Assembly (NCBI RefSeq): GCF_018687785.1
Contig: NZ_LTBL01000001.1
Coordinates: forward strand, 372,001 to 436,000
DNA from: Methanovulcanius yangii
Lineage (GTDB): Archaea; Halobacteriota; Methanomicrobia; Methanomicrobiales; Methanomicrobiaceae
DNA length: 64,000 nucleotides
Reading direction: 5' to 3'
Part shown: positions 1-64,000 of the stretch, one piece after another
Numbering within the stretch: position 1 is the first letter of the stretch
Layout of the letters: every line of letters begins with the position of its first letter
Program-made: the position numbers and the translations under genes
The notes under the pieces: generated by a model
What the model saw: the letters and a program-made list of their open reading frames with translations, nothing else
Database searches by the model: none
What the model was told of the DNA's origin: nothing

Positions 1-947
1 CAGGGCAGGCATTTGTTATCAGCGGGGGAGGGACAACGATGAAGGTGGCTGGTGATCGCGTCCTTGCTCTTCTTGAAAGCCAGTTTGATACTGATTATTT
101 TTTAGTTGATGCGATCAATCCGGAAACCATTGCAAAAGCCCAAAAAGCAGCAGCAAACGCAGGTTTTATTGTTGGAGTGGGGGGAGGCAAGGTCATCGAT
201 ACTGCAAAGATCGTCTCATTTAATCTGGACCGGGTATTTCTCAGTGTTCCTACTGCGGCATCCCATGATGGCATTGCCTCATCACGTGCGTCGGTGCCGA
301 GTAAAGGCGGGAGTGTCTCCCTTCAGGCACATCCCCCCACGGCACTGATCGCAGATACGAAAATCATCGCCGCCGCACCACGCCGTCTGCTGGCCTCCGG
401 GTGCGCCGATGTAATATCGAATTACACTGCGATTCTGGACTGGGAGTTGTCGCACCGGCTGAGGGGAGAACCGGTCTCTGAATATGCAATGGCTCTGGCC
501 CGTATGACCGCAGAAATTACTGTGAAGAATGCCGGGGTAATACGGCTCAATACGGAAGAGAGTGCCTGGACGGTCGTCAAGGCCCTGGTGTCGTCAGGTG
601 TGGCCATGAGTATCGCCGGGTCTTCGCGTCCTGCTTCCGGGGGAGAACATAAATTCAGTCATGCGTTGGATCAGCTTGCACCGGGGGTTGGTCTCCATGG
701 AGAACAATGCGGGATCGGCTCAATCGTTACGATGTATCTTCATGGCGGCGATTGGAGGGAAATCCGCACCTCCCTTCAGACGATTGGAGCCCCGACGACC
801 CCGGCGGAGATAGGGATCGATGATGAGACCGCGGCAAAGGCACTTGTCATGGCCCGCGAAATTCGTCCGGAGCGGTTTACCATTCTGGACATGGGAATAA
901 CGGATGAGGTCGCCCGAAATCTAATACGGATGTTGTATATGGAGTAA
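1..947 (+). CDS. egsA: sn-glycerol-1-phosphate dehydrogenase, 5'-truncated by window edge
   Basis: The enzyme reduces dihydroxyacetone phosphate to sn-glycerol-1-phosphate, the backbone of archaeal lipids. The frame is open from position 3, reading GQAFVISGGGTT before the first Met at position 39, so that Met is internal and the true start lies upstream. About 314 residues are visible; the family usually has about 350. NAD-binding GGGKVIDTAK and the metal-ligand regions SHDGIASS, GEHKFSHALD and LHGEQCG are intact. The UPF0179 gene follows after 3 bp, so the two are probably cotranscribed. Only the N-terminus is missing. The family call rests on motif recognition across the whole visible length. 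Confidence 0.93.
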   Translation, partial: GQAFVISGGGTTMKVAGDRVLALLESQFDTDYFLVDAINPETIAKAQKAAANAGFIVGVGGGKVIDTAKIVSFNLDRVFLSVPTAASHDGIASSRASVPSKGGSVSLQAHPPTALIADTKIIAAAPRRLLASGCADVISNYTAILDWELSHRLRGEPVSEYAMALARMTAEITVKNAGVIRLNTEESAWTVVKALVSSGVAMSIAGSSRPASGGEHKFSHALDQLAPGVGLHGEQCGIGSIVTMYLHGGDWREIRTSLQTIGAPTTPAEIGIDDETAAKALVMAREIRPERFTILDMGITDEVARNLIRMLYME

Positions 948-950
948 TTT

Positions 951-1406
951 ATGATCTCAGAAAAATCCAAAATAACTCTTGCCGGGAAGAATATTGCTGT
1001 CGAGGGTCTTGAATTCATTTATGAAGGGGAGAGTCCGGCATGTGAGGGGTGCAAGCTTCATAAGGTCTGCCATAACCTTCGCCTCCGGCGGAGGTACAGA
1101 ATTGTCGGGGTGCGAACGAATACCCTTCATTCCTGCAATGTTCATAATGGGGGGGCATACACCGTGGAGGTAGTTGTAGCGCCCATAAAATCCGCTGTAC
1201 CAACAGAGCGGGCGATACTGCATTCAAGAATTACATTCGAGACCAGCTGCACGGAAACCGAATGCCCGAACTTCTCCCTGTGTAATCCCGAAGGAGTGAT
1301 TGAAGACGAGGGCTATCATATCGAAGAAGTATTTGGTGAGGTGGAAAAGCCTTGTGTCCTTGGGAAAAGGATGAAAGCCGTCCTTCTACGTCCGGTCTCG
1401 GAATAG
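951..1406 (+). CDS. UPF0179 family protein
   Basis: This 151-residue protein matches the archaeal UPF0179 family, whose function is unknown. It is rich in cysteine: CEGCKLHKVC near residue 26, further Cys at CTETECPNFSLC, and a late Cys in EKPCVLGK. Such clusters could bind a metal or Fe-S centre, but that is inference. It starts 3 bp after egsA in what looks like the same transcript. The length and the basic RLRRRYRIVG stretch are typical of the family. No signal peptide or membrane helix is visible. Confidence 0.85.
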   Translation: MISEKSKITLAGKNIAVEGLEFIYEGESPACEGCKLHKVCHNLRLRRRYRIVGVRTNTLHSCNVHNGGAYTVEVVVAPIKSAVPTERAILHSRITFETSCTETECPNFSLCNPEGVIEDEGYHIEEVFGEVEKPCVLGKRMKAVLLRPVSE

Positions 1407-1439
1407 AGTCCTATTCTTTCATATTATCCATCATTTTTG

Positions 1440-2330
1440 TCATCTGCCATCTTTTCTGAGAGCATTCAAAGATTCTGCAATGCCGATTACTTCGGTGATT
1501 CCCTGTATCTGGGTTATCCATTTGCCGGGGATTGCATTCAGGCCAAGATCTGCTCCTGACATCGCCCCTGCAATAGCTGCGATTGTGTCGGTATCGCCCC
1601 CGAGCATGACTGCAGCAGACACCGTCTCCGGATACGAACGGTAATTTAAGAAGAGGGAGATTGCACAATGAGTGGTCGCAAGGGCATCGAGCGAAGGGAT
1701 CAGCGGGTAATTGTGGGGATCGCCGAGAATATCCCTGATTTCTGTGATGGTAATGCTATTGAGGGCGGATGCGTATGCCTCATCCCTGGGGATTCCCCTG
1801 CAAAGGCAACTGATCATCATATTGACAACGGCGGAACATTCACAGGCAACGGGGTGGGGATGGGTAAGTCGTGAGCAAGCGAGACTTACCTGCCATACTT
1901 CTTCAGGTGGATAAAAAATGCCCAATGGGGGGCCCCGCATGACACTTCCGTTGCTTCTGCCGCCACCCTGTTCAAAGATGTCCTGTGCGGCATCCCGGGG
2001 TGCGCATCCGTTCAGGACCCGCGCAAAGACTGCTGAAGATGTTGGTCCGTAAAATCGTGGATTTTTGGTATAAGCCGTAATAAGGTTGCGCATAACATCA
2101 TTCGGCTCAAATCTCCTGCATTTGAGAAGTGATCTGGCAATGCCAAGTGCCTGTTCGGTATCGTCTGTGAATTCTCCCGATTTTACTCCGAATCTCCCTC
2201 CAGAAGAGATTTCTGGTATCCCTTGACCCCGCGCCGGGTATCCCTCGTAGGGGGCACCAAGGGCGTCCCCGACAGCAAGTCCCGCAAGCGCCCCGGCGGC
2301 GCGTGAGTTGTGCGATATAAAGATCACCAA
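1440..2330 (-). CDS. ADP-ribosylglycohydrolase family protein (DraG/ARH-like)
   Basis: The 296-residue protein has the hallmarks of the ADP-ribosylglycohydrolase fold. AGLAVGDALGAPYEG is near the N-terminus, and two metal-binding acidic motifs follow: GEFTDDTEQAL near residue 52 and GGDTDTIAAIAGAM near residue 245. Family members remove ADP-ribose from proteins or nucleic acids with Mg2+. It is tempting to link it to nitrogen control (DraG), but no DraT or nitrogenase gene is nearby, so the substrate is open. It is transcribed away from the UPF0058/elp3 run, sharing a 51-bp intergenic region with a conspicuous inverted repeat. Its 3' end faces the UPF0179 gene. Confidence 0.87.
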   Translation of the reverse strand: MVIFISHNSRAAGALAGLAVGDALGAPYEGYPARGQGIPEISSGGRFGVKSGEFTDDTEQALGIARSLLKCRRFEPNDVMRNLITAYTKNPRFYGPTSSAVFARVLNGCAPRDAAQDIFEQGGGRSNGSVMRGPPLGIFYPPEEVWQVSLACSRLTHPHPVACECSAVVNMMISCLCRGIPRDEAYASALNSITITEIRDILGDPHNYPLIPSLDALATTHCAISLFLNYRSYPETVSAAVMLGGDTDTIAAIAGAMSGADLGLNAIPGKWITQIQGITEVIGIAESLNALRKDGR

Positions 2331-2341
2331 TAAATTATATC

Positions 2342-2370
2342 TCCTTAGGAAAAGTAGTAATTCCTAAGGA
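2342..2370. promoter_or_regulatory. Inverted repeat in divergent promoter region
   Basis: Ten-nucleotide arms TCCTTAGGAA (2342-2351) and TTCCTAAGGA (2361-2370) are perfect reverse complements with a 9-nt spacer. The element fills the short gap between the ADP-ribosylglycohydrolase gene and UPF0058. The right arm also supplies AAGGA, 11 nt before the GTG start at 2382, so it may double as a ribosome-binding site. An operator role is inference. Confidence 0.5.
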
Positions 2371-2381
2371 TTGGTGATTTG

Positions 2382-2648
2382 GTGCAGAAAGAGGAACTAC
2401 TACATCTTCACATGCTTCTTGTCCATGTGAAAAAATATTACGAATCTACAAACAATGAAGAAATTCTGGCAGAAAACTATGCTTCTCTGTCAATTTCACC
2501 TGTCCATATTCATAAGAACAAGATCTGCCACAAGGAGGCTATTCTTTCCCTGGGGGACGAACTTGTTCAGTATGTGAGATCGAAGGGACTTGCCTCCATG
2601 GAATATTCGGAGTTTGCAACTCCGGATGAGGTTGCGGTTGGTCAGTAA
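2382..2648 (+). CDS. UPF0058 family protein
   Basis: This small protein of about 88 residues reads MQKEELLHLHMLLVHVKKYYE at its N-terminus, the typical opening of the archaeal UPF0058 family (function unknown). I chose GTG at 2382 because the family normally begins just before QKEEL/HKDEL; TTG at 2379 would add one residue. It is mainly helical with several His. It lies 6 bp upstream of elp3 and is probably cotranscribed with it, an arrangement suggesting a link to translation or information processing that I cannot prove. Confidence 0.85.
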   Translation: MQKEELLHLHMLLVHVKKYYESTNNEEILAENYASLSISPVHIHKNKICHKEAILSLGDELVQYVRSKGLASMEYSEFATPDEVAVGQ

Positions 2649-2654
2649 TCCGGT

Positions 2655-4232
2655 ATGGATGAGGTAACTATTCTGCGGGAGATCATCTCCCGTCTTTCTT
2701 CTCCGGGAATCAGCTCGTCTGATGTCCAGAAAATTAAGATCAGCGTATCAAAAAAGTATGGTCTTTCCAATATTCCGAAAAATTCGGCCATTCTTGCAGC
2801 TGCCCCCTCAGATGATTATGAACGTCTGAGGCAGATTCTTCAGGTGAAACCAACTCGAACGCTTTCCGGTGTGGCGCCGATTGCGGTCATGACCTCGCCA
2901 CATCCCTGTCCACACGGAATCTGTCTCCCCTGTCCCGGCGGGCCGGAACACCCCTTCCATTCGCCTCAGAGTTATACAGGGGAGGAACCCGCAGCGTTGC
3001 GGGGTCGTGAATTCGGGTTTGACCCATATGTTCAGGTGCGGGCTCGCCTTTCACAGTTTCAGCTGCTTGGTCATCACATCGACAAGGCTGAACTGATTGT
3101 CATGGGCGGGACAATTACTGCCAGGGATCCGGCCTATCAGGAATGGTTTATGAGTGGATGCATTCGCGCGATGAATGAATACGGGCATGAGCCGGCAGGG
3201 GACAGTGTTTCGTATGAAGAACTGTGCAGCCGGAATGAATCCGCAGATGTCCGCTGTATTGCGGCAACGTTCGAGACTCGTCCTGACTGGTGCCTCCCGG
3301 AGCATATCGATCGCATGCTTTCGCTGGGGGTGACCAAAGTAGAACTGGGTGTCCAGCATGTCCAGGACAGGATACTGGAGTATAACCGGCGCGGGCATGG
3401 TGTGGAAGAGACCATGGCCGCAAATCGTCATCTGCGCGATGCGGGAATTAAGGTTGGATTTCACATTATGCCGAATCTGCCGTCTGCCAGCATGGAAGAT
3501 GATCGGGCCATGTTCAGGGAACTCTTCGCCAACCCGGATTATCGGCCTGATTTCATCAAAATTTATCCAACTCTCGTCACTCCCGGTTCGGAGATTGAGT
3601 CATTATGGGAGAGAGGTGAGTATGAAACCTATCCGGAAGAAGACCTGATACAGCTCATCGCCTATGGAAAATCATGCCTTCCCGAATATGTCCGGCTTCA
3701 GAGGGTGCAGCGTGATATTCCGGCAAAGCTTATCGTATCCGGATCACATCACAGCAATTTCCGTCAGCTGGCCCATGAATATCTTATTCGGAAGGGTGGA
3801 AAGTGCAGATGTATTCGTTGTCGGGAGGCGGGACGCAACATTGTAGAAGGTGAGGCCTCGATTGAAGTCCTTGAGTATGAATGCTGCAGAGGGACGGAAT
3901 ATTTTATTTCGGCTGTGGCAGATGATGTTTTGATCGGATTTATCCGGCTTCGTTATCCTTATAAGCCTTGGAGGGCAGAGATTGAAGGTTCGGCCCTTAT
4001 TCGGGAGCTGCATGTCTATGGGTCAATGGTCCCCCTTTCCCGCAACGGCGATGTGGGGTATGAATGGCAGCACCGGCAATTTGGGAACCGTCTGCTCGAG
4101 AAGGCTGAGGAAATCGCTTCAGAAAACGGCTATTCAGAAGTATCGGTTATGAGCGGAATTGGCGTGAGGCCATACTATCGCAGGCACGGATATGAACGAT
4201 CAGGACCCTATATGTCTAAGAGGCTCGCATGA
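2655..4232 (+). CDS. elp3: Elp3 family tRNA uridine(34) acetyltransferase (radical SAM-GNAT)
   Basis: The 525-residue protein matches archaeal Elp3, which builds the carboxymethyl group on wobble uridine of tRNA from acetyl-CoA. The radical SAM Fe-S motif CPHGICLPCPGGP is near residue 87, followed by the TIM-barrel sequence VELGVQHVQDRIL. A Cys-rich GKCRCIRCREAG segment near residue 380 is characteristic of the family. The GNAT acetyltransferase domain occupies the C-terminal 130 residues (HRQFGNRLLEKAEEIA, YYRRHGYERSGPYM). The stop codon overlaps the priS start by 4 nt, indicating translational coupling. No truncation is seen. Confidence 0.96.
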   Translation: MDEVTILREIISRLSSPGISSSDVQKIKISVSKKYGLSNIPKNSAILAAAPSDDYERLRQILQVKPTRTLSGVAPIAVMTSPHPCPHGICLPCPGGPEHPFHSPQSYTGEEPAALRGREFGFDPYVQVRARLSQFQLLGHHIDKAELIVMGGTITARDPAYQEWFMSGCIRAMNEYGHEPAGDSVSYEELCSRNESADVRCIAATFETRPDWCLPEHIDRMLSLGVTKVELGVQHVQDRILEYNRRGHGVEETMAANRHLRDAGIKVGFHIMPNLPSASMEDDRAMFRELFANPDYRPDFIKIYPTLVTPGSEIESLWERGEYETYPEEDLIQLIAYGKSCLPEYVRLQRVQRDIPAKLIVSGSHHSNFRQLAHEYLIRKGGKCRCIRCREAGRNIVEGEASIEVLEYECCRGTEYFISAVADDVLIGFIRLRYPYKPWRAEIEGSALIRELHVYGSMVPLSRNGDVGYEWQHRQFGNRLLEKAEEIASENGYSEVSVMSGIGVRPYYRRHGYERSGPYMSKRLA

Positions 4233-5386
4233 ATCCCGCAACACTTGAGTATGTGAAGCAGAAGTTTCATTCTTATTATTCGCGGGCATTTCTTCCAACA
4301 CCGCCGTCACTGGAACAGCGGGAATGGGGGTTCATATTCTTTGATCAATCCCCAAAAGTCCATATGCGGCGTCATATGGCATTTCATTCCCGGGATGAGG
4401 TGACCTCATATGTCCGCACAATGGTCCCCCGACATATGTATTTTTCAACGGCATATTATGCTCTTCCGTCAGCCGCCACAATGAATGAAAAAGAATGGTG
4501 TGGCGCAGATCTGATCTTTGACCTCGATGCAGACCACATTGTTCAGAAGGTGCCGTACGAGGTGATGCTTGAGCGGGTAAAGGCAGAGACATTCAAGCTC
4601 ATTGCAATGCTGACCGATGAGTTGGGTTTTTCAGAAAAATCCCTTCATCTGGTTTTTTCCGGTGGTCGTGGATACCATATTCATATTCGTGATCTGGAAA
4701 TCCGGCAGTGGGAAAGTGCACAACGCCGTGAGCTTGTGGATTATGTCTGTGGGATAGGTCTTGATCCCGCAATTATGCTGCAGGGTAGAGAGGGTGATGG
4801 AGGTGGGTGGCCGTTGCGATATCGCGAGGCACTCATGGAAGAAGTGCAGCAATACCTTGAGATGGAACGTGGGGAGGCATTGCGGTGTCTGGCCGGTAAA
4901 AAGGGAATAGGGAAGGGGTCAGCTGAGAAGTTTATGAACTCAGCTGTAGACCTTGTTGCTGCCCTTTCGCATCCATCGACCGCCGTCATTCCGTCACGGG
5001 TTCTTCAGCTCATCACTTCGGAAGAATACCCCCCGTTGAAAGAACGAATCGCCAGTCGGGCGGCACTTACCGATGAGCCCGTCACGACGGATGTCAAACG
5101 GCTCATCCGTGCTCCCGCCTCTCTTCATGGAGGTTCAGGACTCAGGGTCGTTGAATTGTCCGGTCCGAAGGATCTCGAGGCATTCGATCCGTTATGTGAT
5201 GCTGTTGTGGACTTCGGAGAGGGCATGGTAAATGTCGATTGTGCATTTCCGCTCGCAATGACTATGATGGGAGAAAAGTATACTCTTACGAAGGGGCTTC
5301 AAAAAGTTCCAGAAGAGATGGCAGTATTCCTCTGCTGCAGGGGGATTGCAGAAATTGCGGCGGTTGCTCCTCCACCGGTACATTGA
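4229..5386 (+). CDS. priS: DNA primase small (catalytic) subunit
   Basis: This 385-residue protein is the archaeal-eukaryotic primase catalytic subunit, which synthesises primers for DNA replication with PriL. The catalytic acidic motif DLIFDLDADH is near residue 95 and the nucleotide-binding motif SGGRGYHIHI near residue 144. RLIRAPASLHGGSGL near residue 290 is the conserved C-terminal core. It overlaps elp3 by 4 nt and is followed 18 bp later by a GINS gene, a replication pairing common in archaea. PriL is not in this window. Confidence 0.96.
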   Translation: MNPATLEYVKQKFHSYYSRAFLPTPPSLEQREWGFIFFDQSPKVHMRRHMAFHSRDEVTSYVRTMVPRHMYFSTAYYALPSAATMNEKEWCGADLIFDLDADHIVQKVPYEVMLERVKAETFKLIAMLTDELGFSEKSLHLVFSGGRGYHIHIRDLEIRQWESAQRRELVDYVCGIGLDPAIMLQGREGDGGGWPLRYREALMEEVQQYLEMERGEALRCLAGKKGIGKGSAEKFMNSAVDLVAALSHPSTAVIPSRVLQLITSEEYPPLKERIASRAALTDEPVTTDVKRLIRAPASLHGGSGLRVVELSGPKDLEAFDPLCDAVVDFGEGMVNVDCAFPLAMTMMGEKYTLTKGLQKVPEEMAVFLCCRGIAEIAAVAPPPVH

Positions 5387-5404
5387 GACTGTTAGGAGAT
5401 TTTC

Positions 5405-6040
5405 ATGGAATTAGAAGATATCAGGATTATTGTTCTTGACGAGCGGGAGAGCGGTACACTCACGGAGATCCCACCTGATATATTCGAAAAGGCAAAGCGG
5501 CGTCTCTCTGAACTCTACGAGGAAGCGAAGTGTATTGAGAATTTCCTCACAGGGCGTGGAACGGACCTTGTTCAGGAAACCGAGAGTATCAAGGTTACTC
5601 TCAATGATATTGCGCAGGAACGGTTCAAAAAAATTCTCAAGGTAGCCATCAATCAGATGGAGACACGATATGTCGACCCTCAGGAACTGCGGAAAATGCT
5701 TCCAGAAGAGCGGGAGATGTATGAAGATATTGCGGCGGCAATCAGCCGTTGCCGTGAAGAGCTGATAGAAGGGACTCTTCATTCCGCCGAAGAACAGCGG
5801 CCTGCTGTTGTTGTGGATAGCGGGGAGCCGATTCCCGGGGCAAATGACGGTGGATCTCAGCGCTCTCCGGTGACAGAAGACTATGAACTCGTCCGAATTA
5901 TGGAAGATATCGAACCATTTATGGGTACAGACGGGAGAATTTATAGCCTTATAAAGGAAGACATTGTTACTCTTCCTGGGAAGAATGCCCGAGTCCTGTA
6001 TGAACGCAACATAGCCTTAAGTATTAAGGCAGGTAAATAA
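5405..6040 (+). CDS. GINS complex subunit (Gins51-like)
   Basis: The 211-residue protein resembles archaeal GINS, which joins MCM and the Cdc45-like nuclease in the replicative helicase. The first ~110 residues are helical and charged (A domain). A variable linker follows, and the C-terminal ~50 residues, YELVRIMEDIEPFMGTDGRI through LPGKNARVLYERN, form the small beta-rich B domain at the Gins51 end. Position between priS and L44e supports the call. Archaea can assemble GINS from one or two subunit types; whether a Gins23 exists elsewhere cannot be judged. Confidence 0.85.
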   Translation: MELEDIRIIVLDERESGTLTEIPPDIFEKAKRRLSELYEEAKCIENFLTGRGTDLVQETESIKVTLNDIAQERFKKILKVAINQMETRYVDPQELRKMLPEEREMYEDIAAAISRCREELIEGTLHSAEEQRPAVVVDSGEPIPGANDGGSQRSPVTEDYELVRIMEDIEPFMGTDGRIYSLIKEDIVTLPGKNARVLYERNIALSIKAGK

Positions 6041-6078
6041 TATTGGGACTTGCAATCCATTTCAAGGGGCTTATTTCA

Positions 6079-6357
6079 ATGAAAATGCCAACAAAATTTA
6101 AGACATACTGCCCTTACTGCAGAAAGCATGAGGTACACGAAGTCGAAAAAGTCAAGAAAGGTAAGGACATGCACCTTCACTGGATTGACCGTCAGAAATC
6201 GCGTCGCGGGAAAGTAGGAAATATGGGTAAATTCTCCAAGGTTCCCGGTGGCGACAAACCGACAAAGCGTATCAATGTCCGGTACCGCTGTACTACATGC
6301 GGCAAGGCGCATCTTCGCAGCGGTGTGAAAGCAGGTAAGTTCGAACTCCAGGAGTGA
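6079..6357 (+). CDS. rpl44e: 50S ribosomal protein L44e
   Basis: This protein of about 92 residues begins MKMPTKFKTYCPYC. The start at 6079 is preferred because AAGGGGC lies about 9 nt upstream and family members begin with MPKK/MPTK. It carries the zinc-binding pairs CPYC (N-terminal) and CTTC (C-terminal), with the basic segment DRQKSRRGKVGNMGKFSKVP between. L44e binds 23S rRNA near the E site. It is followed 5 bp later by S27e, the usual archaeal pair, within a replication-translation superoperon. Confidence 0.97.
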   Translation: MKMPTKFKTYCPYCRKHEVHEVEKVKKGKDMHLHWIDRQKSRRGKVGNMGKFSKVPGGDKPTKRINVRYRCTTCGKAHLRSGVKAGKFELQE

Positions 6358-6362
6358 TAATA

Positions 6363-6551
6363 ATGGTACGAGTTAGCAGGGAAAATCGCAGTAAATTCTA
6401 TCAGGTCAAATGCCCTGACTGCGAAAATGAACAGGTAATTTTCCAGCGGGCAAGCACGAAGGTTGATTGTGTTGTCTGTGGGAAGGTTCTTGCTGAACCA
6501 AGTGGCGGGAATGCAATAATCAATGCAGAAATTCTCGCTGAACTTGAGTGA
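6363..6551 (+). CDS. rps27e: 30S ribosomal protein S27e
   Basis: The 62-residue protein carries the C4 zinc finger of S27e: CPDC near residue 17 and CVVCGK near residue 36. The ATG at 6363 begins MVRVSRENRSKFY, which fits the family; a longer in-frame start would add three residues overlapping L44e. It follows L44e by 5 bp and comes just before aIF2alpha, the conserved order in archaea. It is a structural component of the small subunit. Confidence 0.97.
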   Translation: MVRVSRENRSKFYQVKCPDCENEQVIFQRASTKVDCVVCGKVLAEPSGGNAIINAEILAELE

Positions 6552-6562
6552 GTAGTGAAGTT

Positions 6563-7351
6563 ATGCTAGAAGAGAGAGAATGGCCTGACGAAGGGGAACT
6601 GGTTGTCTGCACGGTAACAAACGTAAAAGACTTTGTTGCTTTTGTAACCCTCGATGAGTACAACAACCGCGAAGGTCTGATTCCGATTGCCGAGGTGGCA
6701 CGAGGATGGATCAAGCATATCAGGGATTTCGTTCGGGAGGGACAGAAAGTCGTCTGCAAGGTTTTGCACGTGGACCGTAAAAAAGGTCATATTGATCTCT
6801 CACTGAAAGATGTCAATGATCACCAGCGGAAAGAGAAAATTCACGAATGGAAAAATGAACAGAAAGCCATAAAGTGGATTTCATTCATTTCAGAAGCGAC
6901 TGGTGTCAATGAAGATGAATTACAGAATCTTTTTTACCAGGAATATGGGGCGCTCTTTCCGGTATTCGAAGACGTTCTGACCGATGAAAAAGGGACATTA
7001 AAACGTCTGAATCTTAGCAAAAAGGTTGCAGACTCTCTGATCCAGGTCGCAGGTGAGAATGTCAAATTACAGAAGGTCACCATCACCGGTAATCTGATTC
7101 TGACGTCTACGAAACCTGATGGCGTCAATGTGATACGCAGGGCTCTCAGAAGTGCCCAGCCGAATGTTGAAGATGTTGACATTGAACTGGTATACGTTGG
7201 CGCACCCAAATACCGGGTGAAAGTTACGGCACATGATTATAAGACCGCTGAAAAAGCGATAGACAAGGCTGCGAAAGCCGCTATCGGTGTTGTTGAACGT
7301 GCCGGCGGTACCGGGGAATTTGTTCGCAAACAGCGCTCTGGTAAGAATTAA
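6563..7351 (+). CDS. eif2a: Translation initiation factor aIF2 subunit alpha
   Basis: This protein of about 262 residues is the alpha subunit of the aIF2 heterotrimer that carries initiator Met-tRNA to the ribosome. An N-terminal S1 RNA-binding domain (residues about 10-80, with VTNVKDFVAFVTLDEY) is followed by a helical middle domain and an alpha-beta C-terminal domain that binds the gamma subunit. I prefer ATG 6563 (MLEEREWPDEGELV) over GTG 6548 because the family opens just before REWPEEGEL. Its stop overlaps the nop10 start by one base (TAATG), so the two are coupled. Confidence 0.95.
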   Translation: MLEEREWPDEGELVVCTVTNVKDFVAFVTLDEYNNREGLIPIAEVARGWIKHIRDFVREGQKVVCKVLHVDRKKGHIDLSLKDVNDHQRKEKIHEWKNEQKAIKWISFISEATGVNEDELQNLFYQEYGALFPVFEDVLTDEKGTLKRLNLSKKVADSLIQVAGENVKLQKVTITGNLILTSTKPDGVNVIRRALRSAQPNVEDVDIELVYVGAPKYRVKVTAHDYKTAEKAIDKAAKAAIGVVERAGGTGEFVRKQRSGKN

Positions 7352-7506
7352 TGGCCGGAAAAATTCGAAAATGCCCGCATGACGGGACTTACACCCTCTC
7401 CTTTTCCTGTCCGTCCTGTGGAAGGGCGACCTCTACCGCACACCCGGCACGTTTTTCCCCTGAAGACAAATATGGAGCATATCGCCGGAGGATATACCAT
7501 GGATGA
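7351..7506 (+). CDS. nop10: H/ACA ribonucleoprotein protein Nop10
   Basis: This 51-residue protein opens MAGKIRKCPHDGTYTLS. It shows the Nop10 zinc-ribbon pattern C-x-H then CPSC, followed by HPARFSPEDKYGAYRRR, the conserved helix that contacts Cbf5. Nop10 is a core subunit of H/ACA RNPs that pseudouridylate rRNA. The start ATG shares one base with the aIF2alpha stop, and its last 8 nt overlap the next gene's start at 7499. Order aIF2alpha-nop10-PAC2 is conserved in archaea. Confidence 0.95.
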   Translation: MAGKIRKCPHDGTYTLSFSCPSCGRATSTAHPARFSPEDKYGAYRRRIYHG

Positions 7507-8245
7507 CATTGCTATCCAGCTTGCCCGTGAGGAGAATATCACCGGAGAAATTCTCATTGAAGGGCTCCCGGGAGTAGGCCAGGTGGGCAAACTCGTTGCC
7601 GAGCACATGATAGATGAACTGGGGGCGGAGAAGATCGCCGAAATAACCTCGATTTATTTTCCCCCTCAGGTTCTCATCAATGAGGAAGGGGTTACCGAAC
7701 TTGCCAGAAATGAGATTTACCGGTACGAAGCAGACGGGCGTGCCTTCCTATTTTTGGTCGGTGATTTTCAGAGCAATTCCGCTGAAGGGCATTATCTGCT
7801 CTCCGATGCCTATCTTCAACTTGCGCAGGAACTAGGTGTGAAGCGGGTGTACACTCTCGGTGGATACGGGGTGGGGCATCTCGTAGATGATATTCGGGTT
7901 CTTGGAGCAGTCAACCATCCCGGGCTCCGTGAAGAGGTGGAGAATCAGGGGGTATTGTTCACACGGGATGAACCCGGAGGCGGTATCATCGGGGCTTCCG
8001 GGCTTCTGTTGGGACTTGGTGCCGCATATGGTATTGAGGGCATATGCCTTATGGGCGAAACTTCGGGGTACATTGTCGATCCGAAGAGTGCTCATGCCGT
8101 TTTGCAGGTGCTCTCCCGCCTGATAGGTCTTGTTGTGGATGAAACGAAACTCGAGGAGCGTGCGTCTGAAATGGAGGCGCTTTTCGACAAAATTCGCGAT
8201 ATGGAAGAGAAACGGTCGCAGGAAGAACTCAGTTACATCGGCTGA
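7499..8245 (+). CDS. PAC2 family proteasome assembly chaperone-like protein
   Basis: The 248-residue protein belongs to the archaeal PAC2/COG2047 family related to eukaryotic proteasome assembly chaperones. The core LIEGLPGVGQVGKLVAEH near residue 17, a central GGYGVGH and ASGLLLGLG fit the family. ATG at 7499 is preferred over upstream in-frame starts because these would run through nop10, and the MDDIAIQL opening precedes the conserved domain directly. It overlaps nop10 by 8 nt and is followed 6 bp later by the EndoQ-like gene. A chaperone role in archaea is inferred from homology. Confidence 0.9.
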   Translation: MDDIAIQLAREENITGEILIEGLPGVGQVGKLVAEHMIDELGAEKIAEITSIYFPPQVLINEEGVTELARNEIYRYEADGRAFLFLVGDFQSNSAEGHYLLSDAYLQLAQELGVKRVYTLGGYGVGHLVDDIRVLGAVNHPGLREEVENQGVLFTRDEPGGGIIGASGLLLGLGAAYGIEGICLMGETSGYIVDPKSAHAVLQVLSRLIGLVVDETKLEERASEMEALFDKIRDMEEKRSQEELSYIG

Positions 8246-8251
8246 GAGTTC

Positions 8252-9382
8252 ATGATTGTTACTGCGGATCTTCATATTCATTCTTCTTTTTCGATGGCCG
8301 TCTCACCATCGATGTCCCCTTCTGCTCTTCTTGAAGCCTGCACTATGAAGGGAATCGGGATTCTGGGAACAGGTGATGCCTCCCACCCTCTATGGAGGGA
8401 GGCGTGGAAGGACCACGTGGAAAATAATGCGGGGATAATTGTCGTACCCTCCATGGAGGTTCAGGGGGAAGGAAGAGTGCATCATCTTATTCTTGCCGAA
8501 TCGATGGAGATTGCCGAGGCAATTTCGAATCGGTTCTCTCCGTTTAGCAGGACTATTCATTCGGCGGGACGACCTCATGTTGCTTTGTCGGGTGGTGACA
8601 TTGCCCGTATTGTGCACGAGGAGGGAGGGGTGGTAGGACCGGCGCATGCATTTACTCCATGGACGGGCCTGTATGGAAAATATCCCTCACTTATGGAATG
8701 TTACCGGGGAGAAAATCCGGATTTTTTGGAGCTGGGCCTCTCGGCCGATTCATCATATGGAGCCGGAATACCGGAACTGGCCAATATTCCCTTTTTATCC
8801 AGTTCAGATGCGCACAGTCCCTCTCCTCTGAAGGTTGGACGGGAATTTACCCGGCTTGCCATCAAAAAAGGGAGTGCTGCTGCAGTGATCGAAGCGGTAT
8901 GCCGTGGAGAGATTCTTCTCAATGCTGGTTTCTTCCCGGAGGAAGGTAAATACAACCGGACTGCCTGTCCCGCCTGTTATCGACAGTATACTGTCTCTGG
9001 GGCGGAGATGAACGGCTGGAGGTGCCCGCATGACGGTGGAGTGATTAAGATGGGAGTGCGTGACCTGGCGGCGCAGATGAGCACCGGACCGGTGAGTCCC
9101 CGCCCTCCATATCTTCATACAATTCCGCTGGGTGAGATCATCCAGCATGTTCTCGGAACATCATCCCCCAATACCATGAAATGTCAGGCGCTCTACGCCG
9201 AACTTATTGCCTGTTTTGGGTGTGAAATTGCTGTTCTCACCGATGCGGCACCAGAGGAGATAGCCGGAGTACATTCCGGTGTGGCTGCAGCGATTGAAGA
9301 TTTTCGGACTGGAAGCATCATCCTTTACCCCGGTGGTGGAGGGAAATACGGTACATTTGCACTGCAATCGGTTAAGACCTGA
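8252..9382 (+). CDS. EndoQ-like PHP-domain endonuclease (TIGR00375 family)
   Basis: The 376-residue protein has an N-terminal PHP metal-dependent phosphoesterase domain, with ADLHIHSSFS at residues 4-13 giving the His-x-His metal site. GTGDASHPLW and SSDAHSP supply more ligands. A zinc-finger-like segment follows (CPACYRQY ... CPHDGG near residue 240). This is the arrangement of archaeal endonuclease Q, which nicks DNA 5' of deaminated bases; specificity here is inferred from family. It is the last gene of the elp3-priS-GINS-ribosomal run, 6 bp after the PAC2 gene. Confidence 0.85.
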   Translation: MIVTADLHIHSSFSMAVSPSMSPSALLEACTMKGIGILGTGDASHPLWREAWKDHVENNAGIIVVPSMEVQGEGRVHHLILAESMEIAEAISNRFSPFSRTIHSAGRPHVALSGGDIARIVHEEGGVVGPAHAFTPWTGLYGKYPSLMECYRGENPDFLELGLSADSSYGAGIPELANIPFLSSSDAHSPSPLKVGREFTRLAIKKGSAAAVIEAVCRGEILLNAGFFPEEGKYNRTACPACYRQYTVSGAEMNGWRCPHDGGVIKMGVRDLAAQMSTGPVSPRPPYLHTIPLGEIIQHVLGTSSPNTMKCQALYAELIACFGCEIAVLTDAAPEEIAGVHSGVAAAIEDFRTGSIILYPGGGGKYGTFALQSVKT

Positions 9383-9761
9383 TTATTCACTCCTGTTCTT
9401 TTTGTTTACCTATGTTCGCAGAGTTACAAAGATTCTGAAAAATAAAAGGTAAAACGCCGGGGGATTCGACCGTGATCTCAACCGAACCGTCTCTTCCTCC
9501 ATCTTCTTTTTCCATTGTGAATGAGAGGGATTCCATTTATGGGATTTGGCTCAGATTCCTTTTCTATTCCAAACAACATACCAATAGATAAGGATATTAT
9601 TTTGCGTTGCCCAAATCCACATTTTTTTTTGATTTTATGGAATTGTCTGGGGCCATGATGATGATTTTTTAAAATGAGTGCGCAGGAAATAAAAATTCTT
9701 GAACAAAATGCCCCCGGAGAACAGGAAAAACTCCGTGAGTTAGGAAATATTTTTGGACGTT
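9383..9761. other. Intergenic region of 379 bp without a convincing gene
   Basis: This AT-rich stretch separates the EndoQ-like gene from the ferredoxin gene. I see no RNA fold or long frame. The only candidate is a 33-codon frame at 9674-9775, listed separately. The region probably carries the promoter of the ferredoxin/geranylgeranyl reductase pair. Confidence 0.5.
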
Positions 9762-9775
9762 ATGCACATACCTAA
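9674..9775 (+). CDS. Possible small ORF upstream of ferredoxin
   Basis: This 33-codon frame starts ATG at 9674 and encodes a charged peptide (MSAQEIKILEQNAPGEQEKL, then [13 protein letters not shown]). It overlaps the first codons of the ferredoxin in another frame. There is no clear ribosome-binding site, and it matches no family I know. It may be chance, an upstream leader peptide or a small helical protein. Confidence 0.2.
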   Translation: MSAQEIKILEQNAPGEQEKLRELGNIFGRYAHT

Positions 9776-9965
9776 CTTGATGCTTTCAATTCGCAGGGAA
9801 ATCTGTGGATACTGTGGTGCCTGCGTCTCAGTCTGCCCTGAAGGGGCTCTAGAACTTGTTGACGCATACCTCACGGTAGATGCGGATCGGTGCCGCGACT
9901 GTGGAATCTGTGCAAGGGTCTGTCCCCTTGGTGCACTGGAGGTGGCGGATGAACGATCACTATGA
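9762..9965 (+). CDS. 2[4Fe-4S] ferredoxin (partner of geranylgeranyl reductase)
   Basis: This protein of about 67 residues carries two canonical clusters: [14 protein letters not shown] and [14 protein letters not shown]. The start is uncertain: ATG 9762, ATG 9780 ([13 protein letters not shown]) or TTG 9753 are possible, and none has a strong ribosome-binding site. The next gene starts 17 nt before this one ends. In Methanosarcina acetivorans an adjacent ferredoxin supplies electrons to geranylgeranyl reductase (established knowledge), and the tight overlap here implies the same partnership. Confidence 0.9.
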
Positions 9966-11142
9966 TGTTCTGATAATCGGTGGAGGACCCGGCGGGGCGA
10001 TGGCTGGAAAGGCAGTCGCAGAAGCAGGTCTCTCATGCTGTATTATTGAAAAGCGACCGGCCATAGGTACTCCTGTACGCTGTGCGGAAGGAGTTGGTCA
10101 GGAAATTTATGATTTTATTGACCTTGATCCAAAATGGGTCTCCGCCAAAATACAGGGTGCAGAACTCGTCGCACCCAATGGTCAGGTCATACAACTAAGT
10201 TCAGAAATGGCTGGCAATGAAGTCGGATATGTCCTGGACAGAAAGATGTTTGACCGCGAACTCATATGGAGAGCGGCGAATGCAGGGTGTGAAGTATATG
10301 TCAAGACACGTGCAGTTGACGCCATTGTTGAAAATGGTGTGGTGAAGGGCGCCAAGGTTGAATATGCAGGGAAAATACGGAATATTACAGCGAAAATTGT
10401 TATTGCTGCCGACGGCGTAGAATCAAAATTTGCACGGTGGTGCGGGATCGATACGGTAGTACCGATGGCCGAACTGGAAACCTGTGTCCAGTATCTGATG
10501 ACTGATATCGATATTCAGCCGGGAGTGAATGTATTTTATATGGGCAATGAGGTAGCACCCGAAGGATATGTATGGATATTTGCCAAGGGTGAACGTACTG
10601 CAAATGTTGGAATCGGTATCTCAGGAAAGAAGTGCCGTGACGGCAACCGCCCGAAGGATTACCTTGACAGATTTATTCAGGAGAAATTCCCTGACGGTAA
10701 GATCATCGAGCTGATTGTAGGCGGAGTGTCCGCATGCAGGCCGCTGACATCAACAGTCTCTGCCGGTCTTATGATCGTGGGTGATGCGGCGCGGGTGAGC
10801 GATCCGCTCACCGGTGGAGGCATCATCAATGCCATGTATACCGGAAGGCTTGCCGGGGAAGTGGCTGCAGAATGTATCAAAGAAGGAGATGTCAGCGCAG
10901 CCGCATTGAAAAAATATGATGTTCTCTGGCGCGAATCAGCGATGGGCAAGGGCCTTGAGAGAAACTATCAGATCAAGGAGATCTTCATCAGGCTCTCAGA
11001 TGATAAAATGAACTCCATTCTTGGATCGGTTCAAAAGATCGACCTTGAGAAAATCGGTACCAAGGAAATCGTAAAGGAACTGATTAAATACAATCCCTGG
11101 CTACTCAAGGAAATTAGCAGTCTGAAAAAAATATTAGGCTGA
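9949..11142 (+). CDS. Geranylgeranyl reductase (digeranylgeranylglycerophospholipid reductase)
   Basis: The 397-residue flavoprotein saturates isoprenoid double bonds of archaeal membrane lipids. The FAD-binding Rossmann motif [12 protein letters not shown] is at residues 9-20. [15 protein letters not shown] near residue 280 is the second FAD motif of this family, and RCAEGVG is a conserved active-site region. The start at 9949 ([13 protein letters not shown]) places the Rossmann fold at the N-terminus. It overlaps the ferredoxin by 17 nt, so the electron donor and enzyme are translationally coupled. The 3' end overlaps the convergent TrkA-like gene by 9 nt. Confidence 0.93.
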
Positions 11143-11799
11143 ACTTTTCAACTGTCTGTTGAGAACTGCCAGACAGTCCTTCTCAGCCTCTTTTTTTGTG
11201 AAGACAATTATCTTGTCCCCCTCACGAATCCGGACTCTTCCGCTTGGTATGATGAGGTCCCCCTTTTCCCGCTGAATTGCGATGAAAACGAAATCCCTGA
11301 CCTCAAGCTCCTGAATTTCGTGATTAATCATTGGTGCATTTTGATCCACATCAAGCTGGAAGATTGTTCCACCCGGGATTGAAGCTATCTGGTGCAAATC
11401 GGTGTTTTCCGACCAGTAGTAGAGTCGGTTTGCCACAAGCTCATCCGGGTTTTCGCTGATATGAACACCGACTTCCTGGAAGAAGTCGGAATGTTCCTTC
11501 TGGTTGACAATCGATACAACATTCGGAACGTTGAATTTCTTTGCAAGCCAGCATGCCATTAGGTTGACCGCATCATCACTTGTCGTCGCAACAAGAGCAT
11601 GTGCCCTGTCAATTCCCGCATCTTCGAGAATTGATTTATCTGTGGCATTGCCGTTTATCGCCATGACATCATAATGTTCGATAACTTCATTGCATCTGTC
11701 TTCGTCCTGATCGATAACGACTACTGAGTCACCATGTTCAACAGATATTGCTGCAAGGTTCCGGCCGATTCCTCCCAGCCCAATGATGATGATAAACAT
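11134..11799 (-). CDS. TrkA family potassium channel/transporter regulatory protein
   Basis: The 221-residue protein has a TrkA-N (RCK) domain with the nucleotide-binding motif [12 protein letters not shown] and the acidic residue in [12 protein letters not shown] TrkA-C domain fills the last ~80 residues ([20 protein letters not shown] ... [12 protein letters not shown]). These proteins gate K+ channels or Trk transporters in response to nucleotides. No transporter subunit is adjacent, so its partner is elsewhere. It is divergent from RNase HII and convergent with geranylgeranyl reductase. Confidence 0.92.
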
Positions 11800-11845
11800 T
11801 CATTGGGTTTTCGACACCATGTATTGATATAGATTGTGAAATGTA

Positions 11846-12502
11846 GTGAGGATAAACGTGATTTGCGGGATAGATGAAGCGGGGAAAGGGTCTGTTCTTG
11901 GCCCTATGGTCATTGCAGGGGTCATGGTAGGGGACTCCGATGAATGCGAGGGTCTTGGGCTGATGGATTCGAAGCTCCTCTCAAAAAAGCGGAGGGAAGA
12001 ACTCTATGACACAATCAATGCAACATTTGTGACGGCGGTCCGTGTCATAGATGCAAAGGAAATTGATCATATGCGCATCGAATTGAAAATGGGGATGAAT
12101 ACTATCGTGGCGACGGCACATGCCTCTGTAATCGATGAGCTTGGTGCACAGACGGCCTTCGTTGATGCTTGCGATGTGAATGCCGGCCGATATGGAGAAA
12201 CGGTTGGGTGTCTCCTCCGGACGCCGGCTACCATTATCTCTGAGCACAAGGCGGACACCAGATTTCCTGTTGTCAGTGCAGCATCTATCGTGGCCAAAGT
12301 AACACGCGATCGGATTATCGATTCTCTTCGGGAGGAATACGGGGGGATCGGCAGTGGTTATCCCTCTGACAAAATCACCATTGATTTTCTGGAGTCATGG
12401 ATTGTGGAGAATGGCAGGGCTCCTGTCATAGCGAGGCATTCCTGGAGGACCGTATCTGATATTTCCGCGCGCCTGTCCCAGTCCAGTCTGTTCGATTTTT
12501 AG
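11846..12502 (+). CDS. rnhB: Ribonuclease HII
   Basis: The 218-residue enzyme cleaves RNA in RNA/DNA hybrids. CGIDEAGKGSVLGPMVIAG near residue 7 provides the first two acidic catalytic residues. DSKLLSKKRREEL and FPVVSAASIVAKVTRDR are further family blocks; FVDACDV carries another catalytic Asp. GTG 11846 is used; a second GTG at 11858 would start four residues later, just before CGIDEAG. A second RNase H, of the HI type, occurs as part of a fusion at 58084-59043. Confidence 0.95.
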   Translation: MRINVICGIDEAGKGSVLGPMVIAGVMVGDSDECEGLGLMDSKLLSKKRREELYDTINATFVTAVRVIDAKEIDHMRIELKMGMNTIVATAHASVIDELGAQTAFVDACDVNAGRYGETVGCLLRTPATIISEHKADTRFPVVSAASIVAKVTRDRIIDSLREEYGGIGSGYPSDKITIDFLESWIVENGRAPVIARHSWRTVSDISARLSQSSLFDF

Positions 12503-12558
12503 GATGTATACCCCCGTCCTCATGGTTTATCTGGACTGCGGGCTAAGATTATTACTGG

Positions 12559-13860
12559 ATGGATTGGCTCGTTGTTGCAATATTTTCTATTGCTGTGTAT
12601 GCTCTAATTGCCGGATACATCAAATACAACAATCTGTGGAAGGAACATATCACATTTTATGGGCCGATTCTTGCATTAAAGACGGACAGGGTTGGATTTT
12701 TCGATAAATTTCGGTCATATTCCGGATTTTTACGGATATATGGGACATTTGGGGCCATTCTCGTTGTTGTCATATCAGTGATAATGTCTCTTATTCTGAT
12801 CCTGGGCTTCTATCAGACGATACAGTCCCCTCCTGCTCCAGAGGGTATCTACGAAATTCAGAATATTCTCGCAATTCCCGGTGTAAATGAATTTATCCCA
12901 CTTACCATCGCTGTTTTAATCGGCCTTTTCCTCACAATGGTTGTCCATGAATTTGGTCACGCAATACTGTGCAGGGTAGAGGATATCAGAGTAAAAAGCA
13001 CTGGCATCCTCTTTGTCGTGGTACCCTTTGGGGCATTTGTTGAACCTGATGAAGAGGATGTCGAAAAGGCTTCACGGAGATCCAAAATCAGGATGTACGG
13101 TGCAGGGATAGTAAACAACCTGGTTGTCGCCGGAATCTGTCTTGTTATCTTAATTCTGCTTCTGGGAATGGCAACCCCGAATTCGGTTCCGATGATTTAC
13201 GGAGTCTACAAGGACTATCCTGCAGAAATCTCGGGGGTACCCCCTGATTCGGTGATAACTGCGATAAACGGAGTATCTGTTGAATCTGTCAATGAAATTG
13301 GCAGTATCCTCAAAAAAACGGCCCCCGGAGAGAAAATCATGATGGAGGTGGCATACCAGGGTGAAACGTTCACGTATCCCATGGCACTTGCTGAATGGCC
13401 AGAGGATCTTAATCCCGGGGCAAGCTCAGGATTCATGGGGATATCTTACTATACACCGTCTGCCACGAAAGAAGTGTTCGAACAGTATGTCATCAGTCCG
13501 GTCGGCCCGCTGTTTCTCCTGTATCTGCCAATTAATTATGTCCTTGAAGGGGATTCACTGCAGATGGGAATCCTGGCCTTTGATACGAGTTATGCGGCGG
13601 TATGGGATGTACCGTTTAAGGGATACTGGGGTGTCGTTCAGATTGTGTTCTGGACCTTCTGGTTTAATTTGGCTGTTGGAACATTCAATGCCCTTCCGTT
13701 CATTCCGCTCGATGGGGGATACATCATGCAGGAGGGGGTAACCGGGATATTCGAACGCAGGGGAAGAGGTGATCTGGCACATTATATTGTAACTGCAATC
13801 AGCACTGCAATGATCGTCCTCATTGTCCTTCTCTTTGCAGTACCGCACATTCTGGGATGA
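12559..13860 (+). CDS. Site-2 protease family (M50) membrane metalloprotease with PDZ domain
   Basis: The 433-residue protein is an intramembrane zinc protease. An N-terminal helix is followed by a transmembrane segment near residue 70. The catalytic HEFGH motif lies near residue 131 in a hydrophobic helix. A PDZ-like domain (SGVPPDSVITAINGVSVESV) spans about residues 220-290. The second metal-ligand motif FNALPFIPLDGGYI is near residue 377, followed by a final membrane helix. Members release membrane-bound regulators; the substrate is unknown. No anti-sigma-like gene is adjacent. Confidence 0.92.
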   Translation: MDWLVVAIFSIAVYALIAGYIKYNNLWKEHITFYGPILALKTDRVGFFDKFRSYSGFLRIYGTFGAILVVVISVIMSLILILGFYQTIQSPPAPEGIYEIQNILAIPGVNEFIPLTIAVLIGLFLTMVVHEFGHAILCRVEDIRVKSTGILFVVVPFGAFVEPDEEDVEKASRRSKIRMYGAGIVNNLVVAGICLVILILLLGMATPNSVPMIYGVYKDYPAEISGVPPDSVITAINGVSVESVNEIGSILKKTAPGEKIMMEVAYQGETFTYPMALAEWPEDLNPGASSGFMGISYYTPSATKEVFEQYVISPVGPLFLLYLPINYVLEGDSLQMGILAFDTSYAAVWDVPFKGYWGVVQIVFWTFWFNLAVGTFNALPFIPLDGGYIMQEGVTGIFERRGRGDLAHYIVTAISTAMIVLIVLLFAVPHILG

Positions 13861-13939
13861 GCAATCTGTAGTTTGATTTATGTAAGTGACTGACAATATC
13901 ATATGTGAGAGTATCTCCCAAGGATATTATCACCGCCTC

Positions 13940-13978
13940 ACCGGCGCTCCGGTTGCACAAGAACCCTGAGTATCAGGG
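13940..13978 (+). other. Two tandem hairpins upstream of TPR gene
   Basis: ACCGG-CGCT-CCGGT (13940-13953) and CCCTGA-GTA-TCAGGG (13964-13978) are two perfect short hairpins, the second ending 24 nt before the next start codon. They could be the terminator of the protease gene or leader structure of the TPR gene; no T-run follows. Confidence 0.4.
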
Positions 13979-14002
13979 AGAAAATAGGGAAAGGTACGGT
14001 TC

Positions 14003-14734
14003 ATGTCTCGAATTCCGGCAAACAAGCTATATGCTCTAGGTTGGTATAACGAGGGGATCGCTCATCTCAAGATTAATGAATTTGAGGAAGCGATGCAGTT
14101 TATCAATACTGCACTGGAAGCGCTTCCGGAAAATCCGGATTTTCTTATTGGGAAAGGTGATGTCTACCTGTCCCTTGGCAATTATGAGGAAGCCTATTAT
14201 TATTACAAGCGCGCAGCCGATAATGAGCATGATAATTTCCGCGCGTGGCTTTCGATGGGAACAGCATTGATGCGCCTTGAAAACTATAATGATGCAATGG
14301 GGTGCTTTCTTCAGGCAAAGGCACTTCGAAACCATGATGGTGAGGTGTGGTTGGGAATAGGGATATGCCGACTGCACATCGGTACAACAGAAGAGGCCTC
14401 TCAGGCGTTAAAGACCGCGATTAAACTGAAACCGAATCAGCCTGCTCTCTGGTATCATCTCGCACGGATTGAAAAAGATTCGGAAAAAGCCCTTAAACTT
14501 CTCCTTCGGGGGCACCGAATGGATCCGGATAATATCGATATTCTTCTTGAACTGACACGCGTCTACATTACAATGGGTAATCCCGAAGAGGCTGGAAAAA
14601 TGCTTGAGAGGGCATATGAGATTTCCCCCAAGAATCAGAGAGTAATTGAAATGATGGAATACTACGTCCTGGAAACAACATGGAACGAGGTATTCGATAA
14701 GCCATATTTTGCAGAGGAAGAAGATCTGATTTAG
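14003..14734 (+). CDS. Tetratricopeptide repeat protein
   Basis: The 243-residue soluble protein consists almost entirely of TPR helices. Repeated patterns such as AWYNEGIAHLKINEFEEAMQ, ALPENPDFLIGKGDVYLSLG and AWLSMGTALMRLENYNDAMG recur about every 34 residues, giving six or seven repeats. Such proteins are scaffolds for protein interactions. There is no signal peptide. It stands alone between the site-2 protease and a convergent DUF89 gene, so its partner cannot be inferred. Start ATG at 14003 directly precedes the first repeat. Confidence 0.88.
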   Translation: MSRIPANKLYALGWYNEGIAHLKINEFEEAMQFINTALEALPENPDFLIGKGDVYLSLGNYEEAYYYYKRAADNEHDNFRAWLSMGTALMRLENYNDAMGCFLQAKALRNHDGEVWLGIGICRLHIGTTEEASQALKTAIKLKPNQPALWYHLARIEKDSEKALKLLLRGHRMDPDNIDILLELTRVYITMGNPEEAGKMLERAYEISPKNQRVIEMMEYYVLETTWNEVFDKPYFAEEEDLI

Positions 14735-14765
14735 GTTTTCTCTTTTCTCGTCCCGGTGCGGATGT

Positions 14766-15626
14766 TCAATTGATACGAAGAAGGGCAATCCTTGAACCTT
14801 TGGGAACTCCTATCGTATCAGCGATCGGTTGACATTTTACCGACATGAGATATGCTATTGGGCAAGGGATGGAAAATTCGGAAAATGATTCGTAATTGGC
14901 CATTCCCTTTGCAATTATGAGTGTTGCTGTCTGGAGTTCTTCCCTTAGTTCTTCGGGTGTATATGGGGGGAAGTACCCCAGTTCAGCAATTCCGGTGGTG
15001 TTCGTGAGAATTCTTGTACATTGGGGATTGATTCCCGCAAACAGGGCATCTTCCATGGTTGCATCATTGATGATGGGTGCACCCCGGACAACCACCACGA
15101 CCTCTGATCCGGTTTGTTGAAGGTAGGAAATAAGGAGATTGTCATAGACAATTTCACCACAATTATCACAAAAGTAGACAACTTTTCCCAGATATTGTTC
15201 CATTTCAGCCGTGTCATCAATACTGAGGCCCTTCGCGAATTCCATGCTGAAAAATGTTCGAAAATCCTCGGTCACTGTATGCTCTGCAGATCCATAATCA
15301 AGAGTATTGGCAATAATAGCACCAAGGCAGAGGTCCCGAAACGTTGTAAGCTGATCTTTAATTTCGTCTGCCGCCTCGAGGGCTTCCATATTATTTCTCT
15401 TCTTGAGAGAACGGTATGGATCAGAATCATTGATAATCGAATATGCGCACCTGTGAACTCTGCTTGACAGATGCGGTGCAGGTACCGGTTCGTGGCAGAT
15501 CTCTCCAAGGAGTGAACGGCATTGGTTTACTGCTTTGTCGATGATTTGCTCATCTTTGCACGAAAGGCGGCATTCAAACAGGATTCGGGACATAAGACAT
15601 TCAAAACATGTTTCAGAGAGTTGCAT
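14766..15626 (-). CDS. DUF89 family protein (damage-control phosphatase, ARMT1-like)
   Basis: This protein of about 286 residues matches the DUF89 metal-dependent phosphatase family. YFCDNCGEIVYDNLLI (near residue 155) holds the Asp-Asn metal ligands, and AKGMANYESFSE is the second conserved block. The N-terminus MQLSETCFECLMSRILFECR is Cys-rich, as usual in archaeal members. I place the start at 15626; an upstream in-frame ATG at 15662 would run into the tRNA gene. Family members hydrolyse damaged phosphometabolites; the substrate here is unknown. Confidence 0.85.
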   Translation of the reverse strand: MQLSETCFECLMSRILFECRLSCKDEQIIDKAVNQCRSLLGEICHEPVPAPHLSSRVHRCAYSIINDSDPYRSLKKRNNMEALEAADEIKDQLTTFRDLCLGAIIANTLDYGSAEHTVTEDFRTFFSMEFAKGLSIDDTAEMEQYLGKVVYFCDNCGEIVYDNLLISYLQQTGSEVVVVVRGAPIINDATMEDALFAGINPQCTRILTNTTGIAELGYFPPYTPEELREELQTATLIIAKGMANYESFSEFSIPCPIAYLMSVKCQPIADTIGVPKGSRIALLRIN

Positions 15627-15640
15627 GTGCTGACACTTCC

Positions 15641-15648
15641 AAAAAAAA
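15641..15648 (-). terminator. Oligo-T terminator of tRNA-Pro
   Basis: A run of eight T on the minus strand begins 5 nt after the tRNA 3' end, the usual archaeal intrinsic termination signal. The DUF89 start codon lies 14 nt beyond. Confidence 0.6.
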
Positions 15649-15653
15649 GTAAA

Positions 15654-15728
15654 TGGGGCCACTGCGATTCGAACGCAGGTCAGAAGACCCCCAGTCTCCT
15701 AGGATGGTCCAGGCTACCCTATGGCCCC
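15654..15728 (-). tRNA. tRNA-Pro (anticodon GGG)
   Basis: On the minus strand the acceptor GGGGCCA pairs with TGGCCCC, followed by discriminator A; CCA is not encoded. The T arm is CTGCG-TTCGAAT-CGCAG. The anticodon arm GGAGA-CTGGGGG-TCTTC gives anticodon GGG (proline). No intron is present. An A/T-rich box (ATAAATA) lies about 30-35 nt upstream. Confidence 0.95.
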
Positions 15729-15781
15729 GCCATATTAGATACGTCGATATCCTTTATTTATCTTGTCTTTTTGAATTTCAA

Positions 15782-15988
15782 TCAGAGATTTTTGTTTTTA
15801 AATTCTTCGACATTTTTTGTCAGTTGCTCAATTTCATTAGAGGTAAGGTTCATTTTTCCGCTGATTTTATCGACTTCATCCAGCAACTGGTATATTCTGG
15901 TATGCATTATCTTTACGACAAGAAGGAGGAAGACAATCACAACTCCAAAAAGGATAAGGAGTATTGCTTCAGGAGTTATCCCTATCAT
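15782..15988 (-). CDS. Small single-pass membrane protein with coiled coil
   Basis: The 68-residue protein has one hydrophobic helix (residues about 7-27, AILLILFGVVIVFLLLVVKI). A heptad-like hydrophilic helix follows (residues 30-66, RIYQLLDEVDKISGKMNLTS onward). No family is recognised. Its start overlaps the minD stop by 4 nt, so it is translated with MinD and is a plausible membrane partner of that ATPase. It resembles a minimal coiled-coil membrane adaptor in layout only. The function is unknown. Confidence 0.75.
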   Translation of the reverse strand: MIGITPEAILLILFGVVIVFLLLVVKIMHTRIYQLLDEVDKISGKMNLTSNEIEQLTKNVEEFKNKNL

Positions 15989-16776
15989 TTTTTCCCTTTG
16001 AATATCGATCGTGCAAGCCGGTCAATGAATGTTTCCTTTGACTGAATGAATTCCGTTTCATCCTTGTATGTTGTACCGGCAATATTGGCAGCGATACGCC
16101 TGTATGCCTTTGCAGCATCGGATTCCGGATATTTGATGGCAATGGGGGTCTTATAAGCGGCTGCACGTCGTGCATTAGGATCTTCTGGCACAATTCCAAT
16201 GACCTTCACCCCAAGAACCTCTTCCATCTTCTGCTTTGACACCTCGGTATTTTCCATCGTTGCCCGTGTCAGAATAGCTCCCTTCACTTTTCCTCCAACC
16301 AGTTCGGTCAGAATTTTTGTTTTCAGGGCATCCACCATTGATGAAAGTTCGGGATTAACGATAAGGATGACTTCATCAGCTATTGCAAGCGGAATTACCC
16401 CATCCCTGCTTATTCCTGCAGGGGCATCAATTAGGAGATATTCGCATTTACCAATAAGTTCACGCATCACATCCCTGAGTCGATCCGGATCAGCATTTTG
16501 AAATCCTTTCAAAGAAATTCCACTAGGAACAACTTTTACTCCGCATGGCCCCTCATAGACTGCTTCGGTAACTTTCGCCTTCCCCGCAAGCACCTCGTGG
16601 AGTGTGATCGGGACATCTTCCATCCCAAGGATGATCCCCAAATTGGCCATCCCCATATCAGCATCCATGATGTAGGTCTCTTTTCCGAGTTCAGCGAGGC
16701 ATGTTCCGAGGTTTGCTGAGGTGGTGGTTTTACCCGTACCACCTTTTCCTGACGCAATTGTATAGACTTTAACCAT
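15985..16776 (-). CDS. minD: MinD/ParA family ATPase with C-terminal amphipathic tail
   Basis: The 263-residue protein has the deviant Walker A motif SGKGGTGKTT (residues 9-18, Lys11 and Lys16) and the switch I motif DADMGMANLG. LLIDAPAGISRD is the switch II region. The last ~15 residues (ETFIDRLARSIFKGKK) form an amphipathic basic helix like the MinD membrane-targeting sequence. I chose ATG 16776 (MVKVYTIASGKGG); the upstream start adds five unneeded residues. It leads a pair with the coiled-coil membrane protein and follows two membrane/Roadblock-type genes on the same strand. Archaeal MinD paralogues serve positioning roles; the cargo here is unknown. Confidence 0.93.
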   Translation of the reverse strand: MVKVYTIASGKGGTGKTTTSANLGTCLAELGKETYIMDADMGMANLGIILGMEDVPITLHEVLAGKAKVTEAVYEGPCGVKVVPSGISLKGFQNADPDRLRDVMRELIGKCEYLLIDAPAGISRDGVIPLAIADEVILIVNPELSSMVDALKTKILTELVGGKVKGAILTRATMENTEVSKQKMEEVLGVKVIGIVPEDPNARRAAAYKTPIAIKYPESDAAKAYRRIAANIAGTTYKDETEFIQSKETFIDRLARSIFKGKK

Positions 16777-16947
16777 GAATACCTCACACAATTCCTGGAT
16801 TGTCTACATAACCATTCAGTTTATTAATATTTAATATGTGTGTTGTATTGCTTATCAAAATGCGTTGTAATATTCTTTCGAAAATTTATCGTTCTTATAA
16901 AAAATAAGGCTAAAATTTGAGAGATAATTAAAACGGTAGGTTAAATT

Positions 16948-17562
16948 TTATAGCCAGAATAGGAGAATACGTTTTTCATCGCTTTTAATAGCTTCGATAT
17001 CTTCGCTATCCAAATTGCGCTGCGAACGAATGATAACTATCAGGTCCTGATCCTTATATTTCATGGGAGAGATCGTGATATCTCCTTTGCGTGTAATATT
17101 TTCCCGGAAATACAGATTACTGAAGTATGCTGCATCTCTTGTACCGCCGGGATATGAGGATGCAACAACAAGTCCGTCTCCCGAGGCAAGGGTGCAGGTC
17201 TCTATGCCATACTTCCGGCACAGGTTGCTCATACTCTCCATTATCGATAAGGACCCGTTCGTCAAATCAATATCCGTGACCGGTTTTTCATAGGCCTGAA
17301 CCCTGTCGGTTGATCGTTCTGTTGCGGGGGTTTCAGGTTCTTCAGCCACCTGCGTTTGCGGGGGTTTTGCTCTATTCTGGTCTTCTTTGGCCGTATTAAT
17401 CTGAATTTCCGACGAAATGGGATCTGTAGTAATTCCGACCTTGGGGATGCCGTTTGCTTTTGATTCTTCCCCTCTCCGGATCATTCGGTATGCCTGGTAG
17501 GCGATTGCAGGTATCACGACCAAAGCGGCGATACCAATAAAAATCAGAAATATGTCATCCAT
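16948..17562 (-). CDS. Membrane-anchored Roadblock/LC7-like protein
   Basis: This protein of about 204 residues has an N-terminal membrane helix (residues 4-24, IFLIFIGIAALVVIPAIAYQ) and a basic stop-transfer. A low-complexity linker rich in Pro, Glu and Thr (about 30-105) leads to a C-terminal domain of about 95 residues. In it, GIETCTLASGDGLVVASS followed by alternating strands and helices resembles the Roadblock/LC7 fold. The resemblance is my reading and needs profile confirmation. It lies 21 bp downstream of the duplicated-domain gene and 171 bp upstream of minD. Confidence 0.65.
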   Translation of the reverse strand: MDDIFLIFIGIAALVVIPAIAYQAYRMIRRGEESKANGIPKVGITTDPISSEIQINTAKEDQNRAKPPQTQVAEEPETPATERSTDRVQAYEKPVTDIDLTNGSLSIMESMSNLCRKYGIETCTLASGDGLVVASSYPGGTRDAAYFSNLYFRENITRKGDITISPMKYKDQDLIVIIRSQRNLDSEDIEAIKSDEKRILLFWL

Positions 17563-17583
17563 TTTTATCATTCATATGGACAA

Positions 17584-18819
17584 TTAGTCGGATTTCTCTA
17601 CTATAAGGTATTCAAGATCAAGTTCCTTGATAACATCCTTGAAGTTTTCCTTGATTCTTTTTTCCATTATTTCCATGTTCATATTTTCAAGATTGCGGAC
17701 TTGCTGTGCAAAATCATCCAGTTCCTCATCATCATTCGTGTCGATGGGTTCTTCCTCGACAAGAGAATCCAGTTCTTCCTGACTCAATGGTACGGGTTCA
17801 TGGGGAGTGACCTTATGTGCGGTGAGATCGGGGGCTATTTCTGATATCTTCGCGCCCGTATCGGGGGTCGTCGCGGTCATGTCAAAAATTTCCCGTGAAA
17901 CCGCTGAGATAGAAATACCTGTTCCTTTCGTCCAGTTGTTTGCCCAGTAACCGTCGTTAAATTCGATGGCCAGGTCCATTTGCTGGGGACTTAATTCATA
18001 AAGGTCCCCAGAGACTGTCTTTGATATTGCGGACTGTATCTCCTTGACTGCCTCCTCTCCATACCGTGGCGGGTAGTCAATCATTACACATCTGCCGCGT
18101 TCAAGGAGGAGCGATGCCTGCCGCCCATCAAGATCGATAATACAGTATCCGGTAAATTCCGAACTTTCGATATGGGAAACGAGATTCATTAACTTGATAT
18201 CCTTTCTTGTCTCGACCGGACGACCTCTTGGAAGCTGAAAAGTGTTTTTTGGGGCTCTGATCTTTGGATTGACTGAGGGCCTGAAATCAAAAATGCTGTT
18301 AATTTCCCGCCTTTTTCCACCAATTTTCGTCCCATTGGCATTTGTCGGGTGATGTGGATCACCTTCGACAATTCCATCTTCTTTGGAATGTAATTCAACA
18401 TATTTCTGGATTGTTGGACTTCTTTTTTCATTTGAGAGTCCTGGCGACGACAATTTTTTGTTTGGGGTGGTATTTCGGGACTGATCAATTATTTCCGACT
18501 GTGCCTTTGTCGGTGAATCATTTACAATACAGTCGTTGTTAAATTCAAGGCTGAGGTTGACCTGTGTGGGAGTAAAGTTGTATAATTCAGCATTAATTTT
18601 TTCATTTATTCCCTTAATTTCGCTGAACGCCTTATCTCCTTTAAGATTGTCGGACTGGGAAAGGATACACAGGCCCCCTTTAAAAACAAGATTTTTCTTA
18701 TTATTTTGAATATGGAGTATGCAATGGCCTGTAAACCTCGTACCGGCAATTTCTTCCAGTAAGCTTGCCATTGTGATATTTTTTTTCACCGAATGGAGTG
18801 AACCACGGGGCAACTGCAT
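17584..18819 (-). CDS. Duplicated-domain protein, DUF2226-like
   Basis: This protein of about 411 residues contains two copies of a ~100-residue domain. Copy 1 starts MQLPRGSLHSVKKNITM (residues 1-98) and copy 2 FQLPRGRPVETRKDIKL (194-296). Both keep LPRG, TRFTGHC/SEFTGYC, an (L)(F/L)(K/E)(G/R)G(L/R)C core and a (L)S(L)EFN ending. A linker lies between them, and a charged helical tail (last ~90 residues) closes the protein. It resembles archaeal DUF2226 proteins; no function is known. ATG 18819 is preferred over TTG 18843. It is the first gene of a minus-strand set ending with MinD, divergent from a Roadblock gene. Confidence 0.65.
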   Translation of the reverse strand: MQLPRGSLHSVKKNITMASLLEEIAGTRFTGHCILHIQNNKKNLVFKGGLCILSQSDNLKGDKAFSEIKGINEKINAELYNFTPTQVNLSLEFNNDCIVNDSPTKAQSEIIDQSRNTTPNKKLSSPGLSNEKRSPTIQKYVELHSKEDGIVEGDPHHPTNANGTKIGGKRREINSIFDFRPSVNPKIRAPKNTFQLPRGRPVETRKDIKLMNLVSHIESSEFTGYCIIDLDGRQASLLLERGRCVMIDYPPRYGEEAVKEIQSAISKTVSGDLYELSPQQMDLAIEFNDGYWANNWTKGTGISISAVSREIFDMTATTPDTGAKISEIAPDLTAHKVTPHEPVPLSQEELDSLVEEEPIDTNDDEELDDFAQQVRNLENMNMEIMEKRIKENFKDVIKELDLEYLIVEKSD

Positions 18820-19010
18820 CCTGTTTAAATGGTGTTTCTGCAATCACATAAAGGTAGTGTATCGCTGTATTGAGGTATTTTGGCCCGGACGTTAAGTGAT
18901 CGGCGTCGTTCGTTTGATTTTCTTCTTAAGGTTTGGAATGTAAGCTATATGGTGAGTGAAAACTAAAAAACACATTTAGAATAAAAAAATTATTTACAGG
19001 GAAGTGCAGA

Positions 19011-19385
19011 GTGAGTGAAAATCGTCCATTAAGGGATAAAATCCAAAAATATGTTGATGAGGTGATGTCGCTTGATGCGGTAACTTCCTGTGCGATCGTA
19101 TCAAGGTCGGGGCATATAATGGGGAGGCAGATGGATGAGGGTGTATCTGCGCCGTCCTTTGCTGCAATGGCTGCAACAATGCTGGCATCTTCGGAAGGAG
19201 CGAGTAGCATTCTCCATCTTTCACCACCGTCCTATGTGGTGGCAGAGATGGCGGATGCGATTCTCATTATCTGCAGTGCAGGAAAAAATGCACTAATTAC
19301 AGTAATTATTAATAATCAATCTGATGTACATTCAGTGAAGAATTCATTGGCAGGAATTTGTGGAAGAATAGGGGAGGAGTTGTAA
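19011..19385 (+). CDS. Roadblock/LC7 domain protein
   Basis: The 124-residue protein is a compact Roadblock/LC7 domain. SLDAVTSCAIVSRSGHIMGR near residue 18 is the first hairpin, then a central helix (PSFAAMAATMLASSEGASSI) and the closing strands AILIICSAGKNALITVII. These proteins dimerise and regulate small GTPases or other NTPases. No GTPase gene is adjacent, but a MinD ATPase is in the divergent set. Start is GTG 19011; the stop overlaps the next gene's ATG by one base (TAATG), so the receiver protein is coupled to it. Confidence 0.88.
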   Translation: MSENRPLRDKIQKYVDEVMSLDAVTSCAIVSRSGHIMGRQMDEGVSAPSFAAMAATMLASSEGASSILHLSPPSYVVAEMADAILIICSAGKNALITVIINNQSDVHSVKNSLAGICGRIGEEL

Positions 19386-20011
19386 TGTATACCATTTTAA
19401 TTGTTGACGATAGCCCGATGATTGTTGATGTCTTCGTGGCAATGCTCGAAAGAGGAGGATATAGGCCGATTGCTGCATATAGTGGAAATGAATGCCTGGA
19501 AGTTCTTGAGGATGTACGTCCGGATCTCATCCTTCTCGATATCATGATGGAACCGATGGACGGGTGGGAAACCCTCGAAAACATCAAATCGAACCCTGCC
19601 ACTGCCAATGTTCCCGTAATGATGCTCACCGCAAAACAGCTTACTCCTGATGAAGCCCAGGAGTATGGGGCATATATTGAAGATTACATCATGAAACCGA
19701 CGACCCACCGTCAGCTATACGATGCGATTGAATATGTGCTCAAGCGACAGGAAAAGATTAATGCGGATATTGAGGAAGCACGCAGCAAAGGGGCGGACAC
19801 ACAGATCATTGAGGAATATGAGCGCCTTTCAAAGAGTGCTGATGTATCCAAACGCCTCCTGAAGATACTGGAATCCACGTATAATCTGAATGATTCGAAT
19901 GTCAAGGTGGGCGAGAATATCCAGCAGGCTATTGAGAGTATGGGTATGAGCATAAAATTCCAGGAAGAGCGCCTCAACCAGATAAAAAAAGAGCATATTC
20001 GTCCGGAATAA
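19385..20011 (+). CDS. Response regulator with helical, non-DNA-binding C-terminus
   Basis: The 208-residue protein begins with a complete receiver domain: acidic pair in IVDDSPM (D8, D9), phosphoacceptor D52 in LLDIMMEPMDGW, T82 and K104 in YIMKPTT. Residues about 120-208 are a long charged helical region (NADIEEARSKGAD ... EERLNQIKKEH) with no helix-turn-helix, so the output is probably protein-protein interaction. It is coupled to the Roadblock gene by a one-base overlap. No histidine kinase is nearby. Output may act on the MinD/Roadblock cluster (inference). Confidence 0.92.
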   Translation: MYTILIVDDSPMIVDVFVAMLERGGYRPIAAYSGNECLEVLEDVRPDLILLDIMMEPMDGWETLENIKSNPATANVPVMMLTAKQLTPDEAQEYGAYIEDYIMKPTTHRQLYDAIEYVLKRQEKINADIEEARSKGADTQIIEEYERLSKSADVSKRLLKILESTYNLNDSNVKVGENIQQAIESMGMSIKFQEERLNQIKKEHIRPE

Positions 20012-20022
20012 ATATCCAAAAA

Positions 20023-20493
20023 CTATTTTTCTTTTGTATCCCGGCTGACTGTATAGATGGCGATGGTCAGTACTAATATGGCCAGGATTGAAAGGGCGAG
20101 TTCCCATAGTAACATCGTGGTCAGGATTTCGGTGTCGATGAACAGCAGACGGCGAACCATCGCCGTTATCCCGGCAATGAGTATGGGACGGACCTGGATG
20201 ATGTTCGTTCTGAGATAAACAAGAACCGTTTCAAGAACTTCCACGATGATAATTGTAAGAAGGACGGCATGCAGCGAGTGCAGCATTCCCTCGGCCTCGT
20301 TCCCGGAAATTATTATCCAGAAACCGAGGGCTGTATCATAGAGTGAGAAAAATGCCAAAGCGAGTAGAATTATCGCAATGATCAGGTAGATGATCATCGT
20401 CCCGGATGATACCGTGTCGATCATTTTTGACTGGAATGTGGTTTTTTCTCCATTCATGGCCATCACTAATCCATAATAGGCGTGGTATCCCAT
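20023..20493 (-). CDS. PsiE family (phosphate-starvation-inducible E-like) membrane protein
   Basis: The 156-residue protein has four hydrophobic helices: IIYLIIAIILLALAFF, a second including LHAVLLTIIIVEVLETVLVY, a third around PILIAGITAMVRR, and a last one before TVSRDTKEK. Order and motifs match the PsiE family, whose biochemical role is unknown. ATG 20493 is used; ATG 20463 or 20457 would shorten the cytosolic N-terminus. It converges on the response regulator gene with 11 bp between stops. Confidence 0.85.
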   Translation of the reverse strand: MGYHAYYGLVMAMNGEKTTFQSKMIDTVSSGTMIIYLIIAIILLALAFFSLYDTALGFWIIISGNEAEGMLHSLHAVLLTIIIVEVLETVLVYLRTNIIQVRPILIAGITAMVRRLLFIDTEILTTMLLWELALSILAILVLTIAIYTVSRDTKEK

Positions 20494-20658
20494 ATATTAG
20501 TTGTATCATATTTTACTGGTGCCAGAGCAGATTTTCTGAAATTATGGTGCGCGGATATTCCTTGGATTGGGTGATTCTCCCGGTCGGGCATTTTTAAATG
20601 ATGGAAAGGTTTATGGTTCCACACTGCATTGTAATAATGCTGATTCGATCGACATGCG

Positions 20659-20732
20659 GGGCCCGTAGCTCAGTAAGGCAGAGCGCCTGGCTTTTAACCA
20701 GGTGGTCGGGGGTTCAAATCCCTCCGGGCCCG
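20659..20732 (+). tRNA. tRNA-Lys (anticodon TTT)
   Basis: The acceptor GGGCCCG pairs with CGGGCCC, followed by discriminator G. The anticodon arm CCTGG-CTTTTAA-CCAGG gives anticodon TTT (lysine). The T loop TTCAAAT is closed by GGGGG/CCCTC pairs. CCA is not encoded and no intron is present. It lies 88 bp upstream of rpoH. Confidence 0.96.
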
Positions 20733-20820
20733 TTGCCACCAAGCGATGACTGTGGCGCACTCTGTGATTTTTTCGCGGTGATGCATCTGAAAAAAAACTC
20801 GTTATGAGCAGGGGCATAAG

Positions 20821-21075
20821 ATGAGCACCAAAGAATTTTCTGTATTAAACCACGTGATGGTTCCGGAACATCACATCATGACGCAGGAGGAGGTAGATGA
20901 CCTGCTATCCACCTACCAGATTACCCATGATCAACTACCAAAAATTTATCATGACGATCCCGCGGTGAAAGCCATTGACGGGAACGTTAATGACATTGTC
21001 CGGATTGTCCGCAACAGCCAGACTGCAGGAAGGGCTGAATCATACAGGATGGTCGTAAAGAGGCCAAAGAAGTAA
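20821..21075 (+). CDS. rpoH: DNA-directed RNA polymerase subunit H
   Basis: The 84-residue protein matches archaeal Rpo5/RpoH, the homologue of the eukaryotic Rpb5 C-terminal domain. The conserved [19 protein letters not shown] and SYRMVVKR ending are diagnostic; the middle segment [20 protein letters not shown] is also typical. It sits at the head of the polymerase operon, 19 bp before rpoB'', the standard archaeal order. The initial AT-rich leader after tRNA-Lys probably contains its promoter. Confidence 0.96.
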
Positions 21076-21094
21076 TAAATCTCTGATTTCAGGG

Positions 21095-22663
21095 GTGATC
21101 TCTCTGCTTGATAGGAAAGTATTATCTAAAGCCTATTTTTCCCGGGAACACGTAGCACGCCATCAGCTGGATTCATACAACCATTTTCTGAACTATAACC
21201 TTCAGAAAGTGGTTGATGAACAAAGGGTTATTGAAACCGATATTGGCCAGCGTGGTAAAGACAACGAACCGGTATGGGTTGAACTTGGAAAGATTGAAGT
21301 GAAAAAACCGGTTGTCCGCGAAGCTGATGGTTCGCAGTCGAACCTCTTTCCCAGTGAGGCGCGTCTTCGCAATCTCACGTATGCGGCACCGATACAGCTG
21401 GAAATGGTTCTCGTCCAGGGAGACGAGCGCCAGGAACCGGTAATTACCACGATTGGTCAGCTTCCTGTGATGATAGGATCACAGTGCTGCAATTTATGCG
21501 GAATGTCCGATTTGGAAAGGATCGCCCAGGGAGAAGATTCTCATGACCCTGGCGGATACTTTGTCATTAACGGATCTGAACGTGTCCTGATGACGCTCGA
21601 GGATCTTGCCTCCAACAAGATCATGACTGAGTATACCGAGCGGTATAACGAACGCATTTACGTGGCCAAGGTTTTCTCACAATATCGGGGGTATCGTGCA
21701 CTCGTGATTGTGGAGCGCAACAGGAAAAACCTGCTTGAGGTGTCTTTCCCTTCCGTTGCAGGGCATCTTCGTTACGTGGACCTAATGCGTGGGCTGGGCC
21801 TCACCAGTGACCACGATATCGTCAATGCGGTCTCAAATGACGAAGATATCCTCACCTTCATGATGCAGAATCTGGAGGAGAGCGAATGCGACACCACCGA
21901 AGACGGCATCATGTACGTCGGCAAAAAACTCGCACCAAACCAGACGCGTGATTACCAGCGCAAGCGTGCGGAATTTGTCCTGGACAATTACCTTCTGCCG
22001 CACCTGAATTATCTGATGCCGGAAGGGCTCAAGGAAGAGGATCCCGGGTATCAGCATGCCGTGGAGAGTGTGCGTCTGGCAAAGGCGCACTTCCTCGGAC
22101 GTATGGCTGAGGCATGCTTTGATCTCGTTCTCGAAAACCGCAGAATAGATGATAAGGATCATTATTCCAACAAGAGACTGAAACTCGCCGGTGATCTGAT
22201 GGAAGATCTCTTTAGGATCTCCCTGAATCGCCTCACCCGCGATGTCAAATATCAGCTGGAACGAGCCAGCATGCGTCACCGTGATCTGTCTATCAGTACT
22301 GCTGTTCGTGCGGATGTGCTGACGGAACGTCTTCTGCATCCGCTCGCCACCGGAAACTGGGTCGGGGGCAGAACCGGTGTGTCCCAGCTTCTGGACAGGA
22401 CCGATCATATGGCCGTTGTCTCCCACCTGAGGAGAGTGATTTCTCCCCTTTCACGTTCGCAGCCCCATTTTGAGGCTCGTGATCTGCATCCTACCCAGTG
22501 GGGAAGAATCTGCCCGTCAGAAACTCCTGAGGGTCCGAACTGTGGTCTTGTCAAGAATTTTGCACAGATGGTAGAGATATCAAAGGGAGTGCCGGATGAA
22601 CAGGCGGTTATCCGTACTCTCTACAATGTCGGGGTTGAAGAGCTCAAGAAGGAGGTCCTATGA
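21095..22663 (+). CDS. rpoB2: DNA-directed RNA polymerase subunit B'' (N-terminal half of B)
   Basis: The 522-residue protein is the N-terminal part of the beta-type subunit, split in methanogens. It begins [19 protein letters not shown] from GTG 21095, with AGGGG just upstream. [25 protein letters not shown] and [17 protein letters not shown] are universal B-subunit blocks. It overlaps rpoB' by 4 nt, as expected for a split of one ancestral gene, and the split point lies after the PNCGLVKN region. It is followed in order by B', A' and A''. Confidence 0.98.
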
Positions 22664-24480
22664 AACTGAAGAAATCTCGTGTTTTCGTTGACGGTGCGCT
22701 GGTCGGGCTGACTGAGAATCCGGAAGAGATGGTTCAGCGTATCCGTAAGATGCGACGCCGCGGGGAACTTTCAACAGAGATCAATATCTCATACAAGCGG
22801 TACAATGAGGATGTAATCATCCATACGGACCGTGGCCGAGCCCGCCGGCCGCTTATTGTTGTTGATGAGGGAAAACCTCTCGTCACCGATGAGGATATTG
22901 AATGGGTAAAGTCTGGTGAGATCGAGTTTGAGGATCTGGTTTCCCGTGGCATCGTTGAATTCATCGATGCTGAGGAGGAAGAAGACCTTTATATCGCGAT
23001 GAGTGAGGAGGAGATCACTCCCGAGCACACTCATATGGAGATTGACGCCTCCCTCATTCTGGGGATTGGAGCTGCACATGTTCCCTTCCCTGAGCATAAT
23101 GCATCTCCGCGTGTGACAATGGGTGCCGGAATGATTAAGCAGGCCCTTGGATTTGCAGCTTCTAATATGAAACTGCGGCCTGATACGCGGGGCCATATGC
23201 TTCACTATGTCCAGAAACCGATGGTTCACACACAGACCACGGAAGTAATCGGATCTGATGACCGGGCGGCGGGACAGAATCTTGTTGTTGCCATTCTCTC
23301 GTATGAAGGGTTCAATATCGAGGATGCACTCATTTTCAACCGGGCCTCTATTGATCGTGGAGTCGGGCGCTCCCACTTTTTCCGTACCTATGATGGGGAA
23401 GAACGCCGGTATCCCGGAGGCCAGGTCGATAAGATAGAGGTTCCTGATGAAGAGGTCTCCGGGGCTCATGGCGCCGAGTATTACCAGAACATCGATACAG
23501 ATGGTGTCATCAACCCAGAGACGGTTGTGAAGGAGAAGGATGTCCTTATCGGAAAAACATCGCCGCCGAGGTTCCTTGAAGAACCATCCGGGGAACTGAT
23601 TACCGTTGAAAAACGCCGTGACACATCCGTTACGATGCGGAGTAACGAGCACGGAATTGTTGATACCGTCATCATCACCGAGGGTGAGAACAGCTCCCGT
23701 CTGGTGAAGGTCCGAACCCGCGATCTGAGAGTCCCGGAGGTCGGTGACAAGTTTGCATCACGTCACGGACAGAAGGGTGTTGTCGGACTCATAGTTCCGC
23801 CTGAGAACATGCCGTTTTCAGAAGCCGGCATAGCGCCGGACCTGGTTATCAATCCCCATGCCATCCCTTCACGTATGACTATCGGCCATATGCTGGAGAT
23901 GCTTGGCGGAAAGGTCGGGTCGCTTGAGGGGCGCAGAATTGGAGCCACGGCTTTCTCTGGAGAGAAGGAGACGGACCTCAGGGCGTCACTGCAGAAACTC
24001 GGTTTTGCGCATAATGGCCGCGAGGTCATGTATGACGGCATTACCGGGCGACAGTTCCACGCGGATATCTATGTAGGCGTCATCTTTTACCAGAAACTCT
24101 ATCACATGGTTTCATCGAAAATGCATGCGCGTTCGCGTGGACCTGTGCAGGTTCTGACCCGTCAACCTACCGAGGGTCGTGCCCGTGAGGGAGGTCTCAG
24201 GTTTGGTGAGATGGAGCGCGATGTGATGATTGGTCATGGCGCAGCAATGGCACTGAAGGAGCGTCTTCTCGACGAATCCGATAAGGTGGAACAGTATGTC
24301 TGTGCACAGTGTGGAATGATCGCGTTTCTCGATCGCAACCGCAATGTGACACGTTGTCTGGCGTGCGGGAATGAAACCGATATCTATCCGGTAGAAATGA
24401 GCTATGCATTCAAACTTCTCCTCGATGAGATGAAGAGTATGGGTATTGCCCCGAGAATGCACCTGGAGGACCAGGTTTAA
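22660..24480 (+). CDS. rpoB1: DNA-directed RNA polymerase subunit B' (C-terminal half of B)
   Basis: The 606-residue protein is the catalytic C-terminal part of the B subunit. [15 protein letters not shown] and [17 protein letters not shown] contain residues near the active site. [20 protein letters not shown] is the clamp-connector block. The C-terminal zinc ribbon is CAQC (near residue 547) with CLAC. The start overlaps B'' by 4 nt. The long open frames on the opposite strand are codon-bias shadows. Confidence 0.98.
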
Positions 24481-24495
24481 AGGGGGAAATAGAAA

Positions 24496-28301
<3,806 letters not shown>

Positions 28302-28311
28302 GAGAATTTCA

Positions 28312-28602
28312 ATGGATTTCGAAACGTCTCTGAGACGCGCTATCAAAACTGGCAATGTTGTACATGGCCAGAAATCTACAAAAGATTGTATTGAAAACGG
28401 TACTGCACAGATGGTTGTTGTAGCAAAAAACTGTCCTGAAGAGATTGTCAGTTATATTGCGGACAAACCTGAGGTTTTCATGTATATCTATAAGGGTTCA
28501 AGTATGCAGCTCGGCAAAGCCTGCGGAAGGCCGCACATGGTCAGTGCGCTGGCAGTGGTTGACGCCGGTGAATCTGATATTCTGAATCTCAAGAGGGCCT
28601 GA
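28312..28602 (+). CDS. rpl30e: 50S ribosomal protein L30e
   Basis: The 96-residue protein matches archaeal L30e, a kink-turn binding protein of the L7Ae/L30e fold. It reads MDFETSLRRAIKTGNVVHGQ at its start, with GTAQMVVVAKNCPEE and YKGSSMQLGKACGRP as later blocks. It sits between rpoA'' and nusA, as in most archaea. The downstream gene begins 1 bp after its stop, so these are tightly coupled. Confidence 0.96.
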   Translation: MDFETSLRRAIKTGNVVHGQKSTKDCIENGTAQMVVVAKNCPEEIVSYIADKPEVFMYIYKGSSMQLGKACGRPHMVSALAVVDAGESDILNLKRA

Positions 28603-28603
28603 A

Positions 28604-29053
28604 ATGGGTGAAATTGTATTGAATGAGCAGTGCCTCCAGCTCATGGCCCAGTTTGAAGCAATCACTGGTGCAGGAAGCCGGGACTGTATTGTCGACGAAC
28701 GTAACGAGCGTCTCATCTTTGTCATAAATCCTGGTGAGATGGGGCGAGCTATCGGCAAACAGGGTTCCAGCATAAAGAAAGCCTCAGATGAGATGGGAAA
28801 AAGAATTGAGGTTGTGGAGTTTTCAGATGACGCAGAACAATTTCTGCGCAACTGTTTCCTCCCTGCAAGAGTCATCTCCGTTTCCATCGATGAAAATGAG
28901 GAAGGGGAACTTGTGGCCCTGATTGACGTTGCTGAAGAAGACCGTGGGATTGCTATCGGCAAAGCGGGTAAGAATATCTTCAAAGCAAAGCGTCTTGCAG
29001 AACGTCAGCATGACATCAGTGATGTCCAGCTCGTTCAGGACGATTACGAATAA
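28604..29053 (+). CDS. nusA: NusA-like transcription termination/antitermination factor (KH domains)
   Basis: The 149-residue archaeal NusA consists of two KH RNA-binding domains. The first has the motif VINPGEMGRAIGKQGSSIKK near residue 45; the second has DRGIAIGKAGKNIFKAKRLA near residue 115. It lacks the N-terminal and S1 domains of bacterial NusA, as is normal for archaea. It is the last gene of the polymerase operon here and ends at a strong T-run. In many archaea S12, S7 and elongation factor genes follow, but they do not here. Confidence 0.95.
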   Translation: MGEIVLNEQCLQLMAQFEAITGAGSRDCIVDERNERLIFVINPGEMGRAIGKQGSSIKKASDEMGKRIEVVEFSDDAEQFLRNCFLPARVISVSIDENEEGELVALIDVAEEDRGIAIGKAGKNIFKAKRLAERQHDISDVQLVQDDYE

Positions 29054-29055
29054 CC

Positions 29056-29064
29056 TTTTTTTTT
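29056..29064 (+). terminator. T-run after nusA
   Basis: A run of nine T starts 3 nt after the nusA stop codon and is a plausible intrinsic archaeal terminator for the RNA polymerase operon. Confidence 0.6.
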
Positions 29065-29137
29065 GGTGCCGATCCGGCAACCTTTATCTGATATTCCGTC
29101 CATTCCAGCAGAAGGAACTAATCGGCGGATAGAGGTT

Positions 29138-29362
29138 ATGATACAGGATATTGCGTATTATGCAGTGTATACCTTGCCTGTGGTGGTGGTAATAGGGGCT
29201 GTAACGCTTCTGAGTTTTGTTGGAACGGCATCAATTCCTATTCTCAATCGTCAGAGGAAGGAAAAAATTCCAATAATCTGGCACATAAGGATGGCCCAGG
29301 TTTCGTTTATCCTTGCCATCGTTCATGGACTGCTGGCTGCAAGTATTTACATGGGATTTTAA
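29138..29362 (+). CDS. Small two-helix membrane protein with conserved-looking histidines
   Basis: The 74-residue protein has two hydrophobic segments, YTLPVVVVIGAVTLLSFVG (residues 11-29) and MAQVSFILAIVHGLLAASI (about 51-69), joined by a basic loop. Histidines occur as WHIRM just before the second helix and HGLL within it, 14 residues apart. ATG 29138 is chosen because AGAGG precedes it. No family is recognised. The DOMON lipoprotein gene converges with a 9-bp gap. A haem-binding role is only a possibility. Confidence 0.65.
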   Translation: MIQDIAYYAVYTLPVVVVIGAVTLLSFVGTASIPILNRQRKEKIPIIWHIRMAQVSFILAIVHGLLAASIYMGF

Positions 29363-29371
29363 GCGCATGGG

Positions 29372-30061
29372 TCAGGTGGTAAAATCCACCCTTCCCTTGC
29401 CAATATTGTGTTTCAATAGTGGTTCGTCATTAGCCGACACTGCCCAGATAATTGGAATCGTCTCACCCTCCGTCAATTCTGAATCAAATTTGTCTCCGGT
29501 GTTCATCAGACGTGAGAATTCGATTGTAGTTCTGCTGTTCGATTCAATGGCTTCAAAGGCCAGGATATCAAACGTCCCCCCAAGGTCCGTATCGGCAGGA
29601 TGTGGACCATATGGCCCGGTTGAATACATGTCATAGATGTAGGTTTCACCATCTTCCGATCCACCGAGAATAATGTCTGCGTTGTCCATACCTGAAGTCG
29701 GCCTGAATCCTATTGCCACCCACCCTTCGTGACGACTGCGGAGTGCCATATAGAGTATATCGGATTCTGATGACCAGAAGATCTCCATTATACCGTCGCC
29801 CACGGTCAATGAGTTGAGGTATTCCCCTTCGGAGATGATTCCATCCGCTCTCCACTCTTTCGGAAGCGGTGATGGTGAGGGGGGTGTGGTTTCTGTCGGA
29901 GGGGATGAAGTCTCCGTCTCTGCTGGTTGAGGAGTGGTGGCGCCGGTCACAAGGGGGACGGGTGTTGGTGGGGATTCGATGCTCTCCTCTGGTGCAGTGC
30001 ATCCGGCACCGGCAATACAGAGAAGTACCATCATCAGAAGTGTGAATTTTTTCCGGTTCAT
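29372..30061 (-). CDS. DOMON-domain lipoprotein
   Basis: The 229-residue protein has a signal peptide with lipobox LCIAGAGC (Cys at about residue 21). A Pro/Thr/Ser-rich linker (about 25-68) is typical of extracellular archaeal proteins. A DOMON-like beta-sandwich (about 70-229) carries YMALRSRHEGWVAIGF, DNADIILGGSEDGETYIYDM and the late ANDEPLLKHNIGKGRVDF. DOMON domains bind haem or sugars; here the ligand is unknown. It acts outside the membrane. It converges on the small His-containing membrane protein. Confidence 0.8.
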   Translation of the reverse strand: MNRKKFTLLMMVLLCIAGAGCTAPEESIESPPTPVPLVTGATTPQPAETETSSPPTETTPPSPSPLPKEWRADGIISEGEYLNSLTVGDGIMEIFWSSESDILYMALRSRHEGWVAIGFRPTSGMDNADIILGGSEDGETYIYDMYSTGPYGPHPADTDLGGTFDILAFEAIESNSRTTIEFSRLMNTGDKFDSELTEGETIPIIWAVSANDEPLLKHNIGKGRVDFTT

Positions 30062-30106
30062 GGACGGGTAATTGCGCTTGTATATGATAATTGTAACCGG
30101 GATTGG

Positions 30107-31132
30107 CTATCGTATCCTTGACCAGGCGCAGAGCAGGCCAAAACATCCGGTGAGCATCATATCTCCGTAAGGGGCGGCCTGATATGCTTGGGGAAGAAGC
30201 GATTTTCTGTTTGGTCCGGTCACTGCGGTAAGTGTTGATTCCATCGGGGCATGTACGGCAGCTCCATGTCCGTGGTCATTATAGACTTCCTCGTTGGTGA
30301 GAGTTCCGTTTTCCAGTTTTTCCAGATATTTTCTTAGGCGTTCCTGATTCAAAGCCCGTGAATGATGTTCAAATATGCCACAGACCTCATCACCCATAAT
30401 GGTAAATGCGAGAGTATGGCCATTGCCGACATTGACAACCGTCACTCCATCCCCTGCATGGTCCTTTACCAGTGGGTCCTCGAGTGCACCCAGTATTGCA
30501 GCAGGTCCCGTATCCATTACCAGGGCATCGGGTTTTTTCTGTATGATAGCATTCATTCGTGTCATCGACGGGTGAGGTGGATCGTCGATGAGCCCGAAAA
30601 GATTCCAGTCCCTCTCTTCAAGGGTTTTTTGCAGGTGAGCAAAACGAAAAAGCCTGTTACTCATATCGGGGCTGTACCCGTGGTCCTGGACAGCTATGCC
30701 AAGGTGCCGTGGGTACGGAATTTCGAAACGATGGAACATCTCCCGCAGTTCGGTTTCCATGTAATCCCCCGTGTGAATATGAACAGCATTTTCGGGGGGT
30801 TCTTCGGTGATGATCACTCCCTTGTTTTTCACTACCTCAAGATTATCCTTGATAGTCAGTGCCGCGGAGCGGGTCGCACTGACCTTCGCTCCCATTGAAA
30901 TCCATTTTGCCACTGCCTGGGTATTCCGGCCCCCTCCCATCACCGGTCCGGTCAGGTGTACCGGCAGTCCCCTTTGTGCGGCATTCTCTATCTTCCTTCC
31001 AATAATCTCATTTGGTGATGGCAAAACAAATTTGTACGAATTCTCTATAGGGCATGAAGGGTCATACAGGAGGATATCCTGTGTGCCCCTTCCGACATCG
31101 ATGAAAAGGACCGGTTTTTCGGGAAGTGACAT
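30107..31132 (-). CDS. DUF1786 family protein (ASKHA-like fold)
   Basis: The 341-residue protein matches DUF1786. FIDVGRGTQDILLYD near the N-terminus, a central ALVMDTGPAAILGAL and VVNVGNGHTLAF look like the phosphate and adenosine motifs of the actin/sugar-kinase/Hsp70 superfamily. Its role is unknown; some databases give it an unproven pyruvate formate-lyase-activating label. It starts 9 bp after nrdD, so it is cotranscribed with an anaerobic ribonucleotide reductase, a glycyl radical enzyme. A maintenance or activation role is inference. Confidence 0.8.
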   Translation of the reverse strand: MSLPEKPVLFIDVGRGTQDILLYDPSCPIENSYKFVLPSPNEIIGRKIENAAQRGLPVHLTGPVMGGGRNTQAVAKWISMGAKVSATRSAALTIKDNLEVVKNKGVIITEEPPENAVHIHTGDYMETELREMFHRFEIPYPRHLGIAVQDHGYSPDMSNRLFRFAHLQKTLEERDWNLFGLIDDPPHPSMTRMNAIIQKKPDALVMDTGPAAILGALEDPLVKDHAGDGVTVVNVGNGHTLAFTIMGDEVCGIFEHHSRALNQERLRKYLEKLENGTLTNEEVYNDHGHGAAVHAPMESTLTAVTGPNRKSLLPQAYQAAPYGDMMLTGCFGLLCAWSRIR

Positions 31133-31141
31133 GTTTGGAAA

Positions 31142-33343
31142 CTAGACTTCAACCCGGTAGTCTACTGCTGAAAGACCCGATTCGGGTAATTTCTCTGTCC
31201 TGAATTCCTTAAACTGTCTCAGTGATACAGTCAGGTCGCGGGTGAAGGCAAAGTACCCTATCTGGGTGTTCATGCAGAGGTTCATTGCCATATCCATTAG
31301 TCCACGGGGATCGGGACGGGCCTCGCCAAGCCAGATGTGGAATATATTCCCCCCATCTACAATCGGGAAGAAGACATGCTCTATCTCCATTCTCTTTGTC
31401 AGGGGAACATCTGCACCGGGGGTGACATGTGTACCGTTGGTGTAGTAAACGGGGAGGTCAAAACTTTTCCCCAGTCCTTCCAATGTTTTTCCGATATCTC
31501 CCTTGACGACGCTCTCTGCATGGGGGCGGAAACGTTTGTCAATAAGGTCGGCGATTGCAAATCTCTGGCCAGTTGTCTCTGCAGGAGTCCGGGCAAGGGC
31601 GATTTCCATGTTGTGGCGTTGAGACAGCTCATGGGCGTAGAGCTCCATTTCAGTCATCGCCCGAATAGCAAAGGCAAAGGCCTCATCGCTTTCATGGAGT
31701 TGGCTTCCGATGTGGTGCTGGACCATTTCATTGACACCCACGATGCCGATGGTGTAAACCAATCCCTCCAGATCAACGGCAACGGGTCCCCGTTCTTCGT
31801 AATCGGGGTCGTTTGGATCTTTTGGTCTCTGCATGGCAAATGGCATACGTCCGGTTGCACGGATGTGATTCATCCAGCGCCGCTTTATCCTGAAAATTTC
31901 CACCGAAACGTCCATTAATTTCTTTAATTCCGAAAAAAGAGCTTCATCGTCTCCCTCTGCCTTATATGCCGCACGGGGGCAGTTGACAGAGAGAACCTGC
32001 CATGATCCCATCGAGAAATGTGCTCCCTCGCGGAAGTACATCTTATCTTCGAATGAAGCGTCGTCTTCCGCAAGAGAGGAGAACTGGTAGGCACAGCACT
32101 GGTAACAGGAGATCCCCTCTCCCGCTCCGCGGTATGGGGGGATTTGGTTGTCATAATAGGGCGTCCCATACTTCGATGCCAGTTCAAAGGTCATCAGATA
32201 CAGATCATGATACGTGGGGAGTTCCGGGTGTGCAACGTTATATTCTTCGTCTTCCACGAGGAAATCGGGTTCAATGCTGATTTCCGGTTTCGGGAAATTA
32301 AAGGGTTTACCCCAGAAATCACCCTCCAGCATCACTTCCATGAGTGCCTTGAACAGCAGCCTCACTTCACGTTCAAATTCCTGATATGTTCGGTTTGGCG
32401 CCTGTTCCCCATTCCAGATCTTTCCCTTGAATACACATGGTTTTTCTTTCCATAATGTGGGAACTCCCGGGGAGAGCTGGACGGAAGAGAAGACGACCTG
32501 TCCACCGCGTGCCACCATCATCTGGGTCATCTCGTAGACGAACATCTGCATGAGCTGTTTTATCTCGTCATAACCAAACCCTTCGAAATAGGGGGCAAGG
32601 AAGGTGAGAAAATTATAGTATCCTTGGCCGCCAGCAAAATTCGTCTGTGCGCTCCCGAGGGCCTTGACCGCATGCAGGACAGCGACCTCTGCCCGTTTTG
32701 CCGGACCGGCTACTGATGCCTTGGTACCGCTGCCGTCGGGCATGAGGCCATAGTAAAAGAAGTACCTGAGATCCCAGTCCTGGCAGAATGGTCGGGTGCC
32801 AAAATATTCCAAGTCATGGATATGCAGATCTCCTGAAAGATGGTAATCGGCGAGCTCCGGAGGAAGTTGGAGGAGATACTGTTCCTTGCTGATCTTGTCG
32901 GCTTTTTTCTTATGTGACGTCTCTGCATTCTCCTGCAGATTGGCATTGTCGTGGGCTTCAAATCCCCTGCCGACGTCAATCAGGTGAGCATCAAAGACCG
33001 GTGTACCAACACGGGTGCATACATTGCGGTAACTCGTAAGATCCCGTTCCAGGAGGGTGATATTCAGAATTTCACGAATGAGCGGACCGGTAAGATACCG
33101 TAGTTTGAGTTTCTTAATTTTATTTTCGACCTCAAGACTAATCTGCCGCGCCAGTTCCTCGTCAGCCCCTTCCTCTCCGTAAAATGTACTGACGAGCTGT
33201 GTCTCCTGAAGAACCTGCTGTACGATTTTTTCTCTGTCCCAGTCGATAATATGCCCTCTGGACGTGCGCACTTTTGGAAGTGCAGGGACATAGAATCCGT
33301 CCAGTGTCTGCTGGGATTCGACACGATGGTGTTCACGTGCCAT
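31142..33343 (-). CDS. nrdD: Anaerobic (class III) ribonucleoside-triphosphate reductase
   Basis: The 733-residue enzyme makes deoxyribonucleotides under anoxia using a glycyl radical. An ATP-cone-like region lies at residues about 25-110 (TSRGHIIDWDREKIVQQVLQ). Active-site Cys are in SCYQCCAYQFSS, with SVNCPRAAYKAEG following. The glycyl-radical site is TQIGYFAFTRDLT (Gly696). The 37-residue tail after that glycine has no Cys, so the four-Cys zinc site of typical NrdD is absent. The gene sits between nrdH (3 bp upstream) and DUF1786. No nrdG activase gene is in this operon. Confidence 0.94.
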   Translation of the reverse strand: MAREHHRVESQQTLDGFYVPALPKVRTSRGHIIDWDREKIVQQVLQETQLVSTFYGEEGADEELARQISLEVENKIKKLKLRYLTGPLIREILNITLLERDLTSYRNVCTRVGTPVFDAHLIDVGRGFEAHDNANLQENAETSHKKKADKISKEQYLLQLPPELADYHLSGDLHIHDLEYFGTRPFCQDWDLRYFFYYGLMPDGSGTKASVAGPAKRAEVAVLHAVKALGSAQTNFAGGQGYYNFLTFLAPYFEGFGYDEIKQLMQMFVYEMTQMMVARGGQVVFSSVQLSPGVPTLWKEKPCVFKGKIWNGEQAPNRTYQEFEREVRLLFKALMEVMLEGDFWGKPFNFPKPEISIEPDFLVEDEEYNVAHPELPTYHDLYLMTFELASKYGTPYYDNQIPPYRGAGEGISCYQCCAYQFSSLAEDDASFEDKMYFREGAHFSMGSWQVLSVNCPRAAYKAEGDDEALFSELKKLMDVSVEIFRIKRRWMNHIRATGRMPFAMQRPKDPNDPDYEERGPVAVDLEGLVYTIGIVGVNEMVQHHIGSQLHESDEAFAFAIRAMTEMELYAHELSQRHNMEIALARTPAETTGQRFAIADLIDKRFRPHAESVVKGDIGKTLEGLGKSFDLPVYYTNGTHVTPGADVPLTKRMEIEHVFFPIVDGGNIFHIWLGEARPDPRGLMDMAMNLCMNTQIGYFAFTRDLTVSLRQFKEFRTEKLPESGLSAVDYRVEV

Positions 33344-33346
33344 AGT

Positions 33347-33616
33347 CTAGTCACCTTTACAGAGAGGTCCTACCACATCCTCAATGACACCCTTTGCATC
33401 AAAAAGGTCTTTTGATGTAAGAAACGTCTTTCCGACCTGGAGAACTGGTGCCTCCCGGACGAAAACCCCGTTTATCCTCAGTTCTGTAAGTGCCTCGGCA
33501 CTCATCATATCACGAACTGTATACTTCGCACCCGCGCCATCCAGAAAATCCTTTAAAAGTTCACAGTTTGGACAGTTTTCAAGGGTATATACGTTGATTT
33601 GTGCATTATCGGTCAC
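33347..33616 (-). CDS. nrdH: NrdH-like glutaredoxin (CPNC)
   Basis: The 89-residue protein has a thioredoxin fold with the redox motif CPNC at residues 15-18 (TLENCPNCELLKDFLDG). EAPVLQVGKTFLTSKDL is the cis-Pro region. A third Cys is near the C-terminus (PLCKGD). In Methanosarcina barkeri an NrdH-type protein reduces a class III reductase of the NrdD3 type (established knowledge). Direct placement 3 bp before nrdD implies the same here. It opens the operon; a 115-bp gap separates it from the divergent thpR. Confidence 0.88.
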   Translation of the reverse strand: MTDNAQINVYTLENCPNCELLKDFLDGAGAKYTVRDMMSAEALTELRINGVFVREAPVLQVGKTFLTSKDLFDAKGVIEDVVGPLCKGD

Positions 33617-33731
33617 CTAAAAAAATCCCCCTGCTTTCCTAAACAAATGTACCATCCAGCAAAATATATTTTTGTTGTTTGGTCTGCTTCAGAAGGTTAT
33701 CCTTAGTACTGATGGATACATATAGAGATGC

Positions 33732-34271
33732 ATGGTGCGGGTCTTCATCGCGATTGACATGCCTGAAGAGATCAGGGCAAAGATGAATGAAGTTCAGGAT
33801 CGCCTCAGGTCATGTGCCGCAAAAATGACGTTTGTTGAACCTTCAAATACGCATATGACGTTGAAATTCATCGGTGAGGTGGATTTGGGGACGCTTGAGC
33901 ATATAAGGGCGTCATTTGCGGCGCTCCGTTTTGACCCGTTTCCGGTAGAGATATCTGGTGTTTCCCTGAATCCTCCAAAGCGCCCAAGGATTGTCTGGGC
34001 AGAGGGTGAAGATGCCGGATGCGGAGCGCGCATACAGGATGAAATTGATGAAATGTTCTCTGTTTATGGAATTGGCAAAGAATCGAGGCCTTTTCGTCCA
34101 CATGTGACTCTTGCACGGATAAAAAAATATGATCCCTCGCTCAGGAGTGCAGTAAGCGAGATTGAAAAGATATCATTCGGTACCTTCTGCGTTGATCGGA
34201 TACGTCTCAAGGAGAGTCAACTTACGCCTGATGGACCGGTGTATACGACCATTGATGAGGTGAGGGGGTGA
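33732..34271 (+). CDS. thpR: RNA 2',3'-cyclic phosphodiesterase (LigT/ThpR)
   Basis: The 179-residue protein belongs to the 2H phosphoesterase family. The two histidine motifs are NTHMTLKFIG (near residue 39) and RPHVTLARIK (near residue 122). It opens 2',3'-cyclic phosphates of RNA and was first described as a tRNA-half ligase. The stop overlaps the cca start by 4 nt, tying it to tRNA 3'-end processing. Length matches the family. Confidence 0.94.
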   Translation: MVRVFIAIDMPEEIRAKMNEVQDRLRSCAAKMTFVEPSNTHMTLKFIGEVDLGTLEHIRASFAALRFDPFPVEISGVSLNPPKRPRIVWAEGEDAGCGARIQDEIDEMFSVYGIGKESRPFRPHVTLARIKKYDPSLRSAVSEIEKISFGTFCVDRIRLKESQLTPDGPVYTTIDEVRG

Positions 34272-35647
34272 ACAGGCCCATATTTGAAGAGGATGCTTTG
34301 GCATCTCTTCGGCCCGGGCCGTCTGAGAGGGATCATATCCATTCCATTGCAGCAGTTATCGTGAAAAAAATTCAGGGAAGCGGCCTTGCGGATGCAATGG
34401 TGGTTGGATCTGTTGCCAGAGATACCTGGATCAGCGGGGACCGCGATCTGGATGTTTTCATGCTCTTTTCTCCGTCTGTCTCACGGGAGGAACTTGAGGA
34501 GAACGGGATACGGTTGGGGCGGGAGATTGTTGAGGATATGGGGGGGATCCCGGTTGAGAAGTATGCCGAACATCCCTATATCAATACCATAATCGACGGG
34601 CTTGATGTTGATCTGGTGCCGTGTTATGCAGTTGATGATGCCTCTTCAATCCAGAGTGCGGTAGATCGGACTCCCTTTCATACCCGGTATATAAAAGAAC
34701 ATATCGGGGGTCTGGAAGATGATGTTCTTCTGTTCAAACAATTTGCAAAAACCGGGGGTGTCTATGGTTCAGACCTGATGACGGAGGGATTTGCAGGATA
34801 TTTATGTGAGGTTCTGGTCCTCTATGCCGGAGGTTTTGGATCACTGGTGGAGTCGGTCACCAGATGGAAGCCGGGTATGATTATAGACATCGAGGGTCAT
34901 CGGCAGAAGGACTTTACGGATTCCCTGATTGTAATTGACCCGGTGGATCCAAGGCGTAATGTCGCTGCCTCTCTCTCGCTTCGTCGTTTTGAGGAATTCA
35001 TTGATCTCTGTCGGGCATATATCGATCATCCCTCGTCCGCATTTTTTGCCGGTCGGAGTGCCGCGAGGATTACGAAGCAGGAACTGCAGTCTGCAATCGA
35101 TGATCGGGGTACGGGTTTTTACGCTCTGGTGTTTCAAACACCTCATCAGATCCCGGATATCGTCGTCCCTCAACTCAGGAGGACAATTGGTGGGATTTCG
35201 GATCTCCTTTCAAGAAATGATTTTGTAATCAACCGGGCAGCCGGATATATGGGCGACAAGGAATGTATCCTTGTGTTTGAGTTGATTGTTGATACCCTCC
35301 CGGCCCTGCGCTGCCACATGGGCCCGCCGGCGCATAATCAGGTCAATGCTAAAAAATTTGCTTCGAAATATCTGGAATCCCCGGTGTTTTCCGGCCCATA
35401 TATTACTGAATCAGGTATTTATGCTGTTGAAATCAGGCGCAAGTGGCTAAATGCGCGGGATCTTCTTTCGTCCGGCGACATTTTTCAGGCAAGGATGGGG
35501 AAATATGTGGAACAGTCCATGCACCATGGGTACAAAATATGTTCCGGTGCAGAATGCTGGAATGAGGAATTTTCAGAATTTTTATATGAATTCATCAATT
35601 GTTCCTCACCGTTGAAACGACTGGGTACTATAGTCCAAGGCGATTGA
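34268..35647 (+). CDS. cca: CCA tRNA nucleotidyltransferase (archaeal class I)
   Basis: The 459-residue enzyme adds CCA to tRNA 3' ends, needed here because both tRNA genes in the window lack an encoded CCA. The nucleotidyltransferase motif VVGSVARDTWISGDRDLDVF near residue 40 carries the catalytic Asp pair; the third acidic residue is in IDGLDVDLVPCYAV. FLCEVLVLYAGG-type helices and the C-terminal body/tail domains are present. It overlaps thpR by 4 nt. Confidence 0.95.
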   Translation: MNRPIFEEDALASLRPGPSERDHIHSIAAVIVKKIQGSGLADAMVVGSVARDTWISGDRDLDVFMLFSPSVSREELEENGIRLGREIVEDMGGIPVEKYAEHPYINTIIDGLDVDLVPCYAVDDASSIQSAVDRTPFHTRYIKEHIGGLEDDVLLFKQFAKTGGVYGSDLMTEGFAGYLCEVLVLYAGGFGSLVESVTRWKPGMIIDIEGHRQKDFTDSLIVIDPVDPRRNVAASLSLRRFEEFIDLCRAYIDHPSSAFFAGRSAARITKQELQSAIDDRGTGFYALVFQTPHQIPDIVVPQLRRTIGGISDLLSRNDFVINRAAGYMGDKECILVFELIVDTLPALRCHMGPPAHNQVNAKKFASKYLESPVFSGPYITESGIYAVEIRRKWLNARDLLSSGDIFQARMGKYVEQSMHHGYKICSGAECWNEEFSEFLYEFINCSSPLKRLGTIVQGD

Positions 35648-35746
35648 GGGTCGAACTCCGGAGAAGTATATAATATATATATTTTAAGCCGCATCTATTA
35701 AAATACAGGTTGGGCAATGTACTTCAGGATTGTGGGGCTATAACTT

Positions 35747-36754
35747 ATGGAAATACGGAAAGTCCAGGTGACCGGAGGGTCCTCCTTTATCATATCGCTC
35801 CCAAAAGAGTGGGTAAAAGCGTCGGATATCAAAAAAAATGATCCCCTTGGTCTTATTGTCCAACCGGACGGATCTCTGACGATAACTCCGAAACTCTCCG
35901 GAAAACTTGTGGAGAGGATAAAAACTTTTGATCTTTCCCTTTTGGATGATCCTGTGTATCTGTATCGTTCTCTAATCGGTGCATATGTCACCGGGTATGA
36001 TACAATTGTGATTCAGTCGCCTGGGAGGATACCTTCCTGGGCCCATAAGGCGGTGCGTAAGTTTACTCAGCGCACTGTCGGTCAGGAAGTATCTGATCAG
36101 ACGGATCGCAGGATTGTTATCAAGGACCTCCTCAATCCTGGTGAGATGCCGTTTGATAGCACGCTGAGGAGAATGGCAGTTATTGTTGCAGGGATGCAGC
36201 GGGATGCGGTTTTTGCCCTGAAGACCCGTGATGAGGAGCTTGTGGAGGATGTTATTCTTCGTGATCGTGATGTCAACCGATTGTACTGGCTTGTCGCACG
36301 GCAGTTCAATCTCCTGCTTAGGAATGTATCCCTCTCCCGTGAGATGGGTGTCGATATCGAACTTGCTCTGAATTATCTGCAGATTTCCCGTGTTATTGAG
36401 CGGGTGGGGGATCATGTGGTCAAACTCGCTGAAAGCATCCGCGGGCTGATGTATGTGTCCCTCGAAAAGAAGATCGTGGATCTCATAGAGGTTGAGAATC
36501 GCGAATCTCTGAATATATTCCAGTCGAGCATTGATTCATTTTTTGAAAAAGATATCCAGAAGGCAAATTCGACGATTCAGGGCGTCGATGAATTCGTAAA
36601 AAAGTGCGCGGAAATCTCGGGTGCTCTGTTTGATCTCGGGGCCCCGGGGGTCATATATATTGGGTACTGTATTGAAAATTTCCGAAGGGTCGGTGAATAT
36701 GCCGGCGTAATTTCGGAGAATACAATTAATTATCTGGTAATTGAAAAACCATAA
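35747..36754 (+). CDS. AbrB/PhoU-domain regulator
   Basis: The 335-residue protein starts with a SpoVT/AbrB-type DNA-binding swapped hairpin (residues 1-45, RKVQVTGGSSFIISLPKEWV). Two PhoU-like helical bundles follow; they are recognised by DRDVNRLYWLVARQFNLLL and RVIERVGDHVVKLAESIRG. Archaeal members are predicted to link phosphate status to transcription. No pst transporter is adjacent. The upstream region contains a strong AT box (around 35670-35690). The next gene, glnA1, is 159 bp downstream and probably separately controlled. Confidence 0.85.
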   Translation: MEIRKVQVTGGSSFIISLPKEWVKASDIKKNDPLGLIVQPDGSLTITPKLSGKLVERIKTFDLSLLDDPVYLYRSLIGAYVTGYDTIVIQSPGRIPSWAHKAVRKFTQRTVGQEVSDQTDRRIVIKDLLNPGEMPFDSTLRRMAVIVAGMQRDAVFALKTRDEELVEDVILRDRDVNRLYWLVARQFNLLLRNVSLSREMGVDIELALNYLQISRVIERVGDHVVKLAESIRGLMYVSLEKKIVDLIEVENRESLNIFQSSIDSFFEKDIQKANSTIQGVDEFVKKCAEISGALFDLGAPGVIYIGYCIENFRRVGEYAGVISENTINYLVIEKP

Positions 36755-36777
36755 TTTGGGGGAATCCTCAAATCAAT

Positions 36778-36854
36778 CCACAATTTTTGTGCGATTGTGG
36801 TCGATGAATCTTATATTTCCGGCGACAACTACTATATTCGTCTATATAGAATAT
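36778..36854. promoter_or_regulatory. Two inverted repeats upstream of glnA1
   Basis: CCACAAT (36778-36784) pairs with ATTGTGG (36794-36800). ATATTC (36834-36839) pairs with GAATAT (36849-36854). Both have 9-nt spacers. Neither is a GGAA-N6-TTCC NrpR site. The first may be the terminator of the upstream gene; the second lies 27-47 nt upstream of the TATA box and could bind a regulator. Confidence 0.4.
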
Positions 36855-36880
36855 GGGGCATGAACCATAGCTTGTGGGCC

Positions 36881-36890
36881 AGATATAAAT
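36881..36890 (+). promoter_or_regulatory. TATA box of glnA1
   Basis: AGATATAAAT has its centre 27 nt before the ATG at 36914. With the usual archaeal spacing, transcription would begin at or next to the start codon, giving a leaderless or nearly leaderless mRNA. Confidence 0.55.
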
Positions 36891-36913
36891 ACTGCCTGCG
36901 TGTATGAATACTC

Positions 36914-38248
36914 ATGGCACAGACATCTGATGTCACAAAAATGCTCGAGAAGATCGAGGCGGATAATGTTAAATTTATTCGGCTTCAGTTTTCTGATATC
37001 CAGGGGTTGCCCAAGAATGTGTCAATTCCCGTGACTCAGGCAGAGAAGGCGCTCACCGGTGGAATTGGCTTTGACGGGTCTTCTATCGAGGGTTTTGCAC
37101 GGATTGAAGAGTCCGATATGGTTCTGAAACCGGATCTGAATACCTACTCGATTATACCATGGAGGCCTGAAAACTCAAGAGTGGCCAGGTTTATCTGTGA
37201 TGTCCATCTTCCCGATGGTTCGCCTTTTGCCGGGGATCCCCGTCATATTCTGAAGACGGTTCTCAATGAGGCAGCTTCTATGGGCTATGTATTCAATACC
37301 GGTCCAGAACTGGAGTTCTTCCTCTTCAAGAGGGACGAACTCGGTATGCCGACGACAGAATTCCAGGATTTGGGAGGATACTTTGATTTGGCTCCAACCG
37401 ATCTTGCAGAGGATGTGAGGGCACAGATTATCAGCGCACTTACCGCGATGGGTTTTGAGATCGAGGCATCCCATCATGAGGTGGCTGAAAGCCAGCATGA
37501 AATTGATTTCAAGTACAACGATGCCCTGACGACGGCGGACAATGTCCTTACGTTTAAGTTCGCAACAAAATCGATTGCGCTGATGAATGGTCTTCATGCA
37601 ACCTTCATGGCAAAACCGTGCTACGGGATCAATGGAAACGGAATGCATACGAATGCATCTCTCTTCAAGGATGGAAAGAATTCGTTCTATGATCCGGAGG
37701 CTCCAATGCAGCTCTCCCGGACATCCATGCATTTCATTGCAGGGGTTCTTGAGCATATCAAGGCAATCACGCGACTTGCCAACCCGACGGTAAATTCCTA
37801 CAAACGGCTTGTTCCGGGATATGAAGCTCCTGTCTATGTAAGCTGGAGTGGGAGTAACCGTACGGCGCTGATCCGGGTGCCTGCACCCAGGGGCAATTCC
37901 ACTCGTGTTGAAGTACGGAGTCCGGACCCGACATGTAACCCGTACCTGACGTTTGCGGCAATTCTGGCCGCCGGTCTGGAAGGTATCCGCAAGCAGATGG
38001 AACCCCCGGCAAGTGCCGACAAGAACATCTTCGCAATGACCGATGAAGAGCGCAAACAGGCTCACATTGAGACTCTTCCCGGAGATCTGTTCACCGCAAA
38101 CAAGTGTCTTCTGGAAGATAGCCTCATCTGTGAAACACTCGGAGGTCATGTCGTAGAGGGTCTCAATAACATCGCCAAGATGGAATGGGATTCCTTTAGA
38201 ACAGCAGTACACCCATGGGAAGTGGAGCAGTACCTGTCAAGGTTCTGA
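36914..38248 (+). CDS. glnA: Glutamine synthetase type I (first copy)
   Basis: The 444-residue enzyme makes glutamine from glutamate and ammonium. FDGSSIEGFARIEESDM near residue 58 and the metal-binding FNTGPELEFFLF (near 133) fit type I. NGNGMHTNASLFKDG, RLVPGYEAPVYVSWS and RVPAPRGNSTRVEVR are ATP/glutamate-binding blocks. The Tyr adenylylation motif of enterobacterial enzymes is absent. A paralogue (46405-47736) shares most of the sequence, by eye about three quarters. The downstream order amt1-glnK marks a nitrogen module; a hairpin separates glnA1 from amt1. Confidence 0.97.
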   Translation: MAQTSDVTKMLEKIEADNVKFIRLQFSDIQGLPKNVSIPVTQAEKALTGGIGFDGSSIEGFARIEESDMVLKPDLNTYSIIPWRPENSRVARFICDVHLPDGSPFAGDPRHILKTVLNEAASMGYVFNTGPELEFFLFKRDELGMPTTEFQDLGGYFDLAPTDLAEDVRAQIISALTAMGFEIEASHHEVAESQHEIDFKYNDALTTADNVLTFKFATKSIALMNGLHATFMAKPCYGINGNGMHTNASLFKDGKNSFYDPEAPMQLSRTSMHFIAGVLEHIKAITRLANPTVNSYKRLVPGYEAPVYVSWSGSNRTALIRVPAPRGNSTRVEVRSPDPTCNPYLTFAAILAAGLEGIRKQMEPPASADKNIFAMTDEERKQAHIETLPGDLFTANKCLLEDSLICETLGGHVVEGLNNIAKMEWDSFRTAVHPWEVEQYLSRF

Positions 38249-38262
38249 ATGTAAATCTGTGG

Positions 38263-38285
38263 GGAGGAGACACACCCTCTCCTCC
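38263..38285 (+). terminator. Hairpin between glnA1 and amt1
   Basis: GGAGGAG (38263-38269) and CTCCTCC (38279-38285) form a perfect 7-bp stem with a 9-nt loop, 14 nt after the glnA1 stop. It could terminate or attenuate read-through into amt1. There is no following T-run. Confidence 0.5.
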
Positions 38286-38324
38286 TCATGGATATTCTCA
38301 CAAAAACAAATGGGTACGAGAATT

Positions 38325-38339
38325 CCAATCTAATATTGG
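38325..38339. promoter_or_regulatory. Palindrome upstream of amt1
   Basis: CCAAT-CTAAT-ATTGG is a perfect 5-bp inverted repeat 27 nt before the amt1 start. It may be an operator; this is inference from symmetry alone. Confidence 0.3.
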
Positions 38340-38366
38340 TATGATTCCTTAAGAATGGTGTGATTT

Positions 38367-39563
38367 ATGCCTATTGACAGCGGAGACACCGCGTTTATCA
38401 TTATCTGTACAGCCCTCGTCATGCTCATGACTCCCGGAGTGGGACTCTTCTATGGCGGAATGGTCCCGAAGAAGAACATTATCTCCATGATTGGGCTGGC
38501 ATTTGTCGCATTTGCCGTCGTGAGTATTCAGTGGGTCCTCTTTGGATACAGTCTGGCATTCGGGCCGGATATCGGAGGATTCATCGGTGGTCTGGATTAC
38601 GCCCTCCTGAACGGAGTGGGTCTTGGCGGAGAAGGAATTCCGGATTTGCTCTTCGTCGTCTTCCAGCTGGTGTTTGCAGCGCTCACCGTTGCTATCATCA
38701 CCTCTGGTGGTGCAGGGCGTATCAAGCTGAGCGCCTTCATAGTCTTCGCTCTGCTCTGGACGACCCTTGTCTATGATCCCCTCGCCCATTGGGCATGGGG
38801 TGGCGGATGGGCCTCCCAGCTTGGAGCACTTGACTTTGCCGGCGGCACTGTCGTGCATATAAGTTCTGGATTCGGCGCTCTTGCCCTTGCCCTTGTGCTG
38901 GGTGCACGCAAGGGATTCGGAAAGTATGCGATGGAGCCCTCTAACATACCAATCACCCTGCTTGGTGCAGCGCTCCTTTGGTTCGGGTGGTTCGGGTTCA
39001 ACGCCGGAAGTGAACTTGCGGCAGATGCGATTGCAGCAAATGCCTTCCTGGTCACCAACACCGCGGCTGCAGCAGGCGCGCTTGCCTGGATGGGTGCCTC
39101 ATGGATTAACGGGAAGCCATCCACACTTGGCTTTGTTTCGGGAGGTATCGCAGGTCTTGTAGCGATTACGCCTGCCGCCGGATTCGTCGACATGCCGGCA
39201 TCGATCGTTATCGGTGCGCTTGCAGGTCTGATCTGCTACAGCGCTCTCCTGTGGCGCCAGCGCAAGGGTCTGGATGAGTCTCTGGATGCATGGGCAATCC
39301 ACGGTGTCGGGGGATTCTTCGGTGCACTTGCAACGGGAATCTTCGCAGTCGCCGTCATAGGCGGTGTTGATGGTCTTATCTACGGGAATGTGGATCAGTT
39401 CCTGATACAGCTGCTTGACGCCGTCGTTGCAATGGCCTACGCCTTTGTCGTGACCTTTGTCATTGCAAAGATAGTAGACCTCGTTATGGGTCTTCGCGTG
39501 GAAGAGACAGAAGAATACGTTGGTCTTGATCTCTCGCAGCATGGCGAGAGTATGGATGCGTAA
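38367..39563 (+). CDS. amt: Ammonium transporter Amt (first copy)
   Basis: The 398-residue protein has about eleven membrane helices. The pore histidines are in [15 protein letters not shown] and [13 protein letters not shown]; the conserved Asp is in LDFAGG. The motif that reads [10 protein letters not shown] in the paralogue (amt2) reads [10 protein letters not shown] here: the usual Glu of AER is replaced by Gly. The C-terminal tail [17 protein letters not shown] matches typical Amt tails that contact GlnK. glnK follows 11 bp later, the classical partner arrangement. Confidence 0.96.
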
Positions 39564-39574
39564 GGAGTGATACG

Positions 39575-39889
39575 ATGAAGAAGGTTGAAGCAATCATTCG
39601 TCCTGAAAAGCTGGAAGATGCCAAGTCGGCACTCGATGAGGCCGGATACTATGCAATGACAGTAACTGATGTGCGAGGAAGGGGTGCCCAGAGGGGCATC
39701 TCGCTCCAGTTCCGTGGAAAGAAGGTGAATGTTGATCTTATTCCTAAGGTCAAGCTTGAGATGGTTGTCGAGGATGAATCGGCTGAAAAGATTGTAAAAA
39801 TCATCCAGAAGGCAGCATTTACCGGTGAGGCGGGAGACGGAAAGATCTTTATCATCCCTGTTGATGGGGCGTATCAGGTCCGGACATAA
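39575..39889 (+). CDS. glnK: PII family nitrogen regulator GlnK
   Basis: The 104-residue PII protein senses ATP/ADP and 2-oxoglutarate and blocks Amt. The opening MKKVEAIIRPEKLEDAKSAL and the B-loop FTGEAGDGKIFIIPV are intact. In the T-loop, residue 51 is Val (QFRGKKVNVDLIPKVK) rather than the Tyr51 uridylylated in bacteria, so control must be by ligand binding, as is usual in archaea. It is directly downstream of amt1. The second amt (47881) has no adjacent glnK. Confidence 0.96.
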   Translation: MKKVEAIIRPEKLEDAKSALDEAGYYAMTVTDVRGRGAQRGISLQFRGKKVNVDLIPKVKLEMVVEDESAEKIVKIIQKAAFTGEAGDGKIFIIPVDGAYQVRT

Positions 39890-40118
39890 TCCGGACTCGC
39901 CAACTCCTTTTAATATATACTACTATGAAATTTTAGTGAGTCCTCTATTTCTGCGCCAAAGGAATACCATTGATTATTTACTATTATCCTGATAATATAC
40001 GTGGATGAGTTCTCTGTTCCTTTGGGCAGACGGGAAAATCCTGTTCCTGATTAGTACTTTCCTGAGAGCGTTAGCTTTGGATAATGCCCGGGAACGCCTT
40101 ATGGGGGTTTGCTAACGG

Positions 40119-41072
40119 ATGAGTTTTGTTCGTTCTGAGAGGAAATGTGTTGAAATACTCCGTATTCTGTCAGAACACCAGGAGCCGATTGGGGCAAAAC
40201 GGCTCAGTGAATTGCTGGCAGAACGGGGTTTTCTGTTGACTGACCGTGCTGTCCAATACTATCTTCAGTATCTTGATGAGCAGGGATTTACCCATAAGAT
40301 CGGGAATAAAGGGAGAATTCTCACTGATGAAGGTATATCTGAGGCAAATCTTGCTTTGATAGATGACCGTATGGGTTTTGTCATCTCCAAACTGGAAAAA
40401 CTGGCCTTCAATGTTACTTTCAATCCGGAAACGTCAACAGGAGATGTCGGGTACAATCTGACCGTGGTCCCGTATGAATTTGTGGATGATGTGGCGCAGG
40501 CCTTCGACGAGGTCATCGCAGGTGGATATACCTTCTATAAGGGATATTGTATCACCGATCAGGACCCGCGGCTTCCTGAAGGGCACGCAGGATTTCTGAG
40601 TGCATGTTCGATAACGATGGATGGGGTTCTCCAGAACCATGGCATCGCAGTAAATGTAGTATATGGAGGCAGATTCTCCATCGTTGATTCCCGACCAGTA
40701 GGTTTTGTTGATCTTATCGGGTACAAAGGAACGACTGTTGATCCTCTCCCTCTCTTCATCAACGCGGGGCTTACCAATGTACATGGGGTGGCGACAACCG
40801 GGACGGGAATCGCCCTTGCCAATGTGAGGGAAGTCACCAATAAAGCAAAGGATCGGGTTGAGGAATGCGTCGAGCATATGGTAAAGGCCGGGTTTGTCCG
40901 TCCGGTTGGTATAGGGGACGGCCTTTTCAATCTCCGGCCGGATCCCTACCGCCTGTCCATCGTATTTTTCAGTGGTATGAATCTTGTGGCAAATGCGGTC
41001 GAAAAAGGGTACCCCATATACACAGAAATTGGAGCAGGAATTATGCCGTTTTCCCGGTTTCTGGAAGAATAA
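40119..41072 (+). CDS. nrpRI: NrpRI: nitrogen-responsive repressor with winged HTH
   Basis: The 317-residue protein has an N-terminal winged helix (residues 1-80, KCVEILRILSEHQEPIGAKR ... TDRAVQYYLQYLDEQGF). One NrpR (DUF128) effector domain fills the rest, with NLTVVPYEFVDDVAQAFDEV, GTTVDPLPLF and the terminal IYTEIGAGIMPFSRF. NrpR represses nitrogen genes when 2-oxoglutarate is low by binding GGAA-N6-TTCC (established knowledge). The single effector domain is the Methanosarcina NrpRI layout. It converges on nrpRII with 13 bp between. A GGAA-N7-TTCC near-match is at 40033-40047. Confidence 0.9.
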   Translation: MSFVRSERKCVEILRILSEHQEPIGAKRLSELLAERGFLLTDRAVQYYLQYLDEQGFTHKIGNKGRILTDEGISEANLALIDDRMGFVISKLEKLAFNVTFNPETSTGDVGYNLTVVPYEFVDDVAQAFDEVIAGGYTFYKGYCITDQDPRLPEGHAGFLSACSITMDGVLQNHGIAVNVVYGGRFSIVDSRPVGFVDLIGYKGTTVDPLPLFINAGLTNVHGVATTGTGIALANVREVTNKAKDRVEECVEHMVKAGFVRPVGIGDGLFNLRPDPYRLSIVFFSGMNLVANAVEKGYPIYTEIGAGIMPFSRFLEE

Positions 41073-41075
41073 TAT

Positions 41076-41083
41076 TTTTTTTA
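41076..41083 (+). terminator. T-run after nrpRI
   Basis: Eight consecutive T follow the nrpRI stop codon by 3 nt, a plausible terminator between the two convergent nrpR genes. Confidence 0.5.
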
Positions 41084-41085
41084 TT

Positions 41086-41835
41086 TCAGATATTCTCAAT
41101 TCTGTCAAAGTTGGAAATATCAATCAGACCCTTCATCGCCTTCGTGTTAGCCCATCTGCCTGATTCTATGAATGCAGCAATGGGATTTGTTCCCCCGATC
41201 ATTGAAAGACCCAGATAATTTGTTGTTATGGGGACTCCAAGAAGGGGTGAATTCGGACTGCCGACTTCCAGGACACCGGTGATTCCCGCCTTGGTCAGGT
41301 CCTCAAGGGTATCAAAGAGAAGTGTTTCGGCTTCCATGTGGCATTCCCTGATATTTGCAAGGATACTGCCCGTGCCGGTCATGATGACATCGGTAATATG
41401 GGTTGTTCCCTGATCAATCATGACCTGTGTCGGATCAATTGTCGTTGAGTCGTATTTGATCATCGTCGTAAATCGTTTTGGGATATTATCCCTGATCTCA
41501 ACAAGACCCCCTCCAATCGGGTTGATGGGAATCCCCTGACGGAGGAGTATGGCGTCAACTGTTATGCTGCACATGGTGACGATCCCTATATGGCCGTGAG
41601 GAATTGCATATTCACCGATATATTCTCCAGCAACGGCAAACATTACCCTGTTGCTGAAGCACACGCCTGCTGCGTATGCTTCTTTCATAATCAGACGCGC
41701 AGCATCAAGGTCCTCCTCCTTTATAAGGGTCAGGTTGAATATGACTTCACCTTCATCATGGAAAGGGTCGTATGAGACCATCAGTGCATATTCATCGATC
41801 AGGTGGTTGATAAATTTCAGCTGGGTCATAGTCAC
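41086..41835 (-). CDS. nrpRII: NrpRII: NrpR effector domain without HTH
   Basis: The 249-residue protein is a single NrpR (DUF128) domain without any DNA-binding region. NLTLIKEEDLDAARLIMKEA, STTIDPTQVMIDQGTTHITD and GTGSILANIREC match the effector domain of NrpRI. In Methanosarcina mazei the HTH-less NrpRII joins NrpRI to form the repressor (established knowledge). It is last in the minus-strand set behind the glutamate synthase operon, 99 bp after the FrhB-like gene. Confidence 0.88.
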   Translation of the reverse strand: MTMTQLKFINHLIDEYALMVSYDPFHDEGEVIFNLTLIKEEDLDAARLIMKEAYAAGVCFSNRVMFAVAGEYIGEYAIPHGHIGIVTMCSITVDAILLRQGIPINPIGGGLVEIRDNIPKRFTTMIKYDSTTIDPTQVMIDQGTTHITDVIMTGTGSILANIRECHMEAETLLFDTLEDLTKAGITGVLEVGSPNSPLLGVPITTNYLGLSMIGGTNPIAAFIESGRWANTKAMKGLIDISNFDRIENI

Positions 41836-41934
41836 ATTCTCCGGAAGAAACGAATTTTCAATGGTATTCTTACGTCAAACCCGGAAAAAGAAAAAGATAT
41901 TCTTTCTGAAAAGGGGAGTAAGAAGTATCGGGAA

Positions 41935-42969
41935 TTATCTGCGGAGCCGTTTTGCTTTGTCGCCGGCAAGACGCTCGATGATCTTTGGATTTGTCTCCCC
42001 TTCAACGATCAGATCCCCCCTATCCACGGCATGGTTTACATAACCATCTCCTGTGGGTGTCCGGACAATGAGGGTGGTATAACCCTCTCCACTTCCTATT
42101 GAGCCGGCAGAGATATCTGCATCGACAGCGGTCAGGTCGCCGCAGACATGACAACCGGGGCGAACATAGTCTTCGAGTTCTGAAAGGGGAAATTCGGACT
42201 GTGTACCATCCTGCCGGTTGACAATGAGTTTACCCCTGACATCAAGTCGTTCAATATCCCACGGTTCGATTCCAATTTCTCTTTGTAATTTTCCTTCGAT
42301 GAGCTTTTCATAATCAAATGTTTCCGTGCAGAAAAGGCCAATGATCAGACGGATCGCCCGTCCATACGGTTTCAGGAACACATGGTTGGATGACTGGATG
42401 ATTCGTGCGGCCGAAGCGGCACACGGCACTCCGATGATCGCAATTTTCTCCTTCTTTTGTGTTATGACCGCATTTTTCAGGGCCGAGAGAAGCGGGACCC
42501 ACCATGCATACCGGCTCCCGGCTTTCGAGATGAGGACCTCCTTATCGGTGATGATTGTTGCAGCTGGTTTCTGCGTCCATGGATCGGCGGCTATGGTAAC
42601 AATACAGTCGATGGTCCCCTCGTTGAGTGCTGTTGTCAGGATGGCCGTCACCGCTCCTCCGCTCTGCCGTTTCTGCACTTCGAAACCTGACCGTGCCGAT
42701 ATCATTCGGAGATGGCTGCCCGGACCGGTCGAAGCCATCCGGTGGGCGTCCTGGTCCCGTGTTCGCGGACAGGCTGCATAACATGCACCGCAGGGGACGC
42801 CGTCTGTTTCATCCTTGCAGTACCCCGTATGTGCCGGACTGCTGAACTCGCCATTCTTTCTGAAGATTATTGCATCTGCCGGACACACCGCAACGCATGC
42901 CCCGCATCCTGAACACAGTCCGGTATCCCATACCTCATCCCTGAGTTCCCTGAAGGTTTTTCGTTTCAT
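41935..42969 (-). CDS. FrhB-type F420-binding Fe-S flavoprotein, probable glutamate synthase subunit
   Basis: This protein of about 344 residues has two [4Fe-4S] motifs (GLCSGCGACVAVCPADA and VPCGACYAACPRT) in the first 75 residues. The coenzyme F420 hydrogenase/dehydrogenase beta-subunit domain follows (RQSGGAVTAILTTALNEGTI, VPCAASAARIIQ). Homologues oxidise or reduce F420 in hydrogenases and F420-dependent glutamate synthase. The start at 42969 (MKRKTFRELRDE) is 4 bp after the GXGXG gene, so it is coupled to the synthase and probably feeds F420H2 electrons to it (inference). Confidence 0.88.
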   Translation of the reverse strand: MKRKTFRELRDEVWDTGLCSGCGACVAVCPADAIIFRKNGEFSSPAHTGYCKDETDGVPCGACYAACPRTRDQDAHRMASTGPGSHLRMISARSGFEVQKRQSGGAVTAILTTALNEGTIDCIVTIAADPWTQKPAATIITDKEVLISKAGSRYAWWVPLLSALKNAVITQKKEKIAIIGVPCAASAARIIQSSNHVFLKPYGRAIRLIIGLFCTETFDYEKLIEGKLQREIGIEPWDIERLDVRGKLIVNRQDGTQSEFPLSELEDYVRPGCHVCGDLTAVDADISAGSIGSGEGYTTLIVRTPTGDGYVNHAVDRGDLIVEGETNPKIIERLAGDKAKRLRR

Positions 42970-42973
42970 CTCT

Positions 42974-43720
42974 TCACTCCCATGTATATTTTCCTGCAAA
43001 GGGGCGGGCACTTGCCGGTCCGATCCTTACATATTCGTCCTCAAAGAGAGAGGAATCGGTAATGCCGAACTCCATGCAGTATTTTTCGATATATGGGCGG
43101 ATACGTTCCCGTTCGTCAGCACCAAACGGTTTCTTCGTTGCTCCGATCCCAAGATGCCGGTCGGGCACGTCGCCCCTGATGTATATCTCCCCTCCGTGGA
43201 TTCCAGTGCCTATTCCCCTCTCATCAACAGGGCAGGTCTTTCCAATTCCGAGAATGATGAGGAGGCCCCCTGCCATGTATTCTCCCAGAAATGCTCTTGC
43301 ATGGCCGCCAACGACGAGAACGGGCTTTTTTTCCCTGTACTCCTTCATGTGGATACCGCCCCTGTACCCGATGTCACCTTTTACGTAGACTTCTCCGCCC
43401 CGCATGGAATGCGCCACGGCATCCCCGGCATTTCCATGGATATAGATAGTGCCGGCGTCCATGGTATTGCCGGGTGCATGTTCGGCATTTGCATGGACGA
43501 TACATGTTGGCCCTGACATAAACATGCCGAGATCTCCCCCGGGAACACCATTGATGATGAGGCGGACATCGGTGCCCCTGAGGCCATTTCCGATAAACCG
43601 GTGCCCGTTCACATTGTTGAGTACAATTTCTTTTGCACCTGCAGCCACTGCCGACCGAATCATTTGGTTGAGCGGGGTGTAATGAAGTCCCGCAGCATCT
43701 ATGGTAACCGTTTCTGTCAT
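42974..43720 (-). CDS. Glutamate synthase GXGXG (beta-helix) subunit
   Basis: The 248-residue protein is the C-terminal GXGXG right-handed beta-helix domain of glutamate synthase large subunit, here a separate gene. Repeats such as GVPGGDLGMFMSGP, GTIYIHGNAGDAVAHSMRGG and MAGGLLIILGIGK are diagnostic. It channels structure between the amidotransferase and FMN domains. It lies 2 bp after gltB2 and 4 bp before the FrhB-like gene. Similar folds occur in formylmethanofuran dehydrogenase subunit C, but context favours glutamate synthase. Confidence 0.92.
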   Translation of the reverse strand: MTETVTIDAAGLHYTPLNQMIRSAVAAGAKEIVLNNVNGHRFIGNGLRGTDVRLIINGVPGGDLGMFMSGPTCIVHANAEHAPGNTMDAGTIYIHGNAGDAVAHSMRGGEVYVKGDIGYRGGIHMKEYREKKPVLVVGGHARAFLGEYMAGGLLIILGIGKTCPVDERGIGTGIHGGEIYIRGDVPDRHLGIGATKKPFGADERERIRPYIEKYCMEFGITDSSLFEDEYVRIGPASARPFAGKYTWE

Positions 43721-43722
43721 CG

Positions 43723-45240
43723 CTATGCTCCCGCTCCGACGGTCTTCACGTCCAGAACGTTCATGAGGTTTTCGTCAAGCATATATCCTCGTAACCGGTC
43801 CCGGTTTCCTCTCAGGCTTTCAATTGAATTGATACCTGCTGCCCCCATGAGTTCTGCAATCTCAAGGGTCCAGCCGTTGATCAGGTTGGATACGTTTTCC
43901 CACATGATATCCGGGTCAAGACGTGCAGTGAGATCCGGACGCTGGGTTGCAATGCCCCACGGGCACAGCCCACGGTAACAGTTGCCGCAGACCCGGCATC
44001 CGAGGGATATCAGTGCAGCCGTACCGATGTAGACCGCGTCGGCACCAAGCGCGATTGCCTTGGTGACATCTGCACTGTCGCGGATACCTCCCGATGCGAT
44101 GACCGAAACTTCATTCCGGACGCCATGTTTCCGGAGTTTTTCATCAACCGCTGCCACCGCCGCCTCGATGGGGATTCCAACATGGTCCCTGAAGACTCTC
44201 GGCGCTGCTCCCGTTCCCCCACGGAATCCATCGATGACAACTGCATCTGCTGACGAACGGGCAATGCCCGATGCAATTGCCGCCACATTATGCACTGCCG
44301 CTATCTTGACGAAGACGGGTTTTTTCCACTCTGTTGCCTCTTTGAGTCCCCGGACAAGTTGGGCCAGATCTTCTATGGAATAGATGTCATGATGAGGGGC
44401 CGGACTGATGGCATCACTGGAGACTGGTATCATCCTTGTTCCGGATACACTCTCGTCCACTTTTTCGCCGGGGAGGTGCCCTCCGATTCCCGGTTTTGCT
44501 CCCTGACCTATTTTTATCTCAATGGCCGCGCCGCGTTCGAGGTAATCGATATCAACACCAAATCTTCCGGATGCCACCTGGACGATCATGTGATCCTGGT
44601 AGGGGTACAGGCGCTTATGGAGACCTCCTTCTCCCGTCCCCATGAATGTTCCCTGCGCAGCTGCACCCCGTGCGAGGGACAGCTGGGCATTGAGAGAGAT
44701 GGCGCCATAACTCATATGACCGATCATGATAGGGGTTTCGCATCTTAGATTCGGGGCAAGACGGGTGAGGAGCTCAATGTCCCCATCCGGTTTTGTGGTC
44801 ACCTCTACCCTTGAGGGTTTCTTCCCTATATAGGTCCGAAGTTCCATCGGTTCCCTGAGCGGATCAATGGAAGGATTGGTTACCTGGCAGGCATCGAGGA
44901 GAAGCCGATCAAATATCGGCGGTACATCGAGTACATTTCCCATGCCGGCGAGGACGATTTTTCCGGTCTTCGCCTGGTTGAATATTGCCTCCCGGGCCTC
45001 CCGGGTCCAGATTGGGTGTGACCGGTATGCAACCGGCTTCTCCTCAAGATCTATGGCATCCCGTGGACACATGGCAATGCATCGGTGACATCCTGTACAG
45101 GCACGTGAATTCACCAGTATTCTGTTACCTTCTCTCCTGAAAGTTCCATAAGGGCAGTTTTCGATGCACTGCTCGCACAGCATGCATTGGTCCTGATCGA
45201 TTCTGACCCTGAATTTTGGGGGAGTGCTGCCGATGGGCAT
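43723..45240 (-). CDS. gltB2: Glutamate synthase FMN/Fe-S central subunit
   Basis: The 505-residue protein begins with two [4Fe-4S] motifs (CMLCEQCIENCPYG, CTGCHRCIAMCP). The FMN-binding TIM barrel of glutamate synthase follows, with MSYGAISLNAQLSLARGA, GQGAKPGIGGHLPG and GGIRDSADVTKAIALGAD. The [3Fe-4S]-type Cys motif GCRVCGNCYRGLCPWG is near residue 415. It makes glutamate from 2-oxoglutarate using ammonia from the glutaminase. The start overlaps the gltB1 stop by one base. Confidence 0.94.
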   Translation of the reverse strand: MPIGSTPPKFRVRIDQDQCMLCEQCIENCPYGTFRREGNRILVNSRACTGCHRCIAMCPRDAIDLEEKPVAYRSHPIWTREAREAIFNQAKTGKIVLAGMGNVLDVPPIFDRLLLDACQVTNPSIDPLREPMELRTYIGKKPSRVEVTTKPDGDIELLTRLAPNLRCETPIMIGHMSYGAISLNAQLSLARGAAAQGTFMGTGEGGLHKRLYPYQDHMIVQVASGRFGVDIDYLERGAAIEIKIGQGAKPGIGGHLPGEKVDESVSGTRMIPVSSDAISPAPHHDIYSIEDLAQLVRGLKEATEWKKPVFVKIAAVHNVAAIASGIARSSADAVVIDGFRGGTGAAPRVFRDHVGIPIEAAVAAVDEKLRKHGVRNEVSVIASGGIRDSADVTKAIALGADAVYIGTAALISLGCRVCGNCYRGLCPWGIATQRPDLTARLDPDIMWENVSNLINGWTLEIAELMGAAGINSIESLRGNRDRLRGYMLDENLMNVLDVKTVGAGA

Positions 45241-46286
45241 TATCTTACCCTCCCTATGACGGGTTCGCCTGCCCGGGGCATCCAGATGTGTTCAAGGTTT
45301 TGGTCCATGACCCGTATTGCAGCCTCTTCACTTGAGATGTAGAGACGGTCGCCGGATTCCGCCGCAACCAGCGGTCGAAGTTTTATCCTGTCGGTAATTC
45401 CTGCAATGCCGTCAGAGTTGGCAACAACAATTGCGAATGGGCCGTTCATGAGCGCCGAACCGTATGCCATGCGGATGGTGGTATTCATGGTCTGTTCTTT
45501 TTCCTGCATGGCGTCAATATCATCCCAGAACGGAGGTGCAAGTGCCTTGAGGGCAAGTTCAAGGGGGAGAGCATGTTGACGGGCAAGGAGATCCGTGAGA
45601 TAGGCTACTACTTCGGTATCCGTGTACATCGTGCACTTATAGCCGAAACTCTCCAGATATCTCCGGTTTGTTCCATAGGAGGTAATTTCTCCATTGTGCA
45701 CAACTGTCCAGTCCAGAAGATTAAAGGGATGTGCCCCTCCCCACCATCCCGAGGTGTTGGTGGGGTACCGGTTATGGGCGAGCCACTGATACCCTTCATA
45801 ATCCTGGATGCGATAGAACTCAGCTACATCCTCCGGCCACCCGGATGCTTTGAATATTCCGATATTTTTACCCGTTGAAAAGAGGAGGGCTCCCGGAATT
45901 TCTGTATTGATTTTATTCATGATGTGAATAAGGATGTCTTCCTCGGTAGCTGCCGTTCCCATCGATTTTGGATACGGCTTATAGAAGTATCTCCAGGGGA
46001 TATGTTCCCTTCGGAGTCGTGGCTGCTCAGAGGTGGGAATCATCTCACTGACTTCAATGGTGCCCCATTTCTCCAGTTCCTGTTCTACTATGGCTTTTGG
46101 CTCCACAAGGTTGTCATAGAACAGGTGGAGGGCATAATGGTCTGCGTAATCCGGATATGCACCATATACTGCGTACCCTGCTCCTTCACCATTTCCTCGC
46201 TCATTCATTAATGAAAGGGCATTTTTTATTGCTGAACCGTCCATGGGTTCCCCCGAACGGTCGATAACGCTGATTATTCCGCACAT
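45240..46286 (-). CDS. gltB1: Glutamate synthase glutaminase (class II amidotransferase) subunit
   Basis: This 348-residue protein is the Ntn-type glutamine amidotransferase. The start at 46286 gives MCGIISVIDRSG, so Cys2 becomes the N-terminal nucleophile after Met removal; a longer upstream frame would bury it and is rejected. WLAHNRYPTNTSGWWGGAHP and WTVVHNGEITSYG are active-site blocks. It is the first gene of the minus-strand operon gltB1-gltB2-GXGXG-FrhB-like-(nrpRII). It is divergent from glnA2, with a shared regulatory region. Confidence 0.93.
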   Translation of the reverse strand: MCGIISVIDRSGEPMDGSAIKNALSLMNERGNGEGAGYAVYGAYPDYADHYALHLFYDNLVEPKAIVEQELEKWGTIEVSEMIPTSEQPRLRREHIPWRYFYKPYPKSMGTAATEEDILIHIMNKINTEIPGALLFSTGKNIGIFKASGWPEDVAEFYRIQDYEGYQWLAHNRYPTNTSGWWGGAHPFNLLDWTVVHNGEITSYGTNRRYLESFGYKCTMYTDTEVVAYLTDLLARQHALPLELALKALAPPFWDDIDAMQEKEQTMNTTIRMAYGSALMNGPFAIVVANSDGIAGITDRIKLRPLVAAESGDRLYISSEEAAIRVMDQNLEHIWMPRAGEPVIGRVR

Positions 46287-46300
46287 GCTACCACAAATTG

Positions 46301-46314
46301 TGAAGGGGGTTTCC
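46301..46314. promoter_or_regulatory. Candidate NrpR operator for gltB1 (7/8 match)
   Basis: TGAA-GGGGGT-TTCC matches the methanogen NrpR operator GGAA-N6-TTCC at seven of eight positions. It lies 15 nt upstream of the gltB1 start, consistent with repression at the transcription start. Chance 7/8 matches occur about once per 2.6 kb (calculated from base odds). Confidence 0.4.
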
Positions 46315-46370
46315 CTCCATTTTAATTTTTCCAGACCAAAACAATCTGTGCAATAACGTTTATACGACAA

Positions 46371-46379
46371 CTATAAATA
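46371..46379. promoter_or_regulatory. TATA box of glnA2
   Basis: CTATAAATA is centred about 29 nt before the glnA2 ATG at 46405, suggesting a leaderless or very short-leader mRNA, as for glnA1. Its complement TATTTATAG might also serve the divergent gltB1 operon, though GTATAAACG nearby is an alternative. Confidence 0.5.
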
Positions 46380-46388
46380 ACGATGGGT

Positions 46389-46402
46389 AGAAGTTTCTTT
46401 CC
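46389..46402. promoter_or_regulatory. Candidate NrpR operator for glnA2 (7/8 match)
   Basis: AGAA-GTTTCT-TTCC matches GGAA-N6-TTCC at seven of eight positions. It sits between the TATA box and the ATG (46405), so bound repressor would cover the start site. It mirrors the site at 46301-46314 in front of gltB1. Confidence 0.4.
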
Positions 46403-46404
46403 GT

Positions 46405-47736
46405 ATGATCGAAAACGATGTTGCACAGATGCTCGAGCGCATACACAACGACGGAATCAAGTTTCTTCGCCTCCAGTTCTCAGATATCGAGGGAATACCA
46501 AAAAATATCGCAATTCCGGTAAACCAGGCAGAAAAGGCACTTACTGATGGTATCGGGTTTGATGGGTCCTCGATTACCGGTTTTGCAAGCATTGAAGCAT
46601 CGGATATGCTCCTCAAGCCGGACCCCCGAACATATACCATTCTTCCCTGGCGACCGGAGGAAGCCCGGGTTGCCCGTTTCATATGTGATGTCCATCTTCC
46701 TGACGGCCGGCCGTTTGAGGGTGATCCCAGATATATTCTGAAAAAGACTCTTTCCAAAGCTGCCGAACTTGGTTTTAGTTTTAATACGGGCCCGGAACTG
46801 GAATTTTTCCTTTTTAGGATGACTGAAGATGGAAAACCCACCACCGCCTATCAGGACGAAGGCGGGTACTTTGACCTCGCCCCGACCGACCTCGCAGAGG
46901 ATGTCCGCCGGGATATTATTCTTGCCCTTACGGACATGGGTTTTGACATCGAGGCCTCCCACCACGAGGTCGCTCAGAGTCAGCATGAAATTGATTTCAA
47001 GTACAGTGATGCCCTGACGACTGCAGACAACGTTGTTACCTTCAAATTCGCAACAAAATCCATAGCGCTGCAGAATGGCCTGCATGCGACATTCATGCCA
47101 AAACCTGTTTATGGTATTAACGGAAGTGGAATGCACATTAATGCATCGCTCTTTAAGGACGGAAAAAATGCATTTTATGATCCGGACGGCCCCCTGCAGC
47201 TCTCCGATACAGCACGGATGTTTATTGCCGGAGTCCTGAAACATATCCGTGGAATTGTCCGTGTCTCCAATCCCATTGTCAACTCCTATAAACGGCTTGT
47301 ACCCGGCTATGAAGCTCCGGTGTACATTGGGTGGAGCGCGAGCAACAGGTCCGCTCTCATTCGGGTACCTGCCCCTCGCGGGTCCAGTACACGTGTCGAA
47401 CTACGCTGTCCGGATCCCTCATGCAATCCGTACCTGACTTTTGCCGTCATTCTGGCAGCAGGTCTGGACGGAATTAAAAACGGTCTTGCTGCACCCGGCA
47501 GTACGGATAAGAATATCTTTGCCATGACTCCGGAAGATCTTGCCGCAGAGGGCATTGACATGCTGCCGGGTGATCTCCATACCGCAAACCAGTACATGCT
47601 TTCGGATCACATCATCTGTGAAACATTGGGCTCTCATGTGGTGGCGGGTCTGGATGCCATCGCCCGGAGCGAATGGGATGCATTCCGGACCGCTGTTCAT
47701 CCCTGGGAAGTCGAGCAGTACCTCTCAAGGTACTAA
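46405..47736 (+). CDS. glnA: Glutamine synthetase type I (second copy)
   Basis: The 443-residue enzyme is a paralogue of the protein at 36914-38248. FDGSSITGFASIEASDM, NTGPELEFFLFRM, NGSGMHINASLFKDG and RVPAPRGSSTRVELRC are all intact. Differences are spread across the protein, with more in the C-terminal third (for example DLAAEGIDMLPGDLH). It is divergent from the glutamate synthase operon, making a compact GS-GOGAT pair, and is followed 144 bp later by amt2. The TATA spacing suggests a very short leader. Confidence 0.97.
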   Translation: MIENDVAQMLERIHNDGIKFLRLQFSDIEGIPKNIAIPVNQAEKALTDGIGFDGSSITGFASIEASDMLLKPDPRTYTILPWRPEEARVARFICDVHLPDGRPFEGDPRYILKKTLSKAAELGFSFNTGPELEFFLFRMTEDGKPTTAYQDEGGYFDLAPTDLAEDVRRDIILALTDMGFDIEASHHEVAQSQHEIDFKYSDALTTADNVVTFKFATKSIALQNGLHATFMPKPVYGINGSGMHINASLFKDGKNAFYDPDGPLQLSDTARMFIAGVLKHIRGIVRVSNPIVNSYKRLVPGYEAPVYIGWSASNRSALIRVPAPRGSSTRVELRCPDPSCNPYLTFAVILAAGLDGIKNGLAAPGSTDKNIFAMTPEDLAAEGIDMLPGDLHTANQYMLSDHIICETLGSHVVAGLDAIARSEWDAFRTAVHPWEVEQYLSRY

Positions 47737-47880
47737 TTTTTCCCTGAAATCTGATCGTAATTCTCAATTAAATGGTGGTATCGTGATTTTTCCATTCATG
47801 GATTTCCTATGTGCCATGCCATTCAGCATGAAATTCAATTTTAGGATCTCTTCTTTCCCCCACCCGGAGCTGGTTATGAA

Positions 47881-49077
47881 ATGGTAGCTGATAGCGGTGA
47901 TATTTCCTTTTTGCTGGTTGCAACGGCGATGGTCATTCTGATGACCCCCGGTGTCGGTCTGTTCTATGGCGGTCTTGTCCGTAAAAAGAATCTGATTTCG
48001 ATGATCGGGCTCTGCTTCATTTCGCTTGCGGTCGTTACCGTTCAATGGACCCTCTTTGGATATACCCTCGCGTTTGGCCCTGATATCGGCGGGATAATCG
48101 GGGGGGCGGATTATATCGGGCTGGTTGGGGTAAACGGTGAGAGCGGAACAATTCCCGACCTTCTCTTCATGATATTTCAGCTCTCATTTGCAGCGATTGC
48201 CCTTGCAATCATCACATCGGCGGTTGCTGAACGCGTCAAACTCAGCGCGTTTATTCTCTTCGGCCTGCTTTGGACAACTCTCGTTTATGACCCGCTTGCC
48301 CACTGGGTATGGGGAGGGGGGTGGATGTCCATGATGGGGATCTACGATTTTGCCGGCGGGATTGTGGTTCATATCAGTGCAGGATTTGGTGCACTTGCAC
48401 TTGCGCTGGTTGTTGGAAAGAGAAGGGGGTATAATGAGTACGTGCTTGAGCCGCACAACATCGCGATGACCCTTCTCGGTGGTGCACTGCTGTGGTTTGG
48501 ATGGTTTGGCTTTAACGGGGGGAGTGCCCTTGCGGCGGACATGGTTGCCGTCAATGCAATCGTCGTTACCAACATAGCAGCATGTTGTGGGGCTCTCTCA
48601 TGGATGGCAGTGTCATGGTATATGGACAAGCCAAGTACATTAGGACTGATCAGTGGTGCGATAGCAGGTCTTGGCGCAATTACTCCCGCGGCGGGATTTG
48701 TCAGTCCTTTGAGTGCCGTTGTCATCGGGACGGTGTCGGGTCTCCTGTGTTATGGAGCCATGATATTTCGGATACGAAGAAACTGGGACGAAAGTCTGGA
48801 CGCCTGGGCCATCCATGGTGTCGGAGGAACGTGGGGGACGATTGCAATTGGAATATTTGCCCTGTCAGCAATTGGTGGTGTCTCCGGAATTCTGGAAGGC
48901 TCTCCGGCACAACTGTTCATTCAGGTTGCAGGTGTGGTGATAAGTATCGTCTACGCCTTCGGGATGACATGGGTACTGGCCAAAGTCGTCAATGCAACGG
49001 TTGGTCTTCGGGTAACTTCCCAGGAGGAGTATGTCGGCCTTGATATTGCACAGCATGGGGAATCCATGGAGGCATGA
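47881..49077 (+). CDS. amt: Ammonium transporter Amt (second copy)
   Basis: This 398-residue protein is a paralogue of amt1. Pore histidines are in [15 protein letters not shown] and [13 protein letters not shown], and the canonical AER motif is intact ([12 protein letters not shown]). The C-terminal tail [17 protein letters not shown] fits GlnK interaction. Unlike amt1, no glnK follows, so it would depend on the GlnK encoded at 39575 or elsewhere. Start ATG 47881 directly precedes [11 protein letters not shown]. Confidence 0.96.
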
Positions 49078-49080
49078 CAG

Positions 49081-49146
49081 GGGTGCCTTGGCACTACCCT
49101 GATTGGTCAACCGGGTTGTTGACAGGGAAAGGGAAAAGGCGCCTTT
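49081..49146 (+). terminator. Clustered hairpins downstream of amt2
   Basis: Three structures lie in tandem: an imperfect GGGTGCC/GGCACTACCC hairpin at about 49081-49100, GTCAAC-N6-GTTGAC at 49106-49123, and the 12-bp perfect palindrome AAAGGC/GCCTTT at 49135-49146. They probably end the glnA2-amt2 transcript. Confidence 0.45.
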
Positions 49147-49201
49147 GATGGACATGATTAAATAGGTCACATTCTTATGTTGGCTCCAGAGAGGAAATTG
49201 T

Positions 49202-49972
49202 ATGAAATACCGAGGTGTCCTTTTTGATATTGATGGCGTCCTGTATACCGGCGGGAAAGTGATTGACGGGGCACCAGCTATACTGGATGATCTCCGTGCC
49301 CATGACATTCCGTTCAGGTGTATTTCAAATACGACCCGCTCATCGCGTGCGACAATTGCACAGCGCCTGGAAAAAATGGGTTTCTCCATCTCTGCAGAAC
49401 ACATTTTCACTCCGGCCGTTGCGGCGGCATCATATCTGATTTCCGCCGGAATATACCGGTGCTTGTTTCTTACGGCACACGATGTAATGGAGGATATGAT
49501 GATCTCCGGCATCGAGAGTACGGGGAAGGACGCCGGGGCCGTGGTTGTCGGCGATGCCGGGGACCGTTTTACCTACAACATGATGAATGAGGCATTTCGT
49601 GCTCTCATCTCCGGCGCCGAACTTATTGCTCTTGAACGGGACAGGTACTGGATGGATGAGGATGGGCTCTCTCTCTCTGCTGGTCCTTTTGTCGCAGGCC
49701 TTGAATATGCATCAGGAGTGCATGCCTCTCTTGTCGGCAAACCCTATCGGGAATTTTTTGAAGCCGCTCTTCATTCTCTGGGGTATTCCGCGTCTGAGGT
49801 GCTGATGGTCGGTGATGATATCATCACAGATATCGGGGGGGCTCAGGCAGCGGGAATCGATGCTGCATTGGTCCGCACGGGCAAATTCAGGGAAGAATTA
49901 TTTAGGGAATCCGGGATTGACCCGGATTATATCATCGATTCGGTGCTCTGTCTTTATGACATCATTGCATGA
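49202..49972 (+). CDS. HAD superfamily IIA phosphatase (LHPP/TIGR01458-like)
   Basis: The 256-residue protein has HAD motif I DIDGVLYTGG (nucleophile Asp near residue 10) and motif II with SNTTRSS. Motif IV is MVGDDIITDIGGAQAAG near residue 205, with LVGKPYREFF providing the Lys. The IIA cap is placed between motifs II and III. Family members dephosphorylate small phosphoesters; the substrate here is unknown. A clear ribosome-binding GAGAGGAAA precedes the ATG. Confidence 0.9.
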   Translation: MKYRGVLFDIDGVLYTGGKVIDGAPAILDDLRAHDIPFRCISNTTRSSRATIAQRLEKMGFSISAEHIFTPAVAAASYLISAGIYRCLFLTAHDVMEDMMISGIESTGKDAGAVVVGDAGDRFTYNMMNEAFRALISGAELIALERDRYWMDEDGLSLSAGPFVAGLEYASGVHASLVGKPYREFFEAALHSLGYSASEVLMVGDDIITDIGGAQAAGIDAALVRTGKFREELFRESGIDPDYIIDSVLCLYDIIA

Positions 49973-50041
49973 GCGCCAATTTTTATCGAAAGAGTAAATG
50001 ATCGATTGCGAATGACCAATACAATATTGGAATAATATTTT

Positions 50042-51742
50042 TCACCTGTTTCTCCGCGTCAGGATATTTTTCCTTTTTTCCAGTTCTCTTCTGTCCCTGA
50101 CAACTTCAACGGGTTCTTCCGTACAGGGGTCATATCCGAGATAATACATGGCAGTTGAACGGGTGAGCGGTGACGGGGTGAATATCTGGAACTGGTTGCC
50201 ATAGAGACAGTAGTGGTTCAGGAAGTCCCTCGTTCGGTAAATGTCCTCCTCATTCTCACCGGGATGACCGACAATAATATACGGCACAAGCCTGCGCGAT
50301 ACCTTCTCTTCCCTGCAGATACGTTCATACAGATGATGGAACTCGCCAAACACACTGGTGGGTGATTTATGCATGTGGCGAAGTACCCTGTCGCTTCCGG
50401 ACTCGGGAGCCACTTTCATGTTCCCGGAAATATTCTCCTTCAGAATCTTTCGCAGAAAATATTCCGGAAGCACGGGGGATTCAAATCGCAATCCCGACCC
50501 GATAAAAACATGTCGAACACCCGGGCACTCTGCAGCGGTGTCGAGCAATGTCTGGTAGTCCCTGATGCCGGGAAGTAGGTTTTTACATCCGCTGCCATCC
50601 TTGAGGCAATCGTGGGTTATACATCCTCCGATGATGCATTGAGAGCCATACATATTCGCTGATGGGCCGCCTATGTCGGTGATGGTTCCCCCGAAACCAG
50701 GGACCTTTGTTATCGATCGAATTTCCCGTTCAATCGAATTTTTACTTCTGGAAACGATATCCGGACCCTGGTGGGAGGTGATGGCGCAGAATGCGCAATT
50801 TCCATAACAGCCACGATGCGCTGTAACAGAGTCACGAATCATCCGGTAGGCAGGAACATCATGATATTTTGGATGTGGCATCCGGGTATATGGCAGGTCA
50901 TACACCGCATCCAGCTCCTCTGTTGTCAACGGGGATGCGGGGAACTGCACCAGATAGCGCGTGTCCTGTTTCTGTATGATGATTCTGCTCCTGTTCAATT
51001 TTTCAAAATCACAATATGCCCTGGCAAATGATTCTTTGTTCGTGCGAGCTTCCTCATAGGACGGAAGTTCAACAGGGGATGAAAGATCATCGGTCCCTCT
51101 CAGGGCGACTGCAGTGCCGGGAATCTGTTGATCTGCAAGGATGGCCCCATTGCGGAGCGCCGAAACCGCCTCCAGAAGAGGATACTCCCCCATGCCGTGA
51201 ATCAGAAGGTCGGCCTTGCTGTCAAAAAGAATGCTCCGTCGTACCGTGTCTGACCACCAGTCATAGTGAGCAATGCGCCGGAGTGATGCTTCGATGCCTC
51301 CGATAATAATGGGGGTCCCTTTGCAGGCTGCACGAATCTGGCTGCAATATACCTGGACTGTTCTGTCCGGGCGTATTCTGTATCTTTTTGCATCCCCCTT
51401 TTTCGAAAAGTACGGGTCAGCACCATCGCAATACGGGTCGTCCTTACGGGGAATTCCCACTGCAGTGTAGTTGATCACCATTGAATCCATTGCGCCGCCG
51501 GAAACCGCAAATGCCAGGTTTGGCCTTCCGAATTCCATAAATGAATCGGAATCCTTCCATCTCGGCTGCGACAGGATGCCCACCCTGAATCCATGCGATT
51601 CGAGGAACCTGCCCAGTACAGCCATCCCGAATGAAGGATGATCGATATATGCATCGGGGGTGACGATGACGATATCGCAATTATCCCACCCGCGACGTTT
51701 CATCTCCTTTGCAGAGGTTGGAAGGAATGCATCGGATTTCAT
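50042..51742 (-). CDS. ygiQ: YgiQ family radical SAM protein (UPF0313)
   Basis: The 566-residue protein has the radical SAM motif CYGNCAFC (C-x3-C-x2-C) near residue 316, preceded by AYRMIRDSVTAHRG. A B12-binding-like N-terminal region includes VVTPDAYIDHPSFGMAVLGR and GGIEASLRRIAHYDWW. Biochemical role is unknown. It stands alone, 82 bp from the next minus-strand gene, with which it probably does not share a promoter. A conserved C-terminal HPGENEEDI stretch fits the family. Confidence 0.92.
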   Translation of the reverse strand: MKSDAFLPTSAKEMKRRGWDNCDIVIVTPDAYIDHPSFGMAVLGRFLESHGFRVGILSQPRWKDSDSFMEFGRPNLAFAVSGGAMDSMVINYTAVGIPRKDDPYCDGADPYFSKKGDAKRYRIRPDRTVQVYCSQIRAACKGTPIIIGGIEASLRRIAHYDWWSDTVRRSILFDSKADLLIHGMGEYPLLEAVSALRNGAILADQQIPGTAVALRGTDDLSSPVELPSYEEARTNKESFARAYCDFEKLNRSRIIIQKQDTRYLVQFPASPLTTEELDAVYDLPYTRMPHPKYHDVPAYRMIRDSVTAHRGCYGNCAFCAITSHQGPDIVSRSKNSIEREIRSITKVPGFGGTITDIGGPSANMYGSQCIIGGCITHDCLKDGSGCKNLLPGIRDYQTLLDTAAECPGVRHVFIGSGLRFESPVLPEYFLRKILKENISGNMKVAPESGSDRVLRHMHKSPTSVFGEFHHLYERICREEKVSRRLVPYIIVGHPGENEEDIYRTRDFLNHYCLYGNQFQIFTPSPLTRSTAMYYLGYDPCTEEPVEVVRDRRELEKRKNILTRRNR

Positions 51743-51798
51743 GCCAGAGGAGCTGTATTTGGAAAAATACCCTTTTGATATTCATTGATGTCGGAGGG

Positions 51799-51805
51799 AA
51801 AAAAA
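51799..51805 (-). terminator. T-run after FMN-binding glutamate-synthase-like gene
   Basis: On the minus strand a run of seven T follows the stop of the 51824-53413 gene by about 18 nt and precedes ygiQ, a plausible transcription terminator. Confidence 0.5.
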
Positions 51806-51823
51806 GAATGGGATAGTGTATGA

Positions 51824-53413
51824 TTATCCGTCGAGAATCTCGTATGCCTCTGAACGGTAGGAGTCCATGACATACGGGATTCCGGAGATCTTTGCTGCTT
51901 CTTCGGTAAGGGAGAAGACGTCCTTGCGGGAGACAGAACTGAGGCTGAAGTTGCGGCTTCCTGCCATAATCTGCTGCATGCCGGTCTTGAAGCGCTGGGC
52001 GTAGGTGTAGATGCCGATAGCACCGAGCGGGATTTCATTGATTCTCTCGCCATATTTCTCCTTGAGTTCTTCGTAGGTGACAAAGATCTCTTCGACCGTT
52101 GTTCCGTATTTGGAAACGGTCTTGGGGAGTTCGCCCTTCTCGAGCCACTTGCCGATGTTCTTACCGACCATGCCCGGGATCATCAGGCCACGGCCCATGC
52201 AGACCGCCTTGAAGTACGGTGCGCCCATGGCGAGTGCCTTGAATGCGTTTGCTTCGTCGCCGAATCCTCCTGCGATCGCAAGGTCGGGTACGCGCAGACC
52301 CTTCTTCTCAAGTTCCTGAGCAAATTCGTAGGTGAGAGACTGGAGGTAGAACGTCGGGATACCCCATTCATTCATCATCGGCCACGGGCTCATACCAGTG
52401 CCGCCGGGTGCACCGTCAATGGTGAGCAGGTCGATCTTTGCCTCTGCACAATAGCGCATTGCCATTGCAAGTTCTTTCATGGAGTAGGCGCCGGTCTTGA
52501 GTGTGACACGCTTGAATCCAATGTCGCGCAGGCGGTCGACTTCCTCGAGGAATCCTTCCTTGCTTACGAATCCAAGACGGGAGTGGCGCTCGAATTCCTT
52601 AATTGCACCGTCCCTGTATGCTGCCTGAATATCAGCCCGGGTGGGGTCCGGAAGGACGATATATCCGCGTCTCTTCAGTTCAAGGGCCCGCTCAAGAGCA
52701 CTGACTTTGATTTCGCCACCGATACACTTTGCACCCTGGCCCCATTTCAGTTCGAGGGTTTCGAGCTCGTGCTTCGCAGAGACATATTCCGCGGTTCCAA
52801 GCCGCGTGTCCTCGACATTCATCTGGACTAAGATCTCTCCGTACCCTTCGTGGAACTTCTTGTAGGTGTTGATCCTACGATCCATTTCGGGTGATTCAAC
52901 GACTTTGTGGTTCGAGTCGAGTTTGAGCTGCGGGTCAACACCGCAGACGTTCTCACCACAGACGAGGGTGATACCGGAGATGGCCGCACCGACAGCAAAG
53001 TGCTCCCAGTTGGCACGGGCAATTTCCGTGGAACCGAGTGCACCGGTGAAGATCGGTACTTTCATCGGGACCTTGATATCCCAGCCGTATTCGGTTCCTA
53101 CATTGACATCATCGAAGACGGCGGTGTCAGGGTTTGCTTCCACGCCTTCGGGAAGGCCGTTTGCACCGACTGCATATCCGTGAATGTTCAGGTGCGAGTA
53201 ATCGACCGGATAGTTTTTGTCTGCGCCTGCCGTGATCTCTCCGAAGGGACCGGGGTAGAGTACTTCGCGCCCGCGGAAGGATGAAAGCCAGATTTCACAG
53301 TTACCTTTACATCCGTCGACACAACGTGTGCAGATACCTGATACGGGTGCTACATTGCGTGAACGGTTCGAGGTGTGAACCGCCTCGTTTGCATTAGGCT
53401 GTCTTAGGTTCAT
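51824..53413 (-). CDS. FMN-binding glutamate-synthase-family protein
   Basis: The protein has about 529 residues. An N-terminal Cys cluster (GICTRCVDGCKGNC) precedes an FMN-binding TIM barrel related to glutamate synthase: LKWGQGAKCIGGEIK, TIDGAPGGTGMSPWPMMNE and AIAGGFGDEANAFKALAMGA. The start ATG 53413 is chosen for its AGGAG ribosome-binding site; TTG 53419 would add two residues. It lacks the glutaminase and GXGXG domains, so its substrate is uncertain. An exact NrpR-type palindrome lies about 130 nt upstream, suggesting nitrogen control. Codons are strongly biased, hinting at high expression. Confidence 0.88.
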   Translation of the reverse strand: MNLRQPNANEAVHTSNRSRNVAPVSGICTRCVDGCKGNCEIWLSSFRGREVLYPGPFGEITAGADKNYPVDYSHLNIHGYAVGANGLPEGVEANPDTAVFDDVNVGTEYGWDIKVPMKVPIFTGALGSTEIARANWEHFAVGAAISGITLVCGENVCGVDPQLKLDSNHKVVESPEMDRRINTYKKFHEGYGEILVQMNVEDTRLGTAEYVSAKHELETLELKWGQGAKCIGGEIKVSALERALELKRRGYIVLPDPTRADIQAAYRDGAIKEFERHSRLGFVSKEGFLEEVDRLRDIGFKRVTLKTGAYSMKELAMAMRYCAEAKIDLLTIDGAPGGTGMSPWPMMNEWGIPTFYLQSLTYEFAQELEKKGLRVPDLAIAGGFGDEANAFKALAMGAPYFKAVCMGRGLMIPGMVGKNIGKWLEKGELPKTVSKYGTTVEEIFVTYEELKEKYGERINEIPLGAIGIYTYAQRFKTGMQQIMAGSRNFSLSSVSRKDVFSLTEEAAKISGIPYVMDSYRSEAYEILDG

Positions 53414-53540
53414 TGTCAACTCCTTTGATTGCAGTTATTGGTGCCGCAATAATATTTATGGGAAATTGTTTGGACCCTTGTGCCCCCAACCGTCAAAGAC
53501 CGGGTGCGGCATAGATCTCCACCGGTAGGGTTATACCAAA

Positions 53541-53558
53541 CAGGAATACATTTTCCTG
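53541..53558. promoter_or_regulatory. Exact GGAA-N6-TTCC NrpR-type operator
   Basis: CAGGAA-TACATT-TTCCTG has perfect 6-bp arms and contains the exact methanogen NrpR consensus (GGAA 53543-53546, TTCC 53553-53556). It lies upstream of the FMN-binding glutamate-synthase-like gene on the minus strand. The 8 fixed bases would occur by chance about once per 65 kb. Confidence 0.65.
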
Positions 53559-53693
53559 ATAATGTAAATAAACCTTTTTGTTTAGTATATAGTCTATATT
53601 TCTGTATATATTCGAAAAAAGTCCAATAATTAGCTTAATTTTAAAAAAATGCGGTTAATATAAGTTAAAAGAAAAATTGGGGCGATGAATGGG

Positions 53694-54347
53694 TTATTTA
53701 AATTGGATTCCAACATCCTTCATGCCGTTCAACCGTGCAATATTCAACACGAGCGGTGTTATCCCCTCAATTATCGGTGACATGGACAGGGGGCCGGCAT
53801 CAAACGCCCTGAGATGGGAAACATCCTCCACAATTCCCATGACAAGGTGTTTGGCCGCATCGTCATCACCACACACGGCAACGGAATATTCGAGTTCCTC
53901 ATCGAGTTGTTTCCATTTATTCGCAGCCACATTATTGAATGCGACAACAATACGGGCGGTTTCAGGGAGCATTGCCTTCAGGGCCAGTGCTGCGGAGCCC
54001 TCAGAGGGGGGCTGATAGCTAAAATGATCATTCCGGGCGATAGGATTGATAGGAGAAATAATAATTTTATCTTCAAATCCCGAGAGCGAGTCCACCGTTG
54101 ATTTTAGATGTTTGAAAGGGATTGAGAGAACTACCACATCCCCACCATCGACGGCATCCTGATTTGTTCCTCCGCTACAGGAACAATTCCTGCATCCTCT
54201 CTCTGTGAGGAGGTCAATTGTGCAACTGCTTGTTTCCTCGGCACGATCCCTGTCCCTTGAACCGAGAATAACCTCGTGCTTATGAGAAAGGCGTCTGGCC
54301 AGGCCCTCTCCGATTTCTCCGGTTCCTCCGACAATTCCAATTTTCAT
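53694..54347 (-). CDS. npdG: F420H2:NADP+ oxidoreductase
   Basis: This protein of about 217 residues opens MKIGIVGGTGEIGEGLARRL, the NADP-binding motif of Fno/NpdG, which transfers hydride between F420 and NADP. GSRDRDRAEE is the phosphate-binding segment; SIPFKHLKSTVDSL and VVAFNNVAANKW are conserved downstream. The start at 54347 places the Rossmann motif at the N-terminus; the upstream extension is rejected. It supplies NADPH for biosynthesis. The gene stands alone, preceded by a 439-bp non-coding stretch. Confidence 0.93.
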   Translation of the reverse strand: MKIGIVGGTGEIGEGLARRLSHKHEVILGSRDRDRAEETSSCTIDLLTERGCRNCSCSGGTNQDAVDGGDVVVLSIPFKHLKSTVDSLSGFEDKIIISPINPIARNDHFSYQPPSEGSAALALKAMLPETARIVVAFNNVAANKWKQLDEELEYSVAVCGDDDAAKHLVMGIVEDVSHLRAFDAGPLSMSPIIEGITPLVLNIARLNGMKDVGIQFK

Positions 54348-54786
54348 ACATAATCTCCGGGATGCATTCGGTATCGAAAACTTCTCTGATTGTACATACA
54401 ACTTAGCCGAATATTAGTCTATTTGAATGTTAAGACCATTACTGTGATGAAAGACTAAGGGTATTATAGTAAGAAAATGGGCTATTTATACCATATATAA
54501 CGGCGAAATCATGTATCCCCTTCTCTTCCGGGAGGCGTTGAATTCGACCTGCTACGGGGTGTTCCAGAGTCACTTGATTTCATCAGGGGATGTCTCTCAA
54601 AATTTAAGGTCTTGCCCGTCGTGTCCGGGTTGTCATGTTGCATGCAACCAGAAAAAATTGAAATTCCCGGTACTTCAGGCAGTGAAATTTGGTTCGTGAC
54701 CACCTGGCGCCAGACCCGGAGAATATTGGAAAATTTTTTACCATCCCTCCAACCCCAAAATACTGGCTGGAAGACTGTCTGAAGGC
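54348..54786. other. Intergenic region of 439 bp
   Basis: This region separates npdG from the rubredoxin-ThDP gene, both on the minus strand. It contains a strong AT box (TTTATACCATATATAA, 54485-54500) on the plus strand and a T-run near 54735. A candidate short Cys-rich frame lies between (listed separately). No known RNA fold was recognised. Confidence 0.45.
54511..54699 (+). CDS. Possible leaderless small Cys-rich protein
   Basis: This 62-codon frame begins ATG 54511, about 23 nt after the centre of the box TTTATA. A leaderless transcript is therefore conceivable. The peptide contains CPSCPGCHVAC. There is no ribosome-binding site, and an equally long frame lies on the opposite strand, so it may be chance. 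Confidence 0.2.
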   Translation: MYPLLFREALNSTCYGVFQSHLISSGDVSQNLRSCPSCPGCHVACNQKKLKFPVLQAVKFGS

Positions 54787-56568
54787 TTAGGAGGGGGGAA
54801 ACCTCCTGGCATCTGTTGCAATATCGACAATTGCGGGCAATTTCGAACCGAATGCATCGGAAACTGCTTGTTTGAGTTTATCTGGTTTCTCTACCTTTAT
54901 GCCGAATCCTCCGCATGCACGTGCATATTCCGCAAAATCCGGATTGAGAAGTTCGGTGGCATAATTGGGATAATTTTCCGTCATCTGTTCGACCTGGATC
55001 ATTCCCAGTTGCTTGTTGTTGAGAATGACCACCACTATCGGGAGATCATATTTAACTGCGGTGACAAATTCGGCCATCGCCATGGAAAATCCCCCGTCAC
55101 CTGTAATGCAGAGGACGTCTTTGTCCGGGTATGCGAGCTTTCCTGCAATGGCTGCCGGAAGCCCAAAGCCCATCGCCGCAAGATAACCCGACATTGCAAA
55201 GCGCTGGTGTTGCATGCGGAAATTGCGCCCGAACCACCATTGGTTCTCACCGACGTCCACAGTTATTACGGCATCATCCGGAATAATCTCAGAGAGGGTC
55301 TTCATGATGAAGGGGGGGCGGACAGGAACTGCGGATGCGTCTGCTTCATGGTCTCTTTGGTTATTCCAGTCATGCTTCATATCCGCAATTATTTTTAGCA
55401 CACCTCCTGGTTCCCGTGGTATGCAGAATTGCTGCAATGCAGGAGTTACCAGTGAGCATTCACCCCACAAGGGGTATGCTCTTGGTGAAATTCCAAGCTT
55501 TATCGGATTGATATCCACCTGGATTATATCGGTGTCGAGGGGGACGTTTGTATAGGTGGAAAATCCGACCCCAAGGGTGATGAGGAGATCCGCTTCCCTG
55601 ACCAGATCACGGGTTGAGGGTGCCCCAACCGATCCCAGAATCCCCACACTCCAGGGATGATTCTCCGGGAGAATTCCTTTGGCCCGGAAGGTGGTCGCAA
55701 TCGGTGCTGCGATGGTTGATGCGAACCGTACAACTTCTTCAGCAGCGCCACAGGCTCCCCATCCGGCAATGATCACCGGATTTTCGGATGCGTTGATTCT
55801 TTCAGCGGCCTTTTCGATGAGGGATGACTCCGGAAGTATGAATGGGTTGGCAATAATGGATTCTCGCCTGCAATATTCTAATTTGAGGGGTAGTTTCTGA
55901 ATGTTATTTGGGATGGACAACTGGGCAACCCCATGTTCCAGAGTTGCATATTTCATTGCCCTTGTCAGAAGAATGACTGTTTTTTCCTTGTCATAGATGG
56001 TATTGTTGTAGACAGTCATGGGACGGAAGAAGGCATCCTGATCGATCTCCTGGAATCCACCCGGTCCTGAGTACTGGATTTGAACCTGGCCGTTGAGGGA
56101 GAGCACTGAGGCATGATCCGCCTGCGCGTCGTATAGACCGGTTGCAAGATTTGTTGCCCCCGGACCGGCAATCGTCAGGCACGCCGCGATCTTTCCTGTC
56201 AGCTTGTTATAGGCGGATGCCGCCATTGCAGCATTCTCCTCATGTCGTACAACGATATATCTGAGTGAATCATTTTTTCGCAGGGCATCCACCAGACCGA
56301 GTGAAGATGTACCTGGAAGGCCGAAAACATATCGCACTCCCCATTTATCCAATTCAGTGATAATTACGTCCGAAACGGTCTTTTCGGAGTCCGCATGAAC
56401 GTCGGTGGTGTCGATTTTCTCAAATGCACTTTTTGGTGCACCACATACCGGACATGTCCAGTCGGAGGGGAGATCAGTAAATGCGGTATCCGCTGCGATC
56501 CCCATTGACTCCTCCCCCTTTTCTTCATTGTAAATATATCCACATACAGTACATTTCCATCCAGCCAT
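54787..56568 (-). CDS. Rubredoxin-ThDP enzyme fusion (pyruvate oxidase/acetolactate synthase-like)
   Basis: The 593-residue protein starts with a complete rubredoxin domain (residues 3-52; Fe ligands Cys6, Cys9, Cys39, Cys42 in CTVCG and CPVCG). A full ThDP-dependent enzyme follows: catalytic Glu in [10 protein letters not shown] (about 110), a FAD/nucleotide-type middle domain (about 250-400) and the ThDP motif [12 protein letters not shown] ... [10 protein letters not shown] near residue 490. The family includes pyruvate oxidase and acetolactate synthase. The fused rubredoxin suggests electrons from substrate oxidation leave through it, but the substrate is unknown. Confidence 0.9.
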
Positions 56569-56643
56569 AAGCGCCCCTCGCTACTCCTGACTGTCATGAA
56601 GAGATGATATAAGTTGTGCATTATTGAACGGTACATTTCCAGT

Positions 56644-56952
56644 TCAATCGGATGGAATCGGTTCGGATTCAAGCATGAGCATACCGAATATCACTTTTTC
56701 CAATATCTGTGAGACATATTTGATCTTTTGCATTTCATCGATGTTTTCGTAGCGGTGGATATCCGCGTATATCTGGATTCGGACGAGACCGAAATGCAGA
56801 TGATCCAGATCCTCGGCCGTCAGGGTAACTGCCTTATGGTAGATCGGTTCAACAGCGAGGGGAAGGGTGTTGATGTTTTCAAGACAGGGGACAATGTCGG
56901 AGAAGATTGCAAGCGGGTCCTTCCCGCCTGAAAGGATAAGCAAGAGATCCAT
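56644..56952 (-). CDS. Unknown small protein (102 residues)
   Basis: This 102-residue protein matches no family I recognise. It opens MDLLLILSGGKDPLAIFSDI and has a regular mix of strands and helices, including HFGLVRIQIYADIHRYENID. No signal peptide or membrane helix is evident. It is on the same strand as the rubredoxin-ThDP gene, 75 bp upstream of it, and lies 98 bp after mrp, so it could belong to either transcript. Codon composition looks similar to neighbours. Function is unknown. Confidence 0.7.
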   Translation of the reverse strand: MDLLLILSGGKDPLAIFSDIVPCLENINTLPLAVEPIYHKAVTLTAEDLDHLHFGLVRIQIYADIHRYENIDEMQKIKYVSQILEKVIFGMLMLESEPIPSD

Positions 56953-57050
56953 AGTCTAATTCCTGCCGCTGAATTAATTATGTCTTTCATTACCTGCGGC
57001 ATCAGAAAAATGGATAAATCCCGTTACCGGGAGTTTAGGGAATTGTCTTA

Positions 57051-57953
57051 TTAGTTTTCCGTTTTTATCTGTGCGAGGATGTTATCCATGACCTCATCAA
57101 CCTTTTCCCACGTTGCCTGGTGCTGTTTATCCCCTGCCTTTCTGAGAACAAATGGCCGGCCTTCGTCACCTGCCTTTCGCATCTCCGGATCCAGAGGTAT
57201 TGCGCCCAGGAATGGGACACCAAGATCTTCTGCCGCCTTCTTTCCTCCGCCTTCTCCAAAGAGGTCGATCGCCTCACCGCAGTGGGGACATACCATTCCT
57301 GACATATTCTCTACAATGCCAAGCACCGGGTAACCCAGCTGTTGAACAAAGGTCACTGCCTTGGTGGAATCAAGAACGGCAACATCCTGCGGGGTGGTGA
57401 CGATAACCGCCCCATCGATGTTGGGTGCAAGCTGTGCAACTGAGAGGGCCTCGTCGCCGGTTCCGGGGGGGAGATCGACGATGAGGTATTCCATATCCCC
57501 CCAGTTTACATCCTCGAGGAACTGGCGGATTGCGGTAAACTTCATCGGACCACGCCATACAACAGGAGAAGACGTTTCCGGAAGGAGGAAGGCCATCGAT
57601 ACGACACCTAGTTTGCCGGTTATCTGGACGGGCTCAATCCTTTTCCCATCATATGACTGGAGCCTCTGATCCTCGACCCCAAGCATTTTGGGAATGTTGG
57701 GTCCGTGTATATCGAGATCTACGAGGCCGGTATTATAGCCCTTGTTTGCAAGGGACATGGCGAGGTTTGCAGCAACAGTGCTTTTTCCAACCCCCCCCTT
57801 CCCTGAAAGAACCAAGATGACGTGTTTGACGTTAATTTTCACTTTTTCCGTCATTGGATTGTTCTTTTTCGGATCATCACATGATGCCGCGCTTGTGCAG
57901 TTTTTACAGTTACCATCGCATTCCGGGGTCTGTCTTGCAGAGTTATCAGCCAT
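57051..57953 (-). CDS. Mrp/NBP35 family P-loop ATPase (Fe-S cluster carrier)
   Basis: The 300-residue protein carries Fe-S clusters to targets. The N-terminus has a Cys motif (CDGNCKNCTSAASC, residues about 11-24), as in Nbp35. The Walker A motif LVLSGKGGVGKSTVAANLAM is near residue 45, with DLDIHGPNIPKMLG following. CPHCGEAIDLFGEGGG near residue 220 holds the cluster-binding Cys pair. The start at 57953 is chosen; an upstream ATG adds 38 residues of unrelated sequence. It lies between an unknown gene and the RNase H-TrmO fusion. Confidence 0.93.
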   Translation of the reverse strand: MADNSARQTPECDGNCKNCTSAASCDDPKKNNPMTEKVKINVKHVILVLSGKGGVGKSTVAANLAMSLANKGYNTGLVDLDIHGPNIPKMLGVEDQRLQSYDGKRIEPVQITGKLGVVSMAFLLPETSSPVVWRGPMKFTAIRQFLEDVNWGDMEYLIVDLPPGTGDEALSVAQLAPNIDGAVIVTTPQDVAVLDSTKAVTFVQQLGYPVLGIVENMSGMVCPHCGEAIDLFGEGGGKKAAEDLGVPFLGAIPLDPEMRKAGDEGRPFVLRKAGDKQHQATWEKVDEVMDNILAQIKTEN

Positions 57954-58083
57954 TATGTCTCTCCTGAAATTATTTTTCAGAATTGTACTAAAATGTTCTA
58001 ATTTACCGGTGATAAATTTATACATGGTTTCAATTGGGGATCCTGTTGGATTCCAGTTGCAATCCATGCGGCTTGAAGTTCTA

Positions 58084-59043
58084 TTAATGGTGCAAATCCC
58101 TTTCTTTATCCTTCTTAATGACTGGTTTTATATCGATCACCGGGGTGCCGTCAACAGCATCTATGCCTCTGACATGAAGGATGCGCCCGGTACGCGAGAT
58201 GAGTTTCACTTCTTCCAGGGCTAACGGGTTGGGTCTTGCTGGTGATCTGGTCGAGAAGACCCCCCTCGGTTTGGTATGTCCATGGGGGATGACGGTTAAC
58301 ACCTCCCTTTCAGCACGATCAAACCAACACTGGACAATCAGTTCATCTCCGTCCTGAAGGCCCTCGAGACCTTCTTCAAACTCGGGGAAAAGTTCGATGG
58401 TGGATATGCCTGATTCGAGACGTCCCTGGTGCGGTGCTTCACTCAGGGTGGAATATGGGGAGTGGACAATCCCGATGGGAGTTAATTCAATTCTGTTTTT
58501 TGCTTCCGGAGATGAAGGAATGGTGGACTTCTTCCGTTGTATTGGGATGATATTTATATTATCAAGGATCTCATTGCATTTTGCATCGGCAATGGCGATG
58601 AATGGATTCGTCCTTGGGACGTGAGTAAATGTAGTTGATTCAAATCGACTGAGCAGCTTTTTTACCTGGGAGAAACGCTCCTGAAGACCCCTGTCGCGGA
58701 CCTTGTATTCTCCGTTGATCTGACGAACCACAAGCTGACTGTCGGAGTAGATATTGATGGCAGACCATCCTTCTTCCCGAGCCTTCTCAAGCGCGTGAAT
58801 GATGGCAGTATATTCTGCCTGATTATTTGTACAGGTTCCGATAAATTTTCCTTGTTTATGAATGATATTCCCTCTTTGAACAACAATATAAGCCCAGGCT
58901 GCGTTTCCCGGATTCCCTCTTGAGGCACCATCGGTATAAATGTCAATCCCTTCGTCCATGTACTTTGACATAGGGTGAGATGGGCAAAAACCTTGTTCAT
59001 GAGAAGTCCTCAGATGGTGCGTATTGCATACCGGACAATACAC
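58084..59043 (-). CDS. RNase HI-TrmO fusion protein
   Basis: The 319-residue protein joins two enzymes. Residues 1-25 form a Cys/His cluster (CPVC ... HEQGFCPSH) of zinc-knuckle type. RNase HI spans about 30-165 with catalytic Asp38 (YTDGASRGNPG), Glu77 (NNQAEYTAII), Asp101 (YSDSQLVV) and Asp153 (ADAKCNEIL). TrmO, the SAM-dependent tRNA t6A37 methyltransferase, covers about 188-310 (IGIVHSPYS, HGHTKPRGVFSTRSPARPNP, VDGTPVIDIKP). The start is GTG 59043. Both halves look intact. A role coupling RNA/DNA hybrid removal and tRNA modification is unclear. Confidence 0.92.
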   Translation of the reverse strand: MYCPVCNTHHLRTSHEQGFCPSHPMSKYMDEGIDIYTDGASRGNPGNAAWAYIVVQRGNIIHKQGKFIGTCTNNQAEYTAIIHALEKAREEGWSAINIYSDSQLVVRQINGEYKVRDRGLQERFSQVKKLLSRFESTTFTHVPRTNPFIAIADAKCNEILDNINIIPIQRKKSTIPSSPEAKNRIELTPIGIVHSPYSTLSEAPHQGRLESGISTIELFPEFEEGLEGLQDGDELIVQCWFDRAEREVLTVIPHGHTKPRGVFSTRSPARPNPLALEEVKLISRTGRILHVRGIDAVDGTPVIDIKPVIKKDKERDLHH

Positions 59044-59582
59044 CTTATCGGGTCCTTATTGTGGTTGTGTTATGATATATTGCTGAATGTCGTGAGATCC
59101 ATGGAGATTTGATGTATTGCTATCCTTTTGGAGTTGAGGTTATTTTTCCACTGACATGATGGAAAGGTTGGCATGGGGATTCCGGCAATGGGGCCGGAGT
59201 CTTTGATGCAGATTCTGAAAGATGTATGAATGGTATCGAATTGATTATGGTATCCTGATCCAGCGAGAATGACCCCTGTGGGATAAACAATGGCTCGGTT
59301 TCAATTTCTTGTGATGTCTACCGTAAAAATGAACGGCTCTGGAAGCATGAGGTACGGTTCATCCCCAATATGAGATGAAGGTGGGTTATTTATCCCTCCC
59401 TCTGAGAGTCATGGAAGAATTCCCCGCGCAATGGTGGGATAGTCTCTTTGTCATGACAATTTCAACGGATTAAAAGCCGGCACTCATCAACGTTCTCAAA
59501 ATTGCTGACGAAAAAAAGCTGGTGGATTAGTGCTGGTGCGGTGTCTGCCATGATATCTTTGGGCACCGGATGTGCCGTCCGA
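59044..59582. other. Intergenic region of 539 bp without recognised genes
   Basis: This gap lies upstream of the RNase H-TrmO gene. Frames are short and broken. A small hairpin CCGGC/GCCGG (about 59182-59197) and a six-base inverted repeat ATGAAC/GTTCAT (about 59321-59361) are present. I looked for tRNA, RNase P, 7S RNA and intron features and found none convincing. Confidence 0.5.
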
Positions 59583-59900
59583 TTATTTGTTCATCTCATT
59601 GTTGCGAACACAGCAACAGATATCACAGATGGTTACAGAACCGTCACCCGAGATCAGTGATAATGCCCATTGCTCAATCACATCATCCAGATCCGGCGAC
59701 ATTTCTATGAAGCGACATCCCCTCTTTCTGCTGACATACTGTGATACGGCGGCAGGAGAAAGCCCCATATATTTTGCCACGGTTCTCTGTGAAATTCCTT
59801 TTTTACAGACGAGACGTGAAACAAGTTCAGCACGTACCTGCGGGAGATATTGACGAACAACTTCATCGCAAACCCCGATATCACAGAAAGGGCTTTTCAT
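59583..59900 (-). CDS. COG2522-like small HTH regulator with C-terminal Cys cluster
   Basis: This 105-residue protein resembles the archaeal COG2522 predicted transcription regulators. An N-terminal CDIGVC segment and helix-turn-helix KKGISQRTVAKYMGLSPAAVSQYVSRKRG (positions about 30-58) are followed by a C-terminal CDICCC cluster. The Cys could sense redox or metal (inference). The start at 59900 (MKSPFC) is used; the longer frame overlaps the upstream regulator. It lies 7 bp after that regulator, so both form one operon. Confidence 0.8.
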   Translation of the reverse strand: MKSPFCDIGVCDEVVRQYLPQVRAELVSRLVCKKGISQRTVAKYMGLSPAAVSQYVSRKRGCRFIEMSPDLDDVIEQWALSLISGDGSVTICDICCCVRNNEMNK

Positions 59901-59907
59901 ATTCACC

Positions 59908-60177
59908 TCATGCAACCATAGCAGTCTGCGTTTCTTCGGATTGAATTGACTTTTTTGTCTGGTAGAGAACCTGACGGGCATCCTTGAAATTGAATTTTTC
60001 AATAATCAAACCGGATTCCTTCAGTCTCTTAATCGCGTATCTGATCGTCCGTGGTGCAATGTCCACTTCTTCGGTCACTTCCTTGAAAGTTCTGGCCTTA
60101 CCATCTTCAAGGAGGAGAAGAACTCTTCTGGAAGAAGGGGGGAGCCGTATGTTGTTCACACTGTTAACGACCGACAT
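59908..60177 (-). CDS. Small winged-helix transcription regulator
   Basis: The 89-residue protein is a winged helix: RVLLLLEDGKARTFKEVTEE, DIAPRTIRYAIKRLKESGLI (recognition helix) and the wing FKDARQVLYQ. It resembles MarR/ArsR-type archaeal regulators, but the family is not certain. The start at 60177 gives MSVVNSVNNIRLP; a longer frame to 60492 adds 105 non-homologous residues and is rejected. A near-perfect inverted repeat covers the start codon, suggesting autoregulation. It precedes the COG2522-like regulator. Confidence 0.8.
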   Translation of the reverse strand: MSVVNSVNNIRLPPSSRRVLLLLEDGKARTFKEVTEEVDIAPRTIRYAIKRLKESGLIIEKFNFKDARQVLYQTKKSIQSEETQTAMVA

Positions 60178-60201
60178 GATCTGTATGTTAACGCTGTGAA
60201 C
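60154..60201. promoter_or_regulatory. 15-nt inverted repeat over regulator start (operator candidate)
   Basis: GTTCACACTGTTAAC (60154-60168) and GTTAACGCTGTGAAC (60187-60201) are reverse complements at 13 of 15 positions. Their centres are 33 nt apart (about three helical turns), and both contain GTTAAC. The start codon of the winged-helix gene (60177) lies between the arms. Confidence 0.6.
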
Positions 60202-60562
60202 TATTAAACTTATCGTGATATGTTTCATCATAGCACGTGTCCACGATTGCCGGTTGAATACTATGGGGATATGATCGGATTGATAAAAAGTAAGATGCGG
60301 GAATTTTCCTGATCGAGCGAATAGCGGAATATTCCTTTCGAGAATATATGGGAATGATTTTTGTGATGTATCGACAGCACGATTGGGAATCAAAATGCCC
60401 TTCATCCGGAGTATCCGGGAGAGAGGGTTGGAAGAAATGATGGGGATTTCATTTCTAAAACCATTCAATGTCTGTAATTTCTTCGGTATCATCAGAAGCA
60501 GTGATATTGACAGGGGCCAATTCTACCCCGGCTCTTGGCATCGCCGCATGTTCAGGGATTGT
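60202..60562. other. Region of about 360 bp upstream of regulator operon
   Basis: No gene is convincing here. A minus-strand frame continues from the winged-helix gene to 60492, but its amino-acid pattern looks random. The region probably carries the promoter of the regulator pair and perhaps of the small plus-strand frame that follows. Confidence 0.4.
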
Positions 60563-60673
60563 ATGCGGGAATATGGTGACGGGGATCTCTCCCGGATTTT
60601 TTCAGCGGCATTCATGGCCTCAGTTGTGGTGACCATCATCGCATTTTGGTTGATGGATCGAATAAACGGATGA
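60563..60673 (+). CDS. Possible small membrane peptide
   Basis: This 36-codon frame (MREYGDGDLSRIFSAAFMAS, then VVVTIIAFWLMDRING) has a hydrophobic helix near its end. AGGGA lies about 6 nt before the ATG at 60563, a reasonable ribosome-binding site. It matches no family I know. It lies 71 bp before the parvulin gene. Confidence 0.35.
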   Translation: MREYGDGDLSRIFSAAFMASVVVTIIAFWLMDRING

Positions 60674-60744
60674 ACTCCTTCCCGGAGCAAACCGGTTACA
60701 TCAATAAACAGCTTTTTTCCTTCTGGGAAGCGGATATTATTGTA

Positions 60745-61026
60745 ATGTCAAATCAGGTGCACGCTTCCCACATTTTGGTGAAGTCCGAGACGGAAGCCAA
60801 AAAGATCATCGAAAGAATTGAATCCGGAGAAGATTTTACAATCATCGCACGTGAGTGTTCAGTCTGCCCTTCCGGACAGAATGGCGGCGACCTCGGTTGG
60901 TTTGAGCGGGGATGCATGGTTCCCGATTTTGAGAAGGCCTGTTTCGATGGGAAAGCCGGGACTATTGTCGGCCCAATTCAGACACGGTTCGGTTGGCATG
61001 TAATTCATATCATCGAGACGAAATGA
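60745..61026 (+). CDS. Parvulin-type peptidyl-prolyl cis-trans isomerase
   Basis: This 93-residue protein is a single parvulin (PpiC) domain: HASHILVKSETEAKKIIERI, CPSGQNGGDLGWFERG, FGWHVIHIIETK. Lone parvulin domains accelerate proline isomerisation during folding. There is no signal peptide, so it is cytosolic. The start at 60745 (MSNQVHASH) is chosen; an upstream in-frame Met lies within non-homologous sequence. Length matches the small archaeal parvulins. Confidence 0.93.
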   Translation: MSNQVHASHILVKSETEAKKIIERIESGEDFTIIARECSVCPSGQNGGDLGWFERGCMVPDFEKACFDGKAGTIVGPIQTRFGWHVIHIIETK

Positions 61027-61242
61027 TCATTCTGTCATAATAACAGGAAAAACGAAATTCCCCCCATTTTTATTGAGGACCTGCATAGTCCGAAATATTT
61101 GTCCTGTCAGCAGAGGCTCGTTTATGACTGGATTATCATACTGCGCGTTATATCCTCCATTTTTCGGACGGAACACATGTCGCATAATTCCGCAGGAACG
61201 TAAGAATACCCTTATCTGATGTTTATCCCAAGATTCTGACAT
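61027..61242 (-). CDS. Possible small hypothetical protein
   Basis: This 71-codon frame begins ATG 61242 (MSESWDKHQIRVFLRSCGIM) and ends just after the convergent parvulin stop. Residue composition looks protein-like (FRPKNGGYNAQYDNPVINEP), but no ribosome-binding site is seen and no family is recognised. It fills the 239-bp gap before the adenosyltransferase. Confidence 0.3.
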   Translation of the reverse strand: MSESWDKHQIRVFLRSCGIMRHVFRPKNGGYNAQYDNPVINEPLLTGQIFRTMQVLNKNGGNFVFPVIMTE

Positions 61243-61265
61243 AAACAGGGGAGCGGGGAACACTT

Positions 61266-61805
61266 TTGACTTCGGAAGATGGTAGGCACGCCGGGAAAGG
61301 ATATGTCCATGTCAACACCGGTAACGGGAAAGGGAAGACAACGGCAGCGCTTGGGGTGGCACTGCGTACCGTACTTTGCGGAAAGCGAGTGTATTTTGCA
61401 CAATTCATTAAAGGTGCAGATACCAGCGAGTTATTGCTACCCGGATATCTGGAAGGTTTTACCATTGTCCAGTACGGTCGTGGACGATTTGTAGGGCAAC
61501 AACCCGACCCGCAGGATATACATGCAGCACGTAGAGGGTTTGGTATCTGCAGGGAGATTCTTGTCTCAGGTGCGTATGATCTTGTGGTACTCGATGAAGT
61601 GAATCTCGCGGTGCACTATGATCTTCTGACCATTGAAGAGGTTATCGATGCGCTTGACCACAGGGCCCCGCATGTAGAAGTCATATGCACAGGAAGGTAT
61701 GCTCATCCAAATATTGTCGACTATGCGGATCTGGTAACGGAGATGGTTATGATTAAACATTACTATGGCCGTGGTGTGCGGGGAAGAAGAGGAATTGAAT
61801 ATTGA
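61266..61805 (+). CDS. cobO: Cob(I)yrinic acid a,c-diamide adenosyltransferase (CobO/BtuR type)
   Basis: The 179-residue enzyme adenosylates corrinoids. The P-loop VNTGNGKGKTTAALGVAL is near residue 16, followed by FAQFIKGADTSELLLP. LVVLDEVNLAVHYDLLTIEE and VICTGRYAHPNIVDYADLV are later blocks. The start is TTG 61266, preceded by GGGGAG about 9 nt upstream. In methanogens it supports methyltransferase corrinoids. It converges on the DUF99 gene with a 5-bp gap. Confidence 0.95.
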   Translation: MTSEDGRHAGKGYVHVNTGNGKGKTTAALGVALRTVLCGKRVYFAQFIKGADTSELLLPGYLEGFTIVQYGRGRFVGQQPDPQDIHAARRGFGICREILVSGAYDLVVLDEVNLAVHYDLLTIEEVIDALDHRAPHVEVICTGRYAHPNIVDYADLVTEMVMIKHYYGRGVRGRRGIEY

Positions 61806-61810
61806 AGTGA

Positions 61811-62380
61811 TTATCGGTAATCATAGAACCTGTCAGCGCCGCGGGCTACAAGTCGTGCGACTCTGACCGGCTCCGGGACATGGCCCTGCCGGGTGAAGAT
61901 ATTACAGAGCCTCCCTGCTGCGCCATGATCCGTTCCCCATGCCCTCAGGTAGATGGTTTTACCGGTGGAAAGGGGATAGGATATCCTTGCTCCCAGTTTC
62001 AGATAGCAGGAGAGGCGCTCCTCATCTTCCGGAAAATGATGCCTGATGTCATCATGAAGACCATCCGATTCCTCATAGGAAACCCCAATGACCGGTATGC
62101 CGGTTACCTCACGTATATGATCGGAATCGATGATATTAAACCATGAGATGATACATCCGCTCAGCAAAATGGCGTTGATATCATCCCGTCCAAGAGTATT
62201 CCATATATCAAGAACAGCATTTGTTGCATCTTTTCCTCCGATGGTTGCTTTAGAGAAGGCACATCCATCGATGATCAGGTCTCTTCGCATCACGATGCCG
62301 CATAAAAGAGATGATTCTCTATTTCGATAACTTTCGGCGATGCCCAGGATTCTGATACCGGGTTTTTCGAGGTGCATCAT
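61811..62380 (-). CDS. DUF99 family protein (endonuclease V-like fold)
   Basis: The 189-residue protein matches archaeal DUF99. GIRILGIAESYRN, GCAFSKATIGGKDATNAVLD and LSGCIISWFNIID are family blocks. The family is structurally related to endonuclease V but its activity is unproven. The start codon overlaps the stop of the upstream TPR gene (ATGA), so it is translationally coupled to it. Confidence 0.88.
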   Translation of the reverse strand: MMHLEKPGIRILGIAESYRNRESSLLCGIVMRRDLIIDGCAFSKATIGGKDATNAVLDIWNTLGRDDINAILLSGCIISWFNIIDSDHIREVTGIPVIGVSYEESDGLHDDIRHHFPEDEERLSCYLKLGARISYPLSTGKTIYLRAWGTDHGAAGRLCNIFTRQGHVPEPVRVARLVARGADRFYDYR

Positions 62381-63189
62381 CTCTTCCTGATAAGCCGCCG
62401 CAGAAGGCCCGCCCCGGCAGCCACAACGAGTATCAATCCTGCGGCGGCGAATATCATCATGGGGGATACTGAGGTTTCGTTATAGAGGCGCTGGGCTTCA
62501 TTAAGGTTTTGCTCAGGTGTCGGTGCTCCCGGATAGGGGATGGCGTATCTATCTTCTGAAGACTCGACGGCAGCGGTGAGGACATCGACAGCTTTTCCGT
62601 AATCACCACTTTTTATCAGGATCATTCCTTTGGTATTCAGGTATACAGCATTGTCCGGTTCCAGGCTCACGGCCTGTTCTGTGGCGATGAGGGCGTTCTT
62701 TTCGTCATCCTGCCCCAGAAGGCCTAGTGCGATGATATTATATGCTGCTGCCTCCATCGGTTTTATGCTGAGAGCCGATTCGGCATTCTTACGCGCCTCG
62801 AGCCAGTTGCCGAGTGCAATGTATGCATATCCCTTGTTCAGGTAGTTGAGATGATTATTCGGGTACCGTTCGATTCCTTCATCGGCCACCTTCAGGGATT
62901 CATTATATGCTCCCATCATCCTCAGGGCATACGCCCATTCGTACCAAATCTCTTCCCCGCTGGTCGGGTTATTATTTGTGATGAGTTCGGCATAGGCGGC
63001 AGCCCGTGGCCAGTTTCCCTCTTCAAATGCAATATGCAGCGTGGCAGTCGCATTAGTTATGTTGATCTCCGCCGGAGCAACCGAGACTCCCGCATTGACG
63101 GCTCCCGCAGGGAAGATGAGGGCGGCATTGGCGATAATGCAAAGAAGTACGGTTGCCTTCAGGACATGTAGCATCTTTTCCGATTCCAT
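62377..63189 (-). CDS. Secreted/membrane-anchored TPR protein
   Basis: This protein of about 270 residues has an N-terminal signal peptide (LKATVLLCIIANAALIFPAG, residues about 8-28). TPR repeats span about 50-215 (AYALRMMGAYNESLKVADEG, GYAYIALGNWLEARKNAESA, MILIKSGDYGKAVDVLTAAV). A C-terminal membrane helix (MMIFAAAGLILVVAAGAGLL) and the basic tail RRLIRKR anchor it. Most of it would therefore face outward. It is coupled to DUF99 by a 4-nt overlap. Start MESEKM at 63189 is used; an upstream TTG/ATG two residues earlier is possible. Confidence 0.85.
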   Translation of the reverse strand: MESEKMLHVLKATVLLCIIANAALIFPAGAVNAGVSVAPAEINITNATATLHIAFEEGNWPRAAAYAELITNNNPTSGEEIWYEWAYALRMMGAYNESLKVADEGIERYPNNHLNYLNKGYAYIALGNWLEARKNAESALSIKPMEAAAYNIIALGLLGQDDEKNALIATEQAVSLEPDNAVYLNTKGMILIKSGDYGKAVDVLTAAVESSEDRYAIPYPGAPTPEQNLNEAQRLYNETSVSPMMIFAAAGLILVVAAGAGLLRRLIRKR

Positions 63190-63313
63190 AAGCACACAAA
63201 TATTGGTGCAGTATCAGATGAAATATCTGCGGCCTTCACCGCTTTCTTAGTCATCACGTTGACGCAGGATAGACTTCAATACCATTTAGTACCTTTGGAA
63301 TCTATCTGGAATT

Positions 63314-64000
63314 GTGGATTCGTTTACGCATGCTTTTATCGTCTCTCTTCCTCTATTTGCCCTCGGTATGGCATATCTCGTCCCGTTTGCCGTTCTTGGG
63401 GCGGTTATCCCCGATATTGATGTGGTCTTTGAGCTGTTGCCGGATGATAATCCATCGTCCTACATATTTTCCCACGGGGGCATAACCCATAGTCTTGCCG
63501 GCGCAGTCGTGATCTCACTGATTGCCTTTGCCGCAATCTTCGTCCTGAGCCGTTTTATGGGAATAGGGGGCGGCATTTCAGAAAATGCGTCCACTTTCGT
63601 GCTCCTTGCCATCATGGGAGGAGCAATCCTGCATGTATTACTGGATTATCTTGCATACCCGGGCATCCCTCTCCTGTACCCATTTTCAGCGGAAAAAATG
63701 ACGGCGGGAATCTTTGCCGGCCCAAATCCGTTCCTCCTTCTTATAAGCCTTATCCTCCTTGTATTGATTCTCATCAAAAAGGTGGGTAATCAACATATAA
63801 TCGCCTATATGGTGCTTATTTTGGTGGTCATTCTTCTGAGTGCCGGAATGAAATGTTACGTCTCATTCCAGACAGATGGAGAGACGGTGCCGGGTATGAA
63901 CCCTCTCAACTGGACGATAATCAAGGAGGATGACGTTTCATACACCATACAGGCGTATCATCTCTTCGATGGAGTTACCGGTGAAAAAAGATATGAAAAA
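63314..64000 (+). CDS. YdjM/DUF457-like membrane metal-dependent hydrolase, 3'-truncated by window edge
   Basis: The 229 visible residues begin MDSFTHAFIVSLPLFALG from GTG 63314. AVIPDIDVVF and SHGGITHSLAGA carry the His and Asp ligands of the YdjM membrane-hydrolase family. HVLLDYLAYPG is a third His/Asp site. About four membrane helices follow (ILLVLILIKK, YMVLILVVILLSAG). The frame stays open to the last base, so the C-terminus is missing. Upstream sequence to 63189 likely contains a divergent promoter region. Substrate is unknown. Confidence 0.85.
   Translation, partial: MDSFTHAFIVSLPLFALGMAYLVPFAVLGAVIPDIDVVFELLPDDNPSSYIFSHGGITHSLAGAVVISLIAFAAIFVLSRFMGIGGGISENASTFVLLAIMGGAILHVLLDYLAYPGIPLLYPFSAEKMTAGIFAGPNPFLLLISLILLVLILIKKVGNQHIIAYMVLILVVILLSAGMKCYVSFQTDGETVPGMNPLNWTIIKEDDVSYTIQAYHLFDGVTGEKRYEK

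Follow-up and report, generated by a model that had tools for sequence, protein, structure and literature searches.

The locus considered here raises the question of whether an RNase HI and a TrmO-like methyltransferase encoded in one frame truly form a single protein and, if so, whether the two halves work together. The frame lies on the minus strand of a 64,000-nt stretch of Methanovulcanius yangii DNA (contig NZ_LTBL01000001.1, positions 372,001 to 436,000; hereafter the window) and runs from 58084 to 59043 as 319 codons without interruption. A Pfam scan places RNase_H/RVT_3 at residues 33-152 of this 319-aa frame (E-values 3e-16 and 5e-20, respectively) and TrmO_N at residues 203-310. The N-terminal half scores 60.1 bits against PF00075 (cut-off 25.8 bits) and 72.1 bits against PF13456 (cut-off 21.6 bits), and is accordingly a type 1 RNase H domain; the C-terminal half scores 104 bits against PF01980 (E 6e-30; cut-off 26.8 bits) and 147 bits against the TrmO equivalog model NCBIfam TIGR00104 (cut-off 93). 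The fusion is real: both domains stand above curated cut-offs in a single polypeptide encoded by one uninterrupted frame, as a preliminary description of this DNA had proposed.

The 5' end of the gene was examined by comparison with the closest relative, a congener represented by a MAG (L007, the same locus as G002). After a stop at 4917, the frame in L007 offers only one in-frame start, the ATG at 5064 (L007 numbering), which corresponds to M29 of the window ORF, i.e., the ATG at window position 58959. The 5' DNA of the two relatives can be aligned only with a 23-nt gap, the Cys pair is missing in L007, and in the uninterrupted fused homologues a Met sits 6-9 residues ahead of the YTDG motif. 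Together, the sole L007 start, the gapped 5' DNA, and the Met near YTDG indicate that the coding sequence is most probably 58084-58959 (Table 1), which leaves the Cys/His cluster outside the gene. The N-terminal Cys/His cluster of the preliminary description is thus very likely untranslated, a product of the start that was chosen, and a zinc-like N-terminal motif was rejected.

Table 1. Features of the fusion gene and its downstream neighbours (window coordinates).
Feature	Position	Strand	Basis and remarks
Fusion gene RNase HI - TrmO_N	58084..58959	(-)	Most likely true CDS; 291 aa; ATG start; uninterrupted frame
RNase HI domain, DEDD active site	58558..58947	(-)	Pfam PF00075/PF13456; dN/dS ~0.05; Foldseek
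Variable interdomain linker	58492..58557	(-)	dN/dS ~0.6; 13-31 residues in 33 fusions; low pLDDT
TrmO_N (YaeB/UPF0066) beta-barrel methyltransferase domain	58108..58491	(-)	PF01980, TIGR00104, AF0241 match
Upstream in-frame stretch with reported Cys/His cluster	58960..59043	(-)	Probably untranslated; not conserved
Mrp/NBP35-type P-loop ATPase	57051..57953	(-)	PF10609 E 1e-98; downstream neighbour; ORF open from 58067
Conserved 102-aa ORF (orf102) after Mrp	56644..56952	(-)	No Pfam match; follows Mrp in most related loci

The fusion in the congener is 74-76% identical to the window protein. Across the order (232 genomes, taken to be Methanomicrobiales), matches over almost the whole length were found in 39 genomes. 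In two of these a TAG separates the domains; the other 37 are true fusions, a number far beyond chance, distributed over six genera of three families (g1, g5, and g9 of family f1; g14 and g21 of f6; g24 of f4), with the RNase HI-TrmO order kept throughout. RNase HI itself is present in 135 of the 232 genomes. The existence of two relatives in genus g12 with a TAG between the halves might suggest that an assembly error or a missed stop has joined two genes, but the frame is open in 37 genome assemblies, some of them single-contig, and both halves are under purifying selection (see below). The number of independent genomes already refutes such an artefact, the probability of which is negligible, and a sequencing or frameshift error between the domains was rejected. 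A sample of 393 genomes from the phylum showed no full-length fusion beyond the order, and a contig scan, which finds close relatives only, returned L007 as the sole whole-length match. At four RNase HI loci outside the order, no TrmO was found in the fetched stretch (that of L199 being nearly empty upstream). A literature search found no published description of an RNase HI-TrmO fusion, and the domain combination is apparently undescribed.

Unfused relatives carry the arrangement RNase HI - TrmO - (AFOR) - Mrp - orf102 at this locus, where AFOR is aldehyde ferredoxin oxidoreductase, and the split RNase HI and TrmO genes either overlap by ATGA or have a few nucleotides between stop and start. 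Two split relatives (G098 and G116; L178 at about 1610-1618, and L179) carry the genes in frame, with nothing but a TAG and a single codon ahead of the ATG, and are apparently intermediate between the split and fused states. Neighbouring RNase HI and TrmO genes, probably translationally coupled, would have fused by loss of the stop or by a small indel; since such an event between abutting genes explains the fusion, no new mechanism is needed. The stages of the process (overlapping genes, an in-frame single stop, and fused genes) are thereby preserved within one archaeal order. In most related loci RNase HI/TrmO is followed by Mrp, whose start at 57953 in the window is common to L007. In family f5, RNase HI is mostly found directly before Mrp with no TrmO, and in G020 it likewise lacks an adjoining TrmO. 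In trees, the fusions fall into three groups; the best trees require at least three changes, a single one being seen in none of the bootstrap trees, but a constraint placing all fusions together was not rejected (p-AU 0.203). A single origin of the fusion is thus neither established nor rejected by these trees. As a separate observation, in family f3 the RNase HI and TrmO genes are separated by one that encodes a Cas4/PD-(D/E)XK-like nuclease (L155 4508-5014; also L154, L156, L193, and L194).

The four acidic residues claimed for the RNase HI half are all present in the window protein (D38, E77, D101, and D153 in 319-aa numbering), and this DEDD set is invariant in 33 of 33 fused homologues. 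The AdoMet-site residues, transferred from Archaeoglobus fulgidus AF0241 (per PMC4132733) through an ungapped alignment, are likewise present in the TrmO half as Q206, R266, D295, and K306. Among the 33 fusions, Q206 and R266 are invariant, K306 is kept in 32 (with one gap), and position 295 is split between D (17) and E (16). Comparison of the window with L007 gave dN/dS values of ~0.05 (RNase H half), ~0.04 (TrmO half), and ~0.6 (22-codon linker), ratios that are rough because dS is saturated. Judged from these alignments, both halves are under purifying selection; across the 33 fusions the linker ranges from 13 to 31 residues. Neither half is visibly decayed in the homologues, in which active-site residues are kept, and the idea of the RNase H as a decayed binding module has no support, DEDD being invariant.

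By sequence, the solved structure closest to the C-terminal half is AF0241 (2nv4; E 5e-32), and the one closest to the N-terminal half is Halobacterium RNase H1 (4e19). The latter is also the best Foldseek match of the RNase HI half (TMt 0.93, 44% identity), and 2nv4 is among the Foldseek matches for the TrmO half. The AF2 model, computed from 30 fused homologues, comprises two domains with the same two folds and an unstructured linker, with pLDDT <50 over much of the linker, poorly modelled loops in the TrmO half, and a pTM of 0.49; with these features, no arrangement of the domains relative to one another is predicted. Halobacterium salinarum RNase H1 and Sulfolobus tokodaii RNase HI (2ehg) share the fold and the DEDD residues of the window domain, but neither is joined to a methyltransferase, and the Halobacterium enzyme has an N-terminal extension of its own that is absent from the window protein. 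Similarly, archaeal YaeB/UPF0066 AF0241 and bacterial TrmO share with the window protein the class VIII beta-barrel and the four AdoMet residues; AF0241 likewise lacks the C-terminal DPRxxY domain, but differs in having no N-terminal RNase HI.

The reading that is considered likely is that of a two-enzyme protein derived from fused neighbouring genes of a conserved methanogen locus RNase HI - YaeB/TrmO - Mrp, with halves that probably do separate jobs. The N-terminal half is predicted to be an active RNase HI, cleaving the RNA of RNA-DNA hybrids, and the C-terminal half an active AdoMet methyltransferase of the YaeB type. In AF0241 the AdoMet pocket is formed from two subunits (PMC4132733); since such domains are homodimers of this kind, the fusion is probably a dimer, in which two RNase HI domains would be tethered by floppy linkers to a TrmO-like dimer. 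The benefit of the fusion could be co-expression or nothing at all, with no functional coupling expected between the halves.

The name TrmO indicates the family only, and the t6A37 methylation that was attached to it is not upheld. Described as complete, the TrmO half is so for the archaeal type and incomplete for the bacterial/mammalian type, as the protein ends right after TrmO_N in the Pfam scan and has no C-terminal DPRxxY domain. Archaeal YaeB proteins lack this domain, which is needed in E. coli (Kimura et al. 2014, PMC4132733). As of 2014, archaeal tRNA had yielded no m6t6A; those authors suggest another substrate and give seven YaeB paralogues for Methanoculleus marisnigri (PMC4132733). 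The window genome itself contains four TrmO_N genes, so that a search for a separate trmO yields three paralogues beyond the fused copy: A, described below; B, the closest to AF0241; and C, which is divergent. Given the missing DPRxxY domain, the lack of detected archaeal m6t6A, and the four TrmO_N genes, the substrate of the fused copy may be tRNA A37 or something else. A reading to which somewhat less than an even chance is given holds that the TrmO-like half methylates a substrate other than that of tRNA m6t6A formation, and that the family diversified in these methanogens partly around molybdenum/tungsten metabolism. In addition to the proposal of Kimura et al. and the number of TrmO_N genes, this would agree with the position of paralogue A inside an ABC cassette (L188 3018-7111) that also encodes two SBP_bac_11 proteins, a permease, and an ATPase, the SBP_bac_11 proteins being, we infer, of the molybdate/tungstate type; the cassette hints that some archaeal YaeB proteins may act on something other than tRNA. 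Aldehyde ferredoxin oxidoreductase also adjoins TrmO in many split loci and in one fused locus, but its gene mostly runs on the other strand and is missing beside the window fusion. The TIGR00104 equivalog score above the cut-off further argues for tRNA, no tRNA mass-spectrometry data were found for the order, and no link between TrmO and tungsten was found in the literature. A different substrate can be reconciled with the fusion history given by the two-enzyme explanation, with which it competes solely over the function of the TrmO half. In either case, the fusion highlights archaeal YaeB proteins, enzymes whose substrate is unproven.

The preliminary description also proposed that the RNase H-like domain acts as a tRNA-binding or -processing module, which the sequence comparisons leave unsupported. 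In its fuller form, the proposal is that the RNase H serves the methyltransferase by binding or trimming tRNA or another structured RNA, replacing the missing C-terminal tRNA-binding domain. The lack of the bacterial DPRxxY domain in archaeal YaeB (PMC4132733) and the adjacency of the genes across much of the order are consistent with such a role, as is a Sulfolobus RNase HI reported, in a title cited in PMC1950709, to cleave double-stranded RNA. However, RNase HI stands without a neighbouring TrmO in family f5 and G020, many genomes have TrmO without RNase HI, and close relatives encode this RNase HI in a gene of its own. The invariance of DEDD and the short, variable, unstructured linker also speak against this role, which is considered unlikely. 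The RNase HI is not the only RNase H of the genome, which also encodes RNase HII. A slimmer chance is given to the fusion being a functional unit, i.e., a YaeB-type dimer that relies on RNase HI for access to a particular RNA (tRNA or hybrid RNA); if true, this would reveal the substrate of archaeal YaeB proteins, and coupling of both activities would tie hybrid removal physically to RNA methylation, a rare connection.

The explanation of two enzymes with separate jobs has a close parallel in the mycobacterial RNase HI-CobC protein (Rv2228c, MSMEG_4305; NCBIfam PRK07238), in which, as here, an N-terminal RNase HI is joined to an unrelated enzyme through a variable linker in a restricted lineage, the differences being the CobC-type phosphatase partner and the actinobacterial host. 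The RNase HI-CobC domains were concluded to be functionally dissociated in vivo, and that fusion to have probably been fixed by drift (PMC7466739); by analogy, uncoupled domains and drift are judged most likely here too. Counting against this explanation, the adjacency of the genes in the order and a possibly repeated fusion could reflect selection for a functional link and not drift. On balance, the gene fusion is real but probably undramatic. A second domain fusion is encoded nearby on the same strand (window 54787-56568), where a rubredoxin domain is fused N-terminally to a complete thiamine-diphosphate enzyme (TPP_enzyme N, M, and C), and genera g1 and g5 have this rubredoxin-TPP_enzyme fusion conserved at the same position.
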